Below are positions 1 through 64,000 of a stretch of DNA of 64,000 bases, one piece after another; within the stretch, counting starts at the first letter, position 1, and every line of letters begins with the position of its first letter. The DNA lies in NCBI RefSeq assembly GCF_003013815.1, contig NZ_PRLH01000185.1, forward strand, positions 1 to 64,000, read 5' to 3'. Position numbers and translations under genes: made by a program. The notes below the pieces were generated by a model. The model saw only the letters and a list, made by a program, of their open reading frames with translations, was not told where the DNA came from and did not search any database. Source of the stretch: Cyanothece sp. BG0011 (GTDB lineage Bacteria; Cyanobacteriota; Cyanobacteriia; Cyanobacteriales; Microcystaceae).

Positions 1-52
1 TCGCGCGATTTTGCCCCGAAAGTGGGTTTAGGACCTCAGTAAGGCAAAATTT

Positions 53-76
53 AGGGGTCAACCACCGTTGACCCTT
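53..76. terminator. Hairpin upstream of clpS
   Basis: An 8-bp stem, GGGTCAAC pairing with GTTGACCC around a 4-base loop, extends by two weaker pairs. No U-tract follows, so it could be a terminator of a gene left of the window or a leader structure of clpS, whose start is about 90 bases away. Confidence 0.4.
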
Positions 77-164
77 CCCTAGGTTTTTGTGCCAAAAATT
101 GTTAAGATAGGAAAAAGACCGTAACAGTCCAATTCCCCAGAACTTTTCTAACGACTAAAGATCC

Positions 165-491
165 ATGAGTAAGAGACTATCCATCGGCATTCAAGGGATG
201 GCCACTTCAACGTCAACTGCGCCCAAAGGATCAACCGTTATTGATCGCAAACCCTATCCCAACTATAAGGTAATTGTTCTCAATGACGACTTTAACACCT
301 TCAATCATGTCGCCAATTGTTTAATGAAGTATATTCCGGGGATGAGTAGCGATCGCGCTTGGGAACTCACCGAACAAGTTCATTTTGAAGGGTTAGCCAT
401 TGTTTGGACTGGCCCCCAAGAACAAGCAGAATTGTACCATCAACAACTACGTCGTGAAGGGTTGACCTTGGCCCCACTGGAGGAAGCATAA
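165..491 (+). CDS. clpS: ClpS, adaptor of the Clp protease
   Basis: ClpS is the N-recognin that hands proteins with destabilising N-terminal residues to the AAA+ unfoldase ClpC/ClpA in the cytoplasm. The 108-residue product has a flexible N-terminal tail to about residue 33 and then the ClpS fold. The family motif YKVIVLNDDFNTF carries the NDD residues of the N-degron pocket, and the EQVHFEG stretch supplies the conserved histidine. Length is usual for the family. The start at 165 gives the longest tail, and the ATG at 198 is an alternative. DUF2103 follows after three bases, so the two are surely co-transcribed. Cyanobacteria often have two ClpS paralogues; I cannot say with certainty which one this is. 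The leucyl/phenylalanyl transferase aat, also an N-degron component, lies in the same window. Confidence 0.93.
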   Translation: MSKRLSIGIQGMATSTSTAPKGSTVIDRKPYPNYKVIVLNDDFNTFNHVANCLMKYIPGMSSDRAWELTEQVHFEGLAIVWTGPQEQAELYHQQLRREGLTLAPLEEA

Positions 492-494
492 ATT

Positions 495-785
495 ATGACC
501 CAAGGGGACAAAGGGAGGCTAGTTTGGAATCATTCGACTCATCTCGATGGGTTAATTCCTATCCTAGAAAAGCTGATTAACTATACCGGCATTAATACCG
601 TTACTCCTGGGGTGATTAGTCGTGCCAAAGGTCATTGTCCCCATTTGAAACTACGGGTTTCCGTTCCCATTCGTGGCGGTTATAAGGCGATCGCCCGACA
701 AGGAAAAACAGTACAAGAAGTGTTTATTGTCACCGATTTAAGCAAAAAAGAATTAGAATCAGCTATTGAAGAAGTGTTAAGTTAA
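495..785 (+). CDS. DUF2103 family protein
   Basis: A 96-residue protein of a conserved, mostly cyanobacterial family of unknown function (DUF2103). The sequence begins with a WNHSTHLDGLI segment and has a central RAKGHCPHLKLRV stretch with a Cys/His pair, followed by a basic segment and an acidic helical end. No signal peptide or membrane segment is visible, so it is likely cytoplasmic. It starts three bases after the clpS stop, so translation is probably coupled and the two may share regulation. Family assignment is from memory of the sequence pattern; a link to proteolysis is only suggested by the neighbour. Confidence 0.75.
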   Translation: MTQGDKGRLVWNHSTHLDGLIPILEKLINYTGINTVTPGVISRAKGHCPHLKLRVSVPIRGGYKAIARQGKTVQEVFIVTDLSKKELESAIEEVLS

Positions 786-799
786 CTGATTGTTGGAGA

Positions 800-2761
800 A
801 TGGGGAATCGGCAATGGGACACGGTGATCAAGATAGCTTATATCTTATTCATTTTCATAGTTATATTAATTTTACGTCCGTTAACTGTTTTAGCGGATGC
901 AGAAAGGGTTAGTTTAACCCCTGAATTACTGCAAGAAAGAATTAAATCACCGCAACTGCAAGAGGGTATTTTAACCCTTGATTTAACGGGTTTAGAGATT
1001 AATTTAACGGCAGAAAATAACGAATTTCAAGACGACTTTTATCATCAGTTACAAAATTATTTCAACCGTTCTGATCAAGCTATTGGTTTAGATTTTAGTC
1101 ACTCTTTAATCAAAGGAAATTTAATGGGTAGTTCTTTAGGACTATCCATAGTTCTTTCCCCCGAAGCGTTACCCCAGAATTTAACGAAGGCCGAACGAAC
1201 TATTATCGAATCTCATCCCCAATTTTCTGATCGATCTTTAGAACCGATGAGTTCTGTCATTTTACTGCGTGGATCATTAAAATTGAACCAGTCAAAAATA
1301 ACGGGACAGGTTGATTTTGCTAACACTTTATTTTTACAGAAAATTGAAGCGAATCATCTAAATGTAGGAAAAGCAACTAATTTTAATCATGCTAATTTTG
1401 GCAGAAAAACTGATTTTAGTCAATCCGTGTTTAAAGAAGATGCAAACTTTACTGGAACTCAATTTCAGGAAATAGCCAAATTTAATGAAGTTCAATTTTT
1501 AGGAGAAGCTAATTTTTATGATAGTCAGTTTAAGCAATCTGCTGATTTTAGTGATGTAATTTTTAATAAAGTCGTCAACTTTAGTCATACCTCTTGGTCA
1601 AATACAACGAAATTTATAAATGCTAATTGTCGCGATCGCATCTTATTTTCTAATAGTATTTTTTCAGAATTAGTTACCTTTGTCAATGCTACATTTGAGA
1701 AAACCATAGCCTTTCGGAATGTTTATTTTAGAAATACCCTCAACCTAAAAGATGTGAAATTATTAGGAATAATGGATTTTAGTAACGCTGAATTTTTCAA
1801 AGAGAAAGCCATTAATATTGCTGGTTTTGCCTTCGATTCAGATGGAGCAAAAATTTTAGGCAATACAGGAGAAATGGCTAAATATATGTATCTCAATAGT
1901 ATAGAAAGTAATGAAACCGTGTTACATAATTTTATTCAGAATTTTCGTGATTCTGAACAGATTCCCGATGCTAATCAATTAGAATATAAAAAACAAAAGC
2001 TAACCAAACAACAGTTATCAGAGAAAATTATTAGAACCCCCTATCAAGATTATTGGAGACTTAGCTTTATTCAAAAAGTAGGGTATTGGGTGTTATTAAA
2101 TGTTTTATTATTATTGAGTCAATATGGTACCAATTTTAGTTTGTTGTTGGGAGTAGGTTTAATTTCCATTGGTTATTTTGGGGTTTTATTTTGGTTAGTA
2201 GATCGTTGGCGCAGACGCTTGCCAACGCCCATTGTTCCTAATCTTTATGATACTATTTGTATGGTTAGTAGTGCCTCATCTTTATTATTTATAGGAATCC
2301 TAGAAATATTTAATTCTGCCGAATATCCTTTGATTACTTTGTTGTGTTTAAGTTTAATATTGATCCCGATTCCTTTATCTTTAGTGACTTTAATGTATGA
2401 GAGGGGAAGATATCATGATTTGATGGAAACTTCTTATTTTTTGTTAGATGGCGGGTTCCGACAATTACAATTATTAATTGTGCGTTTACCCATTATTCCT
2501 GAATTTCATTTTTTTCGCGATCGCTTTACCCCCTTAGTTTGGGAAAGACGTTGGAATTGGTTAAATTATTATGATTTTAGTTTAAATAATTTTCTCAAAT
2601 TAGGGTTTAATGATATTCGACTCAGAGATCAACATCTTCCTGGTTTAATCTCTGCTTTAGTCTGGTATCAATGGACATTAGGGATACTTTATATTGCCTT
2701 ATTATTTTGGACCCTTTCTCGTACCATTCCAGGATTAAATTTATTAATTTATTTGAAATAA
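800..2761 (+). CDS. Pentapeptide-repeat protein with C-terminal membrane domain
   Basis: A 653-residue protein. A hydrophobic segment at about residues 10-33 is a signal peptide or anchor. A region at about 150-330 has degenerate pentapeptide repeats of the A(D/N)F type (ANFTG, AKFNE, ANFYD, ADFSD and others), expected to form a right-handed quadrilateral beta helix. After a polar linker come several strongly hydrophobic segments between about residues 425 and 530 and one near the C-terminus, so the protein is probably membrane-anchored. The function is unknown. Such proteins in cyanobacteria are often annotated as pentapeptide repeat or putative ion-channel-associated proteins. It starts 14 bases after DUF2103 and may be the last gene of the clpS operon. 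Confidence 0.8.
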   Translation: MGNRQWDTVIKIAYILFIFIVILILRPLTVLADAERVSLTPELLQERIKSPQLQEGILTLDLTGLEINLTAENNEFQDDFYHQLQNYFNRSDQAIGLDFSHSLIKGNLMGSSLGLSIVLSPEALPQNLTKAERTIIESHPQFSDRSLEPMSSVILLRGSLKLNQSKITGQVDFANTLFLQKIEANHLNVGKATNFNHANFGRKTDFSQSVFKEDANFTGTQFQEIAKFNEVQFLGEANFYDSQFKQSADFSDVIFNKVVNFSHTSWSNTTKFINANCRDRILFSNSIFSELVTFVNATFEKTIAFRNVYFRNTLNLKDVKLLGIMDFSNAEFFKEKAINIAGFAFDSDGAKILGNTGEMAKYMYLNSIESNETVLHNFIQNFRDSEQIPDANQLEYKKQKLTKQQLSEKIIRTPYQDYWRLSFIQKVGYWVLLNVLLLLSQYGTNFSLLLGVGLISIGYFGVLFWLVDRWRRRLPTPIVPNLYDTICMVSSASSLLFIGILEIFNSAEYPLITLLCLSLILIPIPLSLVTLMYERGRYHDLMETSYFLLDGGFRQLQLLIVRLPIIPEFHFFRDRFTPLVWERRWNWLNYYDFSLNNFLKLGFNDIRLRDQHLPGLISALVWYQWTLGILYIALLFWTLSRTIPGLNLLIYLK

Positions 2762-2810
2762 ATCCTATTCTCACATCTTGCACCTGCGATTAAATTAGCT
2801 AGTTTAGAGA

Positions 2811-2838
2811 GGCAATAGGCAATAGGCAACAGGCAACA
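2811..2838. repeat. Heptanucleotide tandem repeat (STRR type)
   Basis: Four tandem heptamers are seen: GGCAATA twice, then GGCAACA twice. Short tandemly repeated heptamers of this kind are a known feature of cyanobacterial intergenic DNA. A related array of GGCAAGA and GGCAAAA units occurs at 61655-61682. Confidence 0.8.
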
Positions 2839-2934
2839 GAATTGATTTTAACTGTCACTGGTTAAGAATTGATTTTCGTTGTTTTATTATTTAGTTTTTA
2901 TGTACTGGTGTAAGATATCAGTATTCCTTGTTCC

Positions 2935-2980
2935 TACCCCCCTGCCCACACCCCCCTTTATAAGGGGGGCAGGGGGGGTT
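2935..2980. repeat. C-rich/G-rich inverted repeat
   Basis: Runs of C (with CCCTGCCC) are followed by TTTATAA and complementary runs of G. The hairpin abuts the stop codon of the convergent mscS gene and follows the pentapeptide gene, so it may act as a bidirectional terminator. Related C-rich/G-rich hairpins lie at 27762-27834 and 47261-47296, which suggests a dispersed repeat family. Confidence 0.65.
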
Positions 2981-4310
2981 AAATATCTGGGTTCTCAGGA
3001 ATGGGGGAATTGCGGAAAATTAACGTATAAATATCCGTCGGCATCTCAATATTCGCTTTTTCTAAAGCCTCCTTAATACCATGAGTTACCAGAGACGTAG
3101 TTGAAAGAAAACCAGCCCGTCGCGAATCGACCCAAAAGCGAACTTCTAAATTAACAGTGCTTGCGGCCAGTTCTTTGACTAAGATTTCAGGAACCGGAAT
3201 TTTTTCGACTTCTGACATCTTTTCAAGTACCTGATAAATAATCTGTTGAGCTTCGTTAATATCTGCCTCATAATCAATACCAACTATCACAAAACTACGA
3301 CGACGCGGAGCGGCAGTATTGTTAGTAATACTAGCTTGAAATACTTCTTGATTGGGAATATAAACAAACCGTCCATCGTAAGTTTTTATGGTGGTTGAGC
3401 GTAACTGAATTTGAGTAACGGTTCCTTCATAATCGTCGATAACCACTTGATCATTAATCCGAAAGGGTCGAGCAGCGAGTATAATCACCCCAGAAATATA
3501 GTTACTCAAAACATCTTTGAGACTGAAACCAATGGCAACACTGGTGAGTCCTAATGCCCCTAATAAAGCGGCAAAATCAATGCCAAGAACCCCTAAAGCA
3601 ATGACACAGCCCATCACCCACACTGCCCCATAACTGAGTCGTCCAATGAGAATTTCCGAACTAGAATCTCCTTCTGTTTGTTGCGCCCAGGTAAAGGCCG
3701 CATAGCGAACCCCTTTAGCTGCTCCCCAGGTTAGTCCGACGATAATGATTGCCCCTAAAAGAGAAGGTAGATTACTGATCGTATCCCTGAGCAGTTGACG
3801 AACGGTTCCGTAGAGTCGTTTTCCCACATCAATGGCTAAAGGGGGTTGCTCAAACGCTTGATTAAGTTGATTGGCCCATTTCTGTGCCAACTGTTCCACT
3901 GATAAGCCAAAATCTTGAGCATCTTGTTCAGTCACCGTCATCAGCACTCGATTATTGACTTGTAAAGTCGCTATTTTTCGCGAAGCGTCTAATTTAGCAC
4001 TCACTTCTCCAATGGATTTGGATTGAGTCACTAAACTAGCAATCCGTCGGTTCACAATGGCTGCTCGTTGGCGAGCATTCATCTGTGCTAAACTACCAAT
4101 TTGAAAAATGGGTTGACCCCGTACCAAAACATCAGCAAAGTAAACGCTATTATCAGGAGTCTGGTTTTCTATTTTAATCGATTCATTGAGCAAACTTTCT
4201 TCTTGAGTGAGTGCAGGAGGAACGATGACTACAACAAAGCTACCAACTACAACCAGTCCACAAATTTGACGATAAGCAAAGGCAATAGCATGGGAAAATA
4301 CTGTTTTCAT
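2979..4310 (-). CDS. MscS-family mechanosensitive channel
   Basis: A 443-residue member of the small-conductance mechanosensitive channel family, which releases osmolytes under hypo-osmotic shock. A hydrophobic N-terminal segment at about residues 14-35 looks like a signal peptide. A periplasmic region to about residue 180 follows, then transmembrane segments at about 183-205, 228-248 and a pore-lining helix rich in Gly and Ala (LLGALGLTSVAIGFSLKDVL, about 250-270). The cytoplasmic MscS beta domain comes next, with FRINDQVVIDDYEGTV and the conserved PNQEVF stretch. The N-terminal extension is larger than that of E. coli MscS but common in cyanobacteria. The TPR gene ycf37 lies 18 bases upstream in the same direction. 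Confidence 0.9.
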   Translation of the reverse strand: MKTVFSHAIAFAYRQICGLVVVGSFVVVIVPPALTQEESLLNESIKIENQTPDNSVYFADVLVRGQPIFQIGSLAQMNARQRAAIVNRRIASLVTQSKSIGEVSAKLDASRKIATLQVNNRVLMTVTEQDAQDFGLSVEQLAQKWANQLNQAFEQPPLAIDVGKRLYGTVRQLLRDTISNLPSLLGAIIIVGLTWGAAKGVRYAAFTWAQQTEGDSSSEILIGRLSYGAVWVMGCVIALGVLGIDFAALLGALGLTSVAIGFSLKDVLSNYISGVIILAARPFRINDQVVIDDYEGTVTQIQLRSTTIKTYDGRFVYIPNQEVFQASITNNTAAPRRRSFVIVGIDYEADINEAQQIIYQVLEKMSEVEKIPVPEILVKELAASTVNLEVRFWVDSRRAGFLSTTSLVTHGIKEALEKANIEMPTDIYTLIFRNSPIPENPDI

Positions 4311-4328
4311 AAGTAATATTCTATAATG

Positions 4329-4859
4329 CTATTTCGATGAAACGAGGCGTTTTTTTAATAATTCAGCCCGACGGTTAGCTACTTTATTATTCTCATCAAT
4401 TTTTAAGGTTTGTTCGTAGGTTTCTATGGCTTTGGCAATCATTTGCTTTTTCTCATAAGCATTCGCTAAATTATTAAGGGCAATAACATAGTCAGGATAG
4501 AGTTTTATGGCATCTTTGTAATTACGAATAGCCAGATCAACTTGTTCTTGAGAAAAATAGGCAAATCCCAGGGCATTATACATCAGGGCTTTATTTTCAG
4601 CTTCTATTTTTTCTCCTGTTTTGAACCCTTTTTGTAACAGATTTACCGCTTGAACATACATTTTTTTATCCAGATATAAACTCGCTAATTCATAATACTC
4701 CTCTGCGCTTCCTTTCTCTTTTTGTAGCTTTTCCTGCAATTTATAGAACCTATTTTCGGTGCGACGGGTTTTAATAATTTGTAGGAGGAGAAAAATCGCC
4801 AATCCCCCTAAAAAAATAACAATTCCTGATAAATAAATAATGGGCAATGTTTCGTTCAT
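4329..4859 (-). CDS. ycf37: Ycf37, TPR protein for photosystem I accumulation
   Basis: A 176-residue protein with one N-terminal transmembrane helix (about residues 8-27), a basic linker (KTRRTENRF), then three or so tetratricopeptide repeats (EEYYELASLYLDKKMYVQAV, ALMYNALGFAYFSQEQVDLA, VIALNNLANAYEKKQMIAKA). This length, the anchor and the KEKGSAEEYYEL segment match cyanobacterial Ycf37, homologous to plant PYG7, which assists assembly or stability of photosystem I in thylakoids. The identification is from recalled family features. It precedes the mscS channel gene by 18 bases on the same strand; a functional connection is not evident. Confidence 0.8.
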   Translation of the reverse strand: MNETLPIIYLSGIVIFLGGLAIFLLLQIIKTRRTENRFYKLQEKLQKEKGSAEEYYELASLYLDKKMYVQAVNLLQKGFKTGEKIEAENKALMYNALGFAYFSQEQVDLAIRNYKDAIKLYPDYVIALNNLANAYEKKQMIAKAIETYEQTLKIDENNKVANRRAELLKKRLVSSK

Positions 4860-4919
4860 TATGAGTGATCCTGATGTATAGTGATTGATTTAAGAGCTAA
4901 CTTTTAACGTCTAATCTCT

Positions 4920-5702
4920 TCAAGGAAGTCCCCAATACTGTAAACGGTTAGCCAACCAACCCGACGCTTTCCAGCGACCAATGGCTTGATTAACCTGACT
5001 CCGTAAACTAGCATACTGCAATCCTTTCGGCATCACCACCCCTAACCCTTCCCCTGATAGACGCACAGGAAGTTGATAATATTGGGGGTATTGTTGCACC
5101 CAACCCGATAACACGCTATTATCCGCAGCAAAAGCATCCACTTGTTCGGTTTCGAGTAACGTCATGGCTTCTTGATAGGAATTAACCCCGATGAGTTCCG
5201 CTTGGGGAAGTTCAGCCCGAATCACGGCAATGGTACTCGATCGCTCTAGAATGGCAATTTTTCCCTGGGAAAGATGGTCTATGGCGCGAATTCGGGGATT
5301 ATTGGTAATAATTCCTGTGCCGTCTAAATAATAATAGGGGCTAAACGCCACTAACCGTCCGCGGGAGGTGTTAATGGTCATACGGGCGATCGCTAGGTCT
5401 ACCTCTCCATCAATGACTTTTTGTAGACGTTCTTGATTACTGACCGGTTGTAAGACAATGGCTTGAGGATCGCCTAAAATATCTTCAGCTAGTTGTCTGG
5501 CTAAGTCAATTTCTAATCCTTGTAATTCATTCTCGTTGTTGCGAAATCCCAAAGGACGGATATTATCTTTAACGGCAACAATTAACTTGCCTCGTTGTTT
5601 AATTTCTTCTAAGGTAGCAGCTATCAAATTACTATTCCCTAGATTACAGATAACAATAATAGTCAAAGTTGAAACTATTTGTTTACTTAAAGGGTTAAAC
5701 AT
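4920..5702 (-). CDS. Amino-acid-type ABC transporter substrate-binding protein (SBP family 3)
   Basis: A 260-residue periplasmic binding protein. A signal peptide is visible at about residues 1-28, followed by the family start EEIKQRGKLIVAVKDNIRPLGFRNNENELQG and the LEIDLARQLAEDIL helix, then RLQKVIDGEVDLAIARMTI and a C-terminal TLLETEQVDAFAADNSVL lobe. This is the bacterial solute-binding family 3, which binds polar or other amino acids. No permease or ATPase gene is adjacent, so it is an orphan binding protein that either serves a transporter encoded elsewhere or acts as a sensor partner. It lies 39 bases downstream of a cyclic-di-GMP signalling pair on the same strand; that could be chance. 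Confidence 0.85.
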   Translation of the reverse strand: MFNPLSKQIVSTLTIIVICNLGNSNLIAATLEEIKQRGKLIVAVKDNIRPLGFRNNENELQGLEIDLARQLAEDILGDPQAIVLQPVSNQERLQKVIDGEVDLAIARMTINTSRGRLVAFSPYYYLDGTGIITNNPRIRAIDHLSQGKIAILERSSTIAVIRAELPQAELIGVNSYQEAMTLLETEQVDAFAADNSVLSGWVQQYPQYYQLPVRLSGEGLGVVMPKGLQYASLRSQVNQAIGRWKASGWLANRLQYWGLP

Positions 5703-5740
5703 AGAGGTAAGGGCTAAATATTTAATTCTGGACTAGCTGT

Positions 5741-6732
5741 TCATTGATCAGTGTCCATTATAGCAACTTGATTTCTGCCATTTTTTTTGGCTTTGAAAAG
5801 GGCTGAATCTGCCCGTTTGAGAATATCATCAATTTTTTCATCTTTGGGATCATAAGTTGCCACTCCAATACTTACGGTCACGTTAAGGGTTTTATCTGCT
5901 ATCTGCAAGGTTTCTTGTTGCATCGCTTGACAAACTCGTTGCGCTGCTTTGTAAGCCCCTTTTAAATCAGTATGGGGCAAAATAACCACAAATTCTTCCC
6001 CCCTAATCTTCCTAAATGACCTTGTTTGGCTAAAGCTTCTTCTTCTGTTTCTAGTCGTCCAATCAAGTCTACTCTACGCAGACAATTTAAGGTAATTTTC
6101 ACCATCATTTTCAGGGCTTCATCCCCTATATCATGACCATAAGTATCGTTGATGCTTTTAAATTTATCCACATCAATCATTAATAAAGAAAAAGGAGGAT
6201 TATAACGTTGACTCCGTTCAAATTCTTGCTTTCCTAGCTTAAAAAGGGAGCGACGGTTCAAAATTCCGGTTAATTCATCAGTGGCGGCAATGCGTTTCAT
6301 TTCTTCATAGGCTTTTGCCAGTTCATCTTTAGTTCTTTTAAGGTCTAAATGGGTTTTAATTCGGGCTAGAAGTTCAGGGGTTTTAAACGGTTTGGTAACA
6401 TAATCAACGGCCCCTGCTTCAAAGGCATTAATGAGATAATTCGTTTCAGTGGCTGCGGTTAAAAAAATAACGGGAATCTCTTCAGTTTTTGGGTTATGTT
6501 TGAGTTTTTTACATACTTCTATCCCATTCATTTCTGGCATCATTAAATCTAATAAAATTAAGTCAGGTTCGGTCACTTCAACCCGTTCTAAGGCTTGTTG
6601 TCCTGAGATAGCAAAGGTGGTTCCGTACCCTAATGTATCGAGAATTTCGATTAGTAATTGTAAATTTTTCCGAATATCATCTACCACCAAAATCAAAAAA
6701 TTTTCAGGTTTGAAAGGTTCTAAATTTTTCAT
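5741..6732 (-). pseudogene. Response regulator-diguanylate cyclase, frameshifted at the GGEEF motif
   Basis: Read as one gene this is a receiver domain followed by a GGDEF diguanylate cyclase. Receiver: ILVVDDIRKN, the phosphorylation site DLILLDLMMPEMNG and the lysine in YVTKPF. Cyclase: DELTGILNRRSLF and DVDKFKSINDTYGHDIGDEAL. At 5998-6003 there are six C on the plus strand (six G in the gene). One more G would read GRLGGEEFVVILP and continue to the stop at 5741. With six, the frame leaves the active-site loop, reads GGKNLWLFCPILI and stops, and the second half survives as an 82-codon open frame starting GTG at 5989. The lesion is a homopolymer indel in the catalytic motif: a true mutation, phase variation or a sequencing error. 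It follows the hybrid kinase after 29 bases. Confidence 0.88.
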
Positions 6733-6761
6733 TTTTTTGAAACAGGATTAAGCAACAACAG

Positions 6762-9700
6762 CTAATAATTTTTCTTTTGTAGCGATCGCACCATTGCCGG
6801 AAAACCCTCTAGAATGGTGCTGATGTTTTCACTATCACATTCTTGTCGCTGGGTTTCTAGACAATGAGCATAGTCAATTAGAATTTGACAATCATAGTCT
6901 TCTCCCCATTGTTTTAAACGTTGAGCAAATTGACGTAATTCTTGAGTAATCATCGTCTTTCGTAAATTATGCCATATTTTTTCTTCTTGATAAAGTTTCT
7001 TTAACAATTCGGGAGAAGTTGAGGTATATCTTCGGGATGAACTACAGTTATTTTCTTGAGGAATACTGATTAAAGGTTTTATTTGTCTATGGCTAAAAAG
7101 TTCTTTTAATACTGATAAAATTTGAAGCCGACTGATGGGTTTGATCAAGAAATATTGGCAAATTTCTTTTAATTTTTCCTGTTCTCGATCTTGAGAAGAA
7201 GCACTGACAATAACAATGGGAATCTCTTGACTGGTTGGACAATTTTTGAGAATTTTACTGGCTTCGTAACCATCAAGAATCGGCATTCGTAAGTCCATAA
7301 AAATCAGATCAACCTTGTATATTTTAACGATTTCTAGGGCTTCTTGTCCATCATTAGCTAGAAAAATTGTATGGTGAGTCTCCTCAAAATAACCAACTAA
7401 TAGGTCTCGGTTTGAAGCAATATCATCTACTATCAAAATAGTTAAAGGTGGGAGTTGATTAAAATCAATAGTTGTTACTTCCTTATCTGTCATCACGTCT
7501 TGATTTTTTCCGATGCTTACTTTAGGAAAAAATACAGTAAAAATGCTACCTTTACCCAGTTCACTATGTAAGTTAATGTTTCCTTTTAACATCTCAGTTA
7601 AGCGATGGGTGATAGTTAATCCTAGGCCAGTGCCACCATATTTGCGATTACTTTGCCCTTCAGTTTGGGTAAAGGCTTCAAAGACCCTTTTTTGTTGGTC
7701 TTCTGCAATACCGATCCCTGTATCTTCTACAGATATTTCTAAAGAACAATGGCTCGGTTTTTGCTCATTTTTTGACTGTAATAGTTGACTGTTTATTCTT
7801 ATTTTCACATATCCTTTTTCGGTAAATTTTAACGCATTACCCACTAAATTAAAAAGAATTTGTCTTAATCTTATCCCATCAAAGATAATAACATTAGGAA
7901 CTTGAGCATCGATATTAATTAATAATTCTAGTTGTTTTTGTTTTGCTGTTTCTGAAAACATTTGTTTAATTTCAAAAATCAAACCTTTTAAATCAATTGT
8001 TTCGTAAATAATTTCTATTTTTCCTGCTTCAATTTTTGATAAATCTAAAATATCATTGATTAAGGATAATAATATTTTACCTCCAGAACTGATAGACTCT
8101 AGATAATAACGGGAAGGTTCATCAGTAATTCTCTTATTGAGTAAGTCACAAAATCCTAAAATTGCATTCATAGGAGTTCTAATTTCATGACTCATATTAG
8201 CTAAAAACTCACTCTTGGCCTTATTAGCAACTTCTGCAGTTTCTTTAGCTTTTTCTAAAGCTTGTTGGTAGGCTTTTTTTTCTGTAATATCGGTAATAGT
8301 TCCTACTAAACGGTAAGGTTGACCTTGTTGATCTCGAATACATTTGCCTTTAGCTTCAATCCAAATATAATGACCATCACGATGTCGAATGCGATGGGTA
8401 TTTTTGTATATTTTTGTGTTACCTTGTAAATGGTTTTGTACATCTTGAATTGCTTGATCCAAATCATCAGCATGGAGATGATCCAACCAAGTTGCTAAAA
8501 CATTAGGTAACGGTTGATTTTCATAGCCTAAAATCTTCATCCATACGGGAGAATAATAAACTGTATCATCTCTTAAATCCCAATCCCAAATGCCGTCATT
8601 TGTTCCTGAAACGGCTAAATCATAGCGTCTTTCCCGTTCTCTTAACTCTTGTTCTATTACCTGCTTTTCAAAAATTTCTTGAGTCAAATTTTCATTTAAT
8701 ATTAGTAACTCTTCGGTTCTCATTTCTACAATACTTTCTAAGTTACGTTGATGTTTTTGTATAGATTCAAATTGATTTTTTAATATTTTTGTCATCATAT
8801 CAAAGTTTTTAGTCAGCTTTGAAAATTCATTTATTTTCATAATTGGCAAAGGTTCTTCTTGTTCACCTTTAAAAATCTTGTAGGGTAATTTTTCAGTCAC
8901 TTGAGCTAACTTTTTTAAAGGATTACTAATAAAACGACTAATGGAAACAGCTAAGAGTAAACCCAGGCAAGAGATGGCAAACATGATCGCCAGATTTTTG
9001 ATATAAAGTTGTTCTAAATAATTAAAATGTTGAGCGGTTTTTATCCTTATTATTAAAGACCAAGGTAAGAGAGGAAATAAACTGGTTTCTTTAACATAAA
9101 ATGACTTACGCCAACGAGTCATAATCGGTGTTCCTGGGGCGATAGGAAGCCACTGAAAAACCATATCATGGTCAGGACTTTTGCGAATTTCTCCCCCTTC
9201 TTTCCAGTCGAATACTTCTAAAGGCGTGAAGCTTGTTTGATTATCGGCAATGATTTTATTATCTTCATCAACTAAGATAGTTTGTAGATTAAATTGTTTT
9301 AATTGAATATCGACCAATCGAGAAAGTGTAGTTAACTCAAGAGAACCATAAACCACACCCGTTAAGCGAGAATGGGAAGCATTAAAAATAGGAAGCTGAA
9401 TGCCAATATGAGGAGTAGAAATTGCCTTATCTCTATGAACTTTAGTTATAATTGGTTTTTGGCTGATGGCTAATTCTTCTAAATTAATCACTTCATGAAC
9501 ATTCATCCCTATTAAAGTTTCTCCTAATTTATTGGTTGTAGGATAAGCTTGTAGAATAATCCCTTGATTATTGGTAATATAAATGTTCATAAAAGCAGGT
9601 AAAGCATTTTTAATTAATGCTAATGCTTGAGTTGAGTCTAATGTTGGTGACTCCGATAACATCAAGGTCAAAGCTTGAAGTCCTCGGAAATTTTGTTCAT

Positions 9701-10358
9701 ACCAATTATGAATATTTTTGCTGATGGCAACGCTAACGGTTTCAATTTCTGCTTCGATTTCTGCTTCAATAAACCTAAGACTTTCTTGGCCGTGTAATAC
9801 GGTTAAAAAAAGACTGGGAAATAAAATAAAGGCTAAAAGAAAGTTAAAGAGAGTTTGTTTTAAAGAAAGGGAAGGTTTTGATTTTTGAGGATTAATTAAA
9901 TGATCAAGGGGTATATAGGCAACAATAACATTAGCAATGAGGGCGTTAAAAATAGCATTCAGTCCCTGTTTTAAAGCGATGAGGAGGGTTCCTGATGCCG
10001 ACACAGGTAAAATTAACCCATAAAATAACCCCACCAGAGGCATTCCCAAGAACACCCAATAAATAGCATCGAGGAGAACAAAATTACGGTGTCGACGGGA
10101 TAATAGGGCAATAAAGGCTGCTTCTAGGGTAACGATGATCATGGCATAGGGATGACCCCAGAGATAATAAGTGATACTCCCTGCCAACATCCCGGCTAGG
10201 GTTCCCCAAACAATGCCGTAATAGTAAACAACGATTAAAACAGCAATACTACCAAAAAGGAAATCTACCCCAAAAAATAGAGGAAGTTTGTAGTAATTAC
10301 CTAATACTCCAAGCAGTAATAACAGGGAGAGAATGCCATAATATCGAAGATTCCCCAT
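6762..10358 (-). CDS. Membrane hybrid sensor histidine kinase (sensor-HAMP-PAS-HisKA-HATPase-REC)
   Basis: A 1198-residue hybrid kinase. About six membrane helices span residues 1-160, with another near 172-190. An extracytoplasmic sensor region of about 250 residues resembling a dCache/CHASE domain follows (NNQGIILQAYPTTNKLGE), then a helix near 450-475, HAMP, a PAS fold (GTNDGIWDWDLRDDTVYYSP) with its PAC part, and HisKA with the phospho-acceptor H in NMSHEIRTPMNAILGF. HATPase boxes follow: NLVGNALKFT, EDTGIGIAEDQQ and YGGTGLGLT. A receiver domain with DLIFMDLRMPILDG and a short helical tail end the protein. The N-terminal helices resemble a MASE-type input module. The next gene downstream is the response regulator-cyclase, so the pair probably formed a c-di-GMP pathway; the partner is currently broken. 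Confidence 0.92.
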   Translation of the reverse strand: MGNLRYYGILSLLLLLGVLGNYYKLPLFFGVDFLFGSIAVLIVVYYYGIVWGTLAGMLAGSITYYLWGHPYAMIIVTLEAAFIALLSRRHRNFVLLDAIYWVFLGMPLVGLFYGLILPVSASGTLLIALKQGLNAIFNALIANVIVAYIPLDHLINPQKSKPSLSLKQTLFNFLLAFILFPSLFLTVLHGQESLRFIEAEIEAEIETVSVAISKNIHNWYEQNFRGLQALTLMLSESPTLDSTQALALIKNALPAFMNIYITNNQGIILQAYPTTNKLGETLIGMNVHEVINLEELAISQKPIITKVHRDKAISTPHIGIQLPIFNASHSRLTGVVYGSLELTTLSRLVDIQLKQFNLQTILVDEDNKIIADNQTSFTPLEVFDWKEGGEIRKSPDHDMVFQWLPIAPGTPIMTRWRKSFYVKETSLFPLLPWSLIIRIKTAQHFNYLEQLYIKNLAIMFAISCLGLLLAVSISRFISNPLKKLAQVTEKLPYKIFKGEQEEPLPIMKINEFSKLTKNFDMMTKILKNQFESIQKHQRNLESIVEMRTEELLILNENLTQEIFEKQVIEQELRERERRYDLAVSGTNDGIWDWDLRDDTVYYSPVWMKILGYENQPLPNVLATWLDHLHADDLDQAIQDVQNHLQGNTKIYKNTHRIRHRDGHYIWIEAKGKCIRDQQGQPYRLVGTITDITEKKAYQQALEKAKETAEVANKAKSEFLANMSHEIRTPMNAILGFCDLLNKRITDEPSRYYLESISSGGKILLSLINDILDLSKIEAGKIEIIYETIDLKGLIFEIKQMFSETAKQKQLELLINIDAQVPNVIIFDGIRLRQILFNLVGNALKFTEKGYVKIRINSQLLQSKNEQKPSHCSLEISVEDTGIGIAEDQQKRVFEAFTQTEGQSNRKYGGTGLGLTITHRLTEMLKGNINLHSELGKGSIFTVFFPKVSIGKNQDVMTDKEVTTIDFNQLPPLTILIVDDIASNRDLLVGYFEETHHTIFLANDGQEALEIVKIYKVDLIFMDLRMPILDGYEASKILKNCPTSQEIPIVIVSASSQDREQEKLKEICQYFLIKPISRLQILSVLKELFSHRQIKPLISIPQENNCSSSRRYTSTSPELLKKLYQEEKIWHNLRKTMITQELRQFAQRLKQWGEDYDCQILIDYAHCLETQRQECDSENISTILEGFPAMVRSLQKKNY

Positions 10359-10451
10359 TCATCCAGTTTTTTTATAAAAATATTGATACTTATATCTATC
10401 TTACCAATTGCTTAACTATGGGGAATGGGGAATCCTACAGGGGTCTAGTTT

Positions 10452-10820
10452 CTAATTGTGATGCTGATGAGTATCATGACCGTTATGACTATCATGATTA
10501 GTATGATCGTGGGGTTCCGAGCGAATTTCAACCGGGCCAACTTGCCATCTACCTAAGTTAACGAGAGACATGGTTTCTAAGCCAACAGACACAACTCCCA
10601 TACTCACTAAACCACCTGCGATGGTTCCCATAGCGACGCTTCCAAAAGAAATGAAACCCATCGGTACAATACCAATAGCGATAATTCCCATAGGTGCAAC
10701 CCCAATAGAAATGTAACCCGTAGGGGTAATGCCAATGGAAATAAATTTTCCTTTCTTTGGCTGACTACATTCTCCTGTCGCTTGTATATCAATCAATTCG
10801 TTGGGCTTTAATCTAGACAC
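10452..10820 (-). CDS. Glycine-repeat protein with histidine-rich tail, unknown function
   Basis: A 122-residue protein I do not recognise as a named family. Residues about 26-90 are built from regular hydrophobic units with glycine every five or six residues (SIGITPTGYISIGVAPMG and onward), a pattern suggesting a small beta-helix or an oligomeric membrane-like sheet. The last 22 residues hold eight histidines with Asp and Asn, a likely Ni, Zn, Cu or Co binding tail. The middle is a SxGLETMSLVNLGRWQVGPVEI segment. No signal peptide is visible. It stands alone between the kinase and icd, both separated by intergenic DNA. A role in metal storage or delivery is my inference from the tail alone. 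Confidence 0.7.
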   Translation of the reverse strand: MSRLKPNELIDIQATGECSQPKKGKFISIGITPTGYISIGVAPMGIIAIGIVPMGFISFGSVAMGTIAGGLVSMGVVSVGLETMSLVNLGRWQVGPVEIRSEPHDHTNHDSHNGHDTHQHHN

Positions 10821-11029
10821 TATTTTATATTAAATAAAAAGCTTTTTGAGGCTTCTATTGTACTGATGCGTCTTAGGATTCGTCAAAAGACAGGTTGTCA
10901 AACATGGTTAACTCATATCTTGAAGCTGCGCTAAAATTAGCTAGTTTAGAGAAATTTCCTTAAGAGATGCGGGAGTCGGGGTCATTGGGGAGTGTAATAA
11001 AAGGACAACCCTTGATTACTGATCATTTT

Positions 11030-12457
11030 ATGTACGAGAAACTGACACCCCCCACCACTGGTTCTAAAATCACCTTTAAAGACGGTAAACCCATTGTTCC
11101 CAATGACCCCATTGTTCCTTTCATTCGTGGGGACGGAACCGGTGTCGATATTTGGCCAGCAACGGAAAAAGTCATAGATGCTGCAGTGAAAACAGCTTAC
11201 GGAGACAGCAAAAAAATCAACTGGTTTAAGGTCTATGCAGGGGATGAAGCTTGCGATAAGTACGGAACCTATCAATACTTACCCGAAGATACCTTAACCG
11301 CTATCAGGGAGTATGGTATCGCTATCAAAGGACCCCTCACAACCCCTGTCGGTGGCGGTATCAGGTCCCTTAACGTCGCTTTACGACAAATTTTTGAATT
11401 ATACGCTTGTGTGCGTCCCTGTCGCTATTATCCTGGGACTCCTTCCCCCCATAAGTCCCCTGAAAAGTTAGATGTCATCGTCTATCGGGAAAATACCGAG
11501 GATATTTATTTAGGAATTGAATGGAAAGAAGGGACAGACATTGCTCAAAAATTAATCAATTATTTGAATAATGAGCTAATACCAGCAACTCCAGAACATG
11601 GTAACAAAAAGATTCGTTTAGACTCAGGAATTGGAGTTAAACCGATTAGTAAAACCGGTTCTCAACGATTAGTTCGTCGTGCCATAGAACATTCTTTACG
11701 CTTACCCAAAGCCAAACAAATGGTTACTTTAGTGCATAAAGGTAACATCATGAAATACACTGAAGGATCATTTAGAGATTGGGGATACGAGTTAGCAACC
11801 TCAGAATTTAGAGACGTTTGTGTGACGGAACGAGAATCATGGATTTTGAGCAATAAAGAAGGAAATGCCGACATTTCTATTGAAGATAACGCCCGAAAAG
11901 TTGAACCCGGTTATGATGGGTTGACCCCTGACAAAAAAGAAGAAATCTGTGAAGAAGTTAAAGGGGTTTTAGAGGCTATTTGGGACAGTCATGGCAATGG
12001 AAAATGGAAAGATAAAATCATGGTTAATGACCGCATTGCTGATAGTATTTTCCAACAAATTCAAACCCGTCCCGATGAATATTCTATCCTTGCAACCATG
12101 AACTTAAACGGCGATTATTTATCCGATGCCGCTGCCGCAGTTGTCGGTGGTTTAGGTATGGGACCAGGGGCAAATATTGGAGATACTTGTGCTATTTTTG
12201 AGGCAACTCATGGTACTGCACCCAAACACGCTGGACTGGATAGAATTAATCCTGGATCGGTCATTCTTTCTGGGGTAATGATGTTAGAATATATGGGTTG
12301 GCAAAAGGCCGCAGACTTGATTAAAAAAGGGATTGGTAATGCGATCGCTAATCGTCAAGTTACCTATGATCTCGCCCGTTTAATGGAACCTAAAGTTGAT
12401 CCACCCTTGAAATGTTCAGAGTTTGCTCAGGCAATTATTGATCATTTTAATGATTAA
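11030..12457 (+). CDS. icd: NADP-dependent isocitrate dehydrogenase
   Basis: Oxidative decarboxylation of isocitrate to 2-oxoglutarate with NADP, which in cyanobacteria supplies the carbon skeleton for ammonium assimilation. The product from ATG 11030 is 475 residues, the usual size in cyanobacteria; an upstream GTG/ATG at 10967 would add 21 residues that do not look like the family. Visible motifs are [16 protein letters not shown], the substrate loop [51 protein letters not shown], the metal-binding [17 protein letters not shown] and [11 protein letters not shown] of the cofactor site. The gene ends in a perfect bidirectional hairpin. Its last 46 codons are duplicated at 13203-13340. Confidence 0.95.
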
Positions 12458-12466
12458 TCTTAGACT

Positions 12467-12500
12467 TTTGTAGGAACAAAGTTTAATTTGTTCCTACAAA
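12467..12500. terminator. Bidirectional hairpin between icd and PEP-CTERM copy 1
   Basis: A perfect 14-bp stem (TTTGTAGGAACAAA with its complement) and a 6-base loop lies between the convergent icd and PEP-CTERM genes. The position fits a bidirectional terminator. The stem is A/T-ended rather than followed by a long U-run. Confidence 0.7.
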
Positions 12501-12512
12501 TAACGCAATTAA

Positions 12513-13136
12513 TTATACTTTGGCAGACTCTTTTTTATTCAGCTTACGCTTGAATGCACCACCAAAAGCAATGGCAGCACCTGCACCTAAGATGGTGAGG
12601 GGTTCAGGTACAGGGGTGGCTGGTACTGTACCAATATAAGTACCGCCTAAACTTATATCAAAACGTTGATACAAAGAACCCCCTCCAGGTTGAAAGCTAA
12701 GATTATTGCCTACACCATTGACAAAATCAAGAGAACCCCCAAAAGGTCCCCCACCAGTACCACCCAAAGTACCACTAAAATTGACAAAGCGATCACTGCC
12801 AATAGTCGAAATAATGGCTGTTACATTAGTCACAGAACTAGCAATATCAGCAGTCGTGAAAGTTGCACCAGCAACATCAAAGAAAAAGTTGAAGTTAGGG
12901 AGAGAGGTTAAAGCAAACTCTCCATCTCCAGGATCGCCATCAAAGCTAAAAGTCCCAGTTCCCACAATGGGAGGCGTTACAGTTCCATCAAAAGTGTTAT
13001 CAAACTCGAAGTTAAAAGTTAAAGCTTGAGATACGGAGGGGAAAGCTGCAAGGGTGGAAACAGCAGCTAAAGCGGCAACTAAGGAAGCCCCTAAACTCGG
13101 CTATGCCGAGTTTAAAATTTTTTGGGTATCGGTCAT
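12513..13136 (-). pseudogene. PEP-CTERM protein, copy 1, with in-frame TAG at codon 12
   Basis: Extracytoplasmic protein with a C-terminal sorting signal (VPEPLTIL, a hydrophobic stretch, then KRKLNKK), processed by exosortase in the PEP-CTERM system. From ATG 13136 the frame reads 11 codons (MTDTQKILNSA), hits TAG at 13103, then runs open to 12513 through a typical export signal (LAAFPSVSQA). After the TAG no ATG, GTG or TTG occurs before GTG 12965, which would delete the signal peptide. So either the TAG is read through, a non-standard start is used, or the gene is dead. The TAG sits in a hairpin and is shared with copy 2. The mature part, with IGSDRFVNFSG and GGPFGGSLDFVNGVGNN, is closely similar to copy 2 except for the C-terminal anchor. 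Confidence 0.75.
13092..13114. promoter_or_regulatory. Leader hairpin of PEP-CTERM copy 1
   Basis: A 10-bp stem around a 3-base loop, arms TAAACTCGGC and GCCGAGTTTA, spans the in-frame TAG near the start of the gene. The equivalent hairpin in copy 2 has AAACTTGGC/GCCAAGTTT, so one C-G pair is replaced by T-A with pairing kept. This may control translation; the role is inferred. Confidence 0.6.
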
Positions 13137-13202
13137 ATTATTGAATGTGCAAATTGTATCTCAGAGAAGATAACACAAGATATTTTTACTGACAAGGTCA
13201 AT

Positions 13203-13340
13203 ATTAAAAAAGGGATTGGTAATGCGATCGCAAATCGTCAAGTTACCTATGATTTAGCCCGTTTAATGGAACCCAAAGTTGATCCACCCTTGAAATGTTC
13301 AGAGTTTGCTCAAGCAATTATTGATCATTTTAAAGATTAA
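13203..13340 (+). pseudogene. Duplicated 3' fragment of icd
   Basis: This repeats the last 46 codons (with stop) of icd, from [18 protein letters not shown] to IIDHFKD, and differs from 12320-12457 by only about half a dozen bases. Only the C-terminal tail is present, so it encodes no enzyme. It was copied together with the neighbouring PEP-CTERM gene. An open frame beginning at 13122 that runs into it has an unrelated N-terminus and is not taken as a gene. Confidence 0.9.
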
Positions 13341-13350
13341 TAGTTCATTA

Positions 13351-13380
13351 TGTAGAGACAATTTATAAATTGTCTCTACA
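13351..13380. terminator. Perfect palindrome between icd fragment and PEP-CTERM copy 2
   Basis: A perfect 30-base palindrome, half-site TGTAGAGACAATTTA. It takes the place that the 12467-12500 hairpin holds in the first unit, but its sequence is different, so a terminator was replaced after or during the duplication. Confidence 0.7.
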
Positions 13381-13390
13381 ATAAAAAAGT

Positions 13391-13996
13391 TTAAACAGTT
13401 TTCTTCTTAATTAAAGAAGTAACCCCTAAACCACCTAACATTAATAATCCTAATGCAGAAGCTGGTTCAGGAACAGATTCAGGTGTTGCAGATACTGTAC
13501 CAATATAAGTACCGCCTACCCCTATATCTGGACGTTGATACAAAGAACCGCCACCAGGTTGAAAAGTAATATTGTTGCCTAAACCATTGACAAAATCAAT
13601 AGAACCCCCAAATGGACCGCCACCAGTACCACTAAAATTGACAAAGCGATCGCTGCCAATAGTAGAAATAACGGCTGTCACATTAGCGACAGGGGTAGCA
13701 ATATCAGCATTGGTGAAAGTTGCACCGTTAACATCAAAGAAAAAGTCGAAGTTAGGGAGAGAGGTTAAAGCAAAGGTTCCGTCTCCAGGATCACCATCAA
13801 AACTAAAGGTTCCAGTTCCCACGATAGGAGGATCTAAAGGAGGTCCGTTGAAAACAGCATCAAACTCGAAGTCAAAGGTTAATGCTTGGGATACGGAGGG
13901 AAACGCTGCAACGGTAGCAAAGGCAGCTAAAGTGGTAACTAAAGAGGACTTCAAACTTGGCTATGCCAAGTTTAAAAATTTTTGGGTGTTAATCAT
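13391..13996 (-). pseudogene. PEP-CTERM protein, copy 2, with in-frame TAG at codon 12
   Basis: Paralogue of the gene at 12513. From ATG 13996 the frame reads 11 codons (MINTQKFLNLA), meets TAG at 13963 and continues in frame. A TTG at 13954, three codons past the TAG, could start a 187-residue protein MKSSLVTTLAAF with an intact export signal (FPSVSQA), so this copy may still be made by re-initiation. The mature region repeats FSFDGDPGDGTFALTSLPNF and IGSDRFVNFSG. The C-terminus is SVPEPASALGLLMLGGLG followed by KKK, a typical PEP-CTERM anchor for exosortase processing. The C-terminal anchor differs from copy 1, which points to recombination or fast divergence there. I mark it as disrupted because of the amber codon, but expression from TTG is plausible. 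Confidence 0.7.
13953..13973. promoter_or_regulatory. Leader hairpin of PEP-CTERM copy 2
   Basis: A 9-bp stem around a 3-base loop, arms AAACTTGGC and GCCAAGTTT. The TAG occupies the loop and one arm, and the candidate TTG start (13954-13952) begins at the stem's outer edge. Folding could therefore gate access to that start. It covaries with the hairpin of copy 1. Confidence 0.6.
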
Positions 13997-14149
13997 ATCT
14001 TAAAAAATGTCTAAGTTGTGACACCTAGAAAATAGCACAAGATATTCTTATTTACTAGGTTGTTCAGATAAATAAAAATTACTCATATTAAATTAGTGAT
14101 ATCTATATATAATGAAGCTAACGAAAAATACAAATTTAATTCAAAACTT

Positions 14150-14797
14150 ATGATGCTACTTACTGTCAGTGAAAATGAATTAATTCTAACCCCTGGAAAT
14201 GAAGCTATTTTTCCTCATCAAACCTGGGAAGATTATGAAAGATTGTTGGATTTCCGTCAAGATAAAACCCTTCCTAAACTATATTTTAATAGCAAGACCC
14301 AACAAGTTCGGCTTATGTCCCCTTTACCCAGTCATGGAAATCGTGTTAGTACCCTCAGCGACTTAGTAAAAATTCTCTTACGTCGACAAGGAAAAGATTG
14401 GCAATGTTTTGATCCCATTACTCTTAAAATACCTAATCAAGCCGGTTTAGAACCGGATACCTGTTTTTATATTGAGAATAGACAAGCTATTTTAGGAAAA
14501 GATAAAATTGATTTAACCATTGATCCACCTCCAGATTTAGCTATAGAAGTAGATTTTACCTCAATTACTGATGTGGAAGCCTATGAATTACTTAAACTTC
14601 CTGAGTTATGGGTTTATCGTCAAGAAAGTTTAAATATTTATATTTTACAAGAAAACAGTTATCAAGATAGTGAAAAAAGTAATCTTTTTCCAAATATAAA
14701 CATTAAAAAAATTTTACCCCATTATGTTGAATTAGGATGGACAGAAGGATCGAGTATTGCCTTACGTCAGTTTGAAACTTTAGATAATTTTAGTTAA
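14150..14797 (+). CDS. Uma2 family (DUF820) putative restriction-type nuclease
   Basis: A member of the Uma2/DUF820 family, abundant in cyanobacteria, with a PD-(D/E)XK-like fold; the real function is unknown. The features are [14 protein letters not shown] near the start, the [11 protein letters not shown] segment, [13 protein letters not shown] (acidic active-site strand) and [17 protein letters not shown] in place of the commoner K-x-x-Y-x-x-x-G-x-x-x-YW segment. ATG 14150 or 14153 is preferred; an upstream GTG at 14096 would add 18 residues. It converges with dtd and their stop codons overlap by four bases. Regulation cannot be read. The upstream 150 bases repeat part of the duplicated PEP-CTERM leader region. 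Confidence 0.8.
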
Positions 14798-15249
14798 TTA
14801 GTTGCTTCTTTTTCTAACAAGAAAGTAACCGGTCCATCATTATTAATACTAACCTCCATCATTGCCCCAAAAATTCCCGTTTCTACTTTTAAACCAGTCT
14901 TTTTTAACTCATCAACAAATAAATTATATAATTTTTCAGCTTCTTTAGGCGGTGCAGAATTACTAAAAGAAGGACGACGGCCTTTCCGACAATCTCCATA
15001 TAAAGTAAACTGACTAATAACTAACACTTCCCCTTGAATATCTTGCACTGATTTTGTCCATTTCTCTTCATTCTCTTCATCTGCAAATAGTCGTAATTCT
15101 AAACATTTTCGCACCATCCAATTAATTTCATTGATGGTATCATTAGCAGCAATTCCCACTAACAAATTTAATCCTTTTTCTATCTTTCCGATAACTTTTC
15201 CATCAACGGTTACTTGAGACTGAGTGACTTTTTGAATAATTACACGCAT
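14794..15249 (-). CDS. dtd: D-aminoacyl-tRNA deacylase (DTD)
   Basis: Hydrolyses D-aminoacyl-tRNA, and glycine mischarged on tRNA-Ala, to keep D-amino acids out of protein. The 151-residue product from ATG 15249 ([15 protein letters not shown]) has the two family motifs: the [17 protein letters not shown] segment with SQxT, and NDGPVTF near the C-terminus, which takes the place of the cross-subunit Gly-cisPro motif NxGP. Usual length. The ATG six bases upstream (15255) adds two residues and is less typical. About 300 bases upstream of it, to 15549, hold no gene that I can see and probably contain the divergent promoters of dtd and the phycobilisome genes. Confidence 0.95.
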
Positions 15250-15549
15250 AAGCAATTTATCATTATCTCATTAATTCAATTAATAATTAATGAAGTATAC
15301 AAGTTGAAAATAATCGATTAAGCTTTTATACCTAATTAGCAAGGCAGAGAATTAATCAATATTAAAGCTTATTTCTCCGATTTTATCTAAGAAAAATCCC
15401 AAGCTATGATAGGCTAAAGAAAAGCAATTGATTGTACTTCCTATGACTTTTTTACAAAATTTTACAGAAACTAACCCAAGTGGCTAACAAAAATTAACTT
15501 AAATAAGCGTCGATTTTGTACCCATATATATCCTGCTATTTGAATCAAT

Positions 15550-16008
15550 ATGGCCCTTAACAATGATAAAAATAATCGTGTATTTCTTTATGAAGTAGTG
15601 ATTAACCCCATGATGGGTAAACTGAGTCAAATGGACGGTTTATTCCAACGTCGGGGAAAATTTTACTTAAAAGTACCTCGCGAACGGATGAGCCAAGAAA
15701 TGCGAAGAATTAGGCGTTTAGGGGGAAAAATTGTGAATATTATGCCGATTAATCCTCTAAATGACCTTTCGTTTCAGGAAGAGGAAGACTTATCTTGGTG
15801 GGTAGAAATTACCACCACTCGCCCCCATTGTATCTATTATTTTGGACCATTTGATGATTTTATTGAAGCTTACGAAAATCATGGGGGTTATGTCGAAGAT
15901 TTACAAGAAGAAGGGGCTAGAGGGATTATGATACATATAAAACAATGTCAACCTTTAGTATTGACCCAAGAATTAGAAGAAGAAACCATACCCATCTACA
16001 ACTATTAG
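15550..16008 (+). CDS. CpcD-like linker domain + DUF1816 protein
   Basis: A 152-residue protein with two parts. Residues about 10-65 match the CpcD phycobilisome linker domain (VFLYEVV, then GKFYLKVPRERMSQEMRRIRRLGGKIVNI), the domain that caps rods and is also found on FNR and other linkers. Residues about 75-150 form a DUF1816 domain (WWVEITTTRPHCIYYFGPF, EAYENHGGYVEDL). It lies directly before cpcS (13 bases) and cpcG, so it is very probably a phycobilisome-associated protein that binds the rod end. The precise role is not known to me. Co-transcription with cpcS is likely; cpcG has its own promoter-like sequence. Confidence 0.85.
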   Translation: MALNNDKNNRVFLYEVVINPMMGKLSQMDGLFQRRGKFYLKVPRERMSQEMRRIRRLGGKIVNIMPINPLNDLSFQEEEDLSWWVEITTTRPHCIYYFGPFDDFIEAYENHGGYVEDLQEEGARGIMIHIKQCQPLVLTQELEEETIPIYNY

Positions 16009-16021
16009 GAGTAACCTTACA

Positions 16022-16615
16022 ATGGATGCACTAAAATTTTTTCAGAATAGTTCAGGCAAATGGCGATCGCAACGAACCACCCATCATTTAGCCTTCAGAC
16101 GGGCTGAAATTGGCAATTCTGAGATTTATGTCGAGGCATTGGCATCAGATAATCCCAAAATCGTCGAAATTTGTCAAATGCACGAAGTTGACCCTAGTTT
16201 AGCCGTCGGGGGTGCGTTTGTCAGTTGGGATGGTTCAATGGCCTGGGATAAAGAAGACGAAAACCATACCGGCAACACCATTTTTGCTCTGATTCCCGAA
16301 CAAAATAACCCCAGAGAAGGGGTTTTACTCCGAGAGAGGGGTTATGCAGAGATTGTTCCGATTGCTGGTCGTTATTATATCGATGGTGATGACGCACTGG
16401 TATTAATCACCGAATATGACACCATGAGTACCATTGAGCGATTTTGGTTTGTTAACCCTAACCTGCGCTTAAGGACCAGTACCGTGCAACGGTTTGGAGG
16501 CTTCAATACCGCCACATTTTGTGCCGAAATGCGTCAAGCAGATGATTCTGAGTCAAACAAAGAAACCAACAATATCGCGCCTCTGAGTGCCGCTTATTCC
16601 ATTACTGGGTGGTAA
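16022..16615 (+). CDS. cpcS: Phycobiliprotein lyase CpcS/CpeS family
   Basis: S-type chromophore lyase with a lipocalin-like beta barrel that attaches phycocyanobilin to a cysteine of phycobiliprotein beta subunits and allophycocyanin, mainly Cys-84. The 197-residue sequence begins MDALKFFQNSSGKWRSQRTTHHLAFRRAE, then has the barrel strands GAFVSWDGSMAWD, GNTIFALIPE, YYIDGDDALVLITEYDTMSTIERFWFVNPNLRLRTSTVQRFGGF and FCAEMR. These match CpcS. An AGGAG box overlapping the stop of the previous gene lies 10 bases before ATG 16022. It sits between the CpcD-DUF1816 gene and cpcG, as in other cyanobacterial rod-linker loci. Confidence 0.92.
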   Translation: MDALKFFQNSSGKWRSQRTTHHLAFRRAEIGNSEIYVEALASDNPKIVEICQMHEVDPSLAVGGAFVSWDGSMAWDKEDENHTGNTIFALIPEQNNPREGVLLRERGYAEIVPIAGRYYIDGDDALVLITEYDTMSTIERFWFVNPNLRLRTSTVQRFGGFNTATFCAEMRQADDSESNKETNNIAPLSAAYSITGW

Positions 16616-16697
16616 ATTAACCATGACCCCTAACCCATCACCAGTGATCTATGTTTGGATCTGAACTTTTCATCTTTCTTGTAACAATTGTTAATAA

Positions 16698-16768
16698 TTG
16701 ACGACCTAGCGTCCCCAACTCGCTTATGATTAGGATTACAGTTTTTAAGACTTTGTAAAATAACGGAG
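16698..16768 (+). promoter_or_regulatory. Promoter-like region and Shine-Dalgarno of cpcG
   Basis: A TATGAT -10-like hexamer is at 16725-16730. TTGACG at 16698-16703 is spaced 21 bases away, too far for an ideal -35. Just upstream is a perfect palindrome TAACAATTGTTA (16682-16693), a possible operator. GGAGG (16764-16768) lies eight bases before the TTG start and supports it. Confidence 0.45.
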
Positions 16769-16776
16769 GTTCAAAC

Positions 16777-17529
16777 TTGGCTCTTCCTCTTATAAATTAC
16801 GCGCCCAAATCCCAAAATGCGCGAGTTGAAGGATACATCGTACCAGGCGACGAGCAACCGATGATCTTTACCACCGAGAATGTTCTCTCTCCTGGGGACA
16901 TGGACGTTTTAATCGAAGCAGCTTATCGTCAAATCTTTTTCCATGCCTTTAAATGGGATCGTGAACCCTTTTTAGAGTCCCAACTGCGTAACGGACAAAT
17001 CACCGTGCGGGACTTTATTCGTGGGTTACTGCTTTCTAATACCTTTGTCACCAGTTTCTACGAAAAAAATAGTAACTATCGCTATGTTGAACAATGTGTT
17101 CAACGGGTATTAGGCAGAGACGTTTACAGCGAACAGGAAAAAATCGCTTGGTCTATCGTTGTTGCCACCAAAGGTTATGGCGGTTTCATCGATGACTTAC
17201 TCAATAGCGATGAATATCTAGAAAGCTTCGGTTATGATACCGTACCCTATCAACGTCGTCGTAACCTGCCCGGACGGGATGAAGGAGAAATGCCCTTTAA
17301 CCTGAAATCCCCTCGTTACGATAGCTACTATCGCGGTATTTTAGGCTTCCCTCAAATTGTATGGCAAAACGAAATCCGTCGTTTTGTTCCTCAAGACAAA
17401 AAGCCCAAAGCTGGCGATCCTGCCAACTTCTTAAATGTAGCCCGTAGTCTTGGCAGCGCACAAGGTAAGACAACCCCCAGAGTTTCCACTGGAAACCTTG
17501 ATTATTTATCCAAGGTTCCCCGTCGTTAA
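16777..17529 (+). CDS. cpcG: Phycobilisome rod-core linker CpcG
   Basis: Connects phycocyanin rods to the allophycocyanin core. The 250-residue protein has the [27 protein letters not shown] start, the PBS linker domain (PF00427) at about 20-180 with [59 protein letters not shown] and [30 protein letters not shown], and a C-terminal basic tail ending KVPRR. The start codon is TTG, with a good GGAGG box eight bases upstream; no ATG precedes the conserved ALP start. Length agrees with CpcG1. It lies 161 bases behind cpcS and probably has its own promoter. The homologous gene in Synechocystis also lies beside a cpcS gene. Confidence 0.95.
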
Positions 17530-17654
17530 GGGTTAACCCTGTTTAACTCGTTAGGTTTCGGGAAAGTTGCGGAGCAATAGAATGATTGAGTTGTTTAGAC
17601 GAGATTATTTTATCGTTCTGTGACTTTCCCCACTGTTTGAGACGATAAGAGTTT

Positions 17655-19199
17655 TTAGCAATCCCACAATTTTCGATGAAGATATTGACAGAGGGTTCTG
17701 GGATCAACCCCTAATTCAGTCCGCTCTTTTGCCGCTAAGATTCCGGCCTGGGCGTGCCACCAAGCAGCAGTGGCCACCATCGCCTCTAAAGGATGGTCAA
17801 TGCTAATATTTTGAGCTAATAATCCTCCCATTAACCCCGTTAACACATCCCCACTGCCTCCCCTAGCTAAAGCAGGGGTACTCTGGGGAATGATCCAAAT
17901 TTTGCCTTGAGGGTTGGCAATAATGGTTCTGGCCCCTTTTAATAAAATAATCGCCCCCGTCTGACTAGCGGCCCTTTTAGCTGCGCTCATTCTATCCTTT
18001 TCAGGATTATCGATGTCAGGAAAAAGACGTTTAAATTCCCCTAAATGGGGAGTTAACACCGTGGGGGCCTGACGTTGACGCAAACAGTCCACCGTTCCCA
18101 GTTGGGCAAGAATATTGAGGGCATCGGCATCTAAAACGAGAGGACATTCCGCTTTGAGAACCTTAACCACGACATCGGTTCCCTCTCGGGTTAACCCTGG
18201 ACCACAAGCGATGATATCATAGGAGTCGAAGTCTGTTGCAAGTGGGGGCAATGAGGCAATGGCCCCCTTTTCCGACTCTGGACAATCAATGATTAAGCCA
18301 TCAGGAATTTGACTAACAAGCAAGGGTTTAAGGGACTCAGGAACCGCCACCGATAACATTCCTACACCACTTCCCTGGGCCCCTAACCCGGTCAAAATGG
18401 TCCCACCAGCATAACGACTCGAACCACAGATGACCAATAAATGGCCCTGTTGATATTTATGAGTCACTTGGGGACGGGGTAAGGGTAAAAACTCTAGTGC
18501 TAGGGTTTCGGTTAAGAGTTGTAAGGGAATGGGTTGAGCAATCATTGACCAAACGTCTCGTAAGGGAATCCCAAAATCAATTTTTTCTGCCTCACCGATA
18601 TATGCTAAAGCTTGATCCTGAAAATAGGCCGGTTTCCATAAACCTAAACAAAGACTATGGGTAGCTTTAACGGCCGTCCCTAAGACTTCTCCTGTGTCTG
18701 TGTGTAACCCCGAAGGAATATCAATACTCACCACCGGGATAGACCATTCATTGAGACGATCCACATCCATCGCTAAATTACCCGACAGCGATCGCGTTAA
18801 TCCAAACCCGAATAAACCGTCAATCATTAATTGACAAGTGCTTAAGGATTCAAGATCATCATAGTAAGGAATGCCTAAACTTTTTGCATAATTAGCGTGT
18901 TGTTGCGGTAAGGCTTTCAGTTTTTCCAAGGGACGATATAAACCCACTTCATACCCTTGCAAATGCAGTTCTCTGGCAATGACTAAAGCATCTCCCCCAT
19001 TATGCCCTGGACCGACTAATACACCCACTTTAGAGGTGGTTTTGAGAGGATAAAGCTGTTGAATACGTTGAGACATCATTAAAGCTGCTTTTTCCATTAA
19101 CGCAGCCACCGGCATCCCCGCACTAAATAGCCTCTGTTCAATGTTAGCCATTTGTTCGGCGGTTACCACAATCGAATCAAGTTCTTGTCTCGGTTGCAT
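17655..19199 (-). CDS. nnr: Bifunctional NAD(P)H-hydrate epimerase/dehydratase
   Basis: Repairs damaged NADHX and NADPHX. The 514-residue protein fuses an N-terminal epimerase (YjeF_N, residues about 1-220) with a C-terminal ADP-dependent dehydratase (YjeF_C, about 235-505). The epimerase shows GPGHNGGDALVIARELHLQGY and DGLFGFGLTRSLSG, then SIDIPSGLHTDTG. The dehydratase shows KYQQGHLLVICGSSRYAGGTILTGLGA, CGPGLTREG, LDADALNIL, LTPHLGEFKRL, LLKGARTII and LARGGSGDVLTGLMGGLLA, the GGSGD signature that binds the phosphates. Full length. It converges with cpcG across 125 bases. Confidence 0.95.
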   Translation of the reverse strand: MQPRQELDSIVVTAEQMANIEQRLFSAGMPVAALMEKAALMMSQRIQQLYPLKTTSKVGVLVGPGHNGGDALVIARELHLQGYEVGLYRPLEKLKALPQQHANYAKSLGIPYYDDLESLSTCQLMIDGLFGFGLTRSLSGNLAMDVDRLNEWSIPVVSIDIPSGLHTDTGEVLGTAVKATHSLCLGLWKPAYFQDQALAYIGEAEKIDFGIPLRDVWSMIAQPIPLQLLTETLALEFLPLPRPQVTHKYQQGHLLVICGSSRYAGGTILTGLGAQGSGVGMLSVAVPESLKPLLVSQIPDGLIIDCPESEKGAIASLPPLATDFDSYDIIACGPGLTREGTDVVVKVLKAECPLVLDADALNILAQLGTVDCLRQRQAPTVLTPHLGEFKRLFPDIDNPEKDRMSAAKRAASQTGAIILLKGARTIIANPQGKIWIIPQSTPALARGGSGDVLTGLMGGLLAQNISIDHPLEAMVATAAWWHAQAGILAAKERTELGVDPRTLCQYLHRKLWDC

Positions 19200-19339
19200 A
19201 GATATCCTTGCTTTGTTTAAATGCTTGTCTAGATTCTAAGAAAGAATATATCTTAAGACTAGATTTTGAAATAGACACTCATCCATAATATAAGCTAAAT
19301 TGGTAACGAGTATGTATAAGTTCAAAACATTCACATCTC

Positions 19340-19813
19340 ATGAAGGAAACACTCGAAGAAACTCCAAAAATCCGCTCGTTAGAAGATGCGTTACATCGGT
19401 GTCAATGTTTAGGAATGCGGATTAGTCGTCAACGTCGCTATATTTTAGAGTTGTTGTGGAAAAGTCAAGAACATCTATCGGCAAGAGAAATTTATAATCG
19501 TCTGAGTCAAAACGGTAAAAATGTCGGCCATACCTCAGTTTATCAAAACCTCGAAGCCTTATCGAGTCAAGGGATTATCGAATGTCTAGAACGATGCGAT
19601 GGACGACTGTATGGAACGATTACCGACTCCCATAGTCATGTTAACTGCTTGGACACTCAACAAATTATTGACGTTCATGTTGAGCTTCCCTCGGAGTTAA
19701 TCGAGCAGATAGAAGCACAAACCGGGATTACCATCACTGACTATCGCATTGACTTTTATGGCCATAAACAGCCAGAACCGTCTAAACTAAATGAAGCGTT
19801 AAGTAAGTCGTAA
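19340..19813 (+). CDS. Fur family metal/peroxide regulator (possibly PerR-like)
   Basis: A 157-residue Fur-family regulator. The DNA-binding winged helix spans about residues 20-85 (RISRQRRYILELLWKSQEHLSAREIYNRL, TSVYQNLEALSSQGIIE). The dimer domain follows with SHSHVNCLDTQQIIDV, the His-containing metal site, and FYGHKQP at the end. The usual C-terminal CxxC zinc motif is missing, and only isolated cysteines occur, so it does not have the canonical structural Zn site. Among cyanobacterial paralogues this is closer in look to the PerR/FurC group than to Fur or Zur, but I cannot settle which. Fourteen bases separate it from a REC-DUF3685 gene, likely co-transcribed. Confidence 0.85.
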   Translation: MKETLEETPKIRSLEDALHRCQCLGMRISRQRRYILELLWKSQEHLSAREIYNRLSQNGKNVGHTSVYQNLEALSSQGIIECLERCDGRLYGTITDSHSHVNCLDTQQIIDVHVELPSELIEQIEAQTGITITDYRIDFYGHKQPEPSKLNEALSKS

Positions 19814-19827
19814 TCTGTGTAACTTTT

Positions 19828-21507
19828 GTGAGCGATCGCCCTATTTATCTTCTATTTATAGACCCAGATCCTATTTTTCGCTTAGGACTCGTAACCCTCT
19901 TAAGCAACTATTCTCAATGGGAAATTGTCGACCAAACAGATAACTTAACAGATGCTTTAACCCAGTTATCTAATAATACAGTTGATTTAATTATTTTAGA
20001 GCCTAACTTAAGGGATCAGGCTTTAACAGTTGAAATTTTTTATCAACAAATGAAAGAAATTTACCCTCAGAGCAAACTCTGTTTATTAAGTTACGATCTC
20101 AGTTGGGAAAGACAGCAAGAATTGAAACAAATAGGGATTGAAGGGTATTGTAATAAAGGAGAAGTGATAGAGGTTTTATTAGAAAAATGGCAGAAAATTA
20201 TTGAAGGTGAGTTAATTTGGCCGGCTATTACCTCTAGTCAATTAGCTGAAGCGACCCGAATGATTCCTAAGAGAAACTGGCTTTCTAAAGTGAGAAGATC
20301 GGGAATTGAACAAATTAATAATAACTTGCAATTAATTGAGGAAAATCTTAAAAATACGCCGAATTCTACCTGGGATAAAGTGTTTTGGCAAGGCAGAAAA
20401 AGGGAATTATTAACCGCCCGTTGGTTAGTTGAACAATTATTACCAGTTGATGTGATTATTGTCCCTTCTCCAAGAACTAATTCTCAAATAATCAGAACCA
20501 ATAATTTAATTTCCAGGGGAACATTAGTCGCAACGGGGGAATGGTTAAATATTTTTGAGCAAACCAATGATAAACTGGAAAATGAGCTTAAAAATTTAAC
20601 GAATTCCCGACTAGAAATTGATATTTTAAAAGCTGAAAAGAAACAAGAAATATTAGAATTAGTTTTAAAGCAATTTGAACGCATTATTAGTGATTTCAAA
20701 TTTATCGAAACAAAAAGTATTCAGGTATCAAGAAATCGCTTCTGTATTTTACAAAGACTATGGCGGGAATCAGCCTTAATTTTTTTAACTAAATATTGTC
20801 TTAATCAGCAGCAAATATCCTTAGAAGATATGGAGATATTAGTAGAAGAGAATGAAGAATTAGTCTCTAACGAAATTTTAGAAAAAATTCCTTATTTTCC
20901 TGAACTATTTAACTATATCGTTTTAGATAATAAACCCGAATTCCCAGAAAGTAATGAAGCTAATCAATCACAAGAAAAGAAAAAAGAAACCATTTTACAT
21001 AATGTGATTATTCAAGTTGCTAACGGCATTGTTGCGGTAATTCTAAACTACTTTTCAGATAATGAAAAAGTCAAAAAAATACTATATAATATAGATATGG
21101 CATCATCGAGAGAAATTGCAAAATTTAGGAATCGCCTAGCCTGGGAATATAGAAAACAAGAATATTGGCAAGAACCCAAAAATATTTTTGAAAGTCAATA
21201 TCAACTGTTTTTCTTCACCGAAAAAGGCATCGATTGCACCTTTATTTATGCGCCTCGCCAACAAGAATTAGAAACTTTAAGGGGACTACGTTGGACTGTC
21301 ACCATTCTTTTAGAAGTGAGAGATGCCATCTCCCCATTGTTGCGCTCTTTGGTGGGAACCGTTGGCACAACCCTAGTCTACATCCTAACTCAAGTGATTG
21401 GTCGGGGAATTGGATTAGTGGGTAAAGGCATTTTACAAGGAATTGGCAATAGTCTTTCAGAAAGAGATTATCCCAGTAAACCCAGAAAACAAAATTCAAA
21501 ATCCTAA
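19828..21507 (+). CDS. Receiver domain-DUF3685 protein
   Basis: A 559-residue protein. Residues about 5-125 form a receiver-like domain (LLFIDPDPIFRLGLVTLLSNY, DLIILEPNLRDQ, LLSYDLSW, IGIEGYCNKGE). The acidic pocket has FIDPDP, but the phospho-acceptor region reads ILEPNL, so Asp is replaced by Glu and it may be phosphorylation-independent. The rest (about 150-559) is a DUF3685 domain of unknown function, mostly helical, ending in a Gly-rich amphipathic segment (LVYILTQVIGRGIGLVGKGILQGIG), possibly membrane-binding. The start is GTG in a HIP1-like context (gtgagcgatcgc). It follows the Fur gene after 14 bases; the pairing may link metal or redox sensing with an unknown output. Confidence 0.75.
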   Translation: MSDRPIYLLFIDPDPIFRLGLVTLLSNYSQWEIVDQTDNLTDALTQLSNNTVDLIILEPNLRDQALTVEIFYQQMKEIYPQSKLCLLSYDLSWERQQELKQIGIEGYCNKGEVIEVLLEKWQKIIEGELIWPAITSSQLAEATRMIPKRNWLSKVRRSGIEQINNNLQLIEENLKNTPNSTWDKVFWQGRKRELLTARWLVEQLLPVDVIIVPSPRTNSQIIRTNNLISRGTLVATGEWLNIFEQTNDKLENELKNLTNSRLEIDILKAEKKQEILELVLKQFERIISDFKFIETKSIQVSRNRFCILQRLWRESALIFLTKYCLNQQQISLEDMEILVEENEELVSNEILEKIPYFPELFNYIVLDNKPEFPESNEANQSQEKKKETILHNVIIQVANGIVAVILNYFSDNEKVKKILYNIDMASSREIAKFRNRLAWEYRKQEYWQEPKNIFESQYQLFFFTEKGIDCTFIYAPRQQELETLRGLRWTVTILLEVRDAISPLLRSLVGTVGTTLVYILTQVIGRGIGLVGKGILQGIGNSLSERDYPSKPRKQNSKS

Positions 21508-21590
21508 ATCACCATCGGAATGCTCCCCTAGATGCTGTCTTATCGTTCATAATAAAAATAAAGAGTCATTTTTCTAACAACTAACTGGTT

Positions 21591-23507
21591 ATGAAATACA
21601 TCTCCTCCTTGACCTCACCACAACCACAATCAACGACAATGAAAACCCTACAACAACGGAAATTGACCCCTAGCAAGCGCAGTCAAAAACGTCGTTTTAA
21701 GGGATGGGGAAAATTAGTGACCAGTGGCCTTTTCTTACAGTTATTGTTAATGGCCGGTCCGAGTTGGGGACAAGAGAAAAAACAGGAAGAATATACCTAC
21801 AGCGAACTATTAAATGATATTAATGCAGGGAAAGTCACTCAAGTCGAAATCGATCCCAGACTACAAAAAGCCACCGTCACCCTAAAAAATCAAGAAAAAC
21901 CCGAAGAAGTTCCCTTATTTAAACAAAATCCTGAACTCATCAACCGTCTTAAAGCCAACGATGTCCAGATTGACTATAATCCTTCCCCGGATAACTCGGC
22001 AATGGTTCGGTTAATGCTGCAAATTCCGATTATTTTGCTCATTTTAATCATTGTCATTGCCATTGTCCGTCGTTCGGCTAATATGTCCGGTCAAGCCATG
22101 AGTTTTAGTAAATCCCGTGCCAGATTCCAAATGGAAGCAAAAACAGGAATTTCTTTTACAGACGTAGCCGGCATCGACGAAGCCAAAGAAGAACTACAAG
22201 AAGTGGTCACATTCCTCAAAGAACCTGAAAAATTTACCGCCATTGGCGCAAAAATTCCCAAAGGAGTGCTTTTAATTGGACCACCCGGAACCGGCAAAAC
22301 CCTCCTCGCTAAAGCCGTGGCCGGAGAAGCCGGTGTGCCGTTCTTTAGTATTTCTGGCTCAGAATTTGTAGAAATGTTTGTCGGTGTCGGGGCTTCGCGA
22401 GTCAGAGATTTATTCAAAAAAGCCAAAGAAAACGCCCCTTGTCTCATCTTTATCGATGAAATCGATGCCGTGGGCCGTCAGCGAGGTGTCGGTTACGGTG
22501 GGGGGAACGATGAACGAGAACAAACCCTGAACCAATTATTGACGGAAATGGACGGCTTTGAAGGGAATACGGGGATTATTGTCATTGCTGCCACTAACCG
22601 TCCTGATGTCTTAGATAAAGCCTTAATGCGCCCCGGCCGATTTGATCGCCAAGTCATGGTAGATTATCCCGATTTAAAAGGACGACAAGGCATTTTAGAC
22701 GTTCACGCCCGTGATAAAAAAATAGATGAAGCAGTATCCTTAGAAGCGATCGCCCGACGCACGCCAGGGTTTACCGGGGCTGATCTCTCTAACCTACTCA
22801 ACGAAGCCGCTATCTTCACCGCCAGACGACGCAAAGAAGCCATTACCATGGCAGAAATTAACGATGCTATTGATCGGGTGGTTGCCGGGATGGAAGGAAC
22901 TCCATTAGTCGATAGTAAGAGTAAGCGATTGATCGCCTATCATGAAATTGGCCACGCTTTAGTGGCAACCGTAATGACTGGTCATGATCCCGTCGAAAAA
23001 GTCACTCTCATTCCCAGAGGACAAGCTAAAGGGTTAACCTGGTTTACCCCTGATGAAGACTCAGGGTTAGTTACCCGTAATCAACTGTTAGCCCGTATTG
23101 CTGGTTTATTGGGGGGCAGATCCGCCGAAGAAGTGATTTTCGGGGAAGATGAAGTGACCACCGGTGCTGGCAATGACATCGAAAAAGTCACCTATTTAGC
23201 TAGACAAATGGTGACTCGTTTTGGAATGTCAGAATTAGGGTTATTGGCTTTAGAAGAAGACGATCAAGATAATTATGCTGCCTTTGACGAAATTGCCACT
23301 AAAGTGGATACCCAAATTAATCTGATCGTCGAAAAATGTCATCAAAAAGCACAAACCATTATCCGAGAAAATCGGGCGATGGTCGATCGCTTAGTCGATA
23401 TATTAATCGATCAAGAAACCATCGAAGGGGATGAGTTTCGTCAGTTGTTAGAAGAATTCAAAGAACCGGTTGATTCAGCCGGGCCAGAACTTTGTAAGTC
23501 AGTTTAA
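21591..23507 (+). CDS. ftsH: FtsH ATP-dependent zinc metalloprotease
   Basis: Membrane AAA+ protease that degrades damaged thylakoid and membrane proteins, including photodamaged D1 in photosystem II repair. In 638 residues there is an N-terminal helix ([15 protein letters not shown]), a lumenal/periplasmic FtsH_ext domain, a second helix at about 140-160 ([16 protein letters not shown]), the AAA domain with Walker A GPPGTGKT, Walker B FIDEIDA and the second region of homology [20 protein letters not shown], then the M41 protease with the zinc site HEIGH ([10 protein letters not shown]). Which cyanobacterial paralogue it is (FtsH1 to FtsH4) I cannot say. An in-frame ATG at 21639 (MKTLQQRKL) is an alternative start. 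Confidence 0.95.
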
Positions 23508-23513
23508 TCGTAG

Positions 23514-23530
23514 GGTGGGCATTGCCCACC
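23514..23530. terminator. Short hairpin after ftsH (dispersed repeat)
   Basis: GGTGGGC and GCCCACC form a stem around ATT, immediately after the ftsH stop. A near-identical hairpin (with AA or AT in its loop and TAG before it) is at 61774-61798, so this is a dispersed repeat that may work as a terminator. Confidence 0.55.
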
Positions 23531-23567
23531 TGACTATCATTGAATCTCAACGAAAAGAAAAAAGAAG

Positions 23568-24101
23568 ATGGAAACTGCACTCAAAAGACTAAACACTGGC
23601 CAAACCACCACAAAAGAAGCGTTGCAATTATTTGATGAATTGGAAGCCGTTAAACTAGATTTCATGTGGGGACGTTGGCGAGGTTGTGGGTTACATACCC
23701 ATCATCCGATGGATGGGTTATTAGAAAGCTCAAATTGGTATGGGAAAGAGTTTATTGATCCTGAAACAGTCAATCCATTACTCTTTTTAGATAGTCAAGG
23801 AAAGCTATTTAAAGTCGCTCCTAATCCTACGGCAATGAAATGGTTGGCCCATAGTCCTTGGTTACAAAATGAGTCGTTAAAACCCATAATCACCTTAACG
23901 ACTCAGTTGATGAGAACAGAAACCTCTCAAGCTCGACTGAGAATGATGGAATATAGGGGAAAAGTTAGTGCCACCATGATCTATGACTATTTGCCCATTA
24001 ATGACTCTTTTAGAAAAATAGATGAGAATACCCTGTTAGGGATGATGGACTATAAGAGTTTCTCTCAACCTTTCTTTTTTATTTTGAACCGCGATCGCTA
24101 G
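23568..24101 (+). CDS. GXWXG + DUF4334 domain protein
   Basis: A 177-residue protein with two recognised parts. Residues about 14-75 hold the GXWXG domain (FDELEAVKLDFMWGRWRGCGL). Residues about 115-175 hold a DUF4334 domain (ARLRMMEYRGKVSATMIYDYLPINDSFRKIDENTLLGMMD, ending FFFILNRD). The two usually occur together in proteins of unknown function, common in soil and photosynthetic bacteria. The repeated phrase HHPMDGLLESSNWYGKEF is also characteristic. No signal peptide or membrane helix. It is flanked by ftsH and rpsN, each with an intergenic gap, so it looks like a monocistronic housekeeping-type accessory gene. Function unknown. Confidence 0.78.
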   Translation: METALKRLNTGQTTTKEALQLFDELEAVKLDFMWGRWRGCGLHTHHPMDGLLESSNWYGKEFIDPETVNPLLFLDSQGKLFKVAPNPTAMKWLAHSPWLQNESLKPIITLTTQLMRTETSQARLRMMEYRGKVSATMIYDYLPINDSFRKIDENTLLGMMDYKSFSQPFFFILNRDR

Positions 24102-24182
24102 GGGTCAAAATTGATTAAAAATCAATCCTGGGATACAATGGGGAATGGACTATTTAAACCAAAAATCTTAAATTGAAGTGCT

Positions 24183-24485
24183 ATGGCTAAAAAAAGTATG
24201 ATCGAGCGCGAGAAAAAGCGCGAGCGTTTAATTGAAAAATACGCTGAAAAACGGGCAGCCCTCAAAGAAGCCTTTGAGAATGCCGAAGACTTTGAAGAAA
24301 AAATCGAAATTCACCGTCAAATCCAACGTTTACCCCGTAATAGCGCGCCCAGCCGCCACCGTAACCGTTGCTGGTTAACCGGTCGTCCGAGAGGCTATTA
24401 TCGTGATTTTGGCTTATCCCGTAACGTTCTCAGAGAATGGGCCCACGAAGGGTTATTACCTGGGGTGGTTAAGTCCAGTTGGTAA
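24183..24485 (+). CDS. rpsN: 30S ribosomal protein S14
   Basis: A 100-residue ribosomal protein S14 of the long, zinc-free type. It begins [20 protein letters not shown], with a central [47 protein letters not shown]. The zinc-free class is recognised by the length and by the single Cys in RNRCWLTG rather than four. It is a component of the 30S head that contacts 16S rRNA near the A and P sites. In cyanobacteria rpsN sits alone, outside the S10 operon, as here. Confidence 0.97.
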
Positions 24486-24580
24486 TGAGTTAAAAAGTTA
24501 AGGTCAGGAGCAAGTCATCAGTTTCTAAGTCATGTGCTAATCATTACAATCAACTTAGAAACTTGCTACTCCTAACTGGT

Positions 24581-24916
24581 TTAACTTTCTCCGCAACAAT
24601 GATCGATTCCTAAACTATCGAGAATCAGATCACTGACAGCGTTCGCTACAGCAAACTCACTAAAAAAGCTTTCTGTAAAATCAAAGGCTTGCATTTCTGT
24701 CACAATAGCAATCACCAAACTACCTAGATCATTTTCCCCTTCTAGTCGTTGGCGGACAAAAATTTGAGCAGCCCGTTGAGCAATGGTTTCATTTACCTGT
24801 TCTGGGATAAACTCTTGATTAAGCCAGTTTTGCAAAGCAACTTGTAACCACTCCCTTTCTTGTTGAGGATTGCGGACTGGGGGTAAAGTAATAGGAGGAA
24901 TGGGTTGAGTCGTCAT
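24581..24916 (-). CDS. Conserved cyanobacterial hypothetical protein
   Basis: A 111-residue protein that I do not recognise as a named family. It starts with a Pro-rich TTQPIPPITLPPVRNPQQEREWLQVALQNWLNQEF segment, then a predicted helical domain (ETIAQRAAQIFVRQRL, AIVTEMQAFDFTESFFSEFAVANAVSDLILDSLG), and ends HCCGES. The vicinal cysteines at the C-terminus could bind metal or be redox-active, but nothing else supports that. No signal or membrane helix. It is divergent from aat, sharing a 29-base intergenic region. Confidence 0.65.
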   Translation of the reverse strand: MTTQPIPPITLPPVRNPQQEREWLQVALQNWLNQEFIPEQVNETIAQRAAQIFVRQRLEGENDLGSLVIAIVTEMQAFDFTESFFSEFAVANAVSDLILDSLGIDHCCGES

Positions 24917-24945
24917 AATAATAGATTAACTTCGTAAAATCGACG

Positions 24946-25527
24946 ATGGAATTTAGCGAAAATATAGACCCCATTATACAGGGATATGCCCAAGGTTACT
25001 TTTTAATGGCCGATGAAAATGACGTACTAGGTTGGTATTCTAGTCGTCAACGCGCCCTAATCCCTCTAGATGACCGTTTCCGCTATCCAAAATCCCTCAA
25101 GCGAGTTTTGAATCAAAATGTCTTTTCTATCGCCATTGACCGCGATTTTATGGGGGTTTGTCGCGGTTGTGCCGATCGCGAAAGCACTTGGATTGCGCCA
25201 GACTTAATTGATATCTATTATCAGCTACATTTAGGCGGTTATGCCCATAGTTTTGAGACTTGGCAGGGAGATCAGTTAGCTGGCGGTATTTTAGGGATTA
25301 CCATTGGAGGCGCATTTATTGGGGAATCGATGTTTTTTCATATCCCCAACGGGTCAAAAGTCGCCATGGTTAAATTAGTGGAACATTTGCGATCGCGAAA
25401 ATTCACTTTATTTGATGCTCAACTGCAAAATGAGCATTTAGCTAGATTTGGCTCTTATTTAATCAGTGATCAAGAATATCAAAAATTGCTAGAAGAAGCG
25501 TTAAGTCATCCTTGTCTTTTTGTTTAA
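24946..25527 (+). CDS. aat: Leucyl/phenylalanyl-tRNA-protein transferase
   Basis: Transfers Leu or Phe from aminoacyl-tRNA to the N-terminal Lys or Arg of proteins, marking them for ClpS-Clp proteolysis. The 193-residue protein lacks the long N-terminal extension of the E. coli enzyme, as is usual in cyanobacteria. It shows [37 protein letters not shown], then [51 protein letters not shown] and the C-terminal [30 protein letters not shown]. The motifs G-G-x-x-G, ESMF and DAQ of the active-site region are in place. clpS is at 165-491 of this window. Confidence 0.93.
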
Positions 25528-25605
25528 TTTAAAGTCAATTTTTGCTGTCCACCCAACATAAATAACCAAAAGACCACAATAAACCAATGAATTATTTGCT
25601 TTACT

Positions 25606-25773
25606 CGTTATCACTACAGGACAAAACTTACACAGAAATCCCCTTGAATTAGTAACCATCTTATTCTTTGAAGAAATTGGTATCGGGTTATTAGTGGGGG
25701 TTAGTTTTTCAGTAATTACTAAACAATTACGAGAATTTTTTCAGAACCGAAACTGGATTATTCATCAATGGTA
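25606..25773 (+). pseudogene. Remnant of a cation/proton antiporter or other membrane protein
   Basis: The stretch between aat and leuD (25528-26008, about 480 bases) holds no intact gene. One reading frame preserves a membrane-protein-like sequence, LELVTILFFEEIGIGLLVGVSF then SVITKQLREFFQNRNWIIHQW and a stop at 25771-25773. It resembles the antiporter family of NhaP type, with the ALLVG-type helix, but there is no start and both sides are degraded. I record it as a likely gene remnant with low confidence. Confidence 0.35.
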
Positions 25774-26008
25774 ACCCGTATTAGCCATGAAAATAATATC
25801 AGTAAATCTTTTAGTCAATAGATCCTAGCCTTTCATTGAGAACAAAAGGTTAAAGAAATACAAGAAAATTGGCTGAGGTTAACATCGAATTCAGGTGATT
25901 AGAATTAAATTTCCCTAACTCCTTGCTGTGTGTCACGAACTTAAAGATTATTATAGAGAAAGAGAAATTTCTTGATTGATAACCATAGGAAGGGACAGGC
26001 AACCGTTA

Positions 26009-26599
26009 ATGAACGAAGTGAAGTTAATTTCTGGGCGAGGTATTCCCTTAGTGGGAGATGACATTGATACCGATCGCATTATTCCAGCACGATTTTTACG
26101 TTGCGTTACCTTTGACGGGTTAGGAGAGCAAGTTTTTGCTGACGATCGCACCCAACTCAAAGGAGAACACCCTTTTGATCAACCCCAGTATCAAGGAGCT
26201 AATGTGTTAGTGGTCAATGCTAACTTTGGCTGTGGATCATCACGGGAACACGCCCCCCAAGCCATTATACGATGGGGCATAGAAGCGATTATCGGGGAAA
26301 GTTTCGCCGAAATCTTTTTCGGTAACTGTATTGCCAATGGAGTTCCTTGTGTTACTGCATCTCCTGAAGCCATTAAAACGTTACAAAGCAAACTACAAAA
26401 TAACCCCCAGGCTCAAATTACCCTAGATTTAGCAGCTAAACAAGTCAAATGTGATGATTGGGTGGCAACGATTTCGATGGGAGAAGGATCTCGTCAAATG
26501 CTTCTCGAAGGAACATGGGACAGTTGTAGTCAGTTAACTCAAAATCCAGACCAGATTAAACAGACCACGCAAAAATTACCCTATCTTGCTTGGCAATAA
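26009..26599 (+). CDS. leuD: 3-isopropylmalate dehydratase small subunit
   Basis: Small subunit of isopropylmalate isomerase in leucine synthesis (2- to 3-isopropylmalate); it pairs with LeuC, not present in this window. The protein from ATG 26009 has about 196 residues and shows the aconitase swivel domain: [23 protein letters not shown], then [21 protein letters not shown] (the conserved GSSRE substrate loop) and [28 protein letters not shown] begins about 20 bases upstream of ATG, with AGG closer. An open frame from TTG 25976 would add 11 residues and reads through this ribosome-binding region, so the ATG is preferred. Confidence 0.93.
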
Positions 26600-26707
26600 A
26601 GGTTAAAAAGTTCATAGGGAAAAAATGAGGGGAGCAATCATCATCAAACTGTTTGGTTATCCCCTCCTCTATCCCTGACAAATTAAATTACAGCGATCGC
26701 AAAAACA

Positions 26708-27670
26708 TTGGATGTCGAAGCTTTAATCTGGCAGTATGGTCAGGGAAAAAGAGATTTTAGTCGGTTAGACCTTCAGCGAATCGAGTTAATTCGAGAAAAG
26801 CTCATGGAGGTTAATTTTAGCCGAACAGCTTTAGATTGGGCAAATTTAAGTGGCACCGATTTAACTAAAGCGAACTTAAACCGTGCTGAGTTAGCTTATG
26901 GTCGCTTGATTAGTGCGACGTTAGTCAATGCTGATTTATCTGGGGCTAATCTCAGTCATGCTGACCTAAGTTGGGTCGATTTAGAAAATGCTAGTTTAGT
27001 TAGTGCTGATTTACATGGGGCGAATCTCAAACAAGTGAATCTCAGTGATGCTGATCTCAGGGGAGCTAATTTAAGTGAGGCGAACCTGACTGGGGCTATT
27101 TTGCATCGAGCGCAACTCAGTCGCGTCGATCTCAGTGGGGCCAATTTAACAGGGGTCGATCTCAGTGGGGCTAATTTAAGTCGTGCCGATCTCAGTGGAG
27201 CCGATCTTAGAGAAGTGGATTTAACCGACGCTAACCTTTATAAAGCGGATATCAGTGACAGCAAACTGCATAATATTGACCTTCAAGAAGCCTTTTTACA
27301 AAGAGCCGATTTTAGTCGCGCTAATTTAAAAGGAGCAAATTTAAGCGGAGCGGTTTTACGAGAAGTTAATCTTAACCTCGTGGCTTTATCTGAGTTTAAT
27401 TTGCGAGCCATTACCCTAGCCGGTGAAACAGATTTAAGTGCGGCTAATTTGCAAAACGCCAACTTGAAAGGGGCAATTTTACGTCATGCTAATTTAGGCT
27501 ATGGGTTGCTTTATCGAACCCTATTAAACGATAGTCTTTTACGGGGCGCGAATTTAATCGATGCCTCTTTTCGAGGGGGCGATTTTCGTAATGCTAATTT
27601 TCGTAATAGTAATATTAGTAATATTAATTTAACTGAAGCGACTATGCCTGACGGTAGTATTCATCCTTAA
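26708..27670 (+). CDS. Pentapeptide-repeat protein
   Basis: A 320-residue protein almost entirely of A(D/N)LxX pentapeptide repeats from about residue 25 to 310 (ANLSG, TDLTK, ANLNR, ADLSG, ANLSH, ADLSW and many more), forming a right-handed quadrilateral beta helix. The opening MDVEALIWQYGQGKRDFSRLDLQRIELIREKLMEVNF is a helical cap. The start is TTG at 26708, right after a HIP1 octamer. No signal peptide is seen, so it is probably cytoplasmic. The function is unknown; some such proteins protect DNA gyrase, others regulate photosynthesis or glycolipid deposition. It has no operon partner: leuD is 108 bases upstream. Confidence 0.88.
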   Translation: MDVEALIWQYGQGKRDFSRLDLQRIELIREKLMEVNFSRTALDWANLSGTDLTKANLNRAELAYGRLISATLVNADLSGANLSHADLSWVDLENASLVSADLHGANLKQVNLSDADLRGANLSEANLTGAILHRAQLSRVDLSGANLTGVDLSGANLSRADLSGADLREVDLTDANLYKADISDSKLHNIDLQEAFLQRADFSRANLKGANLSGAVLREVNLNLVALSEFNLRAITLAGETDLSAANLQNANLKGAILRHANLGYGLLYRTLLNDSLLRGANLIDASFRGGDFRNANFRNSNISNINLTEATMPDGSIHP

Positions 27671-27761
27671 CTGACCAGTGAACGCTGACTGCTGAGTGCT
27701 TACTAATGACGAGGAGATAATTAATTACGAATAGGTTAGCATCAAGATGAAATACTATTGC

Positions 27762-27834
27762 GATCCCCCCCTGCCCCCCTACCCCCCCTGCCCCCCTTGT
27801 AAAGGGGGGTGTGGGGGGAGTGAGAGGGGGGATC
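27762..27834. repeat. Large C-rich/G-rich inverted repeat
   Basis: A region from GATCCCCCCC to GGGGGGATC with the core CCCCCCTTGTAAAGGGGGG. It is a long imperfect palindrome 64 bases upstream of tRNA-Val. Two relatives are at 2935-2980 and 47261-47296. Confidence 0.7.
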
Positions 27835-27897
27835 TATGTAAGTTTGTTGGGTTAGTTGCGTTTTCAGTAAATACTGTGTTATAGTAAGAACTTGTGC

Positions 27898-27971
27898 GGA
27901 CGTATAGCTCAGTTGGTTAGAGTACATCGTTGACATCGATGGGGTCACTGGTTCGAGTCCAGTTACGTCCA
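27898..27971 (+). tRNA. tRNA-Val (GAC)
   Basis: The 74-nt cloverleaf has an acceptor stem GGACGTA/TACGTCC, a D-arm GCTC...GAG(T), an anticodon stem CATCG/CGATG with loop TTGACAT (anticodon GAC at 27932-27934), a T-arm ACTGG/CCAGT with TTCGAGT, and discriminator A. CCA is not encoded. This valine tRNA gene is the landmark next to the Tn7-like element: the target duplication begins 27 bases after its last base. An antisense open frame covering it is a well-known kind of artefact. Confidence 0.95.
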
Positions 27972-27997
27972 TATTTTTTTGAAGTGTGTATAATATT

Positions 27998-28002
27998 AAC
28001 TA
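27998..28002. repeat. Left target-site duplication AACTA of the Tn7-like element
   Basis: AACTA directly precedes the left TGTGAC end. The same five bases follow the right end at 37913-37917. Tn7 and its relatives create 5-bp duplications, so this marks a simple, complete insertion. Confidence 0.93.
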
Positions 28003-28079
28003 TGTGACTTTACCCATAACTTTGCCGTTTTGGTAAGGTTATCGTTCAAAACACAAGTGGCAAGATTATGGTTCAAAAC
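28003..28079. promoter_or_regulatory. Left end: terminal inverted repeat and presumed TnsB-binding repeats
   Basis: The terminal site is 28003-28026 (read on the minus strand as GGCAAAGTTATGGGTAAAGTCACA with the motif GGCAAAGTTAT). Two more copies at 28032-28052 (GGTAAGGTTATCGTTCAAAAC) and 28059-28079 (GGCAAGATTATGGTTCAAAAC) run on the plus strand. The second overlaps the stop codon of the TnsD C-terminal frame. The two internal copies face the other way from the terminal one. Confidence 0.75.
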
Positions 28080-28398
28080 CTAAGTCCCGTTTAGTTTGCT
28101 TGAACACTTCACGAACTTGAGGGTAACGAAGAAAGCTAGGGTGAGTCAAAAACTCAGCCACACGAGATTCAGAAGGATACTTACCGTCAGCATACAATGA
28201 ATAAGTGACGGTGCGAACTTCTTGACAACATTTATTAATGGTTTCATGCTGAATCGTTTTTAATCTTTGGCGGTATTTCGCAGAAATCCCTTGACATAAA
28301 TCTGGGAAATGTCGAGATAAAGTCCGACGATGATAGCCTAATGTCTCTGAAACCTGCTTAAGAGAAGGACTTTCTACATCAGGTAAATTCAAAACTTC
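28066..28398 (-). pseudogene. C-terminal part of TniQ/TnsD, separated by an in-frame TGA
   Basis: About 110 codons continuing the tniQ frame after TGA (28401-28399): the first codons are GAA GTT TTG, then NLPDVESPSLKQVSETLGYHRRTLSRHFPDLCQGISAKYRQRLK. This is the helix-turn-helix tail common in TnsD-like proteins of cyanobacteria, which binds the target attachment site. It is open in the same frame as the upstream gene and stops at 28066. A TTG at 28392 could start a separate 108-residue protein. A single C-to-T change of a CGA codon would explain the stop. It is more likely the broken end of one 490-residue TnsD than a separate gene, but a split protein cannot be excluded. Confidence 0.75.
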
Positions 28399-29448
28399 TC
28401 ATAGTTGCTGTTGTAAAAGCTTTAAGTTTAGCTGACGAGGAGATTGACGGATAAGAGACTGTTGTTTTGGGAGTTGACGGGCTGAAACCGTCTCTAAATG
28501 GCTTTGGCTTATTTTTTCTGTCAACAAGGTAAGCAACGGTAAATCCAGACACTCACTAATTTTTAACAGAGAAGCAAGTGGGGGTAAAGATTTCCGATGA
28601 TACCATCCCCAAACTGTATTTTTGGGAAGATTTAACTGTTTAGCAAAAGCACTAATATTACCTTGAGTAACCCCGTTGATAATCGCTGAAACATTATTCC
28701 ATAAGTTATCTTGGGTAGGATTATGGGGTAAAATAGGCATAATCTCAATTAATGAGGCTAGAGACTCAGATAAAGCGATATTGCCCCCTAACTCATCTTG
28801 ATTCAGATGAGTTGATATGGTTTTGGTAGGAGAAAATAACAATTGATGACAATGAGAACAACAACCATTAGAAGATTTCCAAGTCAACCAAGGCTGTTTA
28901 TTCCCACAATGAGGGCAATTTTCCCATAATCTGAGACCATGATGTGGACAAACTTTCACTGCTTCGAGTGACCATAACAAAGGTTCATAAAGAACATGAT
29001 GGGATTGCCATTGTTGCTGATAACATAGAGGACACCAAACCTTATGATTTCCTAATAAGCCTTTGTGAGAAAGAATATTAGACCAAACGGACAAAGTTAA
29101 AAACGACAAATCTTTCCGTAAAGTTAAATATTCTAATGCTTGAACAAAATCTTTTGCTAAATCTCCATGACCCTGTAAAGCTCTAGCTTTTTGAAATAAT
29201 GCGCCTAAACTGCGACTTGACGAATTTTTTAAAAATGTAGTGCGAAGACAAGGAGAAATTAGGCGAGAAATAAACACGGATAAGGATAAACAATGTAGTT
29301 CAGATAAGCGAATCAAATAACTGCTCAAACTTTCGCAATAAGGTGTACCAATTCCTATCGGTTTTAAAGAAAATAAACGACTCTGAAGAGGAATTTCAGG
29401 TTTCTTGAGATCCCACCGTTCATAAACTGTTAAATCATCAACTGACAT
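28399..29448 (-). CDS. tniQ: TniQ/TnsD target-selection protein (N-terminal part, truncated by TGA)
   Basis: Target selector of Tn7-type transposition. From ATG 29448 (MSVDDLTVYERWDL) the product has about 349 residues; it overlaps the tnsC stop by 11 bases, fitting translational coupling, while the longer open frame to 29553 overlaps tnsC by 116. The TniQ domain (SLKPIGIGTPYCESLSSYLIRLSELHCLSLS) is followed by zinc-binding motifs CPLC, CPHHGLRL, CPHC and CCSHC at mid-protein, then a helix-turn-helix (AKQLNLPKNTVWGWYHRKSLPP). The frame ends in TGA after LKLLQQQL, and the remaining TnsD-like domain follows without a shift at 28066-28398. Whether the truncated protein still selects tRNA-Val is unknown. 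Confidence 0.85.
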   Translation of the reverse strand: MSVDDLTVYERWDLKKPEIPLQSRLFSLKPIGIGTPYCESLSSYLIRLSELHCLSLSVFISRLISPCLRTTFLKNSSSRSLGALFQKARALQGHGDLAKDFVQALEYLTLRKDLSFLTLSVWSNILSHKGLLGNHKVWCPLCYQQQWQSHHVLYEPLLWSLEAVKVCPHHGLRLWENCPHCGNKQPWLTWKSSNGCCSHCHQLLFSPTKTISTHLNQDELGGNIALSESLASLIEIMPILPHNPTQDNLWNNVSAIINGVTQGNISAFAKQLNLPKNTVWGWYHRKSLPPLASLLKISECLDLPLLTLLTEKISQSHLETVSARQLPKQQSLIRQSPRQLNLKLLQQQL

Positions 29449-30580
29449 CAGGTTCTTGGACTCCAATTTTGTCTCGTTTTGGGTTTCTTTTTCCGACTTT
29501 TGTTTTTCTTTTAGAAGACTGACCTTTTTTTTGCTGTTCAGTAACGTCTTCACCTAAACCTAATAAGGTTCGTAAATTTTGGGCATCGGCTTCTGTTTCC
29601 GATAATTGCCTTTCCCCTTCAAGAATTTCTGCAAACATTCGTTGACATTGAGCCACTGATAAAGCTCTACGTTGAAGTTGTTTGAGAGTTATAGTATTTG
29701 AATTTTCATCTAACGCATCTTTGAGGGTACGAGTTAACCAGTTTTTCAATGTACCGATACACCCTAAAGATCGTTCGTAAAAATATTCCCAATGACTCAC
29801 TAAATCAGGTTCTTGAGCTAAGGGCATTTGACGTTGAAATGTTAATAAAACACTTTTAAATGCTTGAATATCATCAGGATTATCGACTTGATAGCGAGGA
29901 AAATGAATATCAACACTACGTCTTGATAATTGACCACTTAAATTCCGAAAAGTCAATAATTCATAGGTTCCTAATAAGCAGTGAAGAATAGTGGTCATAT
30001 TAGCCAAAGATTTAAGACAATCTAATTGGTCTTGTAATTTATGCCCACTCGACATTTTTCCCATGTGTTGAGCTTCATCAATAAAAAATACATCGGGTTT
30101 ACGATGACTCAAGCTATTTTCTAAAGCTCGTCTCAAGGCAGGTGCAACAACTTTCGGTTCAATGACAACATGACCAAAAATATCCCGATAAACTCCTCGC
30201 ACTCCATAATCAATCTTGTGTTCAATCAAAGGTTCTTCAAGGGCAATCAAAGCACGGGTATAATAGTCTTTCCAGTTGAAATTCCGTGATTCTGGGGCAA
30301 CTGCCTCAATGCCAACAACTGGGATGCGACCCCTATCAATGGTCAACTCAGGTAAGCAAGCTTCAATGATTTTTTGCTCGACTCGCTGTTTGAGAGTGGT
30401 TTTCCCCACTCCACTGGGGCCATAAACAAATATAAAAGATGCACCGGCTGGTTCATTGATTGTTCGCATCAAAGCTTCGTAAACTTGCTTGAGGCGAGGA
30501 TGTGCAACGGTAAACCCTTCAAAATAATCCAACTTTTCAACAACGGATTTTTCGAGAAGTTCTGGGGGAAAATAACTCAT
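29438..30580 (-). CDS. tnsC: TnsC-type AAA+ ATPase
   Basis: Regulator ATPase of Tn7-like transposition that forms rings or filaments on target DNA and links the target selector to the transposase. The 380-residue protein has Walker A GPSGVGKT at residues 54-61, Walker B PDVFFIDEAQHMGK near 155-168, sensor and arginine regions (CLLGTYELLTFRNLSGQLSRRSVDIHFPRY) and a C-terminal basic tail (KGQSSKRKTKVGKRNPKRDK). Start ATG 30580 lies three bases from the tnsAB stop at 30584, and the tail overlaps the start of tniQ. No alternative start is needed. Confidence 0.93.
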   Translation of the reverse strand: MSYFPPELLEKSVVEKLDYFEGFTVAHPRLKQVYEALMRTINEPAGASFIFVYGPSGVGKTTLKQRVEQKIIEACLPELTIDRGRIPVVGIEAVAPESRNFNWKDYYTRALIALEEPLIEHKIDYGVRGVYRDIFGHVVIEPKVVAPALRRALENSLSHRKPDVFFIDEAQHMGKMSSGHKLQDQLDCLKSLANMTTILHCLLGTYELLTFRNLSGQLSRRSVDIHFPRYQVDNPDDIQAFKSVLLTFQRQMPLAQEPDLVSHWEYFYERSLGCIGTLKNWLTRTLKDALDENSNTITLKQLQRRALSVAQCQRMFAEILEGERQLSETEADAQNLRTLLGLGEDVTEQQKKGQSSKRKTKVGKRNPKRDKIGVQEPDVS

Positions 30581-30583
30581 ACT

Positions 30584-33283
30584 TTAGAACTCCTCATAAA
30601 TTTCAAGGTTATCGGGTAATGTGTCTTCTGCAATAGAAGAGGTGGTATCAGTTAGGGTAGAACTAGCGACATCAGTGGCAATAGATGAAAATATAGGATT
30701 TTGATTAGCGTGACCCCCATTAATGACCTGAAAAACGTCCTTAGCTTCCATATCCCGTTGTCTTTGCTGTAAAAGAACTTCTTCTGCTTGAACAGAGGTT
30801 AAAAACTCAGCCAATTTTTTTGCAGATACTTTGGATTTTTTTTGATGATTGGAAAACCGTTTGATTAATTCTTTGGTAGCTAACTTGATTTCTTTCTCAG
30901 AACGTCCTTGAAAATCTGCAAAATACTGAGATGTACACTTCACCCAAAACCCTCGGACATAAGCATAGGCAATACCTGCATCAAAGGGGTCATAACGGAT
31001 GGGAACGTAGGTTTTTTCAATTTCAGGGTCTCGGAAAATATTAGCCCAATAGTAGATATAGTTGATTTTGATGCCCATTGAAGGCTGTACCTTAGCCTTT
31101 CCTGTACTGGTGGTAGGAAGGGTCAAAATTTGAAAATTATCGTCGTAGGGAATGATTTTATGGTTTCTCGTTCCTCCTTGTATCATTCCCAAGGCAAAGG
31201 CTTCTCTAGGGCTTTGTCCTAATGCCGGATGATTTAACGTATCATAAACGTCATAAGCCCAAGCGCATAAGGTTTCATAGAGTCGTCCCAATGTCCAAAC
31301 AGCGTGTTTTTTGGGGTTTACCGACTTGGTAACTTGTCGAACATTTTTCATGATTTGGGTATTGCCCAACAAGTTATCAACAAATTGAGTATTGCTTGTG
31401 CCGAATAACCGTTCACACACTGCACCAAACCTTCCTTTGGCTGCAGGACGATGTTTCTTGGTACATTCAAAAGTGGCCAGCAAGGTTTCAAAGTAAACAC
31501 TGTGAAACTCAGCCCCATTATCAACCACGATAGTTTGAGGTAAACGTCCATTCCGCTGCACACAAAGACGTAAAGCCATTAAACAAGAGCGATAGGAAGG
31601 AGAATCAAAGGTCAGATAAACGGCCAATAATCGTCTAGAATAAGCATCAACTAGAAACGTTGCCCAAGGTCTACCTAAGTTTTGACTGGTTTGAGAGCAA
31701 ACTAATTCAACATCCAATTCTGTATGGTCAATATGAGCAATTTCTAGGGGACGACTACCATGTTTAGGAGTTGTTTTTTGTAATTCCCAATAAAAGGTTT
31801 CTTTGTTGTAAGCAGCCCTACGACCTTGCCTTTTTTTGGTTTGTTCGTAACTAGACCGTTTTTTGACTTCGAGGGTAAAGGTTTTATAACTGGGGACAAT
31901 GAGTCCCTTTTGTTCACAAGCTTTTAATAATGAGCAATAAACCGACCACATCCGTTTCTGTTTCAGGGTTTCATAGTCATTGGTAATAAACTCATTCATT
32001 AAATCAAGGGATGCTTGGGGAAGTTTTCGACTTCGATTTCCTTTTTTTTGACGATGAGACAATAACCCTACATACCCACACCCATATTTTTGTTGGGCAT
32101 TTAGATATTTAGCTTTCCAGTCTCGAATGGTTCTAGCTGAAGTGGTTTCATTTTCTCGTTTTTCTCCCCGTAAATAGGGTTCAATGACTTGATAACGGCG
32201 TAATGCTTCAGATTGGTCTTCTGGACTAGCTTGATAGAATTGCTCCCAAGCTTCAGAATTAATTGAAGGGGTTTGAGGGGCTAAATAGGTTATTGTTCCT
32301 TGTTTGATTAATGCTTCGATTTCTTCAAGTTTGAGAACTATAAATTTTTCATCTTCATCCCGTAAAGTAATTTCGCTGTTGCCAATGTGTATGATATTGA
32401 CTGCTTTACTATCCCACAGTAAAGTTGTTCCAATGGTTAAATTAATGAGAGAAGACGGTAGCAAAGGTGATGAAGGAGACTGCTTCATCAAAATATAGGC
32501 TTTTGCTGTTTTAATATCGGGAAAAAGAGGACATTTATCGAGTTCTGTTAAAGAATATTGTTGAAGATTAATATAAAGTTGTTCAGTAGCAATTAAGGTA
32601 TAAATATCATCAGTTTTGATGGTTTCAGCTTTGGTTAATAGTTCTGTAATGGTGATTCCTGGTTGAGAAGTTACAATTTCAAGGATGATATTGGCTGTAG
32701 ATTCTGGAATAGTTAAATTTTCTGCTCGATAATAGTCTTCAAGAAATACTAAGTTGCCTTGAAGTATCCAATTAATTGAATTATCTGACCATAAATGATA
32801 ATTAAGTCCCAAAGATTGAGCATAATTTTCTCCTGGTGGACTTCGCCATTTTCCGTCAGTAAAAACATAGCGGTTAGGACTTTTTTGAGAGAGTTTTTTC
32901 AACTCACTCTCAGTTTTACATTCTTCCCAACCTGCACTATTACCTCTAATAACAAAATAGTCAGGGGTATGAACCACACCTAATTGACGACCATTTTTCC
33001 CCTGATAATTTAACTTAATGGGTGGGGGTTGGTCGTAATATTCGAGAACATCCTCATCATGTTCTAATTGGTAGATATGAGCTAATTCAACCTTATGAGA
33101 TTCAAATTGAATGGTAAACCCCATTTTTTGACTTGGGTAGCGTCCAGCAACATTTTTTCTTCCACCACCAACACGACGAGAAGGGTCTGATGAACGAATT
33201 TGTTCTATTAATTGTTGAGTTTGTTGGGGTAAGTTTAAATAGTTACACCATGCGATAAATTCAGATTGAGATAACATAAACAT
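30584..33283 (-). CDS. tnsAB: TnsA-TnsB fusion transposase
   Basis: An 899-residue fusion of the TnsA 5'-end nuclease and the TnsB transposase. TnsA part (residues about 1-240): restriction-type active site with VELAHIYQLEHDEDVLEYYDQP, D108 in HTPDYF and E121 and K123 in EECKTE. TnsB part: a DNA-binding region with helix-turn-helix (TSARTIRDWKAKYLNAQQKYG), then the RNase H-like core with D519 (HIDHTELD), D588 (VVDNGAEF) and E624 (AVCERLFG), and a C-terminal beta barrel. Both active sites look intact, so cut-and-paste activity is possible. A TnsA-TnsB fusion also occurs in some CRISPR-associated cyanobacterial Tn7 relatives. It follows the HTH gene after six bases. Confidence 0.95.
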   Translation of the reverse strand: MFMLSQSEFIAWCNYLNLPQQTQQLIEQIRSSDPSRRVGGGRKNVAGRYPSQKMGFTIQFESHKVELAHIYQLEHDEDVLEYYDQPPPIKLNYQGKNGRQLGVVHTPDYFVIRGNSAGWEECKTESELKKLSQKSPNRYVFTDGKWRSPPGENYAQSLGLNYHLWSDNSINWILQGNLVFLEDYYRAENLTIPESTANIILEIVTSQPGITITELLTKAETIKTDDIYTLIATEQLYINLQQYSLTELDKCPLFPDIKTAKAYILMKQSPSSPLLPSSLINLTIGTTLLWDSKAVNIIHIGNSEITLRDEDEKFIVLKLEEIEALIKQGTITYLAPQTPSINSEAWEQFYQASPEDQSEALRRYQVIEPYLRGEKRENETTSARTIRDWKAKYLNAQQKYGCGYVGLLSHRQKKGNRSRKLPQASLDLMNEFITNDYETLKQKRMWSVYCSLLKACEQKGLIVPSYKTFTLEVKKRSSYEQTKKRQGRRAAYNKETFYWELQKTTPKHGSRPLEIAHIDHTELDVELVCSQTSQNLGRPWATFLVDAYSRRLLAVYLTFDSPSYRSCLMALRLCVQRNGRLPQTIVVDNGAEFHSVYFETLLATFECTKKHRPAAKGRFGAVCERLFGTSNTQFVDNLLGNTQIMKNVRQVTKSVNPKKHAVWTLGRLYETLCAWAYDVYDTLNHPALGQSPREAFALGMIQGGTRNHKIIPYDDNFQILTLPTTSTGKAKVQPSMGIKINYIYYWANIFRDPEIEKTYVPIRYDPFDAGIAYAYVRGFWVKCTSQYFADFQGRSEKEIKLATKELIKRFSNHQKKSKVSAKKLAEFLTSVQAEEVLLQQRQRDMEAKDVFQVINGGHANQNPIFSSIATDVASSTLTDTTSSIAEDTLPDNLEIYEEF

Positions 33284-33289
33284 ATTCCT

Positions 33290-33946
33290 CTAATTCATCT
33301 CTTTGACTTCATCTTTAAGAGGAGAAAACAACCAATTTCTACCTTCTTTCTTTTCACTTTTTTGCCATGCAATTCCATCAGGATCTCGCTTTTGTGACCA
33401 TTCAGGGAATTTTTTACCTTTTTTTGAAATAGCATTTGAGACTGACTGAGGCTGAAGTCCTAATCGTTTCGCTAATTCAGATGAGGTTAGACGCATTTGC
33501 TCGACATTTTCTGAAGATAAAGACACACGGTTAGATATCTCCTCAGAATCTTTAGTAGTCTGTTCTGAAGAGTTACTTTCTGGTGATTTAGAGGTAGATG
33601 AATCATCTATTACAATTGATTCAGATATCTCAGGAGAGTCTTGATTATCTGTCTTTAAATCCGAATTAGTAGATTCAACCTCTAATTCTTTAGTTGTTTC
33701 TTCCCCTAGTTGTGCGGAATTGTTAGGCTGTAAAAGTTTGCCATTCTCGTTAGACTTGTTAGATAAGATTTCTTGAACAATTTTGGATGAAGTTTCTTCA
33801 GATGACTCCGTTAAATCAGATAACCCGCGCTGTAAATAGTCAATTAAAGTCTTAAGTTGTCCTCCTTGATAAAACTGAAGTAATTTATCGGCTGCTTTCT
33901 TCGGATTATCCATTCTTACGGACTTAGAACGGTCTTTAATCCCCAA
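33290..33946 (-). CDS. Helix-turn-helix protein upstream of tnsAB, 5' end uncertain
   Basis: From TTG 33946 a 218-residue protein: an N-terminal part LLQFYQGGQLKTLIDYLQRGL, a long Ser/Glu-rich acidic linker and a C-terminal helix-turn-helix (LTSSELAKRLGLQPQSVSNAISKKGKKFPEWSQKRDPDGIAWQ), a form seen in excisionase or replication-type regulators. The frame stays open for 134 more codons up to 34348, through the end of the helicase gene, with protein-like composition (SRQQQTTIRAANRAAEA, LDLKLISIDLAAKLGRDIKD, DEREYIENRDLIGYRIN) but contains no ATG, GTG or TTG. So the real protein is probably about 320 residues and begins with a non-standard start, a -1 shift from helicase, or has lost its start by an indel. 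Six bases separate it from tnsAB; it may act in transposition or regulate it. Confidence 0.7.
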   Translation of the reverse strand: MGIKDRSKSVRMDNPKKAADKLLQFYQGGQLKTLIDYLQRGLSDLTESSEETSSKIVQEILSNKSNENGKLLQPNNSAQLGEETTKELEVESTNSDLKTDNQDSPEISESIVIDDSSTSKSPESNSSEQTTKDSEEISNRVSLSSENVEQMRLTSSELAKRLGLQPQSVSNAISKKGKKFPEWSQKRDPDGIAWQKSEKKEGRNWLFSPLKDEVKEMN

Positions 33947-34269
33947 TAAATCCTTAACATAGCGATTGAGTTCCCGACCATAGGCAGGTTCTTTATACTC
34001 ATCTTCAGGAATTGGGCTAGAATAGATGTACTGATTAATGCGATATCCAATTAAATCTCGGTTTTCAATGTATTCCCGTTCATCTGCCGTTAAGTTATCA
34101 GGATCTTTGATATCTCGTCCTAATTTGGCAGCAAGATCTATGGAAATCAGCTTAAGGTCAAGTAACTCTCTAATAATCGGTATTGCTTCGGCTGCGCGGT
34201 TGGCTGCACGGATTGTTGTTTGTTGTTGTCTACTTAACTTCGACTGGTCACTAGGCGAAGTTGTTTCAG

Positions 34270-36144
34270 TTAAATCTGTTCGTTTTCCTTGACGAGATTC
34301 ATGGACAAGTGTTCTAAACTGCCATTGAAAGGAATACCATTTCTTTGTTTAGCAATGGTATGAACTTCTTTGAGATAGTCTTTTCTTTGTTTTCCTTCTG
34401 CTTCAGGATGTAAAATAAATACTAGATGGTTAACTTTTTTATTAACCTGTTTTCGAGCATAGCCAGCTTTTTTATCAGCCAGCCAAGTAGCATATTCAGA
34501 GGGGAAACCATCAGGAATTGGCTCATTAGTAGTTGAATCAAAAGGAGTTTCTGAATTGACCGCTTCTCGATACTTCTGATGAAAAATCTCAAAAAATGAG
34601 GGGTCACTCATGAATTTTTGAGCTAAATGGGCTGGTGTTTTATGCCAGTCTTGAAAAAAGGGATCATTTTCAATCACCCATTCAGCAACGTTTGCATATT
34701 CGGGGGAAATTTCATCACCATCAACAATTTGCGCTCCCATTTCTCCTGTCGAAGCAATAGGAATAAAATTAGTCGTTGAAGGTGTATCAGGTTCGCCATT
34801 TTCATCATCGTCACCTTCATTGTTATCATCCATTGGTTCTGGTTCGTCAACAACATGAGCAACTTTATTCATAACATCCATTGCTAATTCAATTAAAGTA
34901 GGATGGGCAGGAATTAAGGTTTCTACAGGTTCAGGAGAATCTTGAGTGGGAAAAAGACGTAATAAACGCCCTAAATCTTGCATAAACGATAAAGGAGCGC
35001 AAATATTAGTGGCATGAATCCGATATTTGAGGCGATTGATAGAAACCCCTTCTCCCAACATATTGACCCCAATAATCCAAGAACGTGCTGTCGGCCCTGT
35101 TTCTGCTGCAAAGGTTTCAATAAGTTGGCTTGAATCTTCTTTTGACCTAAAATTTGTACTCGAATTAGGATCATCATCCTCTCTTGAGACGACTACTAGC
35201 GCATCTTCTCCCGTCAGCGTTTTAATGCGGTTTTTCATGTCTCTTGCTGCTGGAATACTTGAGACTCGGACATAAGTAGCGCATTCGGGTATTCCCTTCA
35301 TACGGTCACGTTTCATGCGATTATGCGCCCATAAAATGGCTTCTTTAACCCAGTCACCATCGGGAAAAATGGCAGTATTTAGTGCATCCCTTAATTGCTG
35401 CTCATTGGTTGCATTGGTAAAAGTTCGCCCTTCATAAGTTGCTTCGTTGCGAATGTATTTAAACTCTCCTTCTAAGGTGACAAAAACAAATAAAGGAATA
35501 ATTTTATCTTGCCGAGCATCAGCTAAGGTATAACGAAAATCAGGCTGGCATTCATAGGCATTATCGTCAATTTGGTCGTAGGTTAACCAATTCCCCAAAA
35601 TTCTGTTGTTATCAGAACGAAAAGGAGTACCAGAGGTCATTAAACGATGAGCTACTACATCATCTCGAAACGCTGTCTCACAAGCTTGTCCAAAGGAAAG
35701 TTTATCGCTGGCATGATGAACTTCGTCAAGAATTACAAAGACTTTACCTTTCCAGTTTCTTTGTAGATCGTTAGCCAAATTTTGAGCATTTTCACGTTTC
35801 GTTAACCATTGATAACTAATGACGATACCTTGGTAGTTCTCTCCTGATAGCTGTTTTGTGTTAGGTAATCCTTTTGACCTATTATCAGTTCCAGAATGAT
35901 AAAGATTTAAGCCAAAAAGCCGATGTGCATCTTGAGCATACTGTTTTCTTAGATGTTCTGATGGTGTGACAACAACAAGGAAGTCCCAATCGAGGGTACT
36001 TCTTAGTGAAACAAAGGTGTACAATGCCCCACCTGTTTTTCCTGCTGCGGTACAACCTTCAAGTAGTGTATTTTTTTGTGGATTAGCTTGATATTCCCTT
36101 ACAAACCGTGCTTGCCAGTCTCTGGGATTGAACTGATTACTCAT
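34270..36144 (-). CDS. SF2 DEAD/DEAH helicase of type III restriction-like family
   Basis: A 624-residue superfamily 2 helicase. Motif I is GCTAAGKT (residues 30-37), motif II DEVHH (140-144), motif III TSGTPFR (170-176); the second RecA domain has motif V-like GVNMLGEGVSIN and motif VI QDLGRLLRLF. An acidic insert EPMDDNNEGDDDENGE lies between residues about 430 and 450. This family includes type III restriction and Brr2-like helicases; no nuclease domain is visible, so restriction is not supported. It heads the operon that runs through the HTH gene into tnsAB-tnsC-tniQ. Divergent from the RHH gene across 100 bases with tandem operator-like repeats. Role unknown: DNA unwinding at the transposon ends or target, or defence cargo. 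Confidence 0.85.
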   Translation of the reverse strand: MSNQFNPRDWQARFVREYQANPQKNTLLEGCTAAGKTGGALYTFVSLRSTLDWDFLVVVTPSEHLRKQYAQDAHRLFGLNLYHSGTDNRSKGLPNTKQLSGENYQGIVISYQWLTKRENAQNLANDLQRNWKGKVFVILDEVHHASDKLSFGQACETAFRDDVVAHRLMTSGTPFRSDNNRILGNWLTYDQIDDNAYECQPDFRYTLADARQDKIIPLFVFVTLEGEFKYIRNEATYEGRTFTNATNEQQLRDALNTAIFPDGDWVKEAILWAHNRMKRDRMKGIPECATYVRVSSIPAARDMKNRIKTLTGEDALVVVSREDDDPNSSTNFRSKEDSSQLIETFAAETGPTARSWIIGVNMLGEGVSINRLKYRIHATNICAPLSFMQDLGRLLRLFPTQDSPEPVETLIPAHPTLIELAMDVMNKVAHVVDEPEPMDDNNEGDDDENGEPDTPSTTNFIPIASTGEMGAQIVDGDEISPEYANVAEWVIENDPFFQDWHKTPAHLAQKFMSDPSFFEIFHQKYREAVNSETPFDSTTNEPIPDGFPSEYATWLADKKAGYARKQVNKKVNHLVFILHPEAEGKQRKDYLKEVHTIAKQRNGIPFNGSLEHLSMNLVKENEQI

Positions 36145-36200
36145 AAATTAAACCTCCGATGTTAAAATTTGGGTAGTGTGTAGATCATTGGAAACTCAGA

Positions 36201-36228
36201 TGTATCTCTCGTATCTCAAGTGTAGCTC
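36201..36228. promoter_or_regulatory. Tandem operator-like repeats
   Basis: TGTATCTC (36201-36208), GTATCTC (36211-36217) and TGTAGCTC (36221-36228) recur at a spacing of about ten bases in the divergent region between the helicase operon and the RHH gene. Ribbon-helix-helix proteins commonly bind tandem repeats with helical spacing. So the RHH protein probably represses its own gene and the transposition operon; this is inferred. Confidence 0.5.
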
Positions 36229-36245
36229 ATTTGAATATCATTAGC

Positions 36246-36557
36246 ATGGCAAGAACCAGTAAAGATAAAACAATTTCCATTCGACTGTCTCAAACCATGT
36301 TGGAGGCACTAGATGCCCGTGCTGTCTTGGATGAAAAAGACAGAGCGCAGGTGATACGAGAAGCAATAGCAAAACATTTAGAGATAAACGACGAAGAGTT
36401 TGAAGAAAAAATTAATTCTTTAGAAAAAACCGTTGATAAGCTTCAAACTGAATATCAAAAGGACAGGAAGAAAACTGAAGCGTTAGGTAAACGGGTCGAT
36501 GAAATGAGTCGCCTAGTCACCTATTGCATCGAACGCTTACCATCGAACAAAACTTAA
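36246..36557 (+). CDS. Ribbon-helix-helix (CopG-like) transcription regulator
   Basis: A 103-residue protein from ATG 36246 (MARTSKDKTISIRL); TTG 36231 would add five residues. The N-terminal RHH fold has the beta strand KTISIRLSQTM followed by helix EALDARAVLDEKDRAQVIREAIAKHLE, and a C-terminal coiled coil (FEEKINSLEKTVDKLQTEYQKDRKKTEALGKRVDEMSRLV) that may dimerise it. It resembles CopG/MetJ-type regulators found on plasmids and other mobile DNA. It is divergent from the helicase operon and near tandem repeats, so it is probably the regulator of transposition or of cargo. No obvious toxin partner. Confidence 0.8.
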   Translation: MARTSKDKTISIRLSQTMLEALDARAVLDEKDRAQVIREAIAKHLEINDEEFEEKINSLEKTVDKLQTEYQKDRKKTEALGKRVDEMSRLVTYCIERLPSNKT

Positions 36558-36592
36558 AAGCATTCCGATTTATTACCGAAACGCTTTGATTA

Positions 36593-37333
36593 TTAAGCTA
36601 ATGCTCGTTTAACTTTGTTTCCTGCTTCATCACAGCTTTGTAAGCACTGCTTATAGCCTTGACGTTGATTTTCTTCGATATCCTCTTCAGCTAAAGCTTC
36701 TGCTAATCCTAAAGCTGCAACTTTCACTCTTGAAAGGTTATCTCTTAAATTGGCACTTTTTGCCAGTCCCATTGTTTGCTTTAATTCTTTAGAGGTTCCA
36801 CCCAAAACCTGCTTATTAATAGCATTAGTACAATTAGCGTAATGGAAAGGTTTGGACGCACCATGCTCTTGCAATGTGCTGGTAAACTGATGGCGAACTT
36901 GCTTATTCTCTAATCGAGTTTGAATCCATTTATCGGTTTTGCCTTGACGCTTCCAGTTTTTAACGGCTCGGTCAACTCCCTTTTCGGGATCAACTTCTTC
37001 CTCTACATAGCGTTTTGCCCATTCATTTACCTGAATATGAAGATTAGGGTCAAGATACTTTGCGTAAGCTAAGGCTACTTGCCAATGTCCCCACGTACCT
37101 CCATTGCGTCCACGCACTGTTTTTAAAATGTCGTTTGTAGCGACATTTAATTTTTTTTCTAGTGCCAACAGAAATAAAGCAGATCCATCTGTTTCTGTCC
37201 ACCGTCAAGGATCTCTATTTTTTGGGCTGTTAGCAGCTTTCCAAAGTTGAGTTAGACTAACTAAGTTATTAGTTGGGTCAACAGAAATAAGTGTATCTTG
37301 GTACTTTAAGGCAATTAAGTTATTGCTTTTCAT
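36593..37333 (-). pseudogene. KilA-N domain protein with in-frame TGA
   Basis: From ATG 37333 the frame reads 42 codons (MKSNNLIALKYQDTLISVDP, LTQLWKAANSPKNRDP), then TGA at 37207-37205, then 204 codons in the same frame to 36593 (RWTETDGSALFLLALEKKLN, TVRGRNGGTWGHWQVALAYAKYLDP). The two halves join in a KilA-N DNA-binding domain; the expected codon at the TGA is probably CGA (Arg), a single C-to-T change. Alternatively TTG 37168 begins a 191-residue product lacking the first half. KilA-N proteins are typical of phages and mobile elements. The C-terminal part (TMGLAKSANLRDNLSRVKVAALGLAEALAEEDIEENQ) is helical and of unknown function. The gene is the last one before the right end of the Tn7-like element. 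Confidence 0.8.
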
Positions 37334-37758
37334 TTTTTCAATCAATACCGAATAAGATGATGTAGCGAGGTAAATATTCAACTTTACTCAACGTTAAATC
37401 TAAGTAAAGTCGAGATGTTAATTGTAAAACAAAATTTTTTTAAGCTATTTGATAGGATAACCCAAAAAACAAAAAAATAGCAAGCTCTTCGTCTATTTTT
37501 TTCTTAATAATTGGTTAATCAAGTTTCAACACATAATTCAGACAGACTCAGATTTGCTCTATAGCTACTAAGCACTACATATAGTGTATTTAAAATCTTA
37601 TCTACTCAATAGGTAGTGTTCACTAAAATTCTAGTCACATAATTTTTATAGTTCAAAAATACTAAAAAATTGATCTTTACTGATTTTTAGTAAATTAATT
37701 TCAGTAATTTTTATTGTTAAAGTTTGCAATTTTATAATCAAACTAAACAAATACTGGT
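37334..37758. other. AT-rich noncoding stretch before the right-end repeats
   Basis: No credible gene in about 425 bases on either strand. It is extremely AT-rich. Scattered weak copies of the motif (A)GTTCAAAAAT and TTATAATCAAAC look like degenerate end repeats. I searched it by eye for CRISPR repeats, a crRNA-like spacer matching tRNA-Val, or a tracr-like RNA and found none. Confidence 0.6.
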
Positions 37759-37912
37759 GGCAAGTTTATTATTCAAAAATCCACTCTCGGCAAAATTATG
37801 GTTCAAAGTACACAAGAACTGTAGCAATACTTCAACGATATAATTAGGTTAATAGCTACAGTAACGGCAAGATTATGATTCAATTTGTGGCAAACTTATA
37901 GGTAAAGTCACA
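37759..37912. promoter_or_regulatory. Right end: four presumed TnsB-binding repeats and terminal inverted repeat
   Basis: Copies of GGCAAgwTTATkrTTCAAA at 37759-37779, 37789-37809, 37866-37886 and the terminal one at 37889-37912, all in the same orientation and spaced irregularly. The terminal copy ends GGTAAAGTCACA and is followed directly by the AACTA duplication. Tn7 right ends likewise carry several TnsB sites, while the left end has fewer. Confidence 0.75.
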
Positions 37913-37917
37913 AACTA
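37913..37917. repeat. Right target-site duplication AACTA of the Tn7-like element
   Basis: AACTA follows the right end exactly, pairing with 27998-28002. Removing one copy and the element would give the continuous ancestral sequence from tRNA-Val into the promoter region of the 992-codon gene. Confidence 0.93.
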
Positions 37918-37984
37918 TCAGATATATAGTACGTATGTACTTTAAATGATTATTTGCCCTACGATAGTATATTTTTAAGTTTGC

Positions 37985-40963
37985 ATGAAAAGTATTGTTA
38001 ATCAAATCAAAGATATAGTTATTTTTGACAAACAAAGATTAATTTACGGTTTAATTATCATTTTTAGTCTCTTGATAGCTGATTGGATGGGATTATTAAA
38101 AATTAGTACAATGTTGTTTGAGTTAAACGGGTTACAATACCCGAATTTTTATGGTCATATTAATTCATTTTTGATAGACAAAGTTACCTTATTAGATAAC
38201 CTTAGAAAATTTGTTCCACAAAAAGACTTTTTATCAGATATTATTGCTGTACAAGCTGCGATTATTTCCATTGCTATACCTATTAGTTTTGATGTTATTT
38301 CTAGAATATCTGAGAGATATAAATCATCAGTCATAATTAACCAATTTAATCAACAGTGGCAAGTTAAAGTCTTACCGTTACTACTTATCTTTAATATTGC
38401 TTTATCGGTTTGCTTGAAATTTTTTATAACAAATGATCCCAAATCCTTACTAGAAATTATTCTTATATATTTAGCTTTCTTTTGCTTCTTAGGAATTTTA
38501 GGGATATTAGGGTTATTTTTTCAAACTGTTAAAAAGTATTCAGTTGATACATCATATTTACTTAATCAGATTTATAAAAATATAGAAAACAATCTTAATA
38601 TTGAGAAGTTACTGAAAATCAAAGATAATAAACAACTAGAAACTATACAAAATAAATTAATTGAATCTTTTGAAGCTATTGGAGATATTTTAGTGGTTGA
38701 AGTTAGTGAGAAAAAAGCTAATAATACTATTTTAAAAGGTTTCCAAAAAATCCAAGATTCAATTATTATAATTTTCAAAGTTAAAGATAAAAACCCAGAA
38801 CTTTTTGAGCGTTTAGTGGTTTCTTCAGATTTTCATAAGTTAACTCAAAACAATAAAGTAAATATTTCATATCAACTTTCATTTAATTCAGACAATGTAT
38901 TAATAACTTTAACGACAGCAATCAACCAATTTATCAGAATTCATGAAACTGCGGTTAATTGTAACAATGGTGAAATTAGCTGTTATAGTGTTGATAATGT
39001 TATAGATATTCTGAAAGAAATAACCATTAGTTCTAAGAACGATATAATTGTTAGAAAATTGCTCAAAGATTTAACTAATATGAGTAGTTTTTCAATCAAA
39101 ACTAAAGATTATTCTGCTTATATTGCTTCTATTCAATGGTACACAAATATAGTATTTGATTTAAACAATCAATTTGATTTGTCATATCTTGCTATTTTTG
39201 ATGAGTATTTTTGGTTAAATATTAAATATATAATAACCTATGATAACAGGGAAGTTTTTGAAGGTTTAGTTTCTACAGTAACACAAGGAATAACTGCATC
39301 TATTAGTTCACCAAGTACAAATATAAGGGATTATTTTAGACCTTACATTTATAAATTAAAAAGAAGAGATGATGAAATAATAAATAGTATTTCAAGGTTA
39401 CATTCACAAGTGTATAATATTTATAGCCAAGATCAGCTTAATACTTGGATTAATGAATTTAATAAATTAAAGAATATTGTTGATGCAAAGCTTCACGATA
39501 TAGAGAATGAAGAAAATAGAGATAATATTAAATCTAATATAAGTTCACATTCAACTATTATCAAAGACTTAACTAAAGAGTTGAAATACAAAAATTTACA
39601 GGTAATTATTTTTTATGCCGCAGCTTATTGTATTTTCAAAAAACAATTTGGTTATATTAAAAATCTATGGAATTTTAATCAACCTCCAGATTCAGATGCG
39701 ATATGGGTTAACCGTAATATTGTCTCATCAGGACTTGAAAAAATCATTGACTTCTACTCGAAGAGTAATCTGATTCAACGAAGATATTGGTGGGATAATC
39801 ATCATGGAAGTGGAATTTATATTAAAAAATATTTTTTGCTTTTACTAATAAGAGAATTCTATAAAATTGATCCAAATAATTATCAATTAACTGTTCAAAA
39901 ATTTAATCTATCTAATGATTTTGATTCTTATGATTTGTTTATAATAAAGGATTGGACTGATGATTATATGAAAGTAGCTGAAGAAATCAAACAGGATAAT
40001 AACTTATTTAGAAGTTTAGAATTTGACTTAGATAAGGTATCTGAATCTATCGATAATGGTGTTATTCCTTTTTTAAAAGAATTAAAAACTAAAGCAGAAA
40101 AAAGCATTATTGTCTTGAAAAGAAAACAGAAAATTAGTTCAAATAAAGTTCAAAACTTTAAAAATGGTGTTTATCAAGGATTTTCAGAATTATCTTATGT
40201 TAGAGAAATCTTTGAATATTTTAATTTATATGATGATAAAAATAATCAACCTGTATCCGAAACGGACTATGGATGTCCTAATCAACTATTTCCTAAAGAG
40301 TGTTTTTTTGATAATTGGTATTCTACATCATCAGACTCTGGTAATTATGCAGGTAAGAATTTTGGAAGACAAATAGCAATTTATGAAAACAAAAAAATTA
40401 TTCAACAAATTTCAGAATATTGTGAAAGAATTTCTCAAAATCCATTAGAAACTATTTTTAATGACCTAAATAATCAGATACAAGATATTTTTATTATTGC
40501 TTCTTTCCAAGCTATAGATAATTGGCGTAATCATCAACAGTTTAACGATGATTATAATTATTGTCCTGATTTTCAACCCCTGCTATTAAAAAGTTTTCAA
40601 GGATATTACTTATATAAAGAGCATGAAATACCTGTTTTCTTTATCAACTCTGAAATCATAGATAATAATATATTAGTTTTGAATAAGTTTCGATTAGGAA
40701 CTTTACAACAATATCTATATAATAAACCCGAAGATTTGGAAAACCCTAAACAATTTCAAATAGAGATAAAAGCTTTTTCAGAAGATACTGAATTACTAAA
40801 TAATTGTCTTGATAATCCTTTTAAGGGGTTACTAGAAAAAGGAACCAGAGACCAACAACAGGAGTATTTAGAACAATTCGTTGCTATTACAATTATTGAA
40901 AATTTTGAATTTGTAAAACATCCCGAATTTCAAGGATATATGATTCCTGTAGAAAATTTGTAA
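37985..40963 (+). CDS. Large membrane protein of unknown function
   Basis: A 992-residue protein I do not recognise. Membrane helices near residues 15-35 (LIYGLIIIFSLLIADWMGLL), 85-105 (IIAVQAAIISIAIPISFDVI), 125-145 and 155-180; the remaining roughly 800 residues are polar, helical and presumably cytoplasmic. No catalytic motif or known domain is apparent to me. The gene is very AT-rich with many Asn, Ile and Lys codons, unlike its housekeeping neighbours, and no HIP1 octamer was found in it. It starts 72 bases after the transposon end. It is followed within 34 bases by a Uma2 gene, and a fragment resembling its own C-terminus is at 41701-41769. It may be accessory or defence-related; that is only a guess from context. 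Confidence 0.75.
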   Translation: MKSIVNQIKDIVIFDKQRLIYGLIIIFSLLIADWMGLLKISTMLFELNGLQYPNFYGHINSFLIDKVTLLDNLRKFVPQKDFLSDIIAVQAAIISIAIPISFDVISRISERYKSSVIINQFNQQWQVKVLPLLLIFNIALSVCLKFFITNDPKSLLEIILIYLAFFCFLGILGILGLFFQTVKKYSVDTSYLLNQIYKNIENNLNIEKLLKIKDNKQLETIQNKLIESFEAIGDILVVEVSEKKANNTILKGFQKIQDSIIIIFKVKDKNPELFERLVVSSDFHKLTQNNKVNISYQLSFNSDNVLITLTTAINQFIRIHETAVNCNNGEISCYSVDNVIDILKEITISSKNDIIVRKLLKDLTNMSSFSIKTKDYSAYIASIQWYTNIVFDLNNQFDLSYLAIFDEYFWLNIKYIITYDNREVFEGLVSTVTQGITASISSPSTNIRDYFRPYIYKLKRRDDEIINSISRLHSQVYNIYSQDQLNTWINEFNKLKNIVDAKLHDIENEENRDNIKSNISSHSTIIKDLTKELKYKNLQVIIFYAAAYCIFKKQFGYIKNLWNFNQPPDSDAIWVNRNIVSSGLEKIIDFYSKSNLIQRRYWWDNHHGSGIYIKKYFLLLLIREFYKIDPNNYQLTVQKFNLSNDFDSYDLFIIKDWTDDYMKVAEEIKQDNNLFRSLEFDLDKVSESIDNGVIPFLKELKTKAEKSIIVLKRKQKISSNKVQNFKNGVYQGFSELSYVREIFEYFNLYDDKNNQPVSETDYGCPNQLFPKECFFDNWYSTSSDSGNYAGKNFGRQIAIYENKKIIQQISEYCERISQNPLETIFNDLNNQIQDIFIIASFQAIDNWRNHQQFNDDYNYCPDFQPLLLKSFQGYYLYKEHEIPVFFINSEIIDNNILVLNKFRLGTLQQYLYNKPEDLENPKQFQIEIKAFSEDTELLNNCLDNPFKGLLEKGTRDQQQEYLEQFVAITIIENFEFVKHPEFQGYMIPVENL

Positions 40964-40997
40964 AATAATAATGTTATCTTGCTGCATGAGGTTAATC

Positions 40998-41600
40998 ATG
41001 GTTCAAGCTCCTCCTCAACCCTTATGGCTTCAACTTCCCCATCACCTTGCTCTACAGGTTACGCCAGAACAGTTTGCAGCTTTAGCAGCAGTGAACCGTG
41101 AGCTACATCTAGAACGCACTGCAACAGGAGAATTAATTGTGAACCCACCCACAGGCGGTAATACTGGAAAACGTAATTGGAACATTGCCGGAGAATTATA
41201 TCTATGGTGGCGCAATGCCCAAGAACCGGGGGAAGCCTTTGACTCATCCACTGGTTTCGAGTTACCCAATGGAGCCAACCGTTCCCCCGATGCAGCATGG
41301 GTTAGTCAAACCCGTTGGGATGCCCTCACCCCAGAACAACAAGATAGCTTCATTCCTTTGTGTCCGGACTTTGTCGTAGAATTAGGCTCTAAAAACGATA
41401 ATCTTAAAGATTTGCGAGCCAAAATGGAAGAATATCGGGAAAATGGGGCAAAGTTAGGTTGGCTCATTGACCCGAAACATAAACGAGTCGAGATATATCG
41501 TCCGGGACAAGCAGTAGAGGTGCTGGAAAATCCCAGTCATTTATCTGGGGAAACAGTGTTACCAGGGTTTAGCCTCAGTCTTAGGCGGATTTGGGCGTGA
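40998..41600 (+). CDS. Uma2 family (DUF820) putative nuclease
   Basis: A 200-residue member of the Uma2/DUF820 family from ATG 40998 (MVQAPPQPLWLQLP). The family features are: TPEQFAALAAVNRELHLERTATGELIVNPPTGG, the NGANRSPDAAWVS segment, PLCPDFVVELGSKND with the conserved acidic residue, and KMEEYRENGAKLGWLIDPKHKRVEIY. Its codon use is more GC-rich than the preceding 992-codon gene. The family has a PD-(D/E)XK-like fold but unknown function. It lies 34 bases after the large membrane protein gene, on the same strand. Confidence 0.85.
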   Translation: MVQAPPQPLWLQLPHHLALQVTPEQFAALAAVNRELHLERTATGELIVNPPTGGNTGKRNWNIAGELYLWWRNAQEPGEAFDSSTGFELPNGANRSPDAAWVSQTRWDALTPEQQDSFIPLCPDFVVELGSKNDNLKDLRAKMEEYRENGAKLGWLIDPKHKRVEIYRPGQAVEVLENPSHLSGETVLPGFSLSLRRIWA

Positions 41601-41700
41601 GTTGTTTCTAGCGGCAGGAGAATCTTAACATGGTATGGCTGTGGGGTTCATGTCAGCTTTGCGAGCGTTTATAGTGACTAATTTTTCCATTTCCTAAAAC

Positions 41701-41769
41701 TTTTTCCTCTATGAAAATGGAACTTTTTACTATGATCAAGGATATATTATTCCTGTAGAAAAATTCTAA
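41701..41769 (+). pseudogene. Remnant of the C-terminus of a paralogue of the 992-residue protein
   Basis: The last 23 codons read FFLYENGTFYYDQGYIIPVEKF and stop. The large gene ends with HPEFQGYMIPVENL and stop. The shared Q-G-Y-x-I-P-V-E pattern at the same distance from the stop indicates a truncated second copy, separated from the first by the Uma2 gene. No start or upstream homologous region survives. The short match makes this a moderate-confidence call. Confidence 0.5.
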
Positions 41770-41799
41770 CAACTGTATAAAGAAGCGATTACAAATTAA

Positions 41800-43128
41800 T
41801 TAAATAATAGTATGTTGTGGAAGTGAAATGGGTTTTTGTTTTTTTCTACCGATTATTGCGAGCCTTTCTAAGAGTGTTAAACCTGATTCAGCTTCTTTGG
41901 GCAAACACTCATAAAAAATTTCAATTTTTCCGTTATTGGTAAAAATTTTAAAGTAATTAAGTTGAAAAGAAGGATAATAAACAGCTGGAAAAAATCGAAA
42001 AATAGAGGGAATTCTCTTAAGCTTTTTGAGCCAACTCCCTGTATTAATAACATAGCGATCGCCTAAAACATAGCTGGAATTAGGGTCAATTCGAGTTAAG
42101 GAAGGATGATGGGTGTGTCCATAGACAAAGGCAAAGACATCTGGATTTTGTTCAAAAACTTGCCGGGCAGCTTCAAGATAAGAACTCTGTTTATTCGTTA
42201 GTCCACGTTTTTTACGTTTAAAGCCATAGCGCCGCAAAGTTTTTTGAATATCTCTAAAAACAAATAATAAAGGAATCATTACTAAAATCAAGCTTCCTAA
42301 AAATAAAGTATCAATAAACAAAACTAAATTGACGGTAAATTCTAAAGCTTTACCAGCAAAACCAAAGTTTTGTAAAAATTCTAACCAAGGCTGAGAAAAG
42401 AAACCACTGTTAACTATCCCCACTTGTTCTAAGGCAGCACTAATTAGTAAGATAAGACTCACACTTAATAACAGTAAAAAAGGTAATAAAACCCAACGTA
42501 ACCAGAGACTCATCTCTTTATAAAAATAGTTAGAGAAGAACCAATAGGGAATTTCTTCGTTAGGATAAACAGATTCAATATCTTTAAGCCAACTATACTT
42601 ACCTAAGCTCGATTTTTCGACTAAGCTATCTACAATTTGACTAACAATATAGTAGCCAATCGGGGTAGCATAAGGATTACCAAAATCAGCAATACGATTG
42701 AAACTGTCTTGTTGATGGCCGTGTTCGATCCAGATAGTTCTTCCCTGTATTTGACGAGTAATCGCTTCTTTTGCTTCTAAACTAATATTATAAGCCTCGA
42801 GAGTCGTTTTAAACTCTTCATAACAAGCCAGTTCGTAGTCATGATTTCCTGGGAGCAAGGTGATCTTGATATTTCGACCTGTGCGTTTAAACTGCTCAAA
42901 TAATCTGGGATGCTGAGTAATAATGGTTTCTAATTTAGCTGTAGGAGAAGTACGGGTCATTTCCCAAAAGCTAAAAGCATCGCCGAGGATAATCAATTCT
43001 GTAGCATGAGTTTTGCCTTCTAGAAATTGTAAAAAATCAATTAATTCTGTTTCAAAATCACAAACGGCCAAATTGCCTTCACCACCAATATGAAGATCAC
43101 TGATGAAATAATATTCTGAATTAACCAT
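41800..43128 (-). CDS. Membrane-inserted metallophosphoesterase (calcineurin-like)
   Basis: A 442-residue protein from ATG 43128 (MVNSEYYFISDLHIGG). N-terminal calcineurin-like phosphoesterase motifs: DLHIGG, ILGDAFSFWE (GDxx), LLPGNHDYEL (GNHD), then HGHQQD; after the membrane region GHTHHPS and GSWLKK. Two or three membrane segments lie between about residues 235 and 300 (LRWVLLPFLLLLSVSLILLISA, FTVNLVLFIDTLFLGSLILV). The metal-binding pattern is of a di-metal phosphodiesterase; the substrate is unknown. Upstream extension to 43206 lacks typical features. It lies next to, and head-to-tail with, a response-regulator gene (78 bases to 43207). Confidence 0.85.
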   Translation of the reverse strand: MVNSEYYFISDLHIGGEGNLAVCDFETELIDFLQFLEGKTHATELIILGDAFSFWEMTRTSPTAKLETIITQHPRLFEQFKRTGRNIKITLLPGNHDYELACYEEFKTTLEAYNISLEAKEAITRQIQGRTIWIEHGHQQDSFNRIADFGNPYATPIGYYIVSQIVDSLVEKSSLGKYSWLKDIESVYPNEEIPYWFFSNYFYKEMSLWLRWVLLPFLLLLSVSLILLISAALEQVGIVNSGFFSQPWLEFLQNFGFAGKALEFTVNLVLFIDTLFLGSLILVMIPLLFVFRDIQKTLRRYGFKRKKRGLTNKQSSYLEAARQVFEQNPDVFAFVYGHTHHPSLTRIDPNSSYVLGDRYVINTGSWLKKLKRIPSIFRFFPAVYYPSFQLNYFKIFTNNGKIEIFYECLPKEAESGLTLLERLAIIGRKKQKPISLPQHTII

Positions 43129-43206
43129 GACTCTGGGGAGATTCGAGGAAGCTACTATTATGGTAGTGCAACACCGCTTTAAAATAAACGACCCATCAAA
43201 ACCCAT

Positions 43207-44406
43207 TTAAAAAAGATAATAGTCGGTCAAATCGAAAGTGGTTCCCGTCAGCTTGCTCAACTCTCCTGCCTCGTTAAAAATTGCTCCACCCCTGGCATTG
43301 ATATAGCGAATTTCCCCATCACTTCGCACGATGCGTAGGTTAACCTCAAATGGTTTCCCTTGAAGAGCGGGTGTGCGAATGCTATTGTCATAGAGTAGAA
43401 GATCATCGGGATGAATATAATCTCGCTGTTGTTCAGGGTTGGGGGGAGGCTGACGGGGATCTAAGCCATGAATATGATAGAGTTCTTCAGTCCAATAGGT
43501 TTGACGAGTCTGAACATCAAATTCCCAAGAACCAATTCGGGCGACTTGTTGGGCATTTCGTAAAAATTGTTCAGAACGTTTCAGTTTTGCTGCGGTTTGC
43601 TGATGTTCTTCAATTTCCTGCTGTAAGCGAGAATTAGCCCCCATGAGTTCAGACCAAATATGGGCAGTGAATTTATCGATGGAGGGTTGCGTCTGAGGGA
43701 TTAAAAACTGAGGCGTAACCTGATGAGGGTTAAAGGCGGGATTAAGGCCATAACCATGACCATAACGGGTTTGAATGAAGTTCCCCACTCCAACTTTTTC
43801 CAACTTACGGCGAATACTACGGATATGACTTTTAATGGTGGCATCCGTTGGCAAGCTTTCATCAAGTGTCCATAAGCGATCGCCAATCTCTTCACGGGTA
43901 AATCGTTGTCGCGGATGGCGCAGAAATAACTCTAGCAGGAGGTACTCTTTACGGCTGATTTTGAGGGGTTGCCCGTGACAAGTTACCTGTCGCGAGAGGG
44001 GATCTAACTGAAGCGGTCCCCAGGACAAAACAGAAATCCCTCGAGAGACACCTCGTCTTGAAAGGGCATGAATTTGAGCGAATAATTCGGGAAAATGGAT
44101 CGGTTTAAGGAGGTAAGCATCGGCCCCGGCTTCCAAACCTTTGAGGCGATCGTCATAGTGAGCAGGACTGACTAACAACAAGACTAAGATCGAGTTGCCG
44201 ACGGCTCGTAGACGACGACATAATTGAATCCCATCACTTTTGGGGGGTGATAGGTCTAACACAATGAGACTATAAACAAAAGAATGGAGTAAATCCCACG
44301 CGGTTTCACTTTGAGTTGCAATATCAACAATAAAGTTGCGCTTAGTCAGTTCTGCTTGAATTTGTTTAAGCAGTCTTTCGTTGGTTTCTAGCAATAAGAT
44401 TCTCAT
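43207..44406 (-). CDS. Response regulator REC-wHTH with a C-terminal PAS domain
   Basis: A 399-residue protein from ATG 44406 (MRILLLETNERLLKQ). An OmpR-type receiver spans about 1-120 (the acidic pocket is altered: ETN at the start; the acceptor position is SLIVLDLSPPKSDG; K in LLKPIH). A winged-helix DNA-binding domain is at about 125-225 (PLQLDPLSRQVTCHGQPL, RKEYLLLELFLRHPRQRFTREEIGDRLW, RYGHGYGL), then a coiled coil and a PAS fold (GSWEFDVQTRQTYWTEELYHIHGLD, EVNLRIVRSDGEIRYINARGGAIFNEAGE) at the C-terminus. A PAS domain after wHTH is unusual: a sensor module attached to a transcription factor without a kinase. Separated by 202 bases from the divergent dehydrogenase genes. Confidence 0.85.
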   Translation of the reverse strand: MRILLLETNERLLKQIQAELTKRNFIVDIATQSETAWDLLHSFVYSLIVLDLSPPKSDGIQLCRRLRAVGNSILVLLLVSPAHYDDRLKGLEAGADAYLLKPIHFPELFAQIHALSRRGVSRGISVLSWGPLQLDPLSRQVTCHGQPLKISRKEYLLLELFLRHPRQRFTREEIGDRLWTLDESLPTDATIKSHIRSIRRKLEKVGVGNFIQTRYGHGYGLNPAFNPHQVTPQFLIPQTQPSIDKFTAHIWSELMGANSRLQQEIEEHQQTAAKLKRSEQFLRNAQQVARIGSWEFDVQTRQTYWTEELYHIHGLDPRQPPPNPEQQRDYIHPDDLLLYDNSIRTPALQGKPFEVNLRIVRSDGEIRYINARGGAIFNEAGELSKLTGTTFDLTDYYLF

Positions 44407-44608
44407 TTTCCTGTTACCAGGCTTTATCCTCTCAAACTTACACCAACTTTTCACCTTTTTTCCCTATAATAATGCCTCGATTTCAACTCAATCAAATATC
44501 CGATTTTTAGGGTAGATTGACCTTAACTAAGATGAAAATCCGAACCCAACGCTGACATTAACGTTGGGGAGGTACAGAGAAGGGACTCAATGAAGAGGAT
44601 GAACCATT

Positions 44609-45376
44609 ATGTCTGTATTAGATTTATTTAAGCTTAATGATCAAGTGGCTATTGTAACCGGTGCAGGGGCCGGAATTGGACGGGGAATCGCCGAATTATT
44701 CGCTCAAGCAGGGGCGGCGGTTGTGGTTAGCGATCTCAAAGTGGAAACCGCTCAAACCGTTGCCGATGAGATTAAAGCACAAGGGGGGAAAGCCATGGCC
44801 GTTCCTTGTGATGTCACCAATGATCAAGCCTTAGAAAACCTGGTTAACAGTACCATATCCGCTTTTGGCAAAATTACAATTTTAGTTAATAATGCCGGAG
44901 GGGGAGGCCCCAAACCCTTCGATATGCCCATGGATAACTTTATTTGGGCATACAAACTCAATGTCTTTTCCCTATTCCATCTCTGTCAACTTTGTGTTCC
45001 TCATATGGAAACGGCAGGGGGTGGCTCTATTGTGAATATTTCCTCTATGTCAGGGGACAACAAAAATAGTAAGATGGCATCCTACGGTTCCTCGAAAGCG
45101 GCTGCCAGTCATTTAACCCGCAATATCGCCTTTGATCTCGGACCGAAAAACATTCGAGTCAATGCGATCGCTCCCGGCGCAATTAAAACCGATGCTTTAG
45201 CCACTGTTTTAACCCCTGACATTGAAAAAGCCATGCTTAAACATACCCCGTTAGGGCGTTTAGGACAACCGAGCGATATTGCTTATGCTGCCCTATTTTT
45301 ATCTTCTCCTGCTGCTAGTTGGGTGAGTGGACAAGTATTAACCGTTAGTGGCGGTGGTGTTCAAGAATTAAGTTAA
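44609..45376 (+). CDS. Short-chain dehydrogenase similar to 7-alpha-hydroxysteroid dehydrogenase
   Basis: A 255-residue classical SDR. NAD(P)-binding GAGAGIGRGIA, VNNAGGGGPKPFDMPM, the catalytic S in ISSMSGDN with Y-x-x-x-K in SYGSSKAAASHLTRNIAFDLGPKN, and C-terminal PSDIAYAALFLSSPAASWVSGQVLTVSGGGVQEL. The phrases GGGGPKPFDMPM, SSKAAASH and SGQ(V/I)LTVSGGGVQEL recall E. coli HdhA strongly, so the protein belongs to that subfamily. The real substrate in a cyanobacterium is unknown; steroids are unlikely. It is followed 17 bases later by a second SDR, likely an operon. The first gene has HIP1 sites, suggesting it has been resident for long. Confidence 0.9.
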   Translation: MSVLDLFKLNDQVAIVTGAGAGIGRGIAELFAQAGAAVVVSDLKVETAQTVADEIKAQGGKAMAVPCDVTNDQALENLVNSTISAFGKITILVNNAGGGGPKPFDMPMDNFIWAYKLNVFSLFHLCQLCVPHMETAGGGSIVNISSMSGDNKNSKMASYGSSKAAASHLTRNIAFDLGPKNIRVNAIAPGAIKTDALATVLTPDIEKAMLKHTPLGRLGQPSDIAYAALFLSSPAASWVSGQVLTVSGGGVQELS

Positions 45377-45393
45377 GGGAAGGAACAACAGTT

Positions 45394-46191
45394 ATGTCTA
45401 ATTTTGACGCATTTCACGACTTTAGAATGAATAATCACGTTGCGATCGTCACAGGTGGCGCGCAAAATATCGGTGAAGCGATCGCCCGTACCTTTTCGGG
45501 AGCCGGAGCGAAAGTCATGATCGCTGGTCGCAATGGGGAGAAAGCCCAAAAAACCGCAGCAGCGATTCAGGCAGCAACGGGGAACGAAGTCCTGGGAATT
45601 AGCTGTGATGTCACCGTAGAAGCCGATATTCAGCGATGTGTTCAGGAAACGGTCAAAGCGTTTGGCGGAATTAGTACCCTTGTCAATAACGTTGGTTGGG
45701 GAAAAGCTTATGATGATCCCTTAGCAGTCTCAGAGGAAGAGATGATCCAAAGCTATAAACTCAACACCTTGTCAGCGATGCGGATGACGGCTGCTTGTCG
45801 TCCCTATTTGCTGAAAGCGGAGAACGCAACTATCACCAATTCTGGCTCGTTGGTGGGTGTTTTACCGGCTTTCGATTTTATCGCTTATTCGGCGGCCAAA
45901 GCGGCTCTTAATCATCTGATGCTAGGATTAGCCCACTATTTCGCTAAGCAGGTAAGAATTAATACGGTGTTAATTGGCACAGTGATCACAGAAAACTATG
46001 CAGCCGCCGGTCTTGATGAAAAGGCCCAGTATGCTTTAGCTCACCCTGATAATTTAACCGGTCGCGCTGGTAAACCCCAAGATATTGCCAATGCTTTTCT
46101 CTGGTTAGCCTCTCCTGCTGGTTCATGGATCAGTGGTCAAACCTTACAAGTGTCTGGGGGTGGTAAGCGAGTTCGCCTCAAACCTGAATAA
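45394..46191 (+). CDS. Second short-chain dehydrogenase/reductase
   Basis: A 265-residue SDR. Cofactor motif TGGAQNIGEAIA, then VNNVGWGKAY, the catalytic S in TNSGSLVGVLPAF and Y-x-x-x-K in AYSAAKAALNHLM, and C-terminal KPQDIANAFLWLASPAGSWISGQTLQVSGGG. It lies 17 bases after the first SDR on the same strand, and both probably act in one pathway, for example a two-step oxidation and reduction at one substrate. The substrate is unknown. The 3' end overlaps the start of an open frame of uncertain nature at 46133-46477. Confidence 0.88.
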   Translation: MSNFDAFHDFRMNNHVAIVTGGAQNIGEAIARTFSGAGAKVMIAGRNGEKAQKTAAAIQAATGNEVLGISCDVTVEADIQRCVQETVKAFGGISTLVNNVGWGKAYDDPLAVSEEEMIQSYKLNTLSAMRMTAACRPYLLKAENATITNSGSLVGVLPAFDFIAYSAAKAALNHLMLGLAHYFAKQVRINTVLIGTVITENYAAAGLDEKAQYALAHPDNLTGRAGKPQDIANAFLWLASPAGSWISGQTLQVSGGGKRVRLKPE

Positions 46192-46477
46192 TTCTGATTA
46201 TGTCATATTTTCTGGGGAAAAGTCGCTATTGCCTCGCCCTAGTCTCAATTTTGGCCATGACTTTCTCAAAGGAACAATTACTTGGCCAGAATTTTATATT
46301 GAGCCAGGAATCGGGGGAATTACCCAGATAAAGGACGCTGCTTGGTCAGTTTCACGCAATTGGTTTCTGTTAGGGGTGGGTTCAATCGCTTTTCCGGGTG
46401 AGGGGATTAAAAAAGCTGTTAGTCATGATACTCATCCTTGGATAACGTTGCAATTTTCTCTATTTTTAGGATTTTAA
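46192..46477 (+). pseudogene. Probable remnant of an outer-membrane beta-barrel protein
   Basis: After the SDR stop, one frame reads open to 46477 and encodes GHDFLKGTITWPEFYIEPGIGG, SVSRNWFLLGVGSIAFPGEG and a C-terminal WITLQFSLFLGF. Alternating hydrophobics with a terminal Phe is the pattern of beta-barrel proteins. No start follows the SDR gene, so it looks like the last third of a gene whose front is lost. In another frame a 43-codon open frame from ATG 46200 begins MSYFLGKSRYCLALVSILAM, signal-peptide-like. I cannot decide between remnant and chance. Confidence 0.35.
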
Positions 46478-46557
46478 TTGACTTAATTTGAGCAAGATTT
46501 TAATTTTAACTTTTTCTCTGTTTTTGTAGTTTAAACTCACTTAATTAATCAAAGAAA

Positions 46558-47169
46558 ATGGAAGACGAATCGATTATTTTTACAATGTTTTTTTTGGCAT
46601 TAGGACCGATTAAGATTATCCCTGCTTTTGTAAGATTAACTCAACAAGCGGAGCTTAAATTGAAACGAGAAATCGCCCTTAAATCTGCTCTGTTAGCCAC
46701 TGCGATCGCCCTAATTTTAACGTTAGTGGGTCGAGAAATGTTAGGTAAATATGGGATTAGTCAAAATGCGGTGCAAATAGCAGGGGGTCTCATTTTATTA
46801 TTATCCGCCTTAAACGTTATTTTTCCCCCCGTACAATCTTTTCCTCCTCAACAGACAAAACCAAGCACTAACCAACTAATTCTCAATCTAGCAGCTCCCA
46901 TTATTATTCCCCCCTTTGGGACTGCGATTATTCTTCTGTTTGCAATGGTTGCTCCTCAAGTTGCTGGCCTGAATTTTATCATTATTAAATCTTTAATCAC
47001 GATTATGGTCTTAGATTTTGTAGCCATGTTTTTTGCTGATAAAATCATGAAATTACCCGGATTTATGCAAATCTTACAACTGTTAGGCTCTGTTTTAACC
47101 TTTATGCAGGTTGCCTTAGGGTTTGAACTTATTTTAGATTCATTAACGAGATTAGGATTATTTAATTAA
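46558..47169 (+). CDS. MarC family integral membrane protein
   Basis: A 203-residue inner-membrane protein of the MarC/UPF0056 family with about six helices (FTMFFLALGPIKIIPAFVRL, SALLATAIALILTLVG, NAVQIAGGLILLLSALNVI, LAAPIIIPPFGTAIILLFAMV, IIKSLITIMVLDFVAMFFA, LLGSVLTFMQVALGFELIL). Family traits are the first-helix GPIKIIP and the NLAAPIIIPPFGTAI stretch, which parallels LAIPLLAGPG in others. The function is unknown despite the MarC name. It is 366 bases from the second SDR stop; the stretch between holds the barrel-like remnant. Confidence 0.85.
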   Translation: MEDESIIFTMFFLALGPIKIIPAFVRLTQQAELKLKREIALKSALLATAIALILTLVGREMLGKYGISQNAVQIAGGLILLLSALNVIFPPVQSFPPQQTKPSTNQLILNLAAPIIIPPFGTAIILLFAMVAPQVAGLNFIIIKSLITIMVLDFVAMFFADKIMKLPGFMQILQLLGSVLTFMQVALGFELILDSLTRLGLFN

Positions 47170-47260
47170 TTGAAGGAGATAATGACAATGATGAAGCGTA
47201 AAGTTTGGTTATTTGGCGGTTTAAACCTATAGTGCTACACACTGGGGAATGGGTAAGGAT

Positions 47261-47296
47261 TCTCCCCCTCACAAAAAGGGGAGTTAGAGGGGGTGG
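47261..47296. repeat. C-rich/G-rich hairpin
   Basis: TCTCCCCCTCACAAAAAGG and the following GGGAGTTAGAGGGGGTGG form an imperfect palindrome in the 215-base gap between marC and the convergent ABC permease. Third member of the repeat seen at 2935 and 27762. An upstream ATG ATG AAG reading MKRKVWLFGGLNL then stop (47191-47232) is too short to call. Confidence 0.6.
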
Positions 47297-47384
47297 CAAT
47301 GATAGGCTGTCAAAGGGTTTCAGGATTGGAAAATTTAAAAAGTTTTTGATAAAAGTTTGTTTTAGTTCGGATGAGATAATTTGA

Positions 47385-48605
47385 TTAAACAGAACTTCTT
47401 AAGGCAACAATCGGGTCAAGTTTGGCCGCTTTTTGAGCAGGAATCACCCCAAACCCTAGACCAATCCCGCTAGAAACTGCTAAGGAAACAATAATAGAAA
47501 CAGAAGAAATAGTAGTAGATAAAGGAGAAATAACACCCACAATTGTCACTAAACCCACTCCTGTTAAAATACCAATGATTCCCCCAGAAACCGAAATAAT
47601 AACCGCTTCAATTAAAAACTGCCCTAAAATATCACTTTGACTGGCTCCTAACGCTTTTCTTAAACCAATTTCTGAGGTTCTTTCACTCACCGAAACTAAC
47701 ATAATATTCATGACCCCAATTCCCCCAACAATAAGAGAAATTCCTGCTAAAAATGTCAACATAACCGTTAATCCGGTGGCAATACTGCCCACAATCTCTA
47801 ACATTTGTTTTGAGGTTTCGACCCCGAAGTCATCCTCATTGGTTATTTGATGTCTTAATCTCAATAAGTTTTCAATTTGAAATTGAGCCGCCGAAACACT
47901 ATCAACATCCTCTGCTTCTACATTAATCCAACTGACTTGTAAGCCATAAGGAGAGGTGTTACCCACAATTTGATTGGCCATAGTGGTCAGAGGAATTAAC
48001 ACCGTTTCATCTAAATTTGTCCCAACTAAAGACCCTTTCGGCGACATGACTCCTATAATTTCAAAAGAAATATTGTTAATTCTAATGGATTCACCAATGG
48101 GATCGCTAAGTTTAAAAAAACGCTCAACAATATCCTGTCCAATAACAGCAACTCGTTTATTTCGTTGCATATCAATCTGATTAATAAACCGCCCTTTTTG
48201 CACTGGAAAACTTCTAACTTTGGGATAGTTTGGCGTTGTTCCAATTAGTAAAGCACTGGTATTTTCGCTTTTATAATTAATTAATTGTCGTTGATTTCTT
48301 TCAGGGGCAACGGCGGTGACAGTGGGAACTTGTTCGGCGATCGCTTGTGCATCTTCCCAGACTAAGGTTTTCGGTATATCCAAAGTAGCACGACGGGCTT
48401 TACGGGTTCCTGGCACCACAAATAGGACTTTAGGACCTAATTCATTTAACTGTTCAGTGGCCAGGTTTTCGGCCCCTTGACCAATCCCAATGGTAGCAAC
48501 CACTGACGCATTACCAATAATCATCCCTAACATGGTCAAGCTAGTGCGTAATTTATTGGCAGCTAACATAGAGGTTGCCATTTTAACACTGTCTAAAAAA
48601 TTCAT
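47385..48605 (-). CDS. ABC transporter permease (MacB/FtsX type)
   Basis: A 406-residue permease. One N-terminal helix (LRTSLTMLGMIIGNASVVATIGIG), a large periplasmic MacB core domain (about 45-270), then three helices at about 285-310, 330-355 and 370-392 (VMLTFLAGISLIVGGIGVMNIMLVSV, ERTSEIGLRKALGA typical of the FtsX signature). The MacB core is seen at LATEQLNELGPKVLFVVPG. No ATP-binding domain is present, unlike in E. coli MacB. The membrane-fusion protein gene lies 12 bases upstream on the same strand. The ATPase is not in the window, so it must be encoded elsewhere, as seen with some DevBC-like exporters in cyanobacteria. Confidence 0.9.
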   Translation of the reverse strand: MNFLDSVKMATSMLAANKLRTSLTMLGMIIGNASVVATIGIGQGAENLATEQLNELGPKVLFVVPGTRKARRATLDIPKTLVWEDAQAIAEQVPTVTAVAPERNQRQLINYKSENTSALLIGTTPNYPKVRSFPVQKGRFINQIDMQRNKRVAVIGQDIVERFFKLSDPIGESIRINNISFEIIGVMSPKGSLVGTNLDETVLIPLTTMANQIVGNTSPYGLQVSWINVEAEDVDSVSAAQFQIENLLRLRHQITNEDDFGVETSKQMLEIVGSIATGLTVMLTFLAGISLIVGGIGVMNIMLVSVSERTSEIGLRKALGASQSDILGQFLIEAVIISVSGGIIGILTGVGLVTIVGVISPLSTTISSVSIIVSLAVSSGIGLGFGVIPAQKAAKLDPIVALRSSV

Positions 48606-48617
48606 GAGCCTTATTAA

Positions 48618-50087
48618 TTAAAAGAGTGATTTCTGTTTTTCTTCTTCGGGTAAATCAATAAATACCCTTTCTCCGGTGTTTAAACCGGAAAGAATCTGGG
48701 TTTTTTCATCTAACACTTGACCGATGGTAACGGGTTTAAATTTGGGTTTCTCGTTTTCATCGGCCACCATCACCCCGGTTTTGCCATTTTTGGTAACAAT
48801 AGCAACGGTGGGAACCACTAAAGCGTCTTTAACTTCTTCTCCTAAAAAGTTCACATCCACGTTCATCCGTGATAACAATTGATCCCGTCCTGTCACTAAC
48901 CCGATGGTCACTTCAAATGAGGTCACATTGTCCTGTACAACGGCTTCTGGAGCGATTAACACCACTTGTCCTTTAAAAACTTCATTAGGGAAAGCATCGG
49001 CCTTAATCATCACCGGTTGTCCTTGTTTAATCAGGGCGATATCCACTTCTGGCACTTTCGCCACCACTTTTAACCCTCGCGCTATGGCTAAAATTGAACT
49101 GGAGGTGGCCGAGGCGGTACTAGAGGCAGAGGTAGTCGGGGTAACAAATGCCCCCGGATCAGCATATTTTTGGGTGACAATGCCGTCAAAGGGAGCGCGA
49201 ATGGCGGTATCTTGGAATTGAATGACCACTTGTTCAAGTTGGGCTTTGGCCGCCTCAGCCGCAGCTTCTAGGCGGGCTATTTCGGTTTTAGCGGTTCTTT
49301 TGCGTTCTTCGAGTTGAATTTGTGCTTCAGCCACGGATGCTTGCGCTTGTACGACTTCTTGCTTCAACTGCTCAATTTCTGGCTTTGTTGTCTGATTAGC
49401 CTGTTCTAGCCTGGTTTGAAGCTCCACAAGACTGGCTTGAGCATTATTATAATTATTCAGCAGTTCATCAAATCGGTCTTGAGTGATGGCCCCTTCTCTG
49501 AGTAATTCTTCGTTCCGTTTCACACGGGAAGCAGCTAACTGAACACTGGACTGGGCTGATACGATTTGCGCTTTAATTTGGTCGATATCTTTAGGAATTC
49601 TCTCACTGGCTCGTTCTAGGTTGGCTTTGGCCTGTTCTAGTTGGGTCTGGGCTTGAACGTAACGGGTTTGAGCCTGTTGAACTTCACTGGGAATACGGAC
49701 TTTAGCTGCGTCTAGTTCGGCCAAAGCTTGATTATAATTGGCTTCGGCATATTTTCCTTCGGCTTTAACTTCTGTATGTTCCATCAGGGCTAAAATTTGC
49801 CCTTCTTTAACTTTCATTCCCTGTTCCACTCGCAACTGTACCAACCGCCCTGGATTTTTGGGGCTAATATTGACGCTTTCGATGGGTTCGACGACTCCAC
49901 TGGCTTCGATGTCTACGGCGAGGCTTTCCCGTTGAGCCACCACGGTCATTTTCTCTAGTTTACTCTCGGAAACGGGAGTTTGAGCCATTTTATAGGTTAA
50001 TCCCCCAACCAACAGTAGTCCACCTGTCATAATGGCTAAAATCCACGGAAGAGGACGATTTAATTTATTAGGCGCAGGAATTTCCAT
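48618..50087 (-). CDS. Membrane fusion protein (HlyD/DevB-type periplasmic adaptor)
   Basis: A 489-residue adaptor from ATG 50087 (MEIPAPNKLNRPLPWILAIMTG). Signal anchor at about 17-37; biotinyl-lipoyl-like half (SVNISPKNPGRLVQLRVEQGMKVKEGQILALMEHTEVKA), a long alpha-helical hairpin at about 110-260 with many Gln, Ala and Glu residues (coiled coil), then AAIRAPFDGIVTQKYADPGAFVTP and a beta barrel. It bridges the inner-membrane permease to an outer-membrane channel. The permease gene follows directly. A longer open frame from 50162 adds 25 residues before the real anchor. Substrate unknown; the architecture resembles the DevB and MacA group. Confidence 0.9.
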   Translation of the reverse strand: MEIPAPNKLNRPLPWILAIMTGGLLLVGGLTYKMAQTPVSESKLEKMTVVAQRESLAVDIEASGVVEPIESVNISPKNPGRLVQLRVEQGMKVKEGQILALMEHTEVKAEGKYAEANYNQALAELDAAKVRIPSEVQQAQTRYVQAQTQLEQAKANLERASERIPKDIDQIKAQIVSAQSSVQLAASRVKRNEELLREGAITQDRFDELLNNYNNAQASLVELQTRLEQANQTTKPEIEQLKQEVVQAQASVAEAQIQLEERKRTAKTEIARLEAAAEAAKAQLEQVVIQFQDTAIRAPFDGIVTQKYADPGAFVTPTTSASSTASATSSSILAIARGLKVVAKVPEVDIALIKQGQPVMIKADAFPNEVFKGQVVLIAPEAVVQDNVTSFEVTIGLVTGRDQLLSRMNVDVNFLGEEVKDALVVPTVAIVTKNGKTGVMVADENEKPKFKPVTIGQVLDEKTQILSGLNTGERVFIDLPEEEKQKSLF

Positions 50088-50590
50088 AAAATTATTTTTT
50101 TTAAGAGATGCAACAAAATGAAAATTTATTTTATCTATACTAGCGTTTCTGGCCTCAGACACCTATTTTGATGGGGTTATTCTCAAAGAACTAAGTTTAG
50201 CCAGATGGCCTACCACGGTGTTGTATGGTTGAGCAAGAGATTGTACAGAGCCTTCATTGATTGATGTAAAGTGTTTTGTTGGTTTAAGTCCTGCGATCGC
50301 TTTTTTACGTCGTATTTATTTTCTATCTTAGTTTCATTTTCTCATAATCCCATCTAATTTTTGTTAAATCTTATTGACTAAATTCCCCTAACTGTAATCA
50401 AGAAACAACTAGTAAAGCCATCGCGCTTAAAATTAATTATTTCTTTAGCTATATCTTATCCAATTTTTAACAATATTTAAGTAAAATTTTGACAATCAAA
50501 TAATTTTTCAGATTAAGTTTCATCGTTATAAGGTTTGATAACCACTAAATCGTTTTGTAGCTTGATATTTATTCATAGGAGTGAGTGTTT
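50088..50590. other. Long intergenic region between the adaptor and a PEP-CTERM gene
   Basis: About 500 bases without a convincing gene on either strand. It contains one HIP1 octamer near 50297 and AT-rich stretches typical of promoters. An AGGAGTGAG box near 50577-50585 lies just before the PEP-CTERM start. I see no RNA gene or repeat. Confidence 0.6.
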
Positions 50591-51442
50591 ATGAAGATTC
50601 AACACTTAGGCAAGGCAGTCATTTTTGTCGGGATGCTTATAGGGAATACCCCTGTCCAAGCTGCCACTGTTTTTAGCGGGGCTGGTGACGCTGCGGCCGT
50701 TGCTTTTGAACAGATGAAAGAAGCAATTGGGGGTGCAGATAATACTTTAGCCCTAGGACCTCAAGAAGGTGGATTTCGCACGATTAACTGGGATGGAGTT
50801 CCCGTTAATGGAACAGTAGGCATTCCTGAAGATTTGTTTTTGGGGCGCGGCGCACTGTACGATGAGATTTACTTTGTCAGTGACGATGGCTTTGAGAGCG
50901 TAAACCCAAGTGTCGCTGGTCAGTTTCCTGCATTTAGTCCCCCTGTTACTTTTGCCCATATTGGCGAAGGAAATAATCAAAATGAAATCGAACAAAGTTT
51001 TACCTTGGCTGGTACTTTTACTACAGCAGCAACGCGGGGATTTGGGGCAATTTTCCTCGATGTTGAACTCCCCGAAACAAGCAGCATTGAATACTTTAGC
51101 GGCTCAAAGAGTTTGGGGAAATTCTTTGTGGAGCCATCTGCTAGTGGCGAACCGTCTTTTTTAGGGGTACTTTTTGACAAGCCGATGGTAACCAGTGTAG
51201 AACTAATCTTAGGTAACGGTTCTATTTTCGATATAAACGGAGAAATACCAGTCTTAACTCCAATTGTTGATTTCATACCTGGACAAGTAGATGACCCTAT
51301 GAATGGGGTAGATTTGGTGGTAACTGATGATTTTCTGTTTGCTGAACCCGAAACAGTCCCTGAACCTTCCTCTATAGTCGGGTTGCTAGTGGTAATTTTG
51401 CCTGTTTTAAGGGGTTGTTCAAAAAAAGGGTTTTTTAGGTAA
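50591..51442 (+). CDS. PEP-CTERM sorting domain protein (third)
   Basis: A 283-residue exported protein. A signal peptide is visible (MKIQHLGKAVIFVGMLIGNTPVQAA). The central part is beta-rich with glycine-rich segments (GAGDAAAVAFEQMKEAIGGADN, GFRTINWDGVPVNGTVG). It ends with VPEPSSIVGLLVVILPVL and CSKKGFF, the PEP-CTERM motif for exosortase processing. ATG 50591 follows an AGGAG box by about 9 bases; GTG 50585 adds two codons. The sequence resembles exported proteins with AEPET linker, otherwise unrecognised. Downstream is a sulfotransferase-like gene, a frequent companion of surface glycan or exported protein modification; that is weak evidence for a cell-surface role. Confidence 0.85.
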   Translation: MKIQHLGKAVIFVGMLIGNTPVQAATVFSGAGDAAAVAFEQMKEAIGGADNTLALGPQEGGFRTINWDGVPVNGTVGIPEDLFLGRGALYDEIYFVSDDGFESVNPSVAGQFPAFSPPVTFAHIGEGNNQNEIEQSFTLAGTFTTAATRGFGAIFLDVELPETSSIEYFSGSKSLGKFFVEPSASGEPSFLGVLFDKPMVTSVELILGNGSIFDINGEIPVLTPIVDFIPGQVDDPMNGVDLVVTDDFLFAEPETVPEPSSIVGLLVVILPVLRGCSKKGFFR

Positions 51443-51596
51443 CATTTTGATGAGGAAACCCTATTATGAAATAAGACAACGTTATTCATGGTAAAGTTGG
51501 GAATAAGTTAATTTCTGCATTTGATAACCTCATCGAAACTTAGCTTCACAACAACTGCTATCTTACTACATCTGATATCTTGCTACATTTTTTGTG

Positions 51597-52466
51597 ATGA
51601 ATACTACTATCCTTTTTGAACATGTTCCCAAGACTGCAGGTTCAACTTTTCAGAAAATATTGTATAGCCACTATTCTTCTGACCGCATTTTTAAGGTTTA
51701 TCCAAATGCTTCTGGGAAAAATGGTAAAAAATATATTGAAGAGTTCCAAAATAAGTCTTCTGAAGAAAGGGGAAGCTTTGACCTAATTTTAGGTCATGGA
51801 GCATTCGAGGCTTATGAATATGTAGTTGGAAATTGTATTTGTATAACTATTTTGCGAAATCCCATAGAACGAGTGATTTCCCATTACTATTATGTGCGCA
51901 GTACACCAACAAATAAAGACTTTGAGAAAGCAAAAGATATGGATTTGTGTGAGTACGCAATCAGTCTTAAGGAGTTGAAAAATACTTATACACGTAGATT
52001 TTCTCAACTAACACATGATGAAATGAATAAGAACCCTGAGCAAGCACTTTTCTTAGCAAAACAAAACTTGAAAAAATACTTTTCAGTGATCGGTTTAACT
52101 GAACGCTTCGATGAAACAATTCTATTAGTTATGCGCAAGTTAGAGTGGAACCGACTTCCTTTTTATCTCAGTGCAAACGTGACAAGCAATCGACTAAAGC
52201 AAAATGATATACCCGAAGATCAACTTCAGGTGATTCAAGAAATTAATAAACTCGATATTGATCTTTATAATTGTGTATCACAGTGGTTCCAAGAGACAAT
52301 AGAGGCAGAAGGAGTTACTTTCTCAAATGACTTGAAGTATTTTGTCCGAATGAATAAGTACTATCAGGCGTATAAAAATATACTATCTTGGAATAATAAT
52401 ATACTGTCAAAGTCAAAGTCGAAATTGAAGAAAAGTTATTACTCACTTTCAAGAAAATTCAAGTAA
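51597..52466 (+). CDS. Sulfotransferase family protein
   Basis: A 289-residue sulfotransferase-2 family member (PF03567) from ATG 51597. The 5'-phosphosulfate-binding loop is FEHVPKTAGSTFQ near the N-terminus; the 3'-phosphate-binding segment is ITILRNPIERVISHYYYVRS in the middle. The C-terminal basic residues (KSKSKLKKSYYSLSRKFK) may bind polysaccharide. It transfers sulfate from PAPS to a sugar, possibly of an extracellular glycan. It is AT-rich compared with neighbours and no HIP1 octamer was found from 50305 to 53325, so it may be acquired. Upstream 51559-51588 has two near-identical TATCTT(A/G)CTACAT repeats. Confidence 0.82.
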   Translation: MNTTILFEHVPKTAGSTFQKILYSHYSSDRIFKVYPNASGKNGKKYIEEFQNKSSEERGSFDLILGHGAFEAYEYVVGNCICITILRNPIERVISHYYYVRSTPTNKDFEKAKDMDLCEYAISLKELKNTYTRRFSQLTHDEMNKNPEQALFLAKQNLKKYFSVIGLTERFDETILLVMRKLEWNRLPFYLSANVTSNRLKQNDIPEDQLQVIQEINKLDIDLYNCVSQWFQETIEAEGVTFSNDLKYFVRMNKYYQAYKNILSWNNNILSKSKSKLKKSYYSLSRKFK

Positions 52467-52605
52467 TAATGATTCTTGTTTTAAAATTTAATTGATTTTT
52501 TCAGAGTAGCGATTGCTATCTCATAGTGGTGATTGCTTCTCCCTCTTAGCTATTTAAAAGAGTAAATTAGATAAAAACTGACCCTTAATTTCTAAAGTGG
52601 ATAAA

Positions 52606-53493
52606 ATGAGGGAGATCACGCTATCGGAATTTATCATGATTTTACAAGATGATCGAGATTATCAAATTTTGTTCCTCAGTAGCTTTCTTGGGTTAGGGAT
52701 TATTACCCGTGATTGGTCGTTAAAACCTGAGTTAATTATTGTCGTTATTATGAGTTGTTTATTGACGCAATTATTGTTAACGTCTTGGGTTTATTTTTTC
52801 AAACAAAAACAGAAAATTAGGTTTAATTTATCTGTCATTAATCCTTTATTTATCACTTCTTGGCGCAGTGCCTTAATTACGGCTTTAGGGTTATGTTTAT
52901 TGTTACGGGCTAATCACCCTACTACTATGATTATAGCAGGTAGTTTGGCCATTGGGAGTAAATTCGTTTTTCGTGTCAATAACAAACATTTTTTTAATCC
53001 TGCTAATTTTGGCATTATTGCAGCGTTAACCTTGACTCAAGATGCTTGGGTATCCCCTGGACAATGGGGTAATGATCTTTGGTATTTGCTACTATTTCTA
53101 GGGGCTGGTGCTATGATTTTAAAACGGGTTGGTCGTTGGGATACTTCAGCAATATTTTTAGGATTTTATACCCTCTTAGAAACCATCCGTAATCTCTGGT
53201 TAGGTTGGAGTTGGGATGTTTTAAGTCATCATTTGATGACAGGGAGTTTATTATTATTTGCTCTGTTTATGTTAACTGATCCCCGTTCTATTCCTAATCA
53301 TTATTTTAGTCGTAGAATTTGGGCGATCGCTATTGCCACTGTCACATTTATGATTCAATATTCTCTCTATCTACCAACGGCTATTTTTTGGGCGTTATTT
53401 TTCCTGTCTCCTTTAACGATTATCCTCGATTATTGCTGGTATTCCCCGCAATTTAACTGGAAAGTGTCTTTGAAAACTCTACAACTCCCATAA
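52606..53493 (+). CDS. RnfD/NqrB-like membrane protein
   Basis: A 295-residue inner-membrane protein of the NQR2/RnfD/RnfE family from ATG 52606 (MREITLSEFIMILQDDRDYQILFL); GTG 52597 would add three codons. About nine hydrophobic helices. The conserved phrases are HFFNPANFGIIAALTL, in the motif N-P-x-x-F, and FMLTDPRSIPNHYFSR (LTDP with the FMN-accepting Thr region). In Rnf/Nqr complexes this subunit carries covalent FMN and participates in ion pumping. No other rnf gene is nearby, so it functions alone or with a partner elsewhere; several cyanobacteria carry such orphan RnfD-like proteins. Direction agrees with a monocistronic gene. Confidence 0.83.
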   Translation: MREITLSEFIMILQDDRDYQILFLSSFLGLGIITRDWSLKPELIIVVIMSCLLTQLLLTSWVYFFKQKQKIRFNLSVINPLFITSWRSALITALGLCLLLRANHPTTMIIAGSLAIGSKFVFRVNNKHFFNPANFGIIAALTLTQDAWVSPGQWGNDLWYLLLFLGAGAMILKRVGRWDTSAIFLGFYTLLETIRNLWLGWSWDVLSHHLMTGSLLLFALFMLTDPRSIPNHYFSRRIWAIAIATVTFMIQYSLYLPTAIFWALFFLSPLTIILDYCWYSPQFNWKVSLKTLQLP

Positions 53494-53633
53494 CTTTTAA
53501 TCCCTTTCTTAAGGTATTTTAGATATTTGAAGCAGTTATGTACGGTTAAGTACAGACAAATTGGATTTTAATTCGTTAAGTTAATTGTCGATAGATTCAC
53601 TACCAAAATGAGTGAATTAAGGTTAGGGAACAG

Positions 53634-53682
53634 AAAGTCTTAATCCTTAATTGTTAGTCGAGAAAGGATTAGGACTTTTTTT
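53634..53682 (+). terminator. Strong intrinsic terminator
   Basis: Stem AAAGTCTTAATCCTT and AAGGATTAGGACTTT (one mismatch or G-U) with a 15-base loop and a run of T. It stands 140 bases after the rnfD-like gene, leaving room for a small transcript or a long 3' UTR. The stretch 53494-53832 otherwise holds nothing that I recognise. Confidence 0.75.
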
Positions 53683-53832
53683 TATTAATAAGGTCAATTT
53701 TTGTGATCTCAATCTGAGTTGATCATGATCATAATTACAATTTTAACTCATAGCGTATCACCATCTTGTTTAAGTTCCTAAGCTATAGTGAAACTATTGA
53801 TTAATTTCATGTCATTCAAGGAGATCATTCCT

Positions 53833-53979
53833 ATGTTTAATCGAGGCGTAAAAACAACACCTAAAACTGAATCTAACTATCAAGAAGAATGGAAAATTTC
53901 TGTCATTGAAGTGCTAGAACTTGATCCTTGGAAATATTTTCAAAAATCAGCTTATTCCTATAGCAAAGTTCGGATCTAG
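53833..53979 (+). CDS. Small hypothetical protein
   Basis: A 48-residue open frame from ATG 53833, with an AAGGAGAT ribosome-binding site eight bases upstream; the longer frames from 53788 and 53809 have no such site. The sequence MFNRGVKTTPKTESNYQEEW ends with a Trp-Lys-Tyr-Phe (WKYF) motif and a basic tail. No membrane helix or domain is seen and I do not recognise the family. It converges with glyS: the stop codons are one base apart. It is probably real because of the ribosome-binding site; function unknown. Confidence 0.5.
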   Translation: MFNRGVKTTPKTESNYQEEWKISVIEVLELDPWKYFQKSAYSYSKVRI

Positions 53980-53980
53980 A

Positions 53981-56116
53981 TTAACTTTTAACAATAGCAC
54001 CGAAATCAGCTAAAACTCGCCCGTGATTACGGAGAACGCCTAATAAATTTAAGCGATTTTCTCTAACTTCTAGATTTTCATCCATTACTAATACACTATT
54101 TTCTCCGTCAAAAAATTCACTTACTTTAGGAACAATATCTAGTAATCCTTCTGTTAATAACTGATAGTTTCTCTCAGATTGAGCTTGAGTGGTTTTAGAA
54201 ACTAACGTCATTAAACTATCATAAAATTCCTGTTCGGAAGACTTTTCAAATAACTCAGTTTTCACCACTTGACTGGGATCTAATTGGCTATAGTCTAAGT
54301 CTCCTTTCGCTGCTAAACGGGCTGATCGGTTTACGGTTTCGTAGATTTTATCTAACATTCCATTGTGACGAATTTCTTGTAAAAATTCTGCCCTATCTTT
54401 GACATCTAAAAGATTTTGTAATGCCCTATCTGTGTATTCGACATCCGCTTCACCTAACACCGCATTAACTAAATCATAGTCGATGTTTAACTCATCTTGT
54501 AATAGGGTTTGTATCCGTTGTATTAAGAAGGTTTGTAAGGCTTCTAAGGGAGATTCTTTATCGCTGTGATCAGCCATAAATGCTTGACACCCTTGTATTA
54601 ATAATTGAGATAAATTAATGGGTAATTGGGCTTCCCAAGTAACAGTAATAATAGCATTAGCAGCCCGTCTTAAAGCAAAGGGATCACCGGAACCCGTGGG
54701 GATCATTCCTAAGCCGAAAATACTAATTAAAGTGTCTAAGCGATCGGCAATTCCCACCACTTGACCGGTTAAGGTTTTGGGCATGATATCATTAGCCCCA
54801 CGGGGTAAATAATGGTCAAAAATTCCTTGGGCAACTTGTTGGGATTCTCCACTTACTAGGGCATATTTTTGTCCCATTACGCCTTGTAATTCGGGGAATT
54901 CATAGACCATTTGGGTCACTAAATCAGCTTTACATAATAGGGCTGTACTTTCAATTTCTTCTTGTTCTTTTTGGCTAATTTCTAACTGTTCTGCAATTTG
55001 TTGGGCCATGTCCATGATCCGATCCACTTTGTCACGCATGGTTCCTAATTCTTTTTGGAAAGTGACGTTTTCGAGTTCGGGTAAATAACTGTCTAAGGGT
55101 TCGTCACAATCGGCTGTATAAAAGAATTGGGCATCGGCTAATCTTGCCCTAATTACTCTTTCGTTTCCTTGGGCAATAATGGCTTTTTTATTGGGATCTC
55201 CGTTAGCAATGGTGATGAAATTGGGTAACAGTTCATTTTCTGATTTTTTGACAGCAAAATATCGCTGATGTTTGACCATTACTGTTGTAATGACTTCGGT
55301 GGGAAGGTTGAGAAATTCGGGGTCAAATTTCCCGGCCACGGCGGTAGGATATTCGATTAAGTTAACAACTTCTGTTAATAAGTCTTCGGGAAGATCGGCG
55401 TTTCCTGTTAATTGTTGGGCAATGGTTTCGATATCTTTTTCGATGATTTCTTGACGCTTTTTCGGGTCTACTTCTACATAGGCCGAGCGCAAGGTTTCTA
55501 CATAGTCCGATGCTTGAGTAATACTAACGGTATCAGGGTGTAAAATTCGATGACCCCGTGATAGGCGATCGCTGGTAATGGTACTATCTCCATTGACAAT
55601 TTCAATGGGTAAGACTTGCTGATCACACAAGGCGACTAGCCAACGAATGGGACGGGAAAATCTTAATTCTCCATTACCCCAACGCATGAAGCGTCTACCT
55701 TCTAAGCTATTAATCCAACTAGGAATTAATTCTTTTAATATTTCTTTTGTTTCTCTTCCTTTTATTTTTTTCTCAATGAAAACAAAGTCCCCTTTATCCG
55801 TAGGACGAATGTCTAACTCTTTGAGATCAACTTCCTGTTTACGGGCAAATCCTTCCGCTGCTTTGGTGGGTTTTCCATCTTTAAAAGCGGCTTTAGCAGG
55901 AGGCCCTTTTATGACTTCATCGCGATCTTTTTGTTGTTCTGGAAGTCCAGACATTAATAAAGCTAATCGTCTGGGGGTTCCGTAAACTTCTAGGTTATCG
56001 GGAGTTAAAAAGTTTTCTTCTAAACGATTAGGAATTATTTGTTTCCATTGAGCGATCGCTTCATCTACAAAATCTGCGGGTAATTCTTCTGTACCGACTT
56101 CCAATAAAAAGAACAT
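53981..56116 (-). CDS. glyS: Glycyl-tRNA synthetase beta subunit
   Basis: Beta subunit of the alpha2-beta2 class II glycyl-tRNA synthetase, 711 residues, needing GlyQ (not in the window). It begins [24 protein letters not shown], with [23 protein letters not shown] and [29 protein letters not shown] in the middle and a C-terminal anticodon-binding region with [33 protein letters not shown]-type [10 protein letters not shown] and [11 protein letters not shown] are also typical. Length is normal for the family. Its start ATG is followed upstream by the methyltransferase stop at 56232 across about 115 bases. Confidence 0.95.
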
Positions 56117-56231
56117 ATTGACTTCAGTTTGATAAGTTAAAATAGGTTATGGAGAAGCATATTTTTTTATTATATCATTATTAGGTTTTGGGATCTATAA
56201 AATTTTTATTTTTAAGATGATTTTTAGTTTT

Positions 56232-57026
56232 TTATTCAGGTTTATAAGCAGAGGTAATTTGATAAATTCCGCCTATGGGTTTAGATTTAATAGCTTGAAA
56301 GCCGATTTTTTCTAACCATTCTCTAATATTCCCTTGAGCATAAGTAAAGGAATAAGGTTCTCGAAATAATTGAGTTAACCATTTAAAATGTCTTAGTCTG
56401 TTTTGATTAGCATCTAAAATAATTAACTGTCCGTTGGCTTTGAGTAACCGCAAACTTTCTTGAAGAATGGCTTGAGAAATGGTATTAGGAACTTCGTGAA
56501 ACAATAAAGAAATTGTAATTAAATCGTAGAAAAAAGAGGAAATTTCAGTGGCTTCAGCGAGTCCCTGTTTCCAGAGAATTTCTTGTTGATTTTTTTTGCA
56601 TTTTTTCTCTGCTATAATTAACATATAGGGGGATAAATCTAACCCTGTCACCACTGCGTTGGGAAACCTTTTTTTTAAGTTTATGGTGTTTGTTCCTGTG
56701 CCACAACCTAAGTCCAGAATGTTTTTAGGTTTTGCGGTAATGGTATTTAATAAACATTGACGCAACCATTGTTCACTGGGTAGGGTTGCTAAGGGGGTTA
56801 TAACATCGTAAGTCATAGCAGCAATGGGGTTAAGATAACCGTTTTTGATGCCATGATAGTTAACTGAGGTATAATAATCAGGATAGGCTATCTTAGGAGA
56901 TTGAAAAGGATAAATTGCTTGCTCCCAATTAAGGGTTTTATACCAGGTTATTTCTTCTTTTCCTATAACAGTTTCTATAATTTTTCTCAAGAGAGTTTGC
57001 GGAATTTTATTGAAGTTAGTTATCAT
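56232..57026 (-). CDS. Class I SAM-dependent methyltransferase
   Basis: A 264-residue protein from ATG 57026 (MITNFNKIPQTLLRKIIETV). Residues about 85-200 have the Rossmann-type core: motif I NILDLGCGTGTNTINLKKRFP, GLDLSPYMLIIAEKK, LAEATEISSFFYDLITISLLFHEVPN (motif with the substrate-like H) and LLKANGQLIILDANQNR. This is the broad UbiE/Methyltransf-11 group; the acceptor is unknown. The longer open frame to 57200 has an improbable N-terminus and overlaps the divergent gene, so ATG 57026 is preferred. Divergent from the membrane protein at 57152; promoters probably share the 125 bases between. Confidence 0.85.
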   Translation of the reverse strand: MITNFNKIPQTLLRKIIETVIGKEEITWYKTLNWEQAIYPFQSPKIAYPDYYTSVNYHGIKNGYLNPIAAMTYDVITPLATLPSEQWLRQCLLNTITAKPKNILDLGCGTGTNTINLKKRFPNAVVTGLDLSPYMLIIAEKKCKKNQQEILWKQGLAEATEISSFFYDLITISLLFHEVPNTISQAILQESLRLLKANGQLIILDANQNRLRHFKWLTQLFREPYSFTYAQGNIREWLEKIGFQAIKSKPIGGIYQITSAYKPE

Positions 57027-57151
57027 ATAACTGTTGAGGGGATTTTCTTGAAAAATTAGCAATGATCTAAACTTATTTAAATTATGATTATAACTGATTA
57101 AGGGTGAAAATGCTATAAAATAATAACTTGTAGTTCTTGAAGACAAAATCA

Positions 57152-57490
57152 ATGAATTTGAAAACAGAAACCTCCATTGTCGATCATACTTTCTTCCCAT
57201 TCATCAAAACCTTAATTAAAATTGTTTCTACTGGTTTAATTAGTGGGGCGATTATTTTAGAATTAGTTAATGTTTATACAACCTTTCATGATTGTCATGT
57301 GTTGAAAAATTTAAATTGGATGTTTTGGATAGGAAGAATTGCCCTTATTAGTCATGGAATAGAAGGAATTATTGCAGCTTATTATGCAAAATTACAACAG
57401 AAAAATCCCTTAGTATATTCTATCTACACTTTTTTTGTGGGAACCGTGGGTTTGCTAGAATTAAACATACAGAAAGAGGAAACAGAATAA
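57152..57490 (+). CDS. Small three-helix membrane protein of unknown function
   Basis: A 112-residue protein from ATG 57152 (MNLKTETSIVDH). Three likely membrane helices: about 15-43 (LIKIVSTGLISGAIILELV), 56-80 (LNWMFWIGRIALISHGIEGIIAAYYA) and 88-105 (VYSIYTFFVGTVGLLEL). The architecture, with a mid HGIEG motif, resembles the TMEM254-like small membrane family, but this is uncertain. The stop codon directly abuts the ATG of the ABC-F gene, so the two are co-transcribed and may be translationally coupled. Confidence 0.65.
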   Translation: MNLKTETSIVDHTFFPFIKTLIKIVSTGLISGAIILELVNVYTTFHDCHVLKNLNWMFWIGRIALISHGIEGIIAAYYAKLQQKNPLVYSIYTFFVGTVGLLELNIQKEETE

Positions 57491-59407
57491 ATGGCTATTT
57501 TAAGCTTACAATCAGTTGAAAAAGACTTCGGTATCAAAGAAATTTTAAAAGAGGCAACCTTTAGTTTAGAAGAAGGGGATAAAGTCGGTTTAATTGGGAC
57601 GAATGGCTCAGGAAAATCCACCTTACTCAAAATTATAGCAGGATTAGAACCCATTGACGGAGGAGAATTCTGGGTTAATTCGGGATCGAAAATTGTTTAT
57701 TTACCCCAACAACCTAATTTAGATGAAAATCATACAGTTTTAGAACAGGTTTTTGCTGACTGTGGGGAACAAATGGCCCTGATTAGAGAGTATGAAGAAA
57801 TCTCTCATAAATTAGCCCATAATCCCCAAGAAAGTGATAGTTTAATGTCCCGTTTATCTGCTGTCACTCAACAAATTGAAACCCTAGATGCTTGGGCATT
57901 AGAAACCAATGCTAAAATTGTTTTAAGTCAATTAGGTATCGAAAACTTTGACGCTAAAATTGGAGATTTATCCGGGGGATATCGTAAACGAATTGCCTTA
58001 GCTTCTGGGTTATTATCAGAACCGGATGCCTTACTAATGGACGAACCCACCAACCATTTAGATGCCATGTCAGTGGAATGGTTACAAAGTTATTTAAACC
58101 GTTATTCCGGTGCATTATTATTAATTACCCATGATCGTTACTTCTTAGATAAAGTCACCAATCGTATCATTGAAATTGATCGCGGTGATCTCTATACTTA
58201 TTCAGGAAATTACTCCTATTTCTTAGAAAAAAAAGCAGAAGCAGAAGCATCAGAAATTAGCAGTCAAAAGAAACACGCAGGAGTATTAAGACGGGAATTA
58301 GAATGGTTGAAACGGGGACCAAAAGCCAGAAGTACCAAGCAAAAAGCCCGTATTGATCGCATTGGAGAAATGCAAAATAAAGAGTTTAAACAAGCCCAAG
58401 AAAAGGTAGAAATTAGTACCGCTAGTCGTCGTATTGGCAAGAAAGTAATTGAATTAGAAAACATTAATAAAGCCTATGGCGATCGCATTTTAATTAAAGA
58501 GTTTACCTATATTTTTAACCCACAAGATCGGGTGGGAATTATTGGCAAAAATGGAGCCGGTAAATCCACTTTAATGAATATTATTACAGGAAGAATTACC
58601 CCCGATTCAGGAAAAGTAGACATTGGACCTACCATTCATTTTGGTTATTTCGATCAACATTCAGAAGACTTATTAATTAATGAAGAGCAGCGAGTGATTG
58701 ATTATTTAAAAGACGTAGCAGAATTAGTCAAAACTGCCAATGGTAGTGTGATTACTGCCTCTCAAATGTTAGAAAGGTTTTTGTTTCCTCCTAACCAGCA
58801 ATATGCCCCCATTCATAAACTTTCGGGAGGAGAAAAAAGAAGATTATTTTTATTACAAGTATTAATGAGTGCGCCCAATGTTTTAATATTAGACGAACCC
58901 ACCAATGATTTAGATGTGCAAACCTTAGGGGTTTTAGAGGAATATTTAGAAGAGTTTAATGGCTGTGTAATTGTGGTTTCTCACGATCGCTACTTTTTAG
59001 ATCGAACCGTTGACACCATTTTTGCCTTAGAAGAAGGGGGCAATATTAAACAATATCCCGGTAATTATTCTGTTTATTTAGACTATAAAAAAGCAGCGGA
59101 GGATCAAGAAAAAGAATCACAAAATCAAGTCTCATCCCAAGACAATAAAAAATCGAAACCTCCTAAAAACAGTCAACCGAAACAGTCTAAAAAACTGACA
59201 TTTAAAGAAAAATATGAATATGAAGACCTAGAAGAGAAAATTCCTTTATTAGAAGCAGAAAAAGAAAAATTAGAAGCGACTTTATACAATAATCCCCCCA
59301 CAGATTATAGTGAAATGCAAACCCTAACAGAACAATTATCCCAATTAGTTGAAGAAATTGACAGAGCCACAGAAAGATGGTTAGAATTAGCAGAAAGAGA
59401 AAGTTAA
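57491..59407 (+). CDS. ABC-F family ATPase
   Basis: A 638-residue soluble protein with two ABC domains in tandem and no membrane part, which is the ABC-F group that acts on ribosomes. Domain 1: Walker A GTNGSGKST, signature LSGGYRKR, Walker B ALLMDEPTNHLD. Domain 2: GKNGAGKST, LSGGEKRR, VLILDEPTNDLD. The linker between them, about residues 250-310, is a charged helical hairpin (EKKAEAEASEISSQKKHAG), the P-site-tRNA-interacting motif of ABC-F. The C-terminal coiled coil (EEKIPLLEAEKEKLEATLYN) at about 570-635 resembles Uup. Function in translation or DNA repair is by family analogy. It starts right after the preceding small membrane protein stop. Confidence 0.9.
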   Translation: MAILSLQSVEKDFGIKEILKEATFSLEEGDKVGLIGTNGSGKSTLLKIIAGLEPIDGGEFWVNSGSKIVYLPQQPNLDENHTVLEQVFADCGEQMALIREYEEISHKLAHNPQESDSLMSRLSAVTQQIETLDAWALETNAKIVLSQLGIENFDAKIGDLSGGYRKRIALASGLLSEPDALLMDEPTNHLDAMSVEWLQSYLNRYSGALLLITHDRYFLDKVTNRIIEIDRGDLYTYSGNYSYFLEKKAEAEASEISSQKKHAGVLRRELEWLKRGPKARSTKQKARIDRIGEMQNKEFKQAQEKVEISTASRRIGKKVIELENINKAYGDRILIKEFTYIFNPQDRVGIIGKNGAGKSTLMNIITGRITPDSGKVDIGPTIHFGYFDQHSEDLLINEEQRVIDYLKDVAELVKTANGSVITASQMLERFLFPPNQQYAPIHKLSGGEKRRLFLLQVLMSAPNVLILDEPTNDLDVQTLGVLEEYLEEFNGCVIVVSHDRYFLDRTVDTIFALEEGGNIKQYPGNYSVYLDYKKAAEDQEKESQNQVSSQDNKKSKPPKNSQPKQSKKLTFKEKYEYEDLEEKIPLLEAEKEKLEATLYNNPPTDYSEMQTLTEQLSQLVEEIDRATERWLELAERES

Positions 59408-59454
59408 AATTATTAATGTTATAATTAAAAGAAAACACCGAAGTTGAGGACAAG

Positions 59455-59829
59455 ATGGCTGATCTAAGAAACCTAGTACAAAAAGCGTTTTATCTGGGAG
59501 TTGGTATTGCAGACTATGCGAGAGAAAAAGCGGAAATCAACCTACAAGAATTAAGAGTTCAAGCGCAAAAAGTGGCTGATGAAATGGTAGCCAGAGGAGA
59601 AATAAATGTAGAAGAAGCCCGTAAATATGTTGATGACATGATTCAACAAGCCCAACAAGTTAACCAAGAAACAACAGAGAAAAAGCAACAAAAAGAACCG
59701 CGTTTAATTGAAATTGTTTCAGAAGATGACGAAGAAGAAACAGGAGAATCAAAAAAAGAAAATTTAGACGATTTAAAACAACAAGTCGAATCTTTACAAG
59801 ACGAATTAAATCGCTTAAAACGGGAATAA
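59455..59829 (+). CDS. Coiled-coil (phasin-like) protein
   Basis: A 124-residue protein with an N-terminal amphipathic helical region, MADLRNLVQKAFYLGVGIADYAREKAE, then helical NLQELRVQAQKVADEMVARGEI, an acidic linker (EDDEEETGESKKEN) and a C-terminal coiled coil DLKQQVESLQDELNRLKRE. The starting phrase DLRNLVQKAFYLGVG is typical of a cyanobacterial family sometimes annotated as phasin or polyhydroxyalkanoate-granule-associated. A granule role is unproven. No membrane helix. Ribosome-binding region is weak (GAGGACAAG). Confidence 0.7.
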   Translation: MADLRNLVQKAFYLGVGIADYAREKAEINLQELRVQAQKVADEMVARGEINVEEARKYVDDMIQQAQQVNQETTEKKQQKEPRLIEIVSEDDEEETGESKKENLDDLKQQVESLQDELNRLKRE

Positions 59830-59877
59830 GCGATCCTTCATAATAGAAATTAAATTATTTTTAGATAAATAGAGATG

Positions 59878-60306
59878 ATGGATAACTGGCAAAAAGATTT
59901 AACGCAATGGATGGAAAACGTAACAGTGGCAGTAGAGGGGTTTGTCGACGAAGTCGGCCAGTCCGTAGAAACGGCCGCTGAAGATTTTCAAAACGATTTA
60001 GTCAGAGAAATTGATCAATTTATTGACGATGTTTTCACCCCACTGGTTGATGTTTCTTTTGAAGAAGAATTTCATTACTATTACCATGACTATAATGAAG
60101 ATCCTGACTTCCTTTTGTCCCCAAAAGTAGAACCCACACATAACGTCCATCCGGCCTGTCGAGGGTGTATTCATTATCATGGGCGACTGTATGGGAGACA
60201 TTTATTTGTCTGTGGAATGCACCCTTATGGTTCTAATAATGAGACTTGTCCCGACTGGGAAGGGTCCGGGGAGAAACAAGGGGTTTCTGAACAACACAGA
60301 AATTAA
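59878..60306 (+). CDS. Cyanobacterial hypothetical protein with Cys4 metal-binding-type tail
   Basis: A 142-residue protein (ATG 59878; a preceding ATG adds one residue). The N-terminal half is an acidic amphipathic helix (DLTQWMENVTVAVEGFVDEV, then SVETAAEDFQNDLVREIDQF). The C-terminal half has HPACRGCIHYHGRLYGRHLFVC and MHPYG then CPDWEG: four cysteines spaced as C-x2-C, C, C with conserved aromatic and His residues, typical of a zinc or iron-sulfur knuckle. Many cyanobacteria have a protein with the same tail; the function is unknown. It is 49 bases from the coiled-coil gene and about 100 from dapL. Confidence 0.7.
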   Translation: MDNWQKDLTQWMENVTVAVEGFVDEVGQSVETAAEDFQNDLVREIDQFIDDVFTPLVDVSFEEEFHYYYHDYNEDPDFLLSPKVEPTHNVHPACRGCIHYHGRLYGRHLFVCGMHPYGSNNETCPDWEGSGEKQGVSEQHRN

Positions 60307-60406
60307 TAACTATCTCAATTATTGTTAATATTTTCTTCTTTTTATTAAAAAATTAAGAACGAAAACCAGAGTAAGCTAGATAAAGGCATTTGTAACCACC
60401 TAGACT

Positions 60407-61642
60407 ATGGCAACTATTAACGATAACTATCTCAAACTCAAAGCAGGATATCTCTTTCCCGAAATCGCAAGACGAGTTAACACCTTCGTAGACAACAACC
60501 CCGATGCTAACATCATTAAACTGGGGATTGGGGATGTAACCGAACCCTTGCCCGAAGCCTGTCGAACCGCTATGATCAAAGCCGTAGAAGATATGGGCGA
60601 TCGCAGTACCTTTAAAGGTTACGGGCCCGAACAAGGTTACGGTTGGCTACGGGAAAAAATCGCAGCCCAAGACTTCCAAGCCAGAGGCTGTGATATCGAT
60701 GCCTCTGAAATCTTCGTCTCAGACGGGGCAAAATGCGATACCGGCAACATTCTCGACATTTTTGGCAAAAATAATAAAATTGCTGTTACTGACCCGGTAT
60801 ATCCCGTTTATGTGGATACCAATGTCATGGCTGGCCACACGGGAGATACCAATGACAAAGGAGAATATGACGGCTTAGTTTATCTACCCATCAGCGCAGA
60901 AAACAACTTTATCGCCGACATTCCCACCGAAAAAGTTGACCTCATTTATCTCTGTTTCCCCAACAACCCGACAGGGGCAACTGCCACAAAAGCCTATCTT
61001 AAAGCGTGGGTTGACTACGCCAAGGCCAATAACTCCATTATCTTCTTTGATGCTGCCTATGAAGCCTTTATCACCGATGAGAGTTTACCCCATTCTATCT
61101 ACGAAATAGAAGGGGCGAAAGATTGCGCCATTGAATTTCGTTCTTTTTCTAAAAATGCAGGGTTTACCGGCACTCGTTGCGCCTTTACAGTGGTCCCCAA
61201 ACAGTTAACCGCCAAAGCTTCTGACGGATCTGAGGTAGACTTATGGAAACTCTGGAACCGTCGCCAGTCCACTAAATTTAACGGGGTTTCTTACATTGTG
61301 CAACGGGGGGCAGAAGCGGTCTATTCCGAAGCAGGAAAAGCCCAAATTAAGGATTTAGTGAGCTTTTACCTTGAAAATGCCAAAATAATCTGTGACAAGC
61401 TCAAAAGCGCAGGATTTGAAGTTTATGGCGGTGTCAATGCCCCCTACATCTGGTTAAAAACCCCCCATAATCTTTCGAGTTGGGATTTCTTCGATAAACT
61501 CTTACAAACGACGAATGTGGTAGGAACCCCCGGATCAGGATTTGGGGCAGCCGGAGAAGGTTATTTTCGCATTTCTGCCTTTAATAGTCGGAAAAATGTT
61601 GAAGAAGCCATGAAACGCATTACCGAACAGTTTAAGGCTTAA
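60407..61642 (+). CDS. dapL: LL-diaminopimelate aminotransferase
   Basis: Converts tetrahydrodipicolinate directly to LL-diaminopimelate in lysine and peptidoglycan synthesis, the route of plants, cyanobacteria and chlamydiae. The 411-residue product shows the DapL start [37 protein letters not shown], the [38 protein letters not shown] and the PLP-lysine region [16 protein letters not shown], then the [20 protein letters not shown]. Length is usual. A fully open frame on the minus strand here is a shadow. Confidence 0.96.
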
Positions 61643-61654
61643 ATAGTGAAAATA

Positions 61655-61682
61655 GGCAAGAGGCAAGAGGCAAAAGGCAAAA
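61655..61682. repeat. Heptanucleotide tandem repeat
   Basis: Two GGCAAGA units and two GGCAAAA units in tandem, just after dapL. Same class as the array at 2811-2838. Confidence 0.75.
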
Positions 61683-61773
61683 GTAATAGTTTTCAAAACA
61701 GTAAACTTCCTTTAGCATAAGGGGTCAGAAAAACAATTGATTAATTATTAATTTTGACTCCTTCTTGAATACT

Positions 61774-61798
61774 GTAGGGTGGGCAATGCCCACCTTAC
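61774..61798. repeat. Dispersed hairpin GTAGGGTGGGC...GCCCACCTTAC
   Basis: An 11-bp stem with one G-U pair around AAT, in the 290 bases between dapL and the next gene. Its core repeats the hairpin after ftsH (23514-23530). It may act as terminator of dapL. A HIP1 octamer lies near 61858. Confidence 0.6.
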
Positions 61799-61935
61799 TA
61801 CATTTTTTATCATATTAATGTTTTGACCATAATGTGTAATTCGATATTGCAAAAATGAGCGATCGCTCATAAACTAAAATAAGGACAAATTTAATTTTGT
61901 ACTGATTTTTTTAACCTATTCCTGTTACCCAAAGA

Positions 61936-63129
61936 ATGATTTATCCCCAAGCATTTCTGTCAGAAGTCCAACACCAAAGACAAGAGTTTCCCGGACTCGC
62001 TAACAAAGTTTATTTTAATTTTGGGGGACAAGGCACTTTACCTCGTTCCGGGTTAGAGGCCATTATTGATGCTCATAATCTTCTCCAACAACAAGGACCT
62101 TTTTCCTTGAAAGTTAATGAATGGATAACACAAAAAACAGAATTGTTACGAGCAGATATTGCTCAAGAGTTAGGGGTTGAAGCTTCAACCATTACTTTAA
62201 CAGAAAATGTAACATCGGGCTGTAATATTGCGCTGTGGGGACTGGATTGGCAGGAAGGCGATCGCATTTTAATGACTGATTGTGAACATCCAGGAGTCAT
62301 TGCTATCGTTGAAGAAATTAGTAAGCGATTTGCCGTAGAAATTGATATTTGTCCCATCTTAAATACCTTAAACGAAGGTGATCCCGTTGCGGTGATTAAA
62401 GAACATTTAAAACCCCAAACCAAACTACTGGTTTTAAGTCATTTATTGTGGAATACAGGACAGGTTTTACCCTTAAAAGAAATTAGTCATCTTTGTCACA
62501 ATTATTCGGAAAGCGATCGCCCCATTTTAGTGTTAGCAGATGCTGCCCAATCCGCCGGCTCATTAGCGTTAAACTTAGCAGAAACTGAGGTAGATTTTTA
62601 TGCCTTTACTGGACATAAATGGTTCTGTGGACCGGCTGGCGTAGGCGCACTTTATATCCGTCCAGAAATTTTTGAATCGATCAATCCCACGTTTATTGGT
62701 TGGAGAGGGATTAATATTGATGAAAAAGGGCAACCCATTGATTTTAAACAAGATGGTAGAAAGTTTGAAGTTGCTACCTCGGCTTATCCTCAATATGAAG
62801 GGTTAAGGGCTGCGATCGCTGTTCATAATAGTTGGGCTGATTCTGAACAAAGGTATCAACAAATTTGTCATTTAAGTGAATATTTATGGCAAGGTTTATC
62901 AGAAATTTCTGCTATTAATTGCTTAAAAAAATCACCACCAGAAGCAGGATTAGTTTCTTTCACAGTGGATAGTAATCTTAATCATACAACCTTAGTACAA
63001 AAGTTAGAAACTCAAGGGTTTTTATTAAGAACCATTCGTGATCCTGACTGTATTCGTGCTTGCGTTCATTATTTTACCTTACCGGATGAAATTGAACAGT
63101 TAATTAAAGCCATTTCTTCTATGATTTAA
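61936..63129 (+). CDS. Class V aminotransferase-fold enzyme, cysteine/cystine lyase (C-DES)-like
   Basis: A 397-residue PLP enzyme. Features: VYFNFGGQGTLPRSGLEAI near the start, TLTENVTSGCNIALWGLDW, LVLSHLLWNTGQVLPLKEI, VLADAAQSAGSLALNL (PLP-phosphate and Asp), and the lysine in YAFTGHKWFCGPAGVGALYI. It fits the class V aminotransferase superfamily, and the pattern FGGQGTLP and FTGHKWFCGP recalls the Synechocystis L-cysteine/cystine C-S lyase C-DES, which releases persulfide for Fe-S assembly. Related cysteine desulfurases are also possible. The C-terminal domain has LRTIRDPDCIRACVHYF. It converges end-to-end with the DCC gene; their stop codons are adjacent. Confidence 0.85.
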   Translation: MIYPQAFLSEVQHQRQEFPGLANKVYFNFGGQGTLPRSGLEAIIDAHNLLQQQGPFSLKVNEWITQKTELLRADIAQELGVEASTITLTENVTSGCNIALWGLDWQEGDRILMTDCEHPGVIAIVEEISKRFAVEIDICPILNTLNEGDPVAVIKEHLKPQTKLLVLSHLLWNTGQVLPLKEISHLCHNYSESDRPILVLADAAQSAGSLALNLAETEVDFYAFTGHKWFCGPAGVGALYIRPEIFESINPTFIGWRGINIDEKGQPIDFKQDGRKFEVATSAYPQYEGLRAAIAVHNSWADSEQRYQQICHLSEYLWQGLSEISAINCLKKSPPEAGLVSFTVDSNLNHTTLVQKLETQGFLLRTIRDPDCIRACVHYFTLPDEIEQLIKAISSMI

Positions 63130-63552
63130 TTAATTAGAAACAGAACAATTGTCCCTTTCATCACAACCAAAAGGATAAGGAGATTGATAAGTTTTCTCCC
63201 GTTTACCAAACCAATTATAACGGTTATCTCTCACTTGTTCGTAAGTTTTATCTCCTAAAGTTTTCATTCCAGGTAAAGCACGATAAGCGGTGATAAATGC
63301 TTGTCCTAATGGTAATAAATTGACAATTTCTTCTGCTGCATCGCTTCCTTGCCAACGCCTTTTTATATTATTACCATCGATTAAAATCATCCCCATTTCA
63401 CAATCATTTGAGGTAATATGAAACTGTTTTAAAGTGGCTTCATCTTGCATGGGAATATAATCAAAAAGATTACCTTGATCAAAGTTAGCTAAAAGTTGGG
63501 TAAACGTCGAACAAAGATTACAATTCCCGTCATAAATGATGTGATAAACCAT
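63130..63552 (-). CDS. DCC family thiol-disulfide oxidoreductase (DUF393)
   Basis: A 140-residue protein from ATG 63552 (MVYHIIYDGNCNLCSTFTQLL). The active-site motif is DGNCNLC, the DxxCxxC of the DCC family; the fold is thioredoxin-like. It goes on with FDYIPMQDEATLKQF, and GMILIDGNNIKRRWQGSDAAEEIVNLLP. A longer frame from 63579 adds nine residues. The function in cyanobacteria is unknown; members are predicted to act on thiols. It is on the opposite strand from the cysteine-lyase-like enzyme, so any link to sulfur metabolism is only suggested by the neighbourhood. Confidence 0.88.
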   Translation of the reverse strand: MVYHIIYDGNCNLCSTFTQLLANFDQGNLFDYIPMQDEATLKQFHITSNDCEMGMILIDGNNIKRRWQGSDAAEEIVNLLPLGQAFITAYRALPGMKTLGDKTYEQVRDNRYNWFGKREKTYQSPYPFGCDERDNCSVSN

Positions 63553-63637
63553 GATATTAATTGATTTTTTAAGAAACATTATCTAGGTTAACGTATTTTC
63601 AGTGATCAGTGAACAGTTACCAGTGATCAAATATTAA

Positions 63638-63907
63638 TTATTTTTTCTTCTTTTTTCTTTTTCCAGGTGGGGTACGATGGGAACCAAAATACTTTTCACT
63701 CCGATAACGAAGCCAAACCCTTAAAACTTGAGGGATCTTTTCTTTTTCTTGTTTACTTAAACGATTATATAATAGTAATGCCTGTTCTCTTTCTCGTCGA
63801 CAAGCGCGGTTATTATGAGCATCCCAGTAACTTCTCGCCACTCGAATACGACGACAAACTTCTTTAATTAATGCGTCTCCTTCTAAGGGTTTTTCTTCTT
63901 TAAACAT
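63638..63907 (-). CDS. Small basic hypothetical protein
   Basis: An 89-residue protein. The N-terminal part FKEEKPLEGDALIKEVCRRIRVARSYWDAHNNRACRREREQALLLYNRLSKQEKEKIPQVLRVWLRYRSEKYFG is largely helical with many Arg and Glu. The C-terminus is very basic (TPPGKRKKKKK), so it may bind nucleic acid. I do not know a family name. It has no operon partner; the DCC gene lies 86 bases downstream on the same strand. The last 93 bases of the window hold nothing that I recognise. Confidence 0.65.
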   Translation of the reverse strand: MFKEEKPLEGDALIKEVCRRIRVARSYWDAHNNRACRREREQALLLYNRLSKQEKEKIPQVLRVWLRYRSEKYFGSHRTPPGKRKKKKK

Positions 63908-64000
63908 GAATAGTTTTATGTATTGTTTGTAGATTGGTTAAAAGAATAATTACAATTACAGTTACTTCAAAAGTATCATAGAAAATATAATACAATCAGA

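Follow-up and report, generated by a model that had tools for sequence, protein, structure and literature searches.

Do the helicase gene and the HTH gene that precede tnsAB in a Tn7-like element of Cyanothece sp. BG0011 belong to its transposition machinery, or are they cargo? We analyzed positions 1 to 64,000 of the forward strand of contig NZ_PRLH01000185.1 (assembly GCF_003013815.1), a stretch referred to here as the window. An earlier note on this DNA had placed five tightly spaced genes (helicase, HTH, tnsAB, tnsC, and tniQ) in one operon, with the first two as part of a Tn7 core and not apart as cargo. The order of the genes and their common location on the minus strand were verified. 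All five are present, but the earlier note overlooked a divergent RHH gene and the two ends of the element, at 28003 and 37912.

The Tn7-like element and its genes

A complete Tn7-like element of 9,910 bp occupies 28003-37912 of the window; it has terminal repeats and TnsB-type sites and is flanked by a 5-bp target-site duplication. The left end (28003-28078) comprises a 24-nt terminal repeat (28003-28026) and TnsB-type sites at 28007, 28032, and 28059; the right end (37759-37912) has such sites at 37759, 37789, and 37866 and the terminal repeat at 37889-37912. The duplication, recognized by reading the sequence, is AACTA at 27998-28002 and the identical five bases at 37913-37917. TGT...ACA ends with a 5-bp duplication are a family trait of Tn7-like elements, and both were found here. 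The element starts 31 bp downstream of a plus-strand tRNA-Val (GAC) gene (27898-27971; ARAGORN, Rfam RF00005), its presumed attachment site. Exact matches to TGTGACTTTACC in the genome numbered only four, namely both ends of the window copy and both ends of a second copy. The latter has its own 5-bp duplication (AAAAT); it lies at a non-tRNA site, where a comM-like ORF (a putative name) has its stop codon. Apart from one 47-base match, the right flank of the window element was absent from eight other genomes of the genus, and hence no empty site could be demonstrated.

The transposition genes encode a TnsA/TnsB-type transposase with a TnsC ATPase and a TniQ/TnsD target selector, which is interrupted in the window. 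tnsAB (30584-33283, minus strand) codes for a fusion protein of 899 aa with Pfam matches to rve (slightly below the curated cut-off), TnsA C-terminal, and Mu-transpos_C; TnsAB relatives were found at 65-67% identity. tnsC (29438-30580, minus strand) codes for an AAA+ protein of 380 aa (Pfam AAA_22, 9.5e-15; TniB, 1.3e-8). The gene previously called tniQ (28399-29553, minus strand) does match Pfam TniQ (2.9e-16) but covers only the first 384 codons of a TnsD of ~495 aa, ended early by a single in-frame TGA at 28399-28401. The C-terminal part of TnsD follows in the same frame as a 108-aa ORF (28066-28392, minus strand; PADLOC TniQ_IB, 2.4e-4). The second copy shares this truncation, and TnsD is intact (495 aa) in a relative, G369. 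No cas family appeared among the Pfam matches of the eight element ORFs of at least 100 aa. The element held no tandem array, and of at least 60 repeat families, none of the 20 listed was regularly spaced. Assignment of the element as a CAST was rejected because neither cas genes nor an array was found. Rfam had no match inside the element, and Pfam detected no TnsE family in its genes or in the intact cassette genes of relatives.

The identification of the helicase held: the minus-strand gene at 34270-36144 (624 aa, with the final ~30-40 residues lost) matched Pfam ResIII/DEAD (4e-10 and 1.8e-8), and the motifs GKT, DExHH, TPFRSD, and QxxGR are invariant across nine aligned proteins. The tight junctions also held between HTH and tnsAB (a gap of 6 nt), tnsAB and tnsC (3 nt), and tnsC and tniQ (an overlap), but not between helicase and HTH, as the listed HTH ORF (33290-33946, TTG start) begins 323 nt past the helicase stop at 34270. 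This spacing arose because the window copy lost about 470-495 nt at the junction. The missing sequence amounts to 494 nt relative to G310 and 472 nt relative to a cassette on a Planktothrix agardhii plasmid, each as two gaps within 34329-34348; relative to the more distant G675, the gaps are spread over several pieces. The HTH frame can be extended without a stop as far as 34348, a position within the helicase gene, but offers no ATG, GTG, or TTG upstream of 33946. Compared with intact homologues of 437-493 aa, this remnant (33290-34348, minus strand) is missing its N-terminal ~125-130 residues, and the lengths of the homologues led us to reject a genuine short gene starting from the TTG at 33946. 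Intact HTH proteins consist of an N-terminal domain, a central domain, and a C-terminal HTH. Pfam, PHROGs, and NCBIfam named no convincing domain in the first two parts. PDB sequence searches gave no useful match. With the helicase-HTH junction lost from its cassette and a stop codon in tnsD, the window copy is decaying. A KilA-N/DinD-like gene (36593-37381, minus strand) is broken by a nonsense codon and is intact (262 aa) in the second copy.

Divergent from the operon lies a gene for an RHH (CopG-type) regulator (36231-36557, plus strand; Pfam RHH_1, 5.8e-5). The intervening region (36145-36230) holds TGAGATAC-like repeats, mostly 11 bp apart, and is presumably the operator and promoter of both the RHH gene and helicase-HTH-tns. 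An RHH-fold gene beside an iterated short repeat is a repressor-with-operator pattern, in which binding is predicted. All 12 loci examined have such repeats, at least two each, in the interval that separates RHH from the helicase. The 36 matches with no more than one mismatch compare with 1.8 expected, a contrast that is partly circular because the consensus was picked by eye from the very loci counted. In a less circular test, a scan of the whole window detected no other same-strand cluster of three such repeats within 100 nt.

Recurrence and history of the cassette

The helicase and HTH genes do recur upstream of tnsAB: in 10 of the 12 loci with an HTH gene of this family, the next gene is tnsAB or what remains of it (a count that omits HTH fragments in G319 and the second copy in BG0011, where the HTH region is unassembled). 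Helicase matches came from 29 genomes, 15 of which were left out of the locus counts, namely 14 at 25-35% identity (including G285) and G319, with a match of 21 residues; G593 (34%) was also left out. The elements of G369 (9,302 bp) and G675 (9,161 bp) contain only RHH, helicase, HTH, tnsAB, tnsC, and tnsD and are 96% coding. The flanks of the former match only after a one-base shift, an imperfect target duplication, and those of the latter displayed no matching duplication. Helicase and HTH overlap by 4 nt in G369, G675, and G234 and abut (1 nt) in G310, G044, and P. agardhii plasmid p1, and in intact relatives tnsAB lies within about 30 nt of HTH. Given these operon-like intact copies, and two elements with only RHH besides, "not apart as cargo" was a fair reading of the window.

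Five host families (f1, f33, f2, f24, and f5) share the order helicase-HTH-tnsAB, a recurrence beyond chance. The RHH-helicase pair with its repeat array is kept in seven, and no other cargo was seen conserved as widely as the cassette. RHH adjoins the helicase in 13 of the 14 loci that hold a helicase start, the exception being the decayed G349, and the right end lies beside RHH in 12 of 14 RHH loci. Eight of these 12 intervals between right end and RHH have no ORF of at least 90 aa, three have KilA-N, and in that of G234 lie two ORFs (303 and 128 aa), so that the elements are not all cargo-free. Next to the cassettes of G343, G086, and G214 we found the right end alone, and the assemblies of G343 and G214 gave no TnsAB match. 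The cargo-free elements of G369 and G675, together with the repeats in all 12 loci, indicate a cassette that is specific to the lineage, probably lies in the operon, and is no random cargo.

The helicase is nevertheless no obligatory part of the Tn7 core, as the earlier note would have had it. Of nine full-length TnsAB loci with at least 65% identity (partial TnsAB matches omitted), five have no RHH, helicase, or HTH gene nearby. These loci, in G301, G373, G383, G021, and G358, keep tnsAB-tnsC-tnsD in the same order. They are close collinear relatives of the kind that the earlier note had named as refuting its reading, and on their account an obligatory core role of the helicase was rejected. 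Upstream of tnsAB, four sister elements carry two other genes, one small and of XRE type, the other a second, short member of the TniQ family (by Pfam for the G373 pair only); in G301 this place is taken by the gene for a D12 methylase and its neighbors.

Between G369 and G675, dS is 1.2-1.7 in the cassette and 0.3-0.5 in the tns genes, and dN/dS in the cassette is 0.13-0.21. DNA identity jumps from ~70% to ~90% where HTH meets tnsAB. Judged by these alignments, the cassette was exchanged as a block and is under purifying selection. Rapid protein evolution was rejected as the cause of the difference because synonymous divergence differs too. Three loci keep an intact cassette without working tns genes alongside. 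G044 had no TnsAB match in the whole assembly; no tns gene was found beside the cassette of p1 in a search of the p1 record alone, run without a positive control; and in G310 tnsAB is cut after about 62 aa. Two other TnsAB relatives (47% identity) occur elsewhere in the G310 genome and might act in trans, and all three cassettes may be intact merely because too little time has passed since the loss of tns. On the TnsAB tree the cassette needs three changes, two of them forced by well-supported branches; our own reading, which the tree does not prove, is that the ancestor had the cassette and that two losses followed. The helicase tree groups the plasmid cassette with the window and G343 (95/95), with an unsure root and a very long outgroup branch, and the HTH tree is poorly resolved.

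Relatives outside Tn7 and known transposon systems

An N-terminal HNH domain is present in the helicases of G285 and G593 and absent from the seven others aligned, the Tn7-linked form starting at the helicase domain. Otherwise the HNH-DEAD proteins share the helicase core and its invariant motifs. In G285 the gene after the HNH-helicase codes for a homologue of part of the HTH protein, whereas the HNH-helicase of G593 comes directly after a DNA methylase; no tns genes were found around either. By alignment, HNH-DEAD helicases also occur on Streptomyces plasmids and in Saccharomonospora phage PIS 136. In several plasmid homologues (Mycobacterium, Tsukamurella, and Alteromonas) the alignment begins no earlier than the helicase domain; as they apparently lack HNH, this domain may be a gain in other lineages and not a loss in the cassette. 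Proteins resembling part of the HTH protein were found on plasmids and on one viral contig. A scan of viral contigs detected no helicase relative. From what would mark a type III restriction enzyme, the cassette yielded ResIII/DEAD only, with no match to a methylase or nuclease family. In PADLOC, the cassette helicase matched the helicase domain of PbeA (best, 7.4e-18); the matches were confined to helicase domains, and no other Pbe or Dnd protein was matched. PbeA belongs to a phosphorothioate-linked archaeal defence. In other Tn7-like elements, defence cargo is generally not known to be part of the tns operon.

A TnsD-family protein and insertion beside tRNA genes link the window element to the tRNA-targeting Tn7-like elements and the type I-B2 and I-D CASTs of cyanobacteria; one source names tRNA-gene attachment sites for type I-B2 and tabulates them for type I-D (PMC11406308). 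Unlike these CASTs, it yielded no CRISPR-Cas genes or array and has the RHH-helicase-HTH cassette upstream of tnsAB instead. In V-K CASTs, the RHH regulators Arc_1 and Arc_2 are described as reversed and upstream of the selector gene cas12k (PMC9938897). A small repressor gene, Arc_1/Arc_2 or CvkR, stands reversed there just before the block and its first gene, as RHH does here; however, the first gene here codes for an SF2 helicase and not Cas12k, and TnsA is present in the TnsAB fusion. One survey sought selectors among genes operonic with TniQ/TnsD, and in its section on Tn6022 the gene for TnsF, an addition to the operon of the tniQ gene, is read as the mark of a new selector (PMC10293859). 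TnsF is tyrosine-recombinase-like, and that section names nothing resembling the helicase (PMC10293859).

Possible roles of the helicase-HTH pair

The cassette is a promising candidate for a hitherto unrecognised role in the life or competition of this small cyanobacterial family of Tn7-like elements. Its layout, recurrence, tight spacing, repeat array, purifying selection, and block exchange are established at the level of sequence. We favor, at a little under even confidence, a compact Tn7-like transposon with a regulated helicase-HTH operon cassette, the pair having its own function as a DNA translocase that does not cut and is directed against DNA that enters or competes. The intact layout runs from the right end through the divergent RHH gene and helicase, HTH, tnsAB, tnsC, and tnsD to the left end beside a tRNA gene. 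The RHH protein would bind the TGAGATAC array and repress a single promoter for helicase, HTH, and all tns genes, so that cassette and transposase would be made together. The HTH protein, whose N-terminal domain also appears in the partner of one HNH-helicase, would load onto DNA a helicase probably related to restriction-type HNH-helicase proteins and devoid of the nuclease. Most likely, the pair would be co-expressed with transposition and act outside the strand-transfer chemistry. Its own function is suggested by the cassettes kept intact without tns (G044, p1, and G310) and by the window, where tnsAB and tnsC are intact and the cassette is damaged; kinship to restriction is suggested by the HNH-helicase homologues in G285 and G593 and by the PbeA match. 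The lack of a detected nuclease is odd for a defence system, a place in the tns operon is unusual for defence cargo, a PADLOC match to the helicase domain only counts against the defence reading, and the position between repressor and tnsAB fits a role in transposition equally. The helicase might conceivably open target DNA or take part in end processing.

Tn7-like elements are known to recruit outside machinery for target choice. The pair could be a transposition factor, a second selector or activator comparable to TnsE or Cascade/Cas12k and built on a nuclease-less restriction-type helicase, with TnsD serving the tRNA site. We regard this as possible but doubtful. The coupled genes probably share an operon with tnsABCD and are, besides RHH, the sole extra content of two cargo-free elements; the short TniQ-family and XRE-type genes hold the same place in the four sister elements; HNH was found in the G285 and G593 homologues and in no cassette helicase; and RHH upstream of the helicase parallels the RHH regulators upstream of cas12k, as described for V-K CASTs (PMC9938897). 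Cassettes kept intact where no working tns genes stand alongside argue the other way, and no second TniQ was seen in cassette-bearing elements. Insertion of the second copy off tRNA, with its AAAAT duplication, would suit a second selector but may stem from the TGA-truncated TnsD of both copies. Block exchange of the cassette speaks for this role; the different histories of cassette and tns genes in G369 and G675 speak against it. Ordinary cargo, an RHH-regulated plasmid or phage cassette that landed once upstream of tnsAB and has no functional link to it, with read-through or an internal promoter, seems rather improbable. It would account for a cassette on a plasmid without tns, the partial HTH-protein lookalikes on plasmids and a viral contig, and the D12 methylase gene in G301, but not readily for an order kept across five host families, or seven for RHH-helicase and array, which no other cargo was seen to match; the plasmid cassette, moreover, groups with the window and G343 (95/95), the root being unsure. 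Very improbable, in our judgment, is a mainly regulatory cassette, in which RHH and HTH regulate the tns genes while the helicase does no more than clear or remodel the ends of the element. Two proteins resembling DNA-binding regulators flank the helicase, and the RHH gene adjoins the right end and the repeat array; however, the window holds no second repeat cluster upstream of tnsAB or at the ends, and a helicase of 640 aa would be a high price to pay for mere regulation.

In the cleanest members, repressor, helicase, and DNA-binding partner are the sole extras, which makes them a minimal natural system of about 9.2 kb and six genes, where "selector, defence, or passenger" is directly testable. 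A selector would mean protein-guided, helicase-based target selection; a defence would be hard-wired to transposase expression. The boldest reading, which we consider unlikely, concerns target selection: a restriction or defence HNH-helicase system, nuclease-less, may have joined the tns operon under the repressor and direct or activate insertion beside the TnsD-tRNA pathway. Mobile or replicating DNA are example targets of such a disarmed defence, which would be a second case, free of CRISPR, of this kind of machine becoming a transposition module.

The window element and its second copy

A complete Tn7-like element occupies 28003-37912 of the window (9,910 bp), bounded by 24-nt terminal inverted repeats (TGTGACTTTACC..., 92% complementary) and flanked on both sides by the five bases AACTA. 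Its left end begins 31 bp beyond a tRNA-Val(GAC) gene (27898-27971). Together, the two ends carry five 20-nt repeats resembling GGCAAGATTATGGTTCAAAA. We built a TnsB-type site matrix from nine sites, five of them taken from these same ends; all six matches above the strict threshold in the 64-kb window fell at these ends, compared with none when the same matrix was run on a shuffled window. Counted from the left end, the minus-strand genes are tnsD, tnsC, tnsAB, the HTH frame and the helicase, beyond which lie a divergent RHH gene (CopG-type regulator) and a broken KilA-N gene. An in-frame TGA at 28399-28401 interrupts tnsD (28066-29553) and divides the approximately 495-aa TnsD: the TniQ part retains 384 aa, and the C-terminal remainder is a 108-aa ORF. 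A CRISPR array, a cas gene and TnsE were looked for in the element, and none was found. Outside it, what we read from the translation as a long pentapeptide-repeat protein is encoded just upstream of the tRNA-Val gene (26708-27670), and a 992-aa ORF that begins shortly past the right end (37985-40963), in a stretch of 25% G+C, had no match in Pfam or PADLOC.

Besides the window element, TGTGACTTTACC is matched exactly twice in this genome, on contigs C161 and C169. The second copy (stretches L126 and L089) is inserted at the stop codon of an ORF that we read as comM-like, and neither contig yielded a tRNA; of the two insertions in this genome, one is thus away from a tRNA gene. Its middle, including the helicase-HTH junction, is unassembled, and the comparison covers the ends: relative to the window copy, the right end (2.2 kb) shows one base change and one gap, the left end (2.1 kb) two single-base gaps, both in tnsC. 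The tnsD TGA is common to both copies, and KilA-N is intact in the second (262 aa). Such near identity at another site indicates that the element has moved recently.

An earlier note placed the helicase and HTH genes within the transposition operon on the evidence of tight gaps. The gene order and the 6-nt and 3-nt gaps stand, whereas helicase and HTH are not tightly joined: the helicase stop and the first usual HTH start lie 323 nt apart, and upstream of that start the HTH frame extends into the helicase gene without any start codon. In alignments, the window lacks 494 nt at 34329-34348 relative to genome G310 and 472 nt relative to p1, a Planktothrix agardhii plasmid carrying the RHH-helicase-HTH cassette; against genome G675 the gaps are scattered. 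The nucleotides missing relative to G310 and p1 indicate that both window genes are truncated.

Recurrence and intact architecture

TnsAB was searched in 388 genomes of the order (E value of 0.001) and matched in 133. Among nine full-length loci of at least 65% identity, an HTH gene lies directly upstream of tnsAB in four (window, G369, G024 and G076) and does not in five (G301, G373, G383, G021 and G358), which counts against the pair as an obligatory part of the Tn7 core. A helicase search of the same 388 genomes matched 29, of which 14 (15 loci) were kept at 45% identity or more. Searches of 217 genomes from the family of G369 (adding G675, G764 and G781) and of a plasmid collection (adding p1) extended the set; no further loci of at least 45% identity came from 386 genomes sampled phylum-wide or from 61 belonging to another family. 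Tn7 ends or tns genes are present at 15 of the 19 helicase loci, the right end being the sole sign in G343, G086 and G214; the four without Tn7 signs are G044, p1 and the fragments G349 and G379. The recurrence of the HTH gene upstream of tnsAB was borne out: an HTH of this family is counted at 12 loci, one of them a 39-residue piece in G295, and at 10 of these at least part of tnsAB comes next (exceptions, G044 and p1). Four elements (G764, G781, G187 and G295) are decayed, and parts of the same gene order survive in pieces. In G764, a deletion joined helicase and HTH in frame into one 958-aa ORF (L146:8784-11660).

The elements of G369 (L052, 8061-17362; 9.3 kb) and G675 (L145, 8752-17912; 9.2 kb) have a coding density of 96%; their genes are RHH, helicase, HTH, tnsAB, tnsC and tnsD, and no further gene was seen in either. 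Both have a group I intron 105 to 126 bp outside the left end. At G369 we read it as lying within a tRNA-Leu gene, which ARAGORN did not report. The helicase and HTH genes share 4 nt in G369, G675 and G234, and in G310, G044 and p1 they abut; the distance from HTH to tnsAB is 8 to 30 nt in G369, G675, G310, G234 and G024. Of the 14 loci with RHH, 12 have the right end beside it; between the two lie no ORF of at least 90 aa in 8 of the 12, KilA-N in 3, and two ORFs (303 and 128 aa) in G234. The RHH-helicase gap (86 to 101 nt in five loci measured) carries TGAGATAC as direct repeats, often at 11-bp intervals; 12 loci together give 36 matches with no more than one mismatch, compared to 1.8 in shuffles. 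Elsewhere in the window, no three same-strand matches cluster within 100 nt.

Block exchange and history of the cassette

DNA identity between G369 and G675 rises from about 70% in the cassette to about 90% across tnsAB-tnsC-tnsD, the change falling at the HTH/tnsAB border. The higher dS in the cassette (1.24 to 1.66, versus 0.29 to 0.50 in the tns genes) indicates that the whole cassette was exchanged en bloc; its dN/dS is 0.13 to 0.21. Within a supported 12-row clade of the TnsAB tree, two subclades have the cassette, a distribution that needs three changes; the simplest reading is that it was anciently present and lost twice. Upstream of tnsAB, four sister elements without the cassette have two genes divergent from tnsAB, a small one of XRE type and a short additional member of the TniQ family (329 to 335 aa; L056:8713-10042, with equivalents in L057, L058 and L059), and G301 carries a D12 methylase and further genes. 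In the helicase tree, whose root is unsure, the plasmid cassette groups with the Tn7-linked window and G343 copies (support, 95/95).

Helicase kinship and possible function

The GKT, DExHH, TPFRSD and QxxGR motifs are kept in all nine aligned helicase proteins. Distant homologues in G285 and G593 have an N-terminal HNH nuclease (HNH match, 9.5e-15 and 1.2e-8, respectively), which the Tn7-linked helicase lacks. In G285, the HNH-helicase gene overlaps the next gene, for a 215-aa partner resembling parts of the HTH protein (L092:7812-10497), and no tns genes were seen around it (20 kb). In G593, a cyanobacterial genome, a DNA methylase gene directly precedes the HNH-helicase gene (L148:8251-11649), likely as an uncharacterised restriction-modification pair. 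The HNH nuclease and the methylase and HTH-like neighbours point to a restriction-like kinship. Other homologues, however, can be aligned only from the helicase domain onward, so HNH may have been gained elsewhere rather than lost in the Tn7-linked helicase.

Intact RHH, helicase and HTH genes persist without working tns genes alongside at three loci (G044, p1 and G310). A TnsAB search found no match in the G044 assembly, two elsewhere in the G310 genome (47% identity), and none in the p1 record, where it was run without a positive control. Because such cassettes persist, we think that the cassette serves a selected function in its own right and is hard-wired to transposase expression. It may also have a role in transposition, which, if true, would be the more surprising outcome.

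Genes operonic with TniQ/TnsD have been surveyed and TnsF named (PMC10293859), one of the two helicase mentions there referring to Cas3. The parts of other papers covered here describe the two-pathway lifestyle and tRNA attachment sites (PMC11406308), reversed RHH repressors upstream of cas12k (PMC9938897), and cargo, with Gabija as the sole helicase passage (PMC8649781). Our literature search returned no report of this RHH-helicase-HTH cassette; because the main cyanobacterial survey lay outside its scope, we do not claim that the cassette is unpublished. A 235-aa protein from a viral contig (L132:8001-8708) matches the central part of the HTH protein, at 75% identity across roughly 106 residues.
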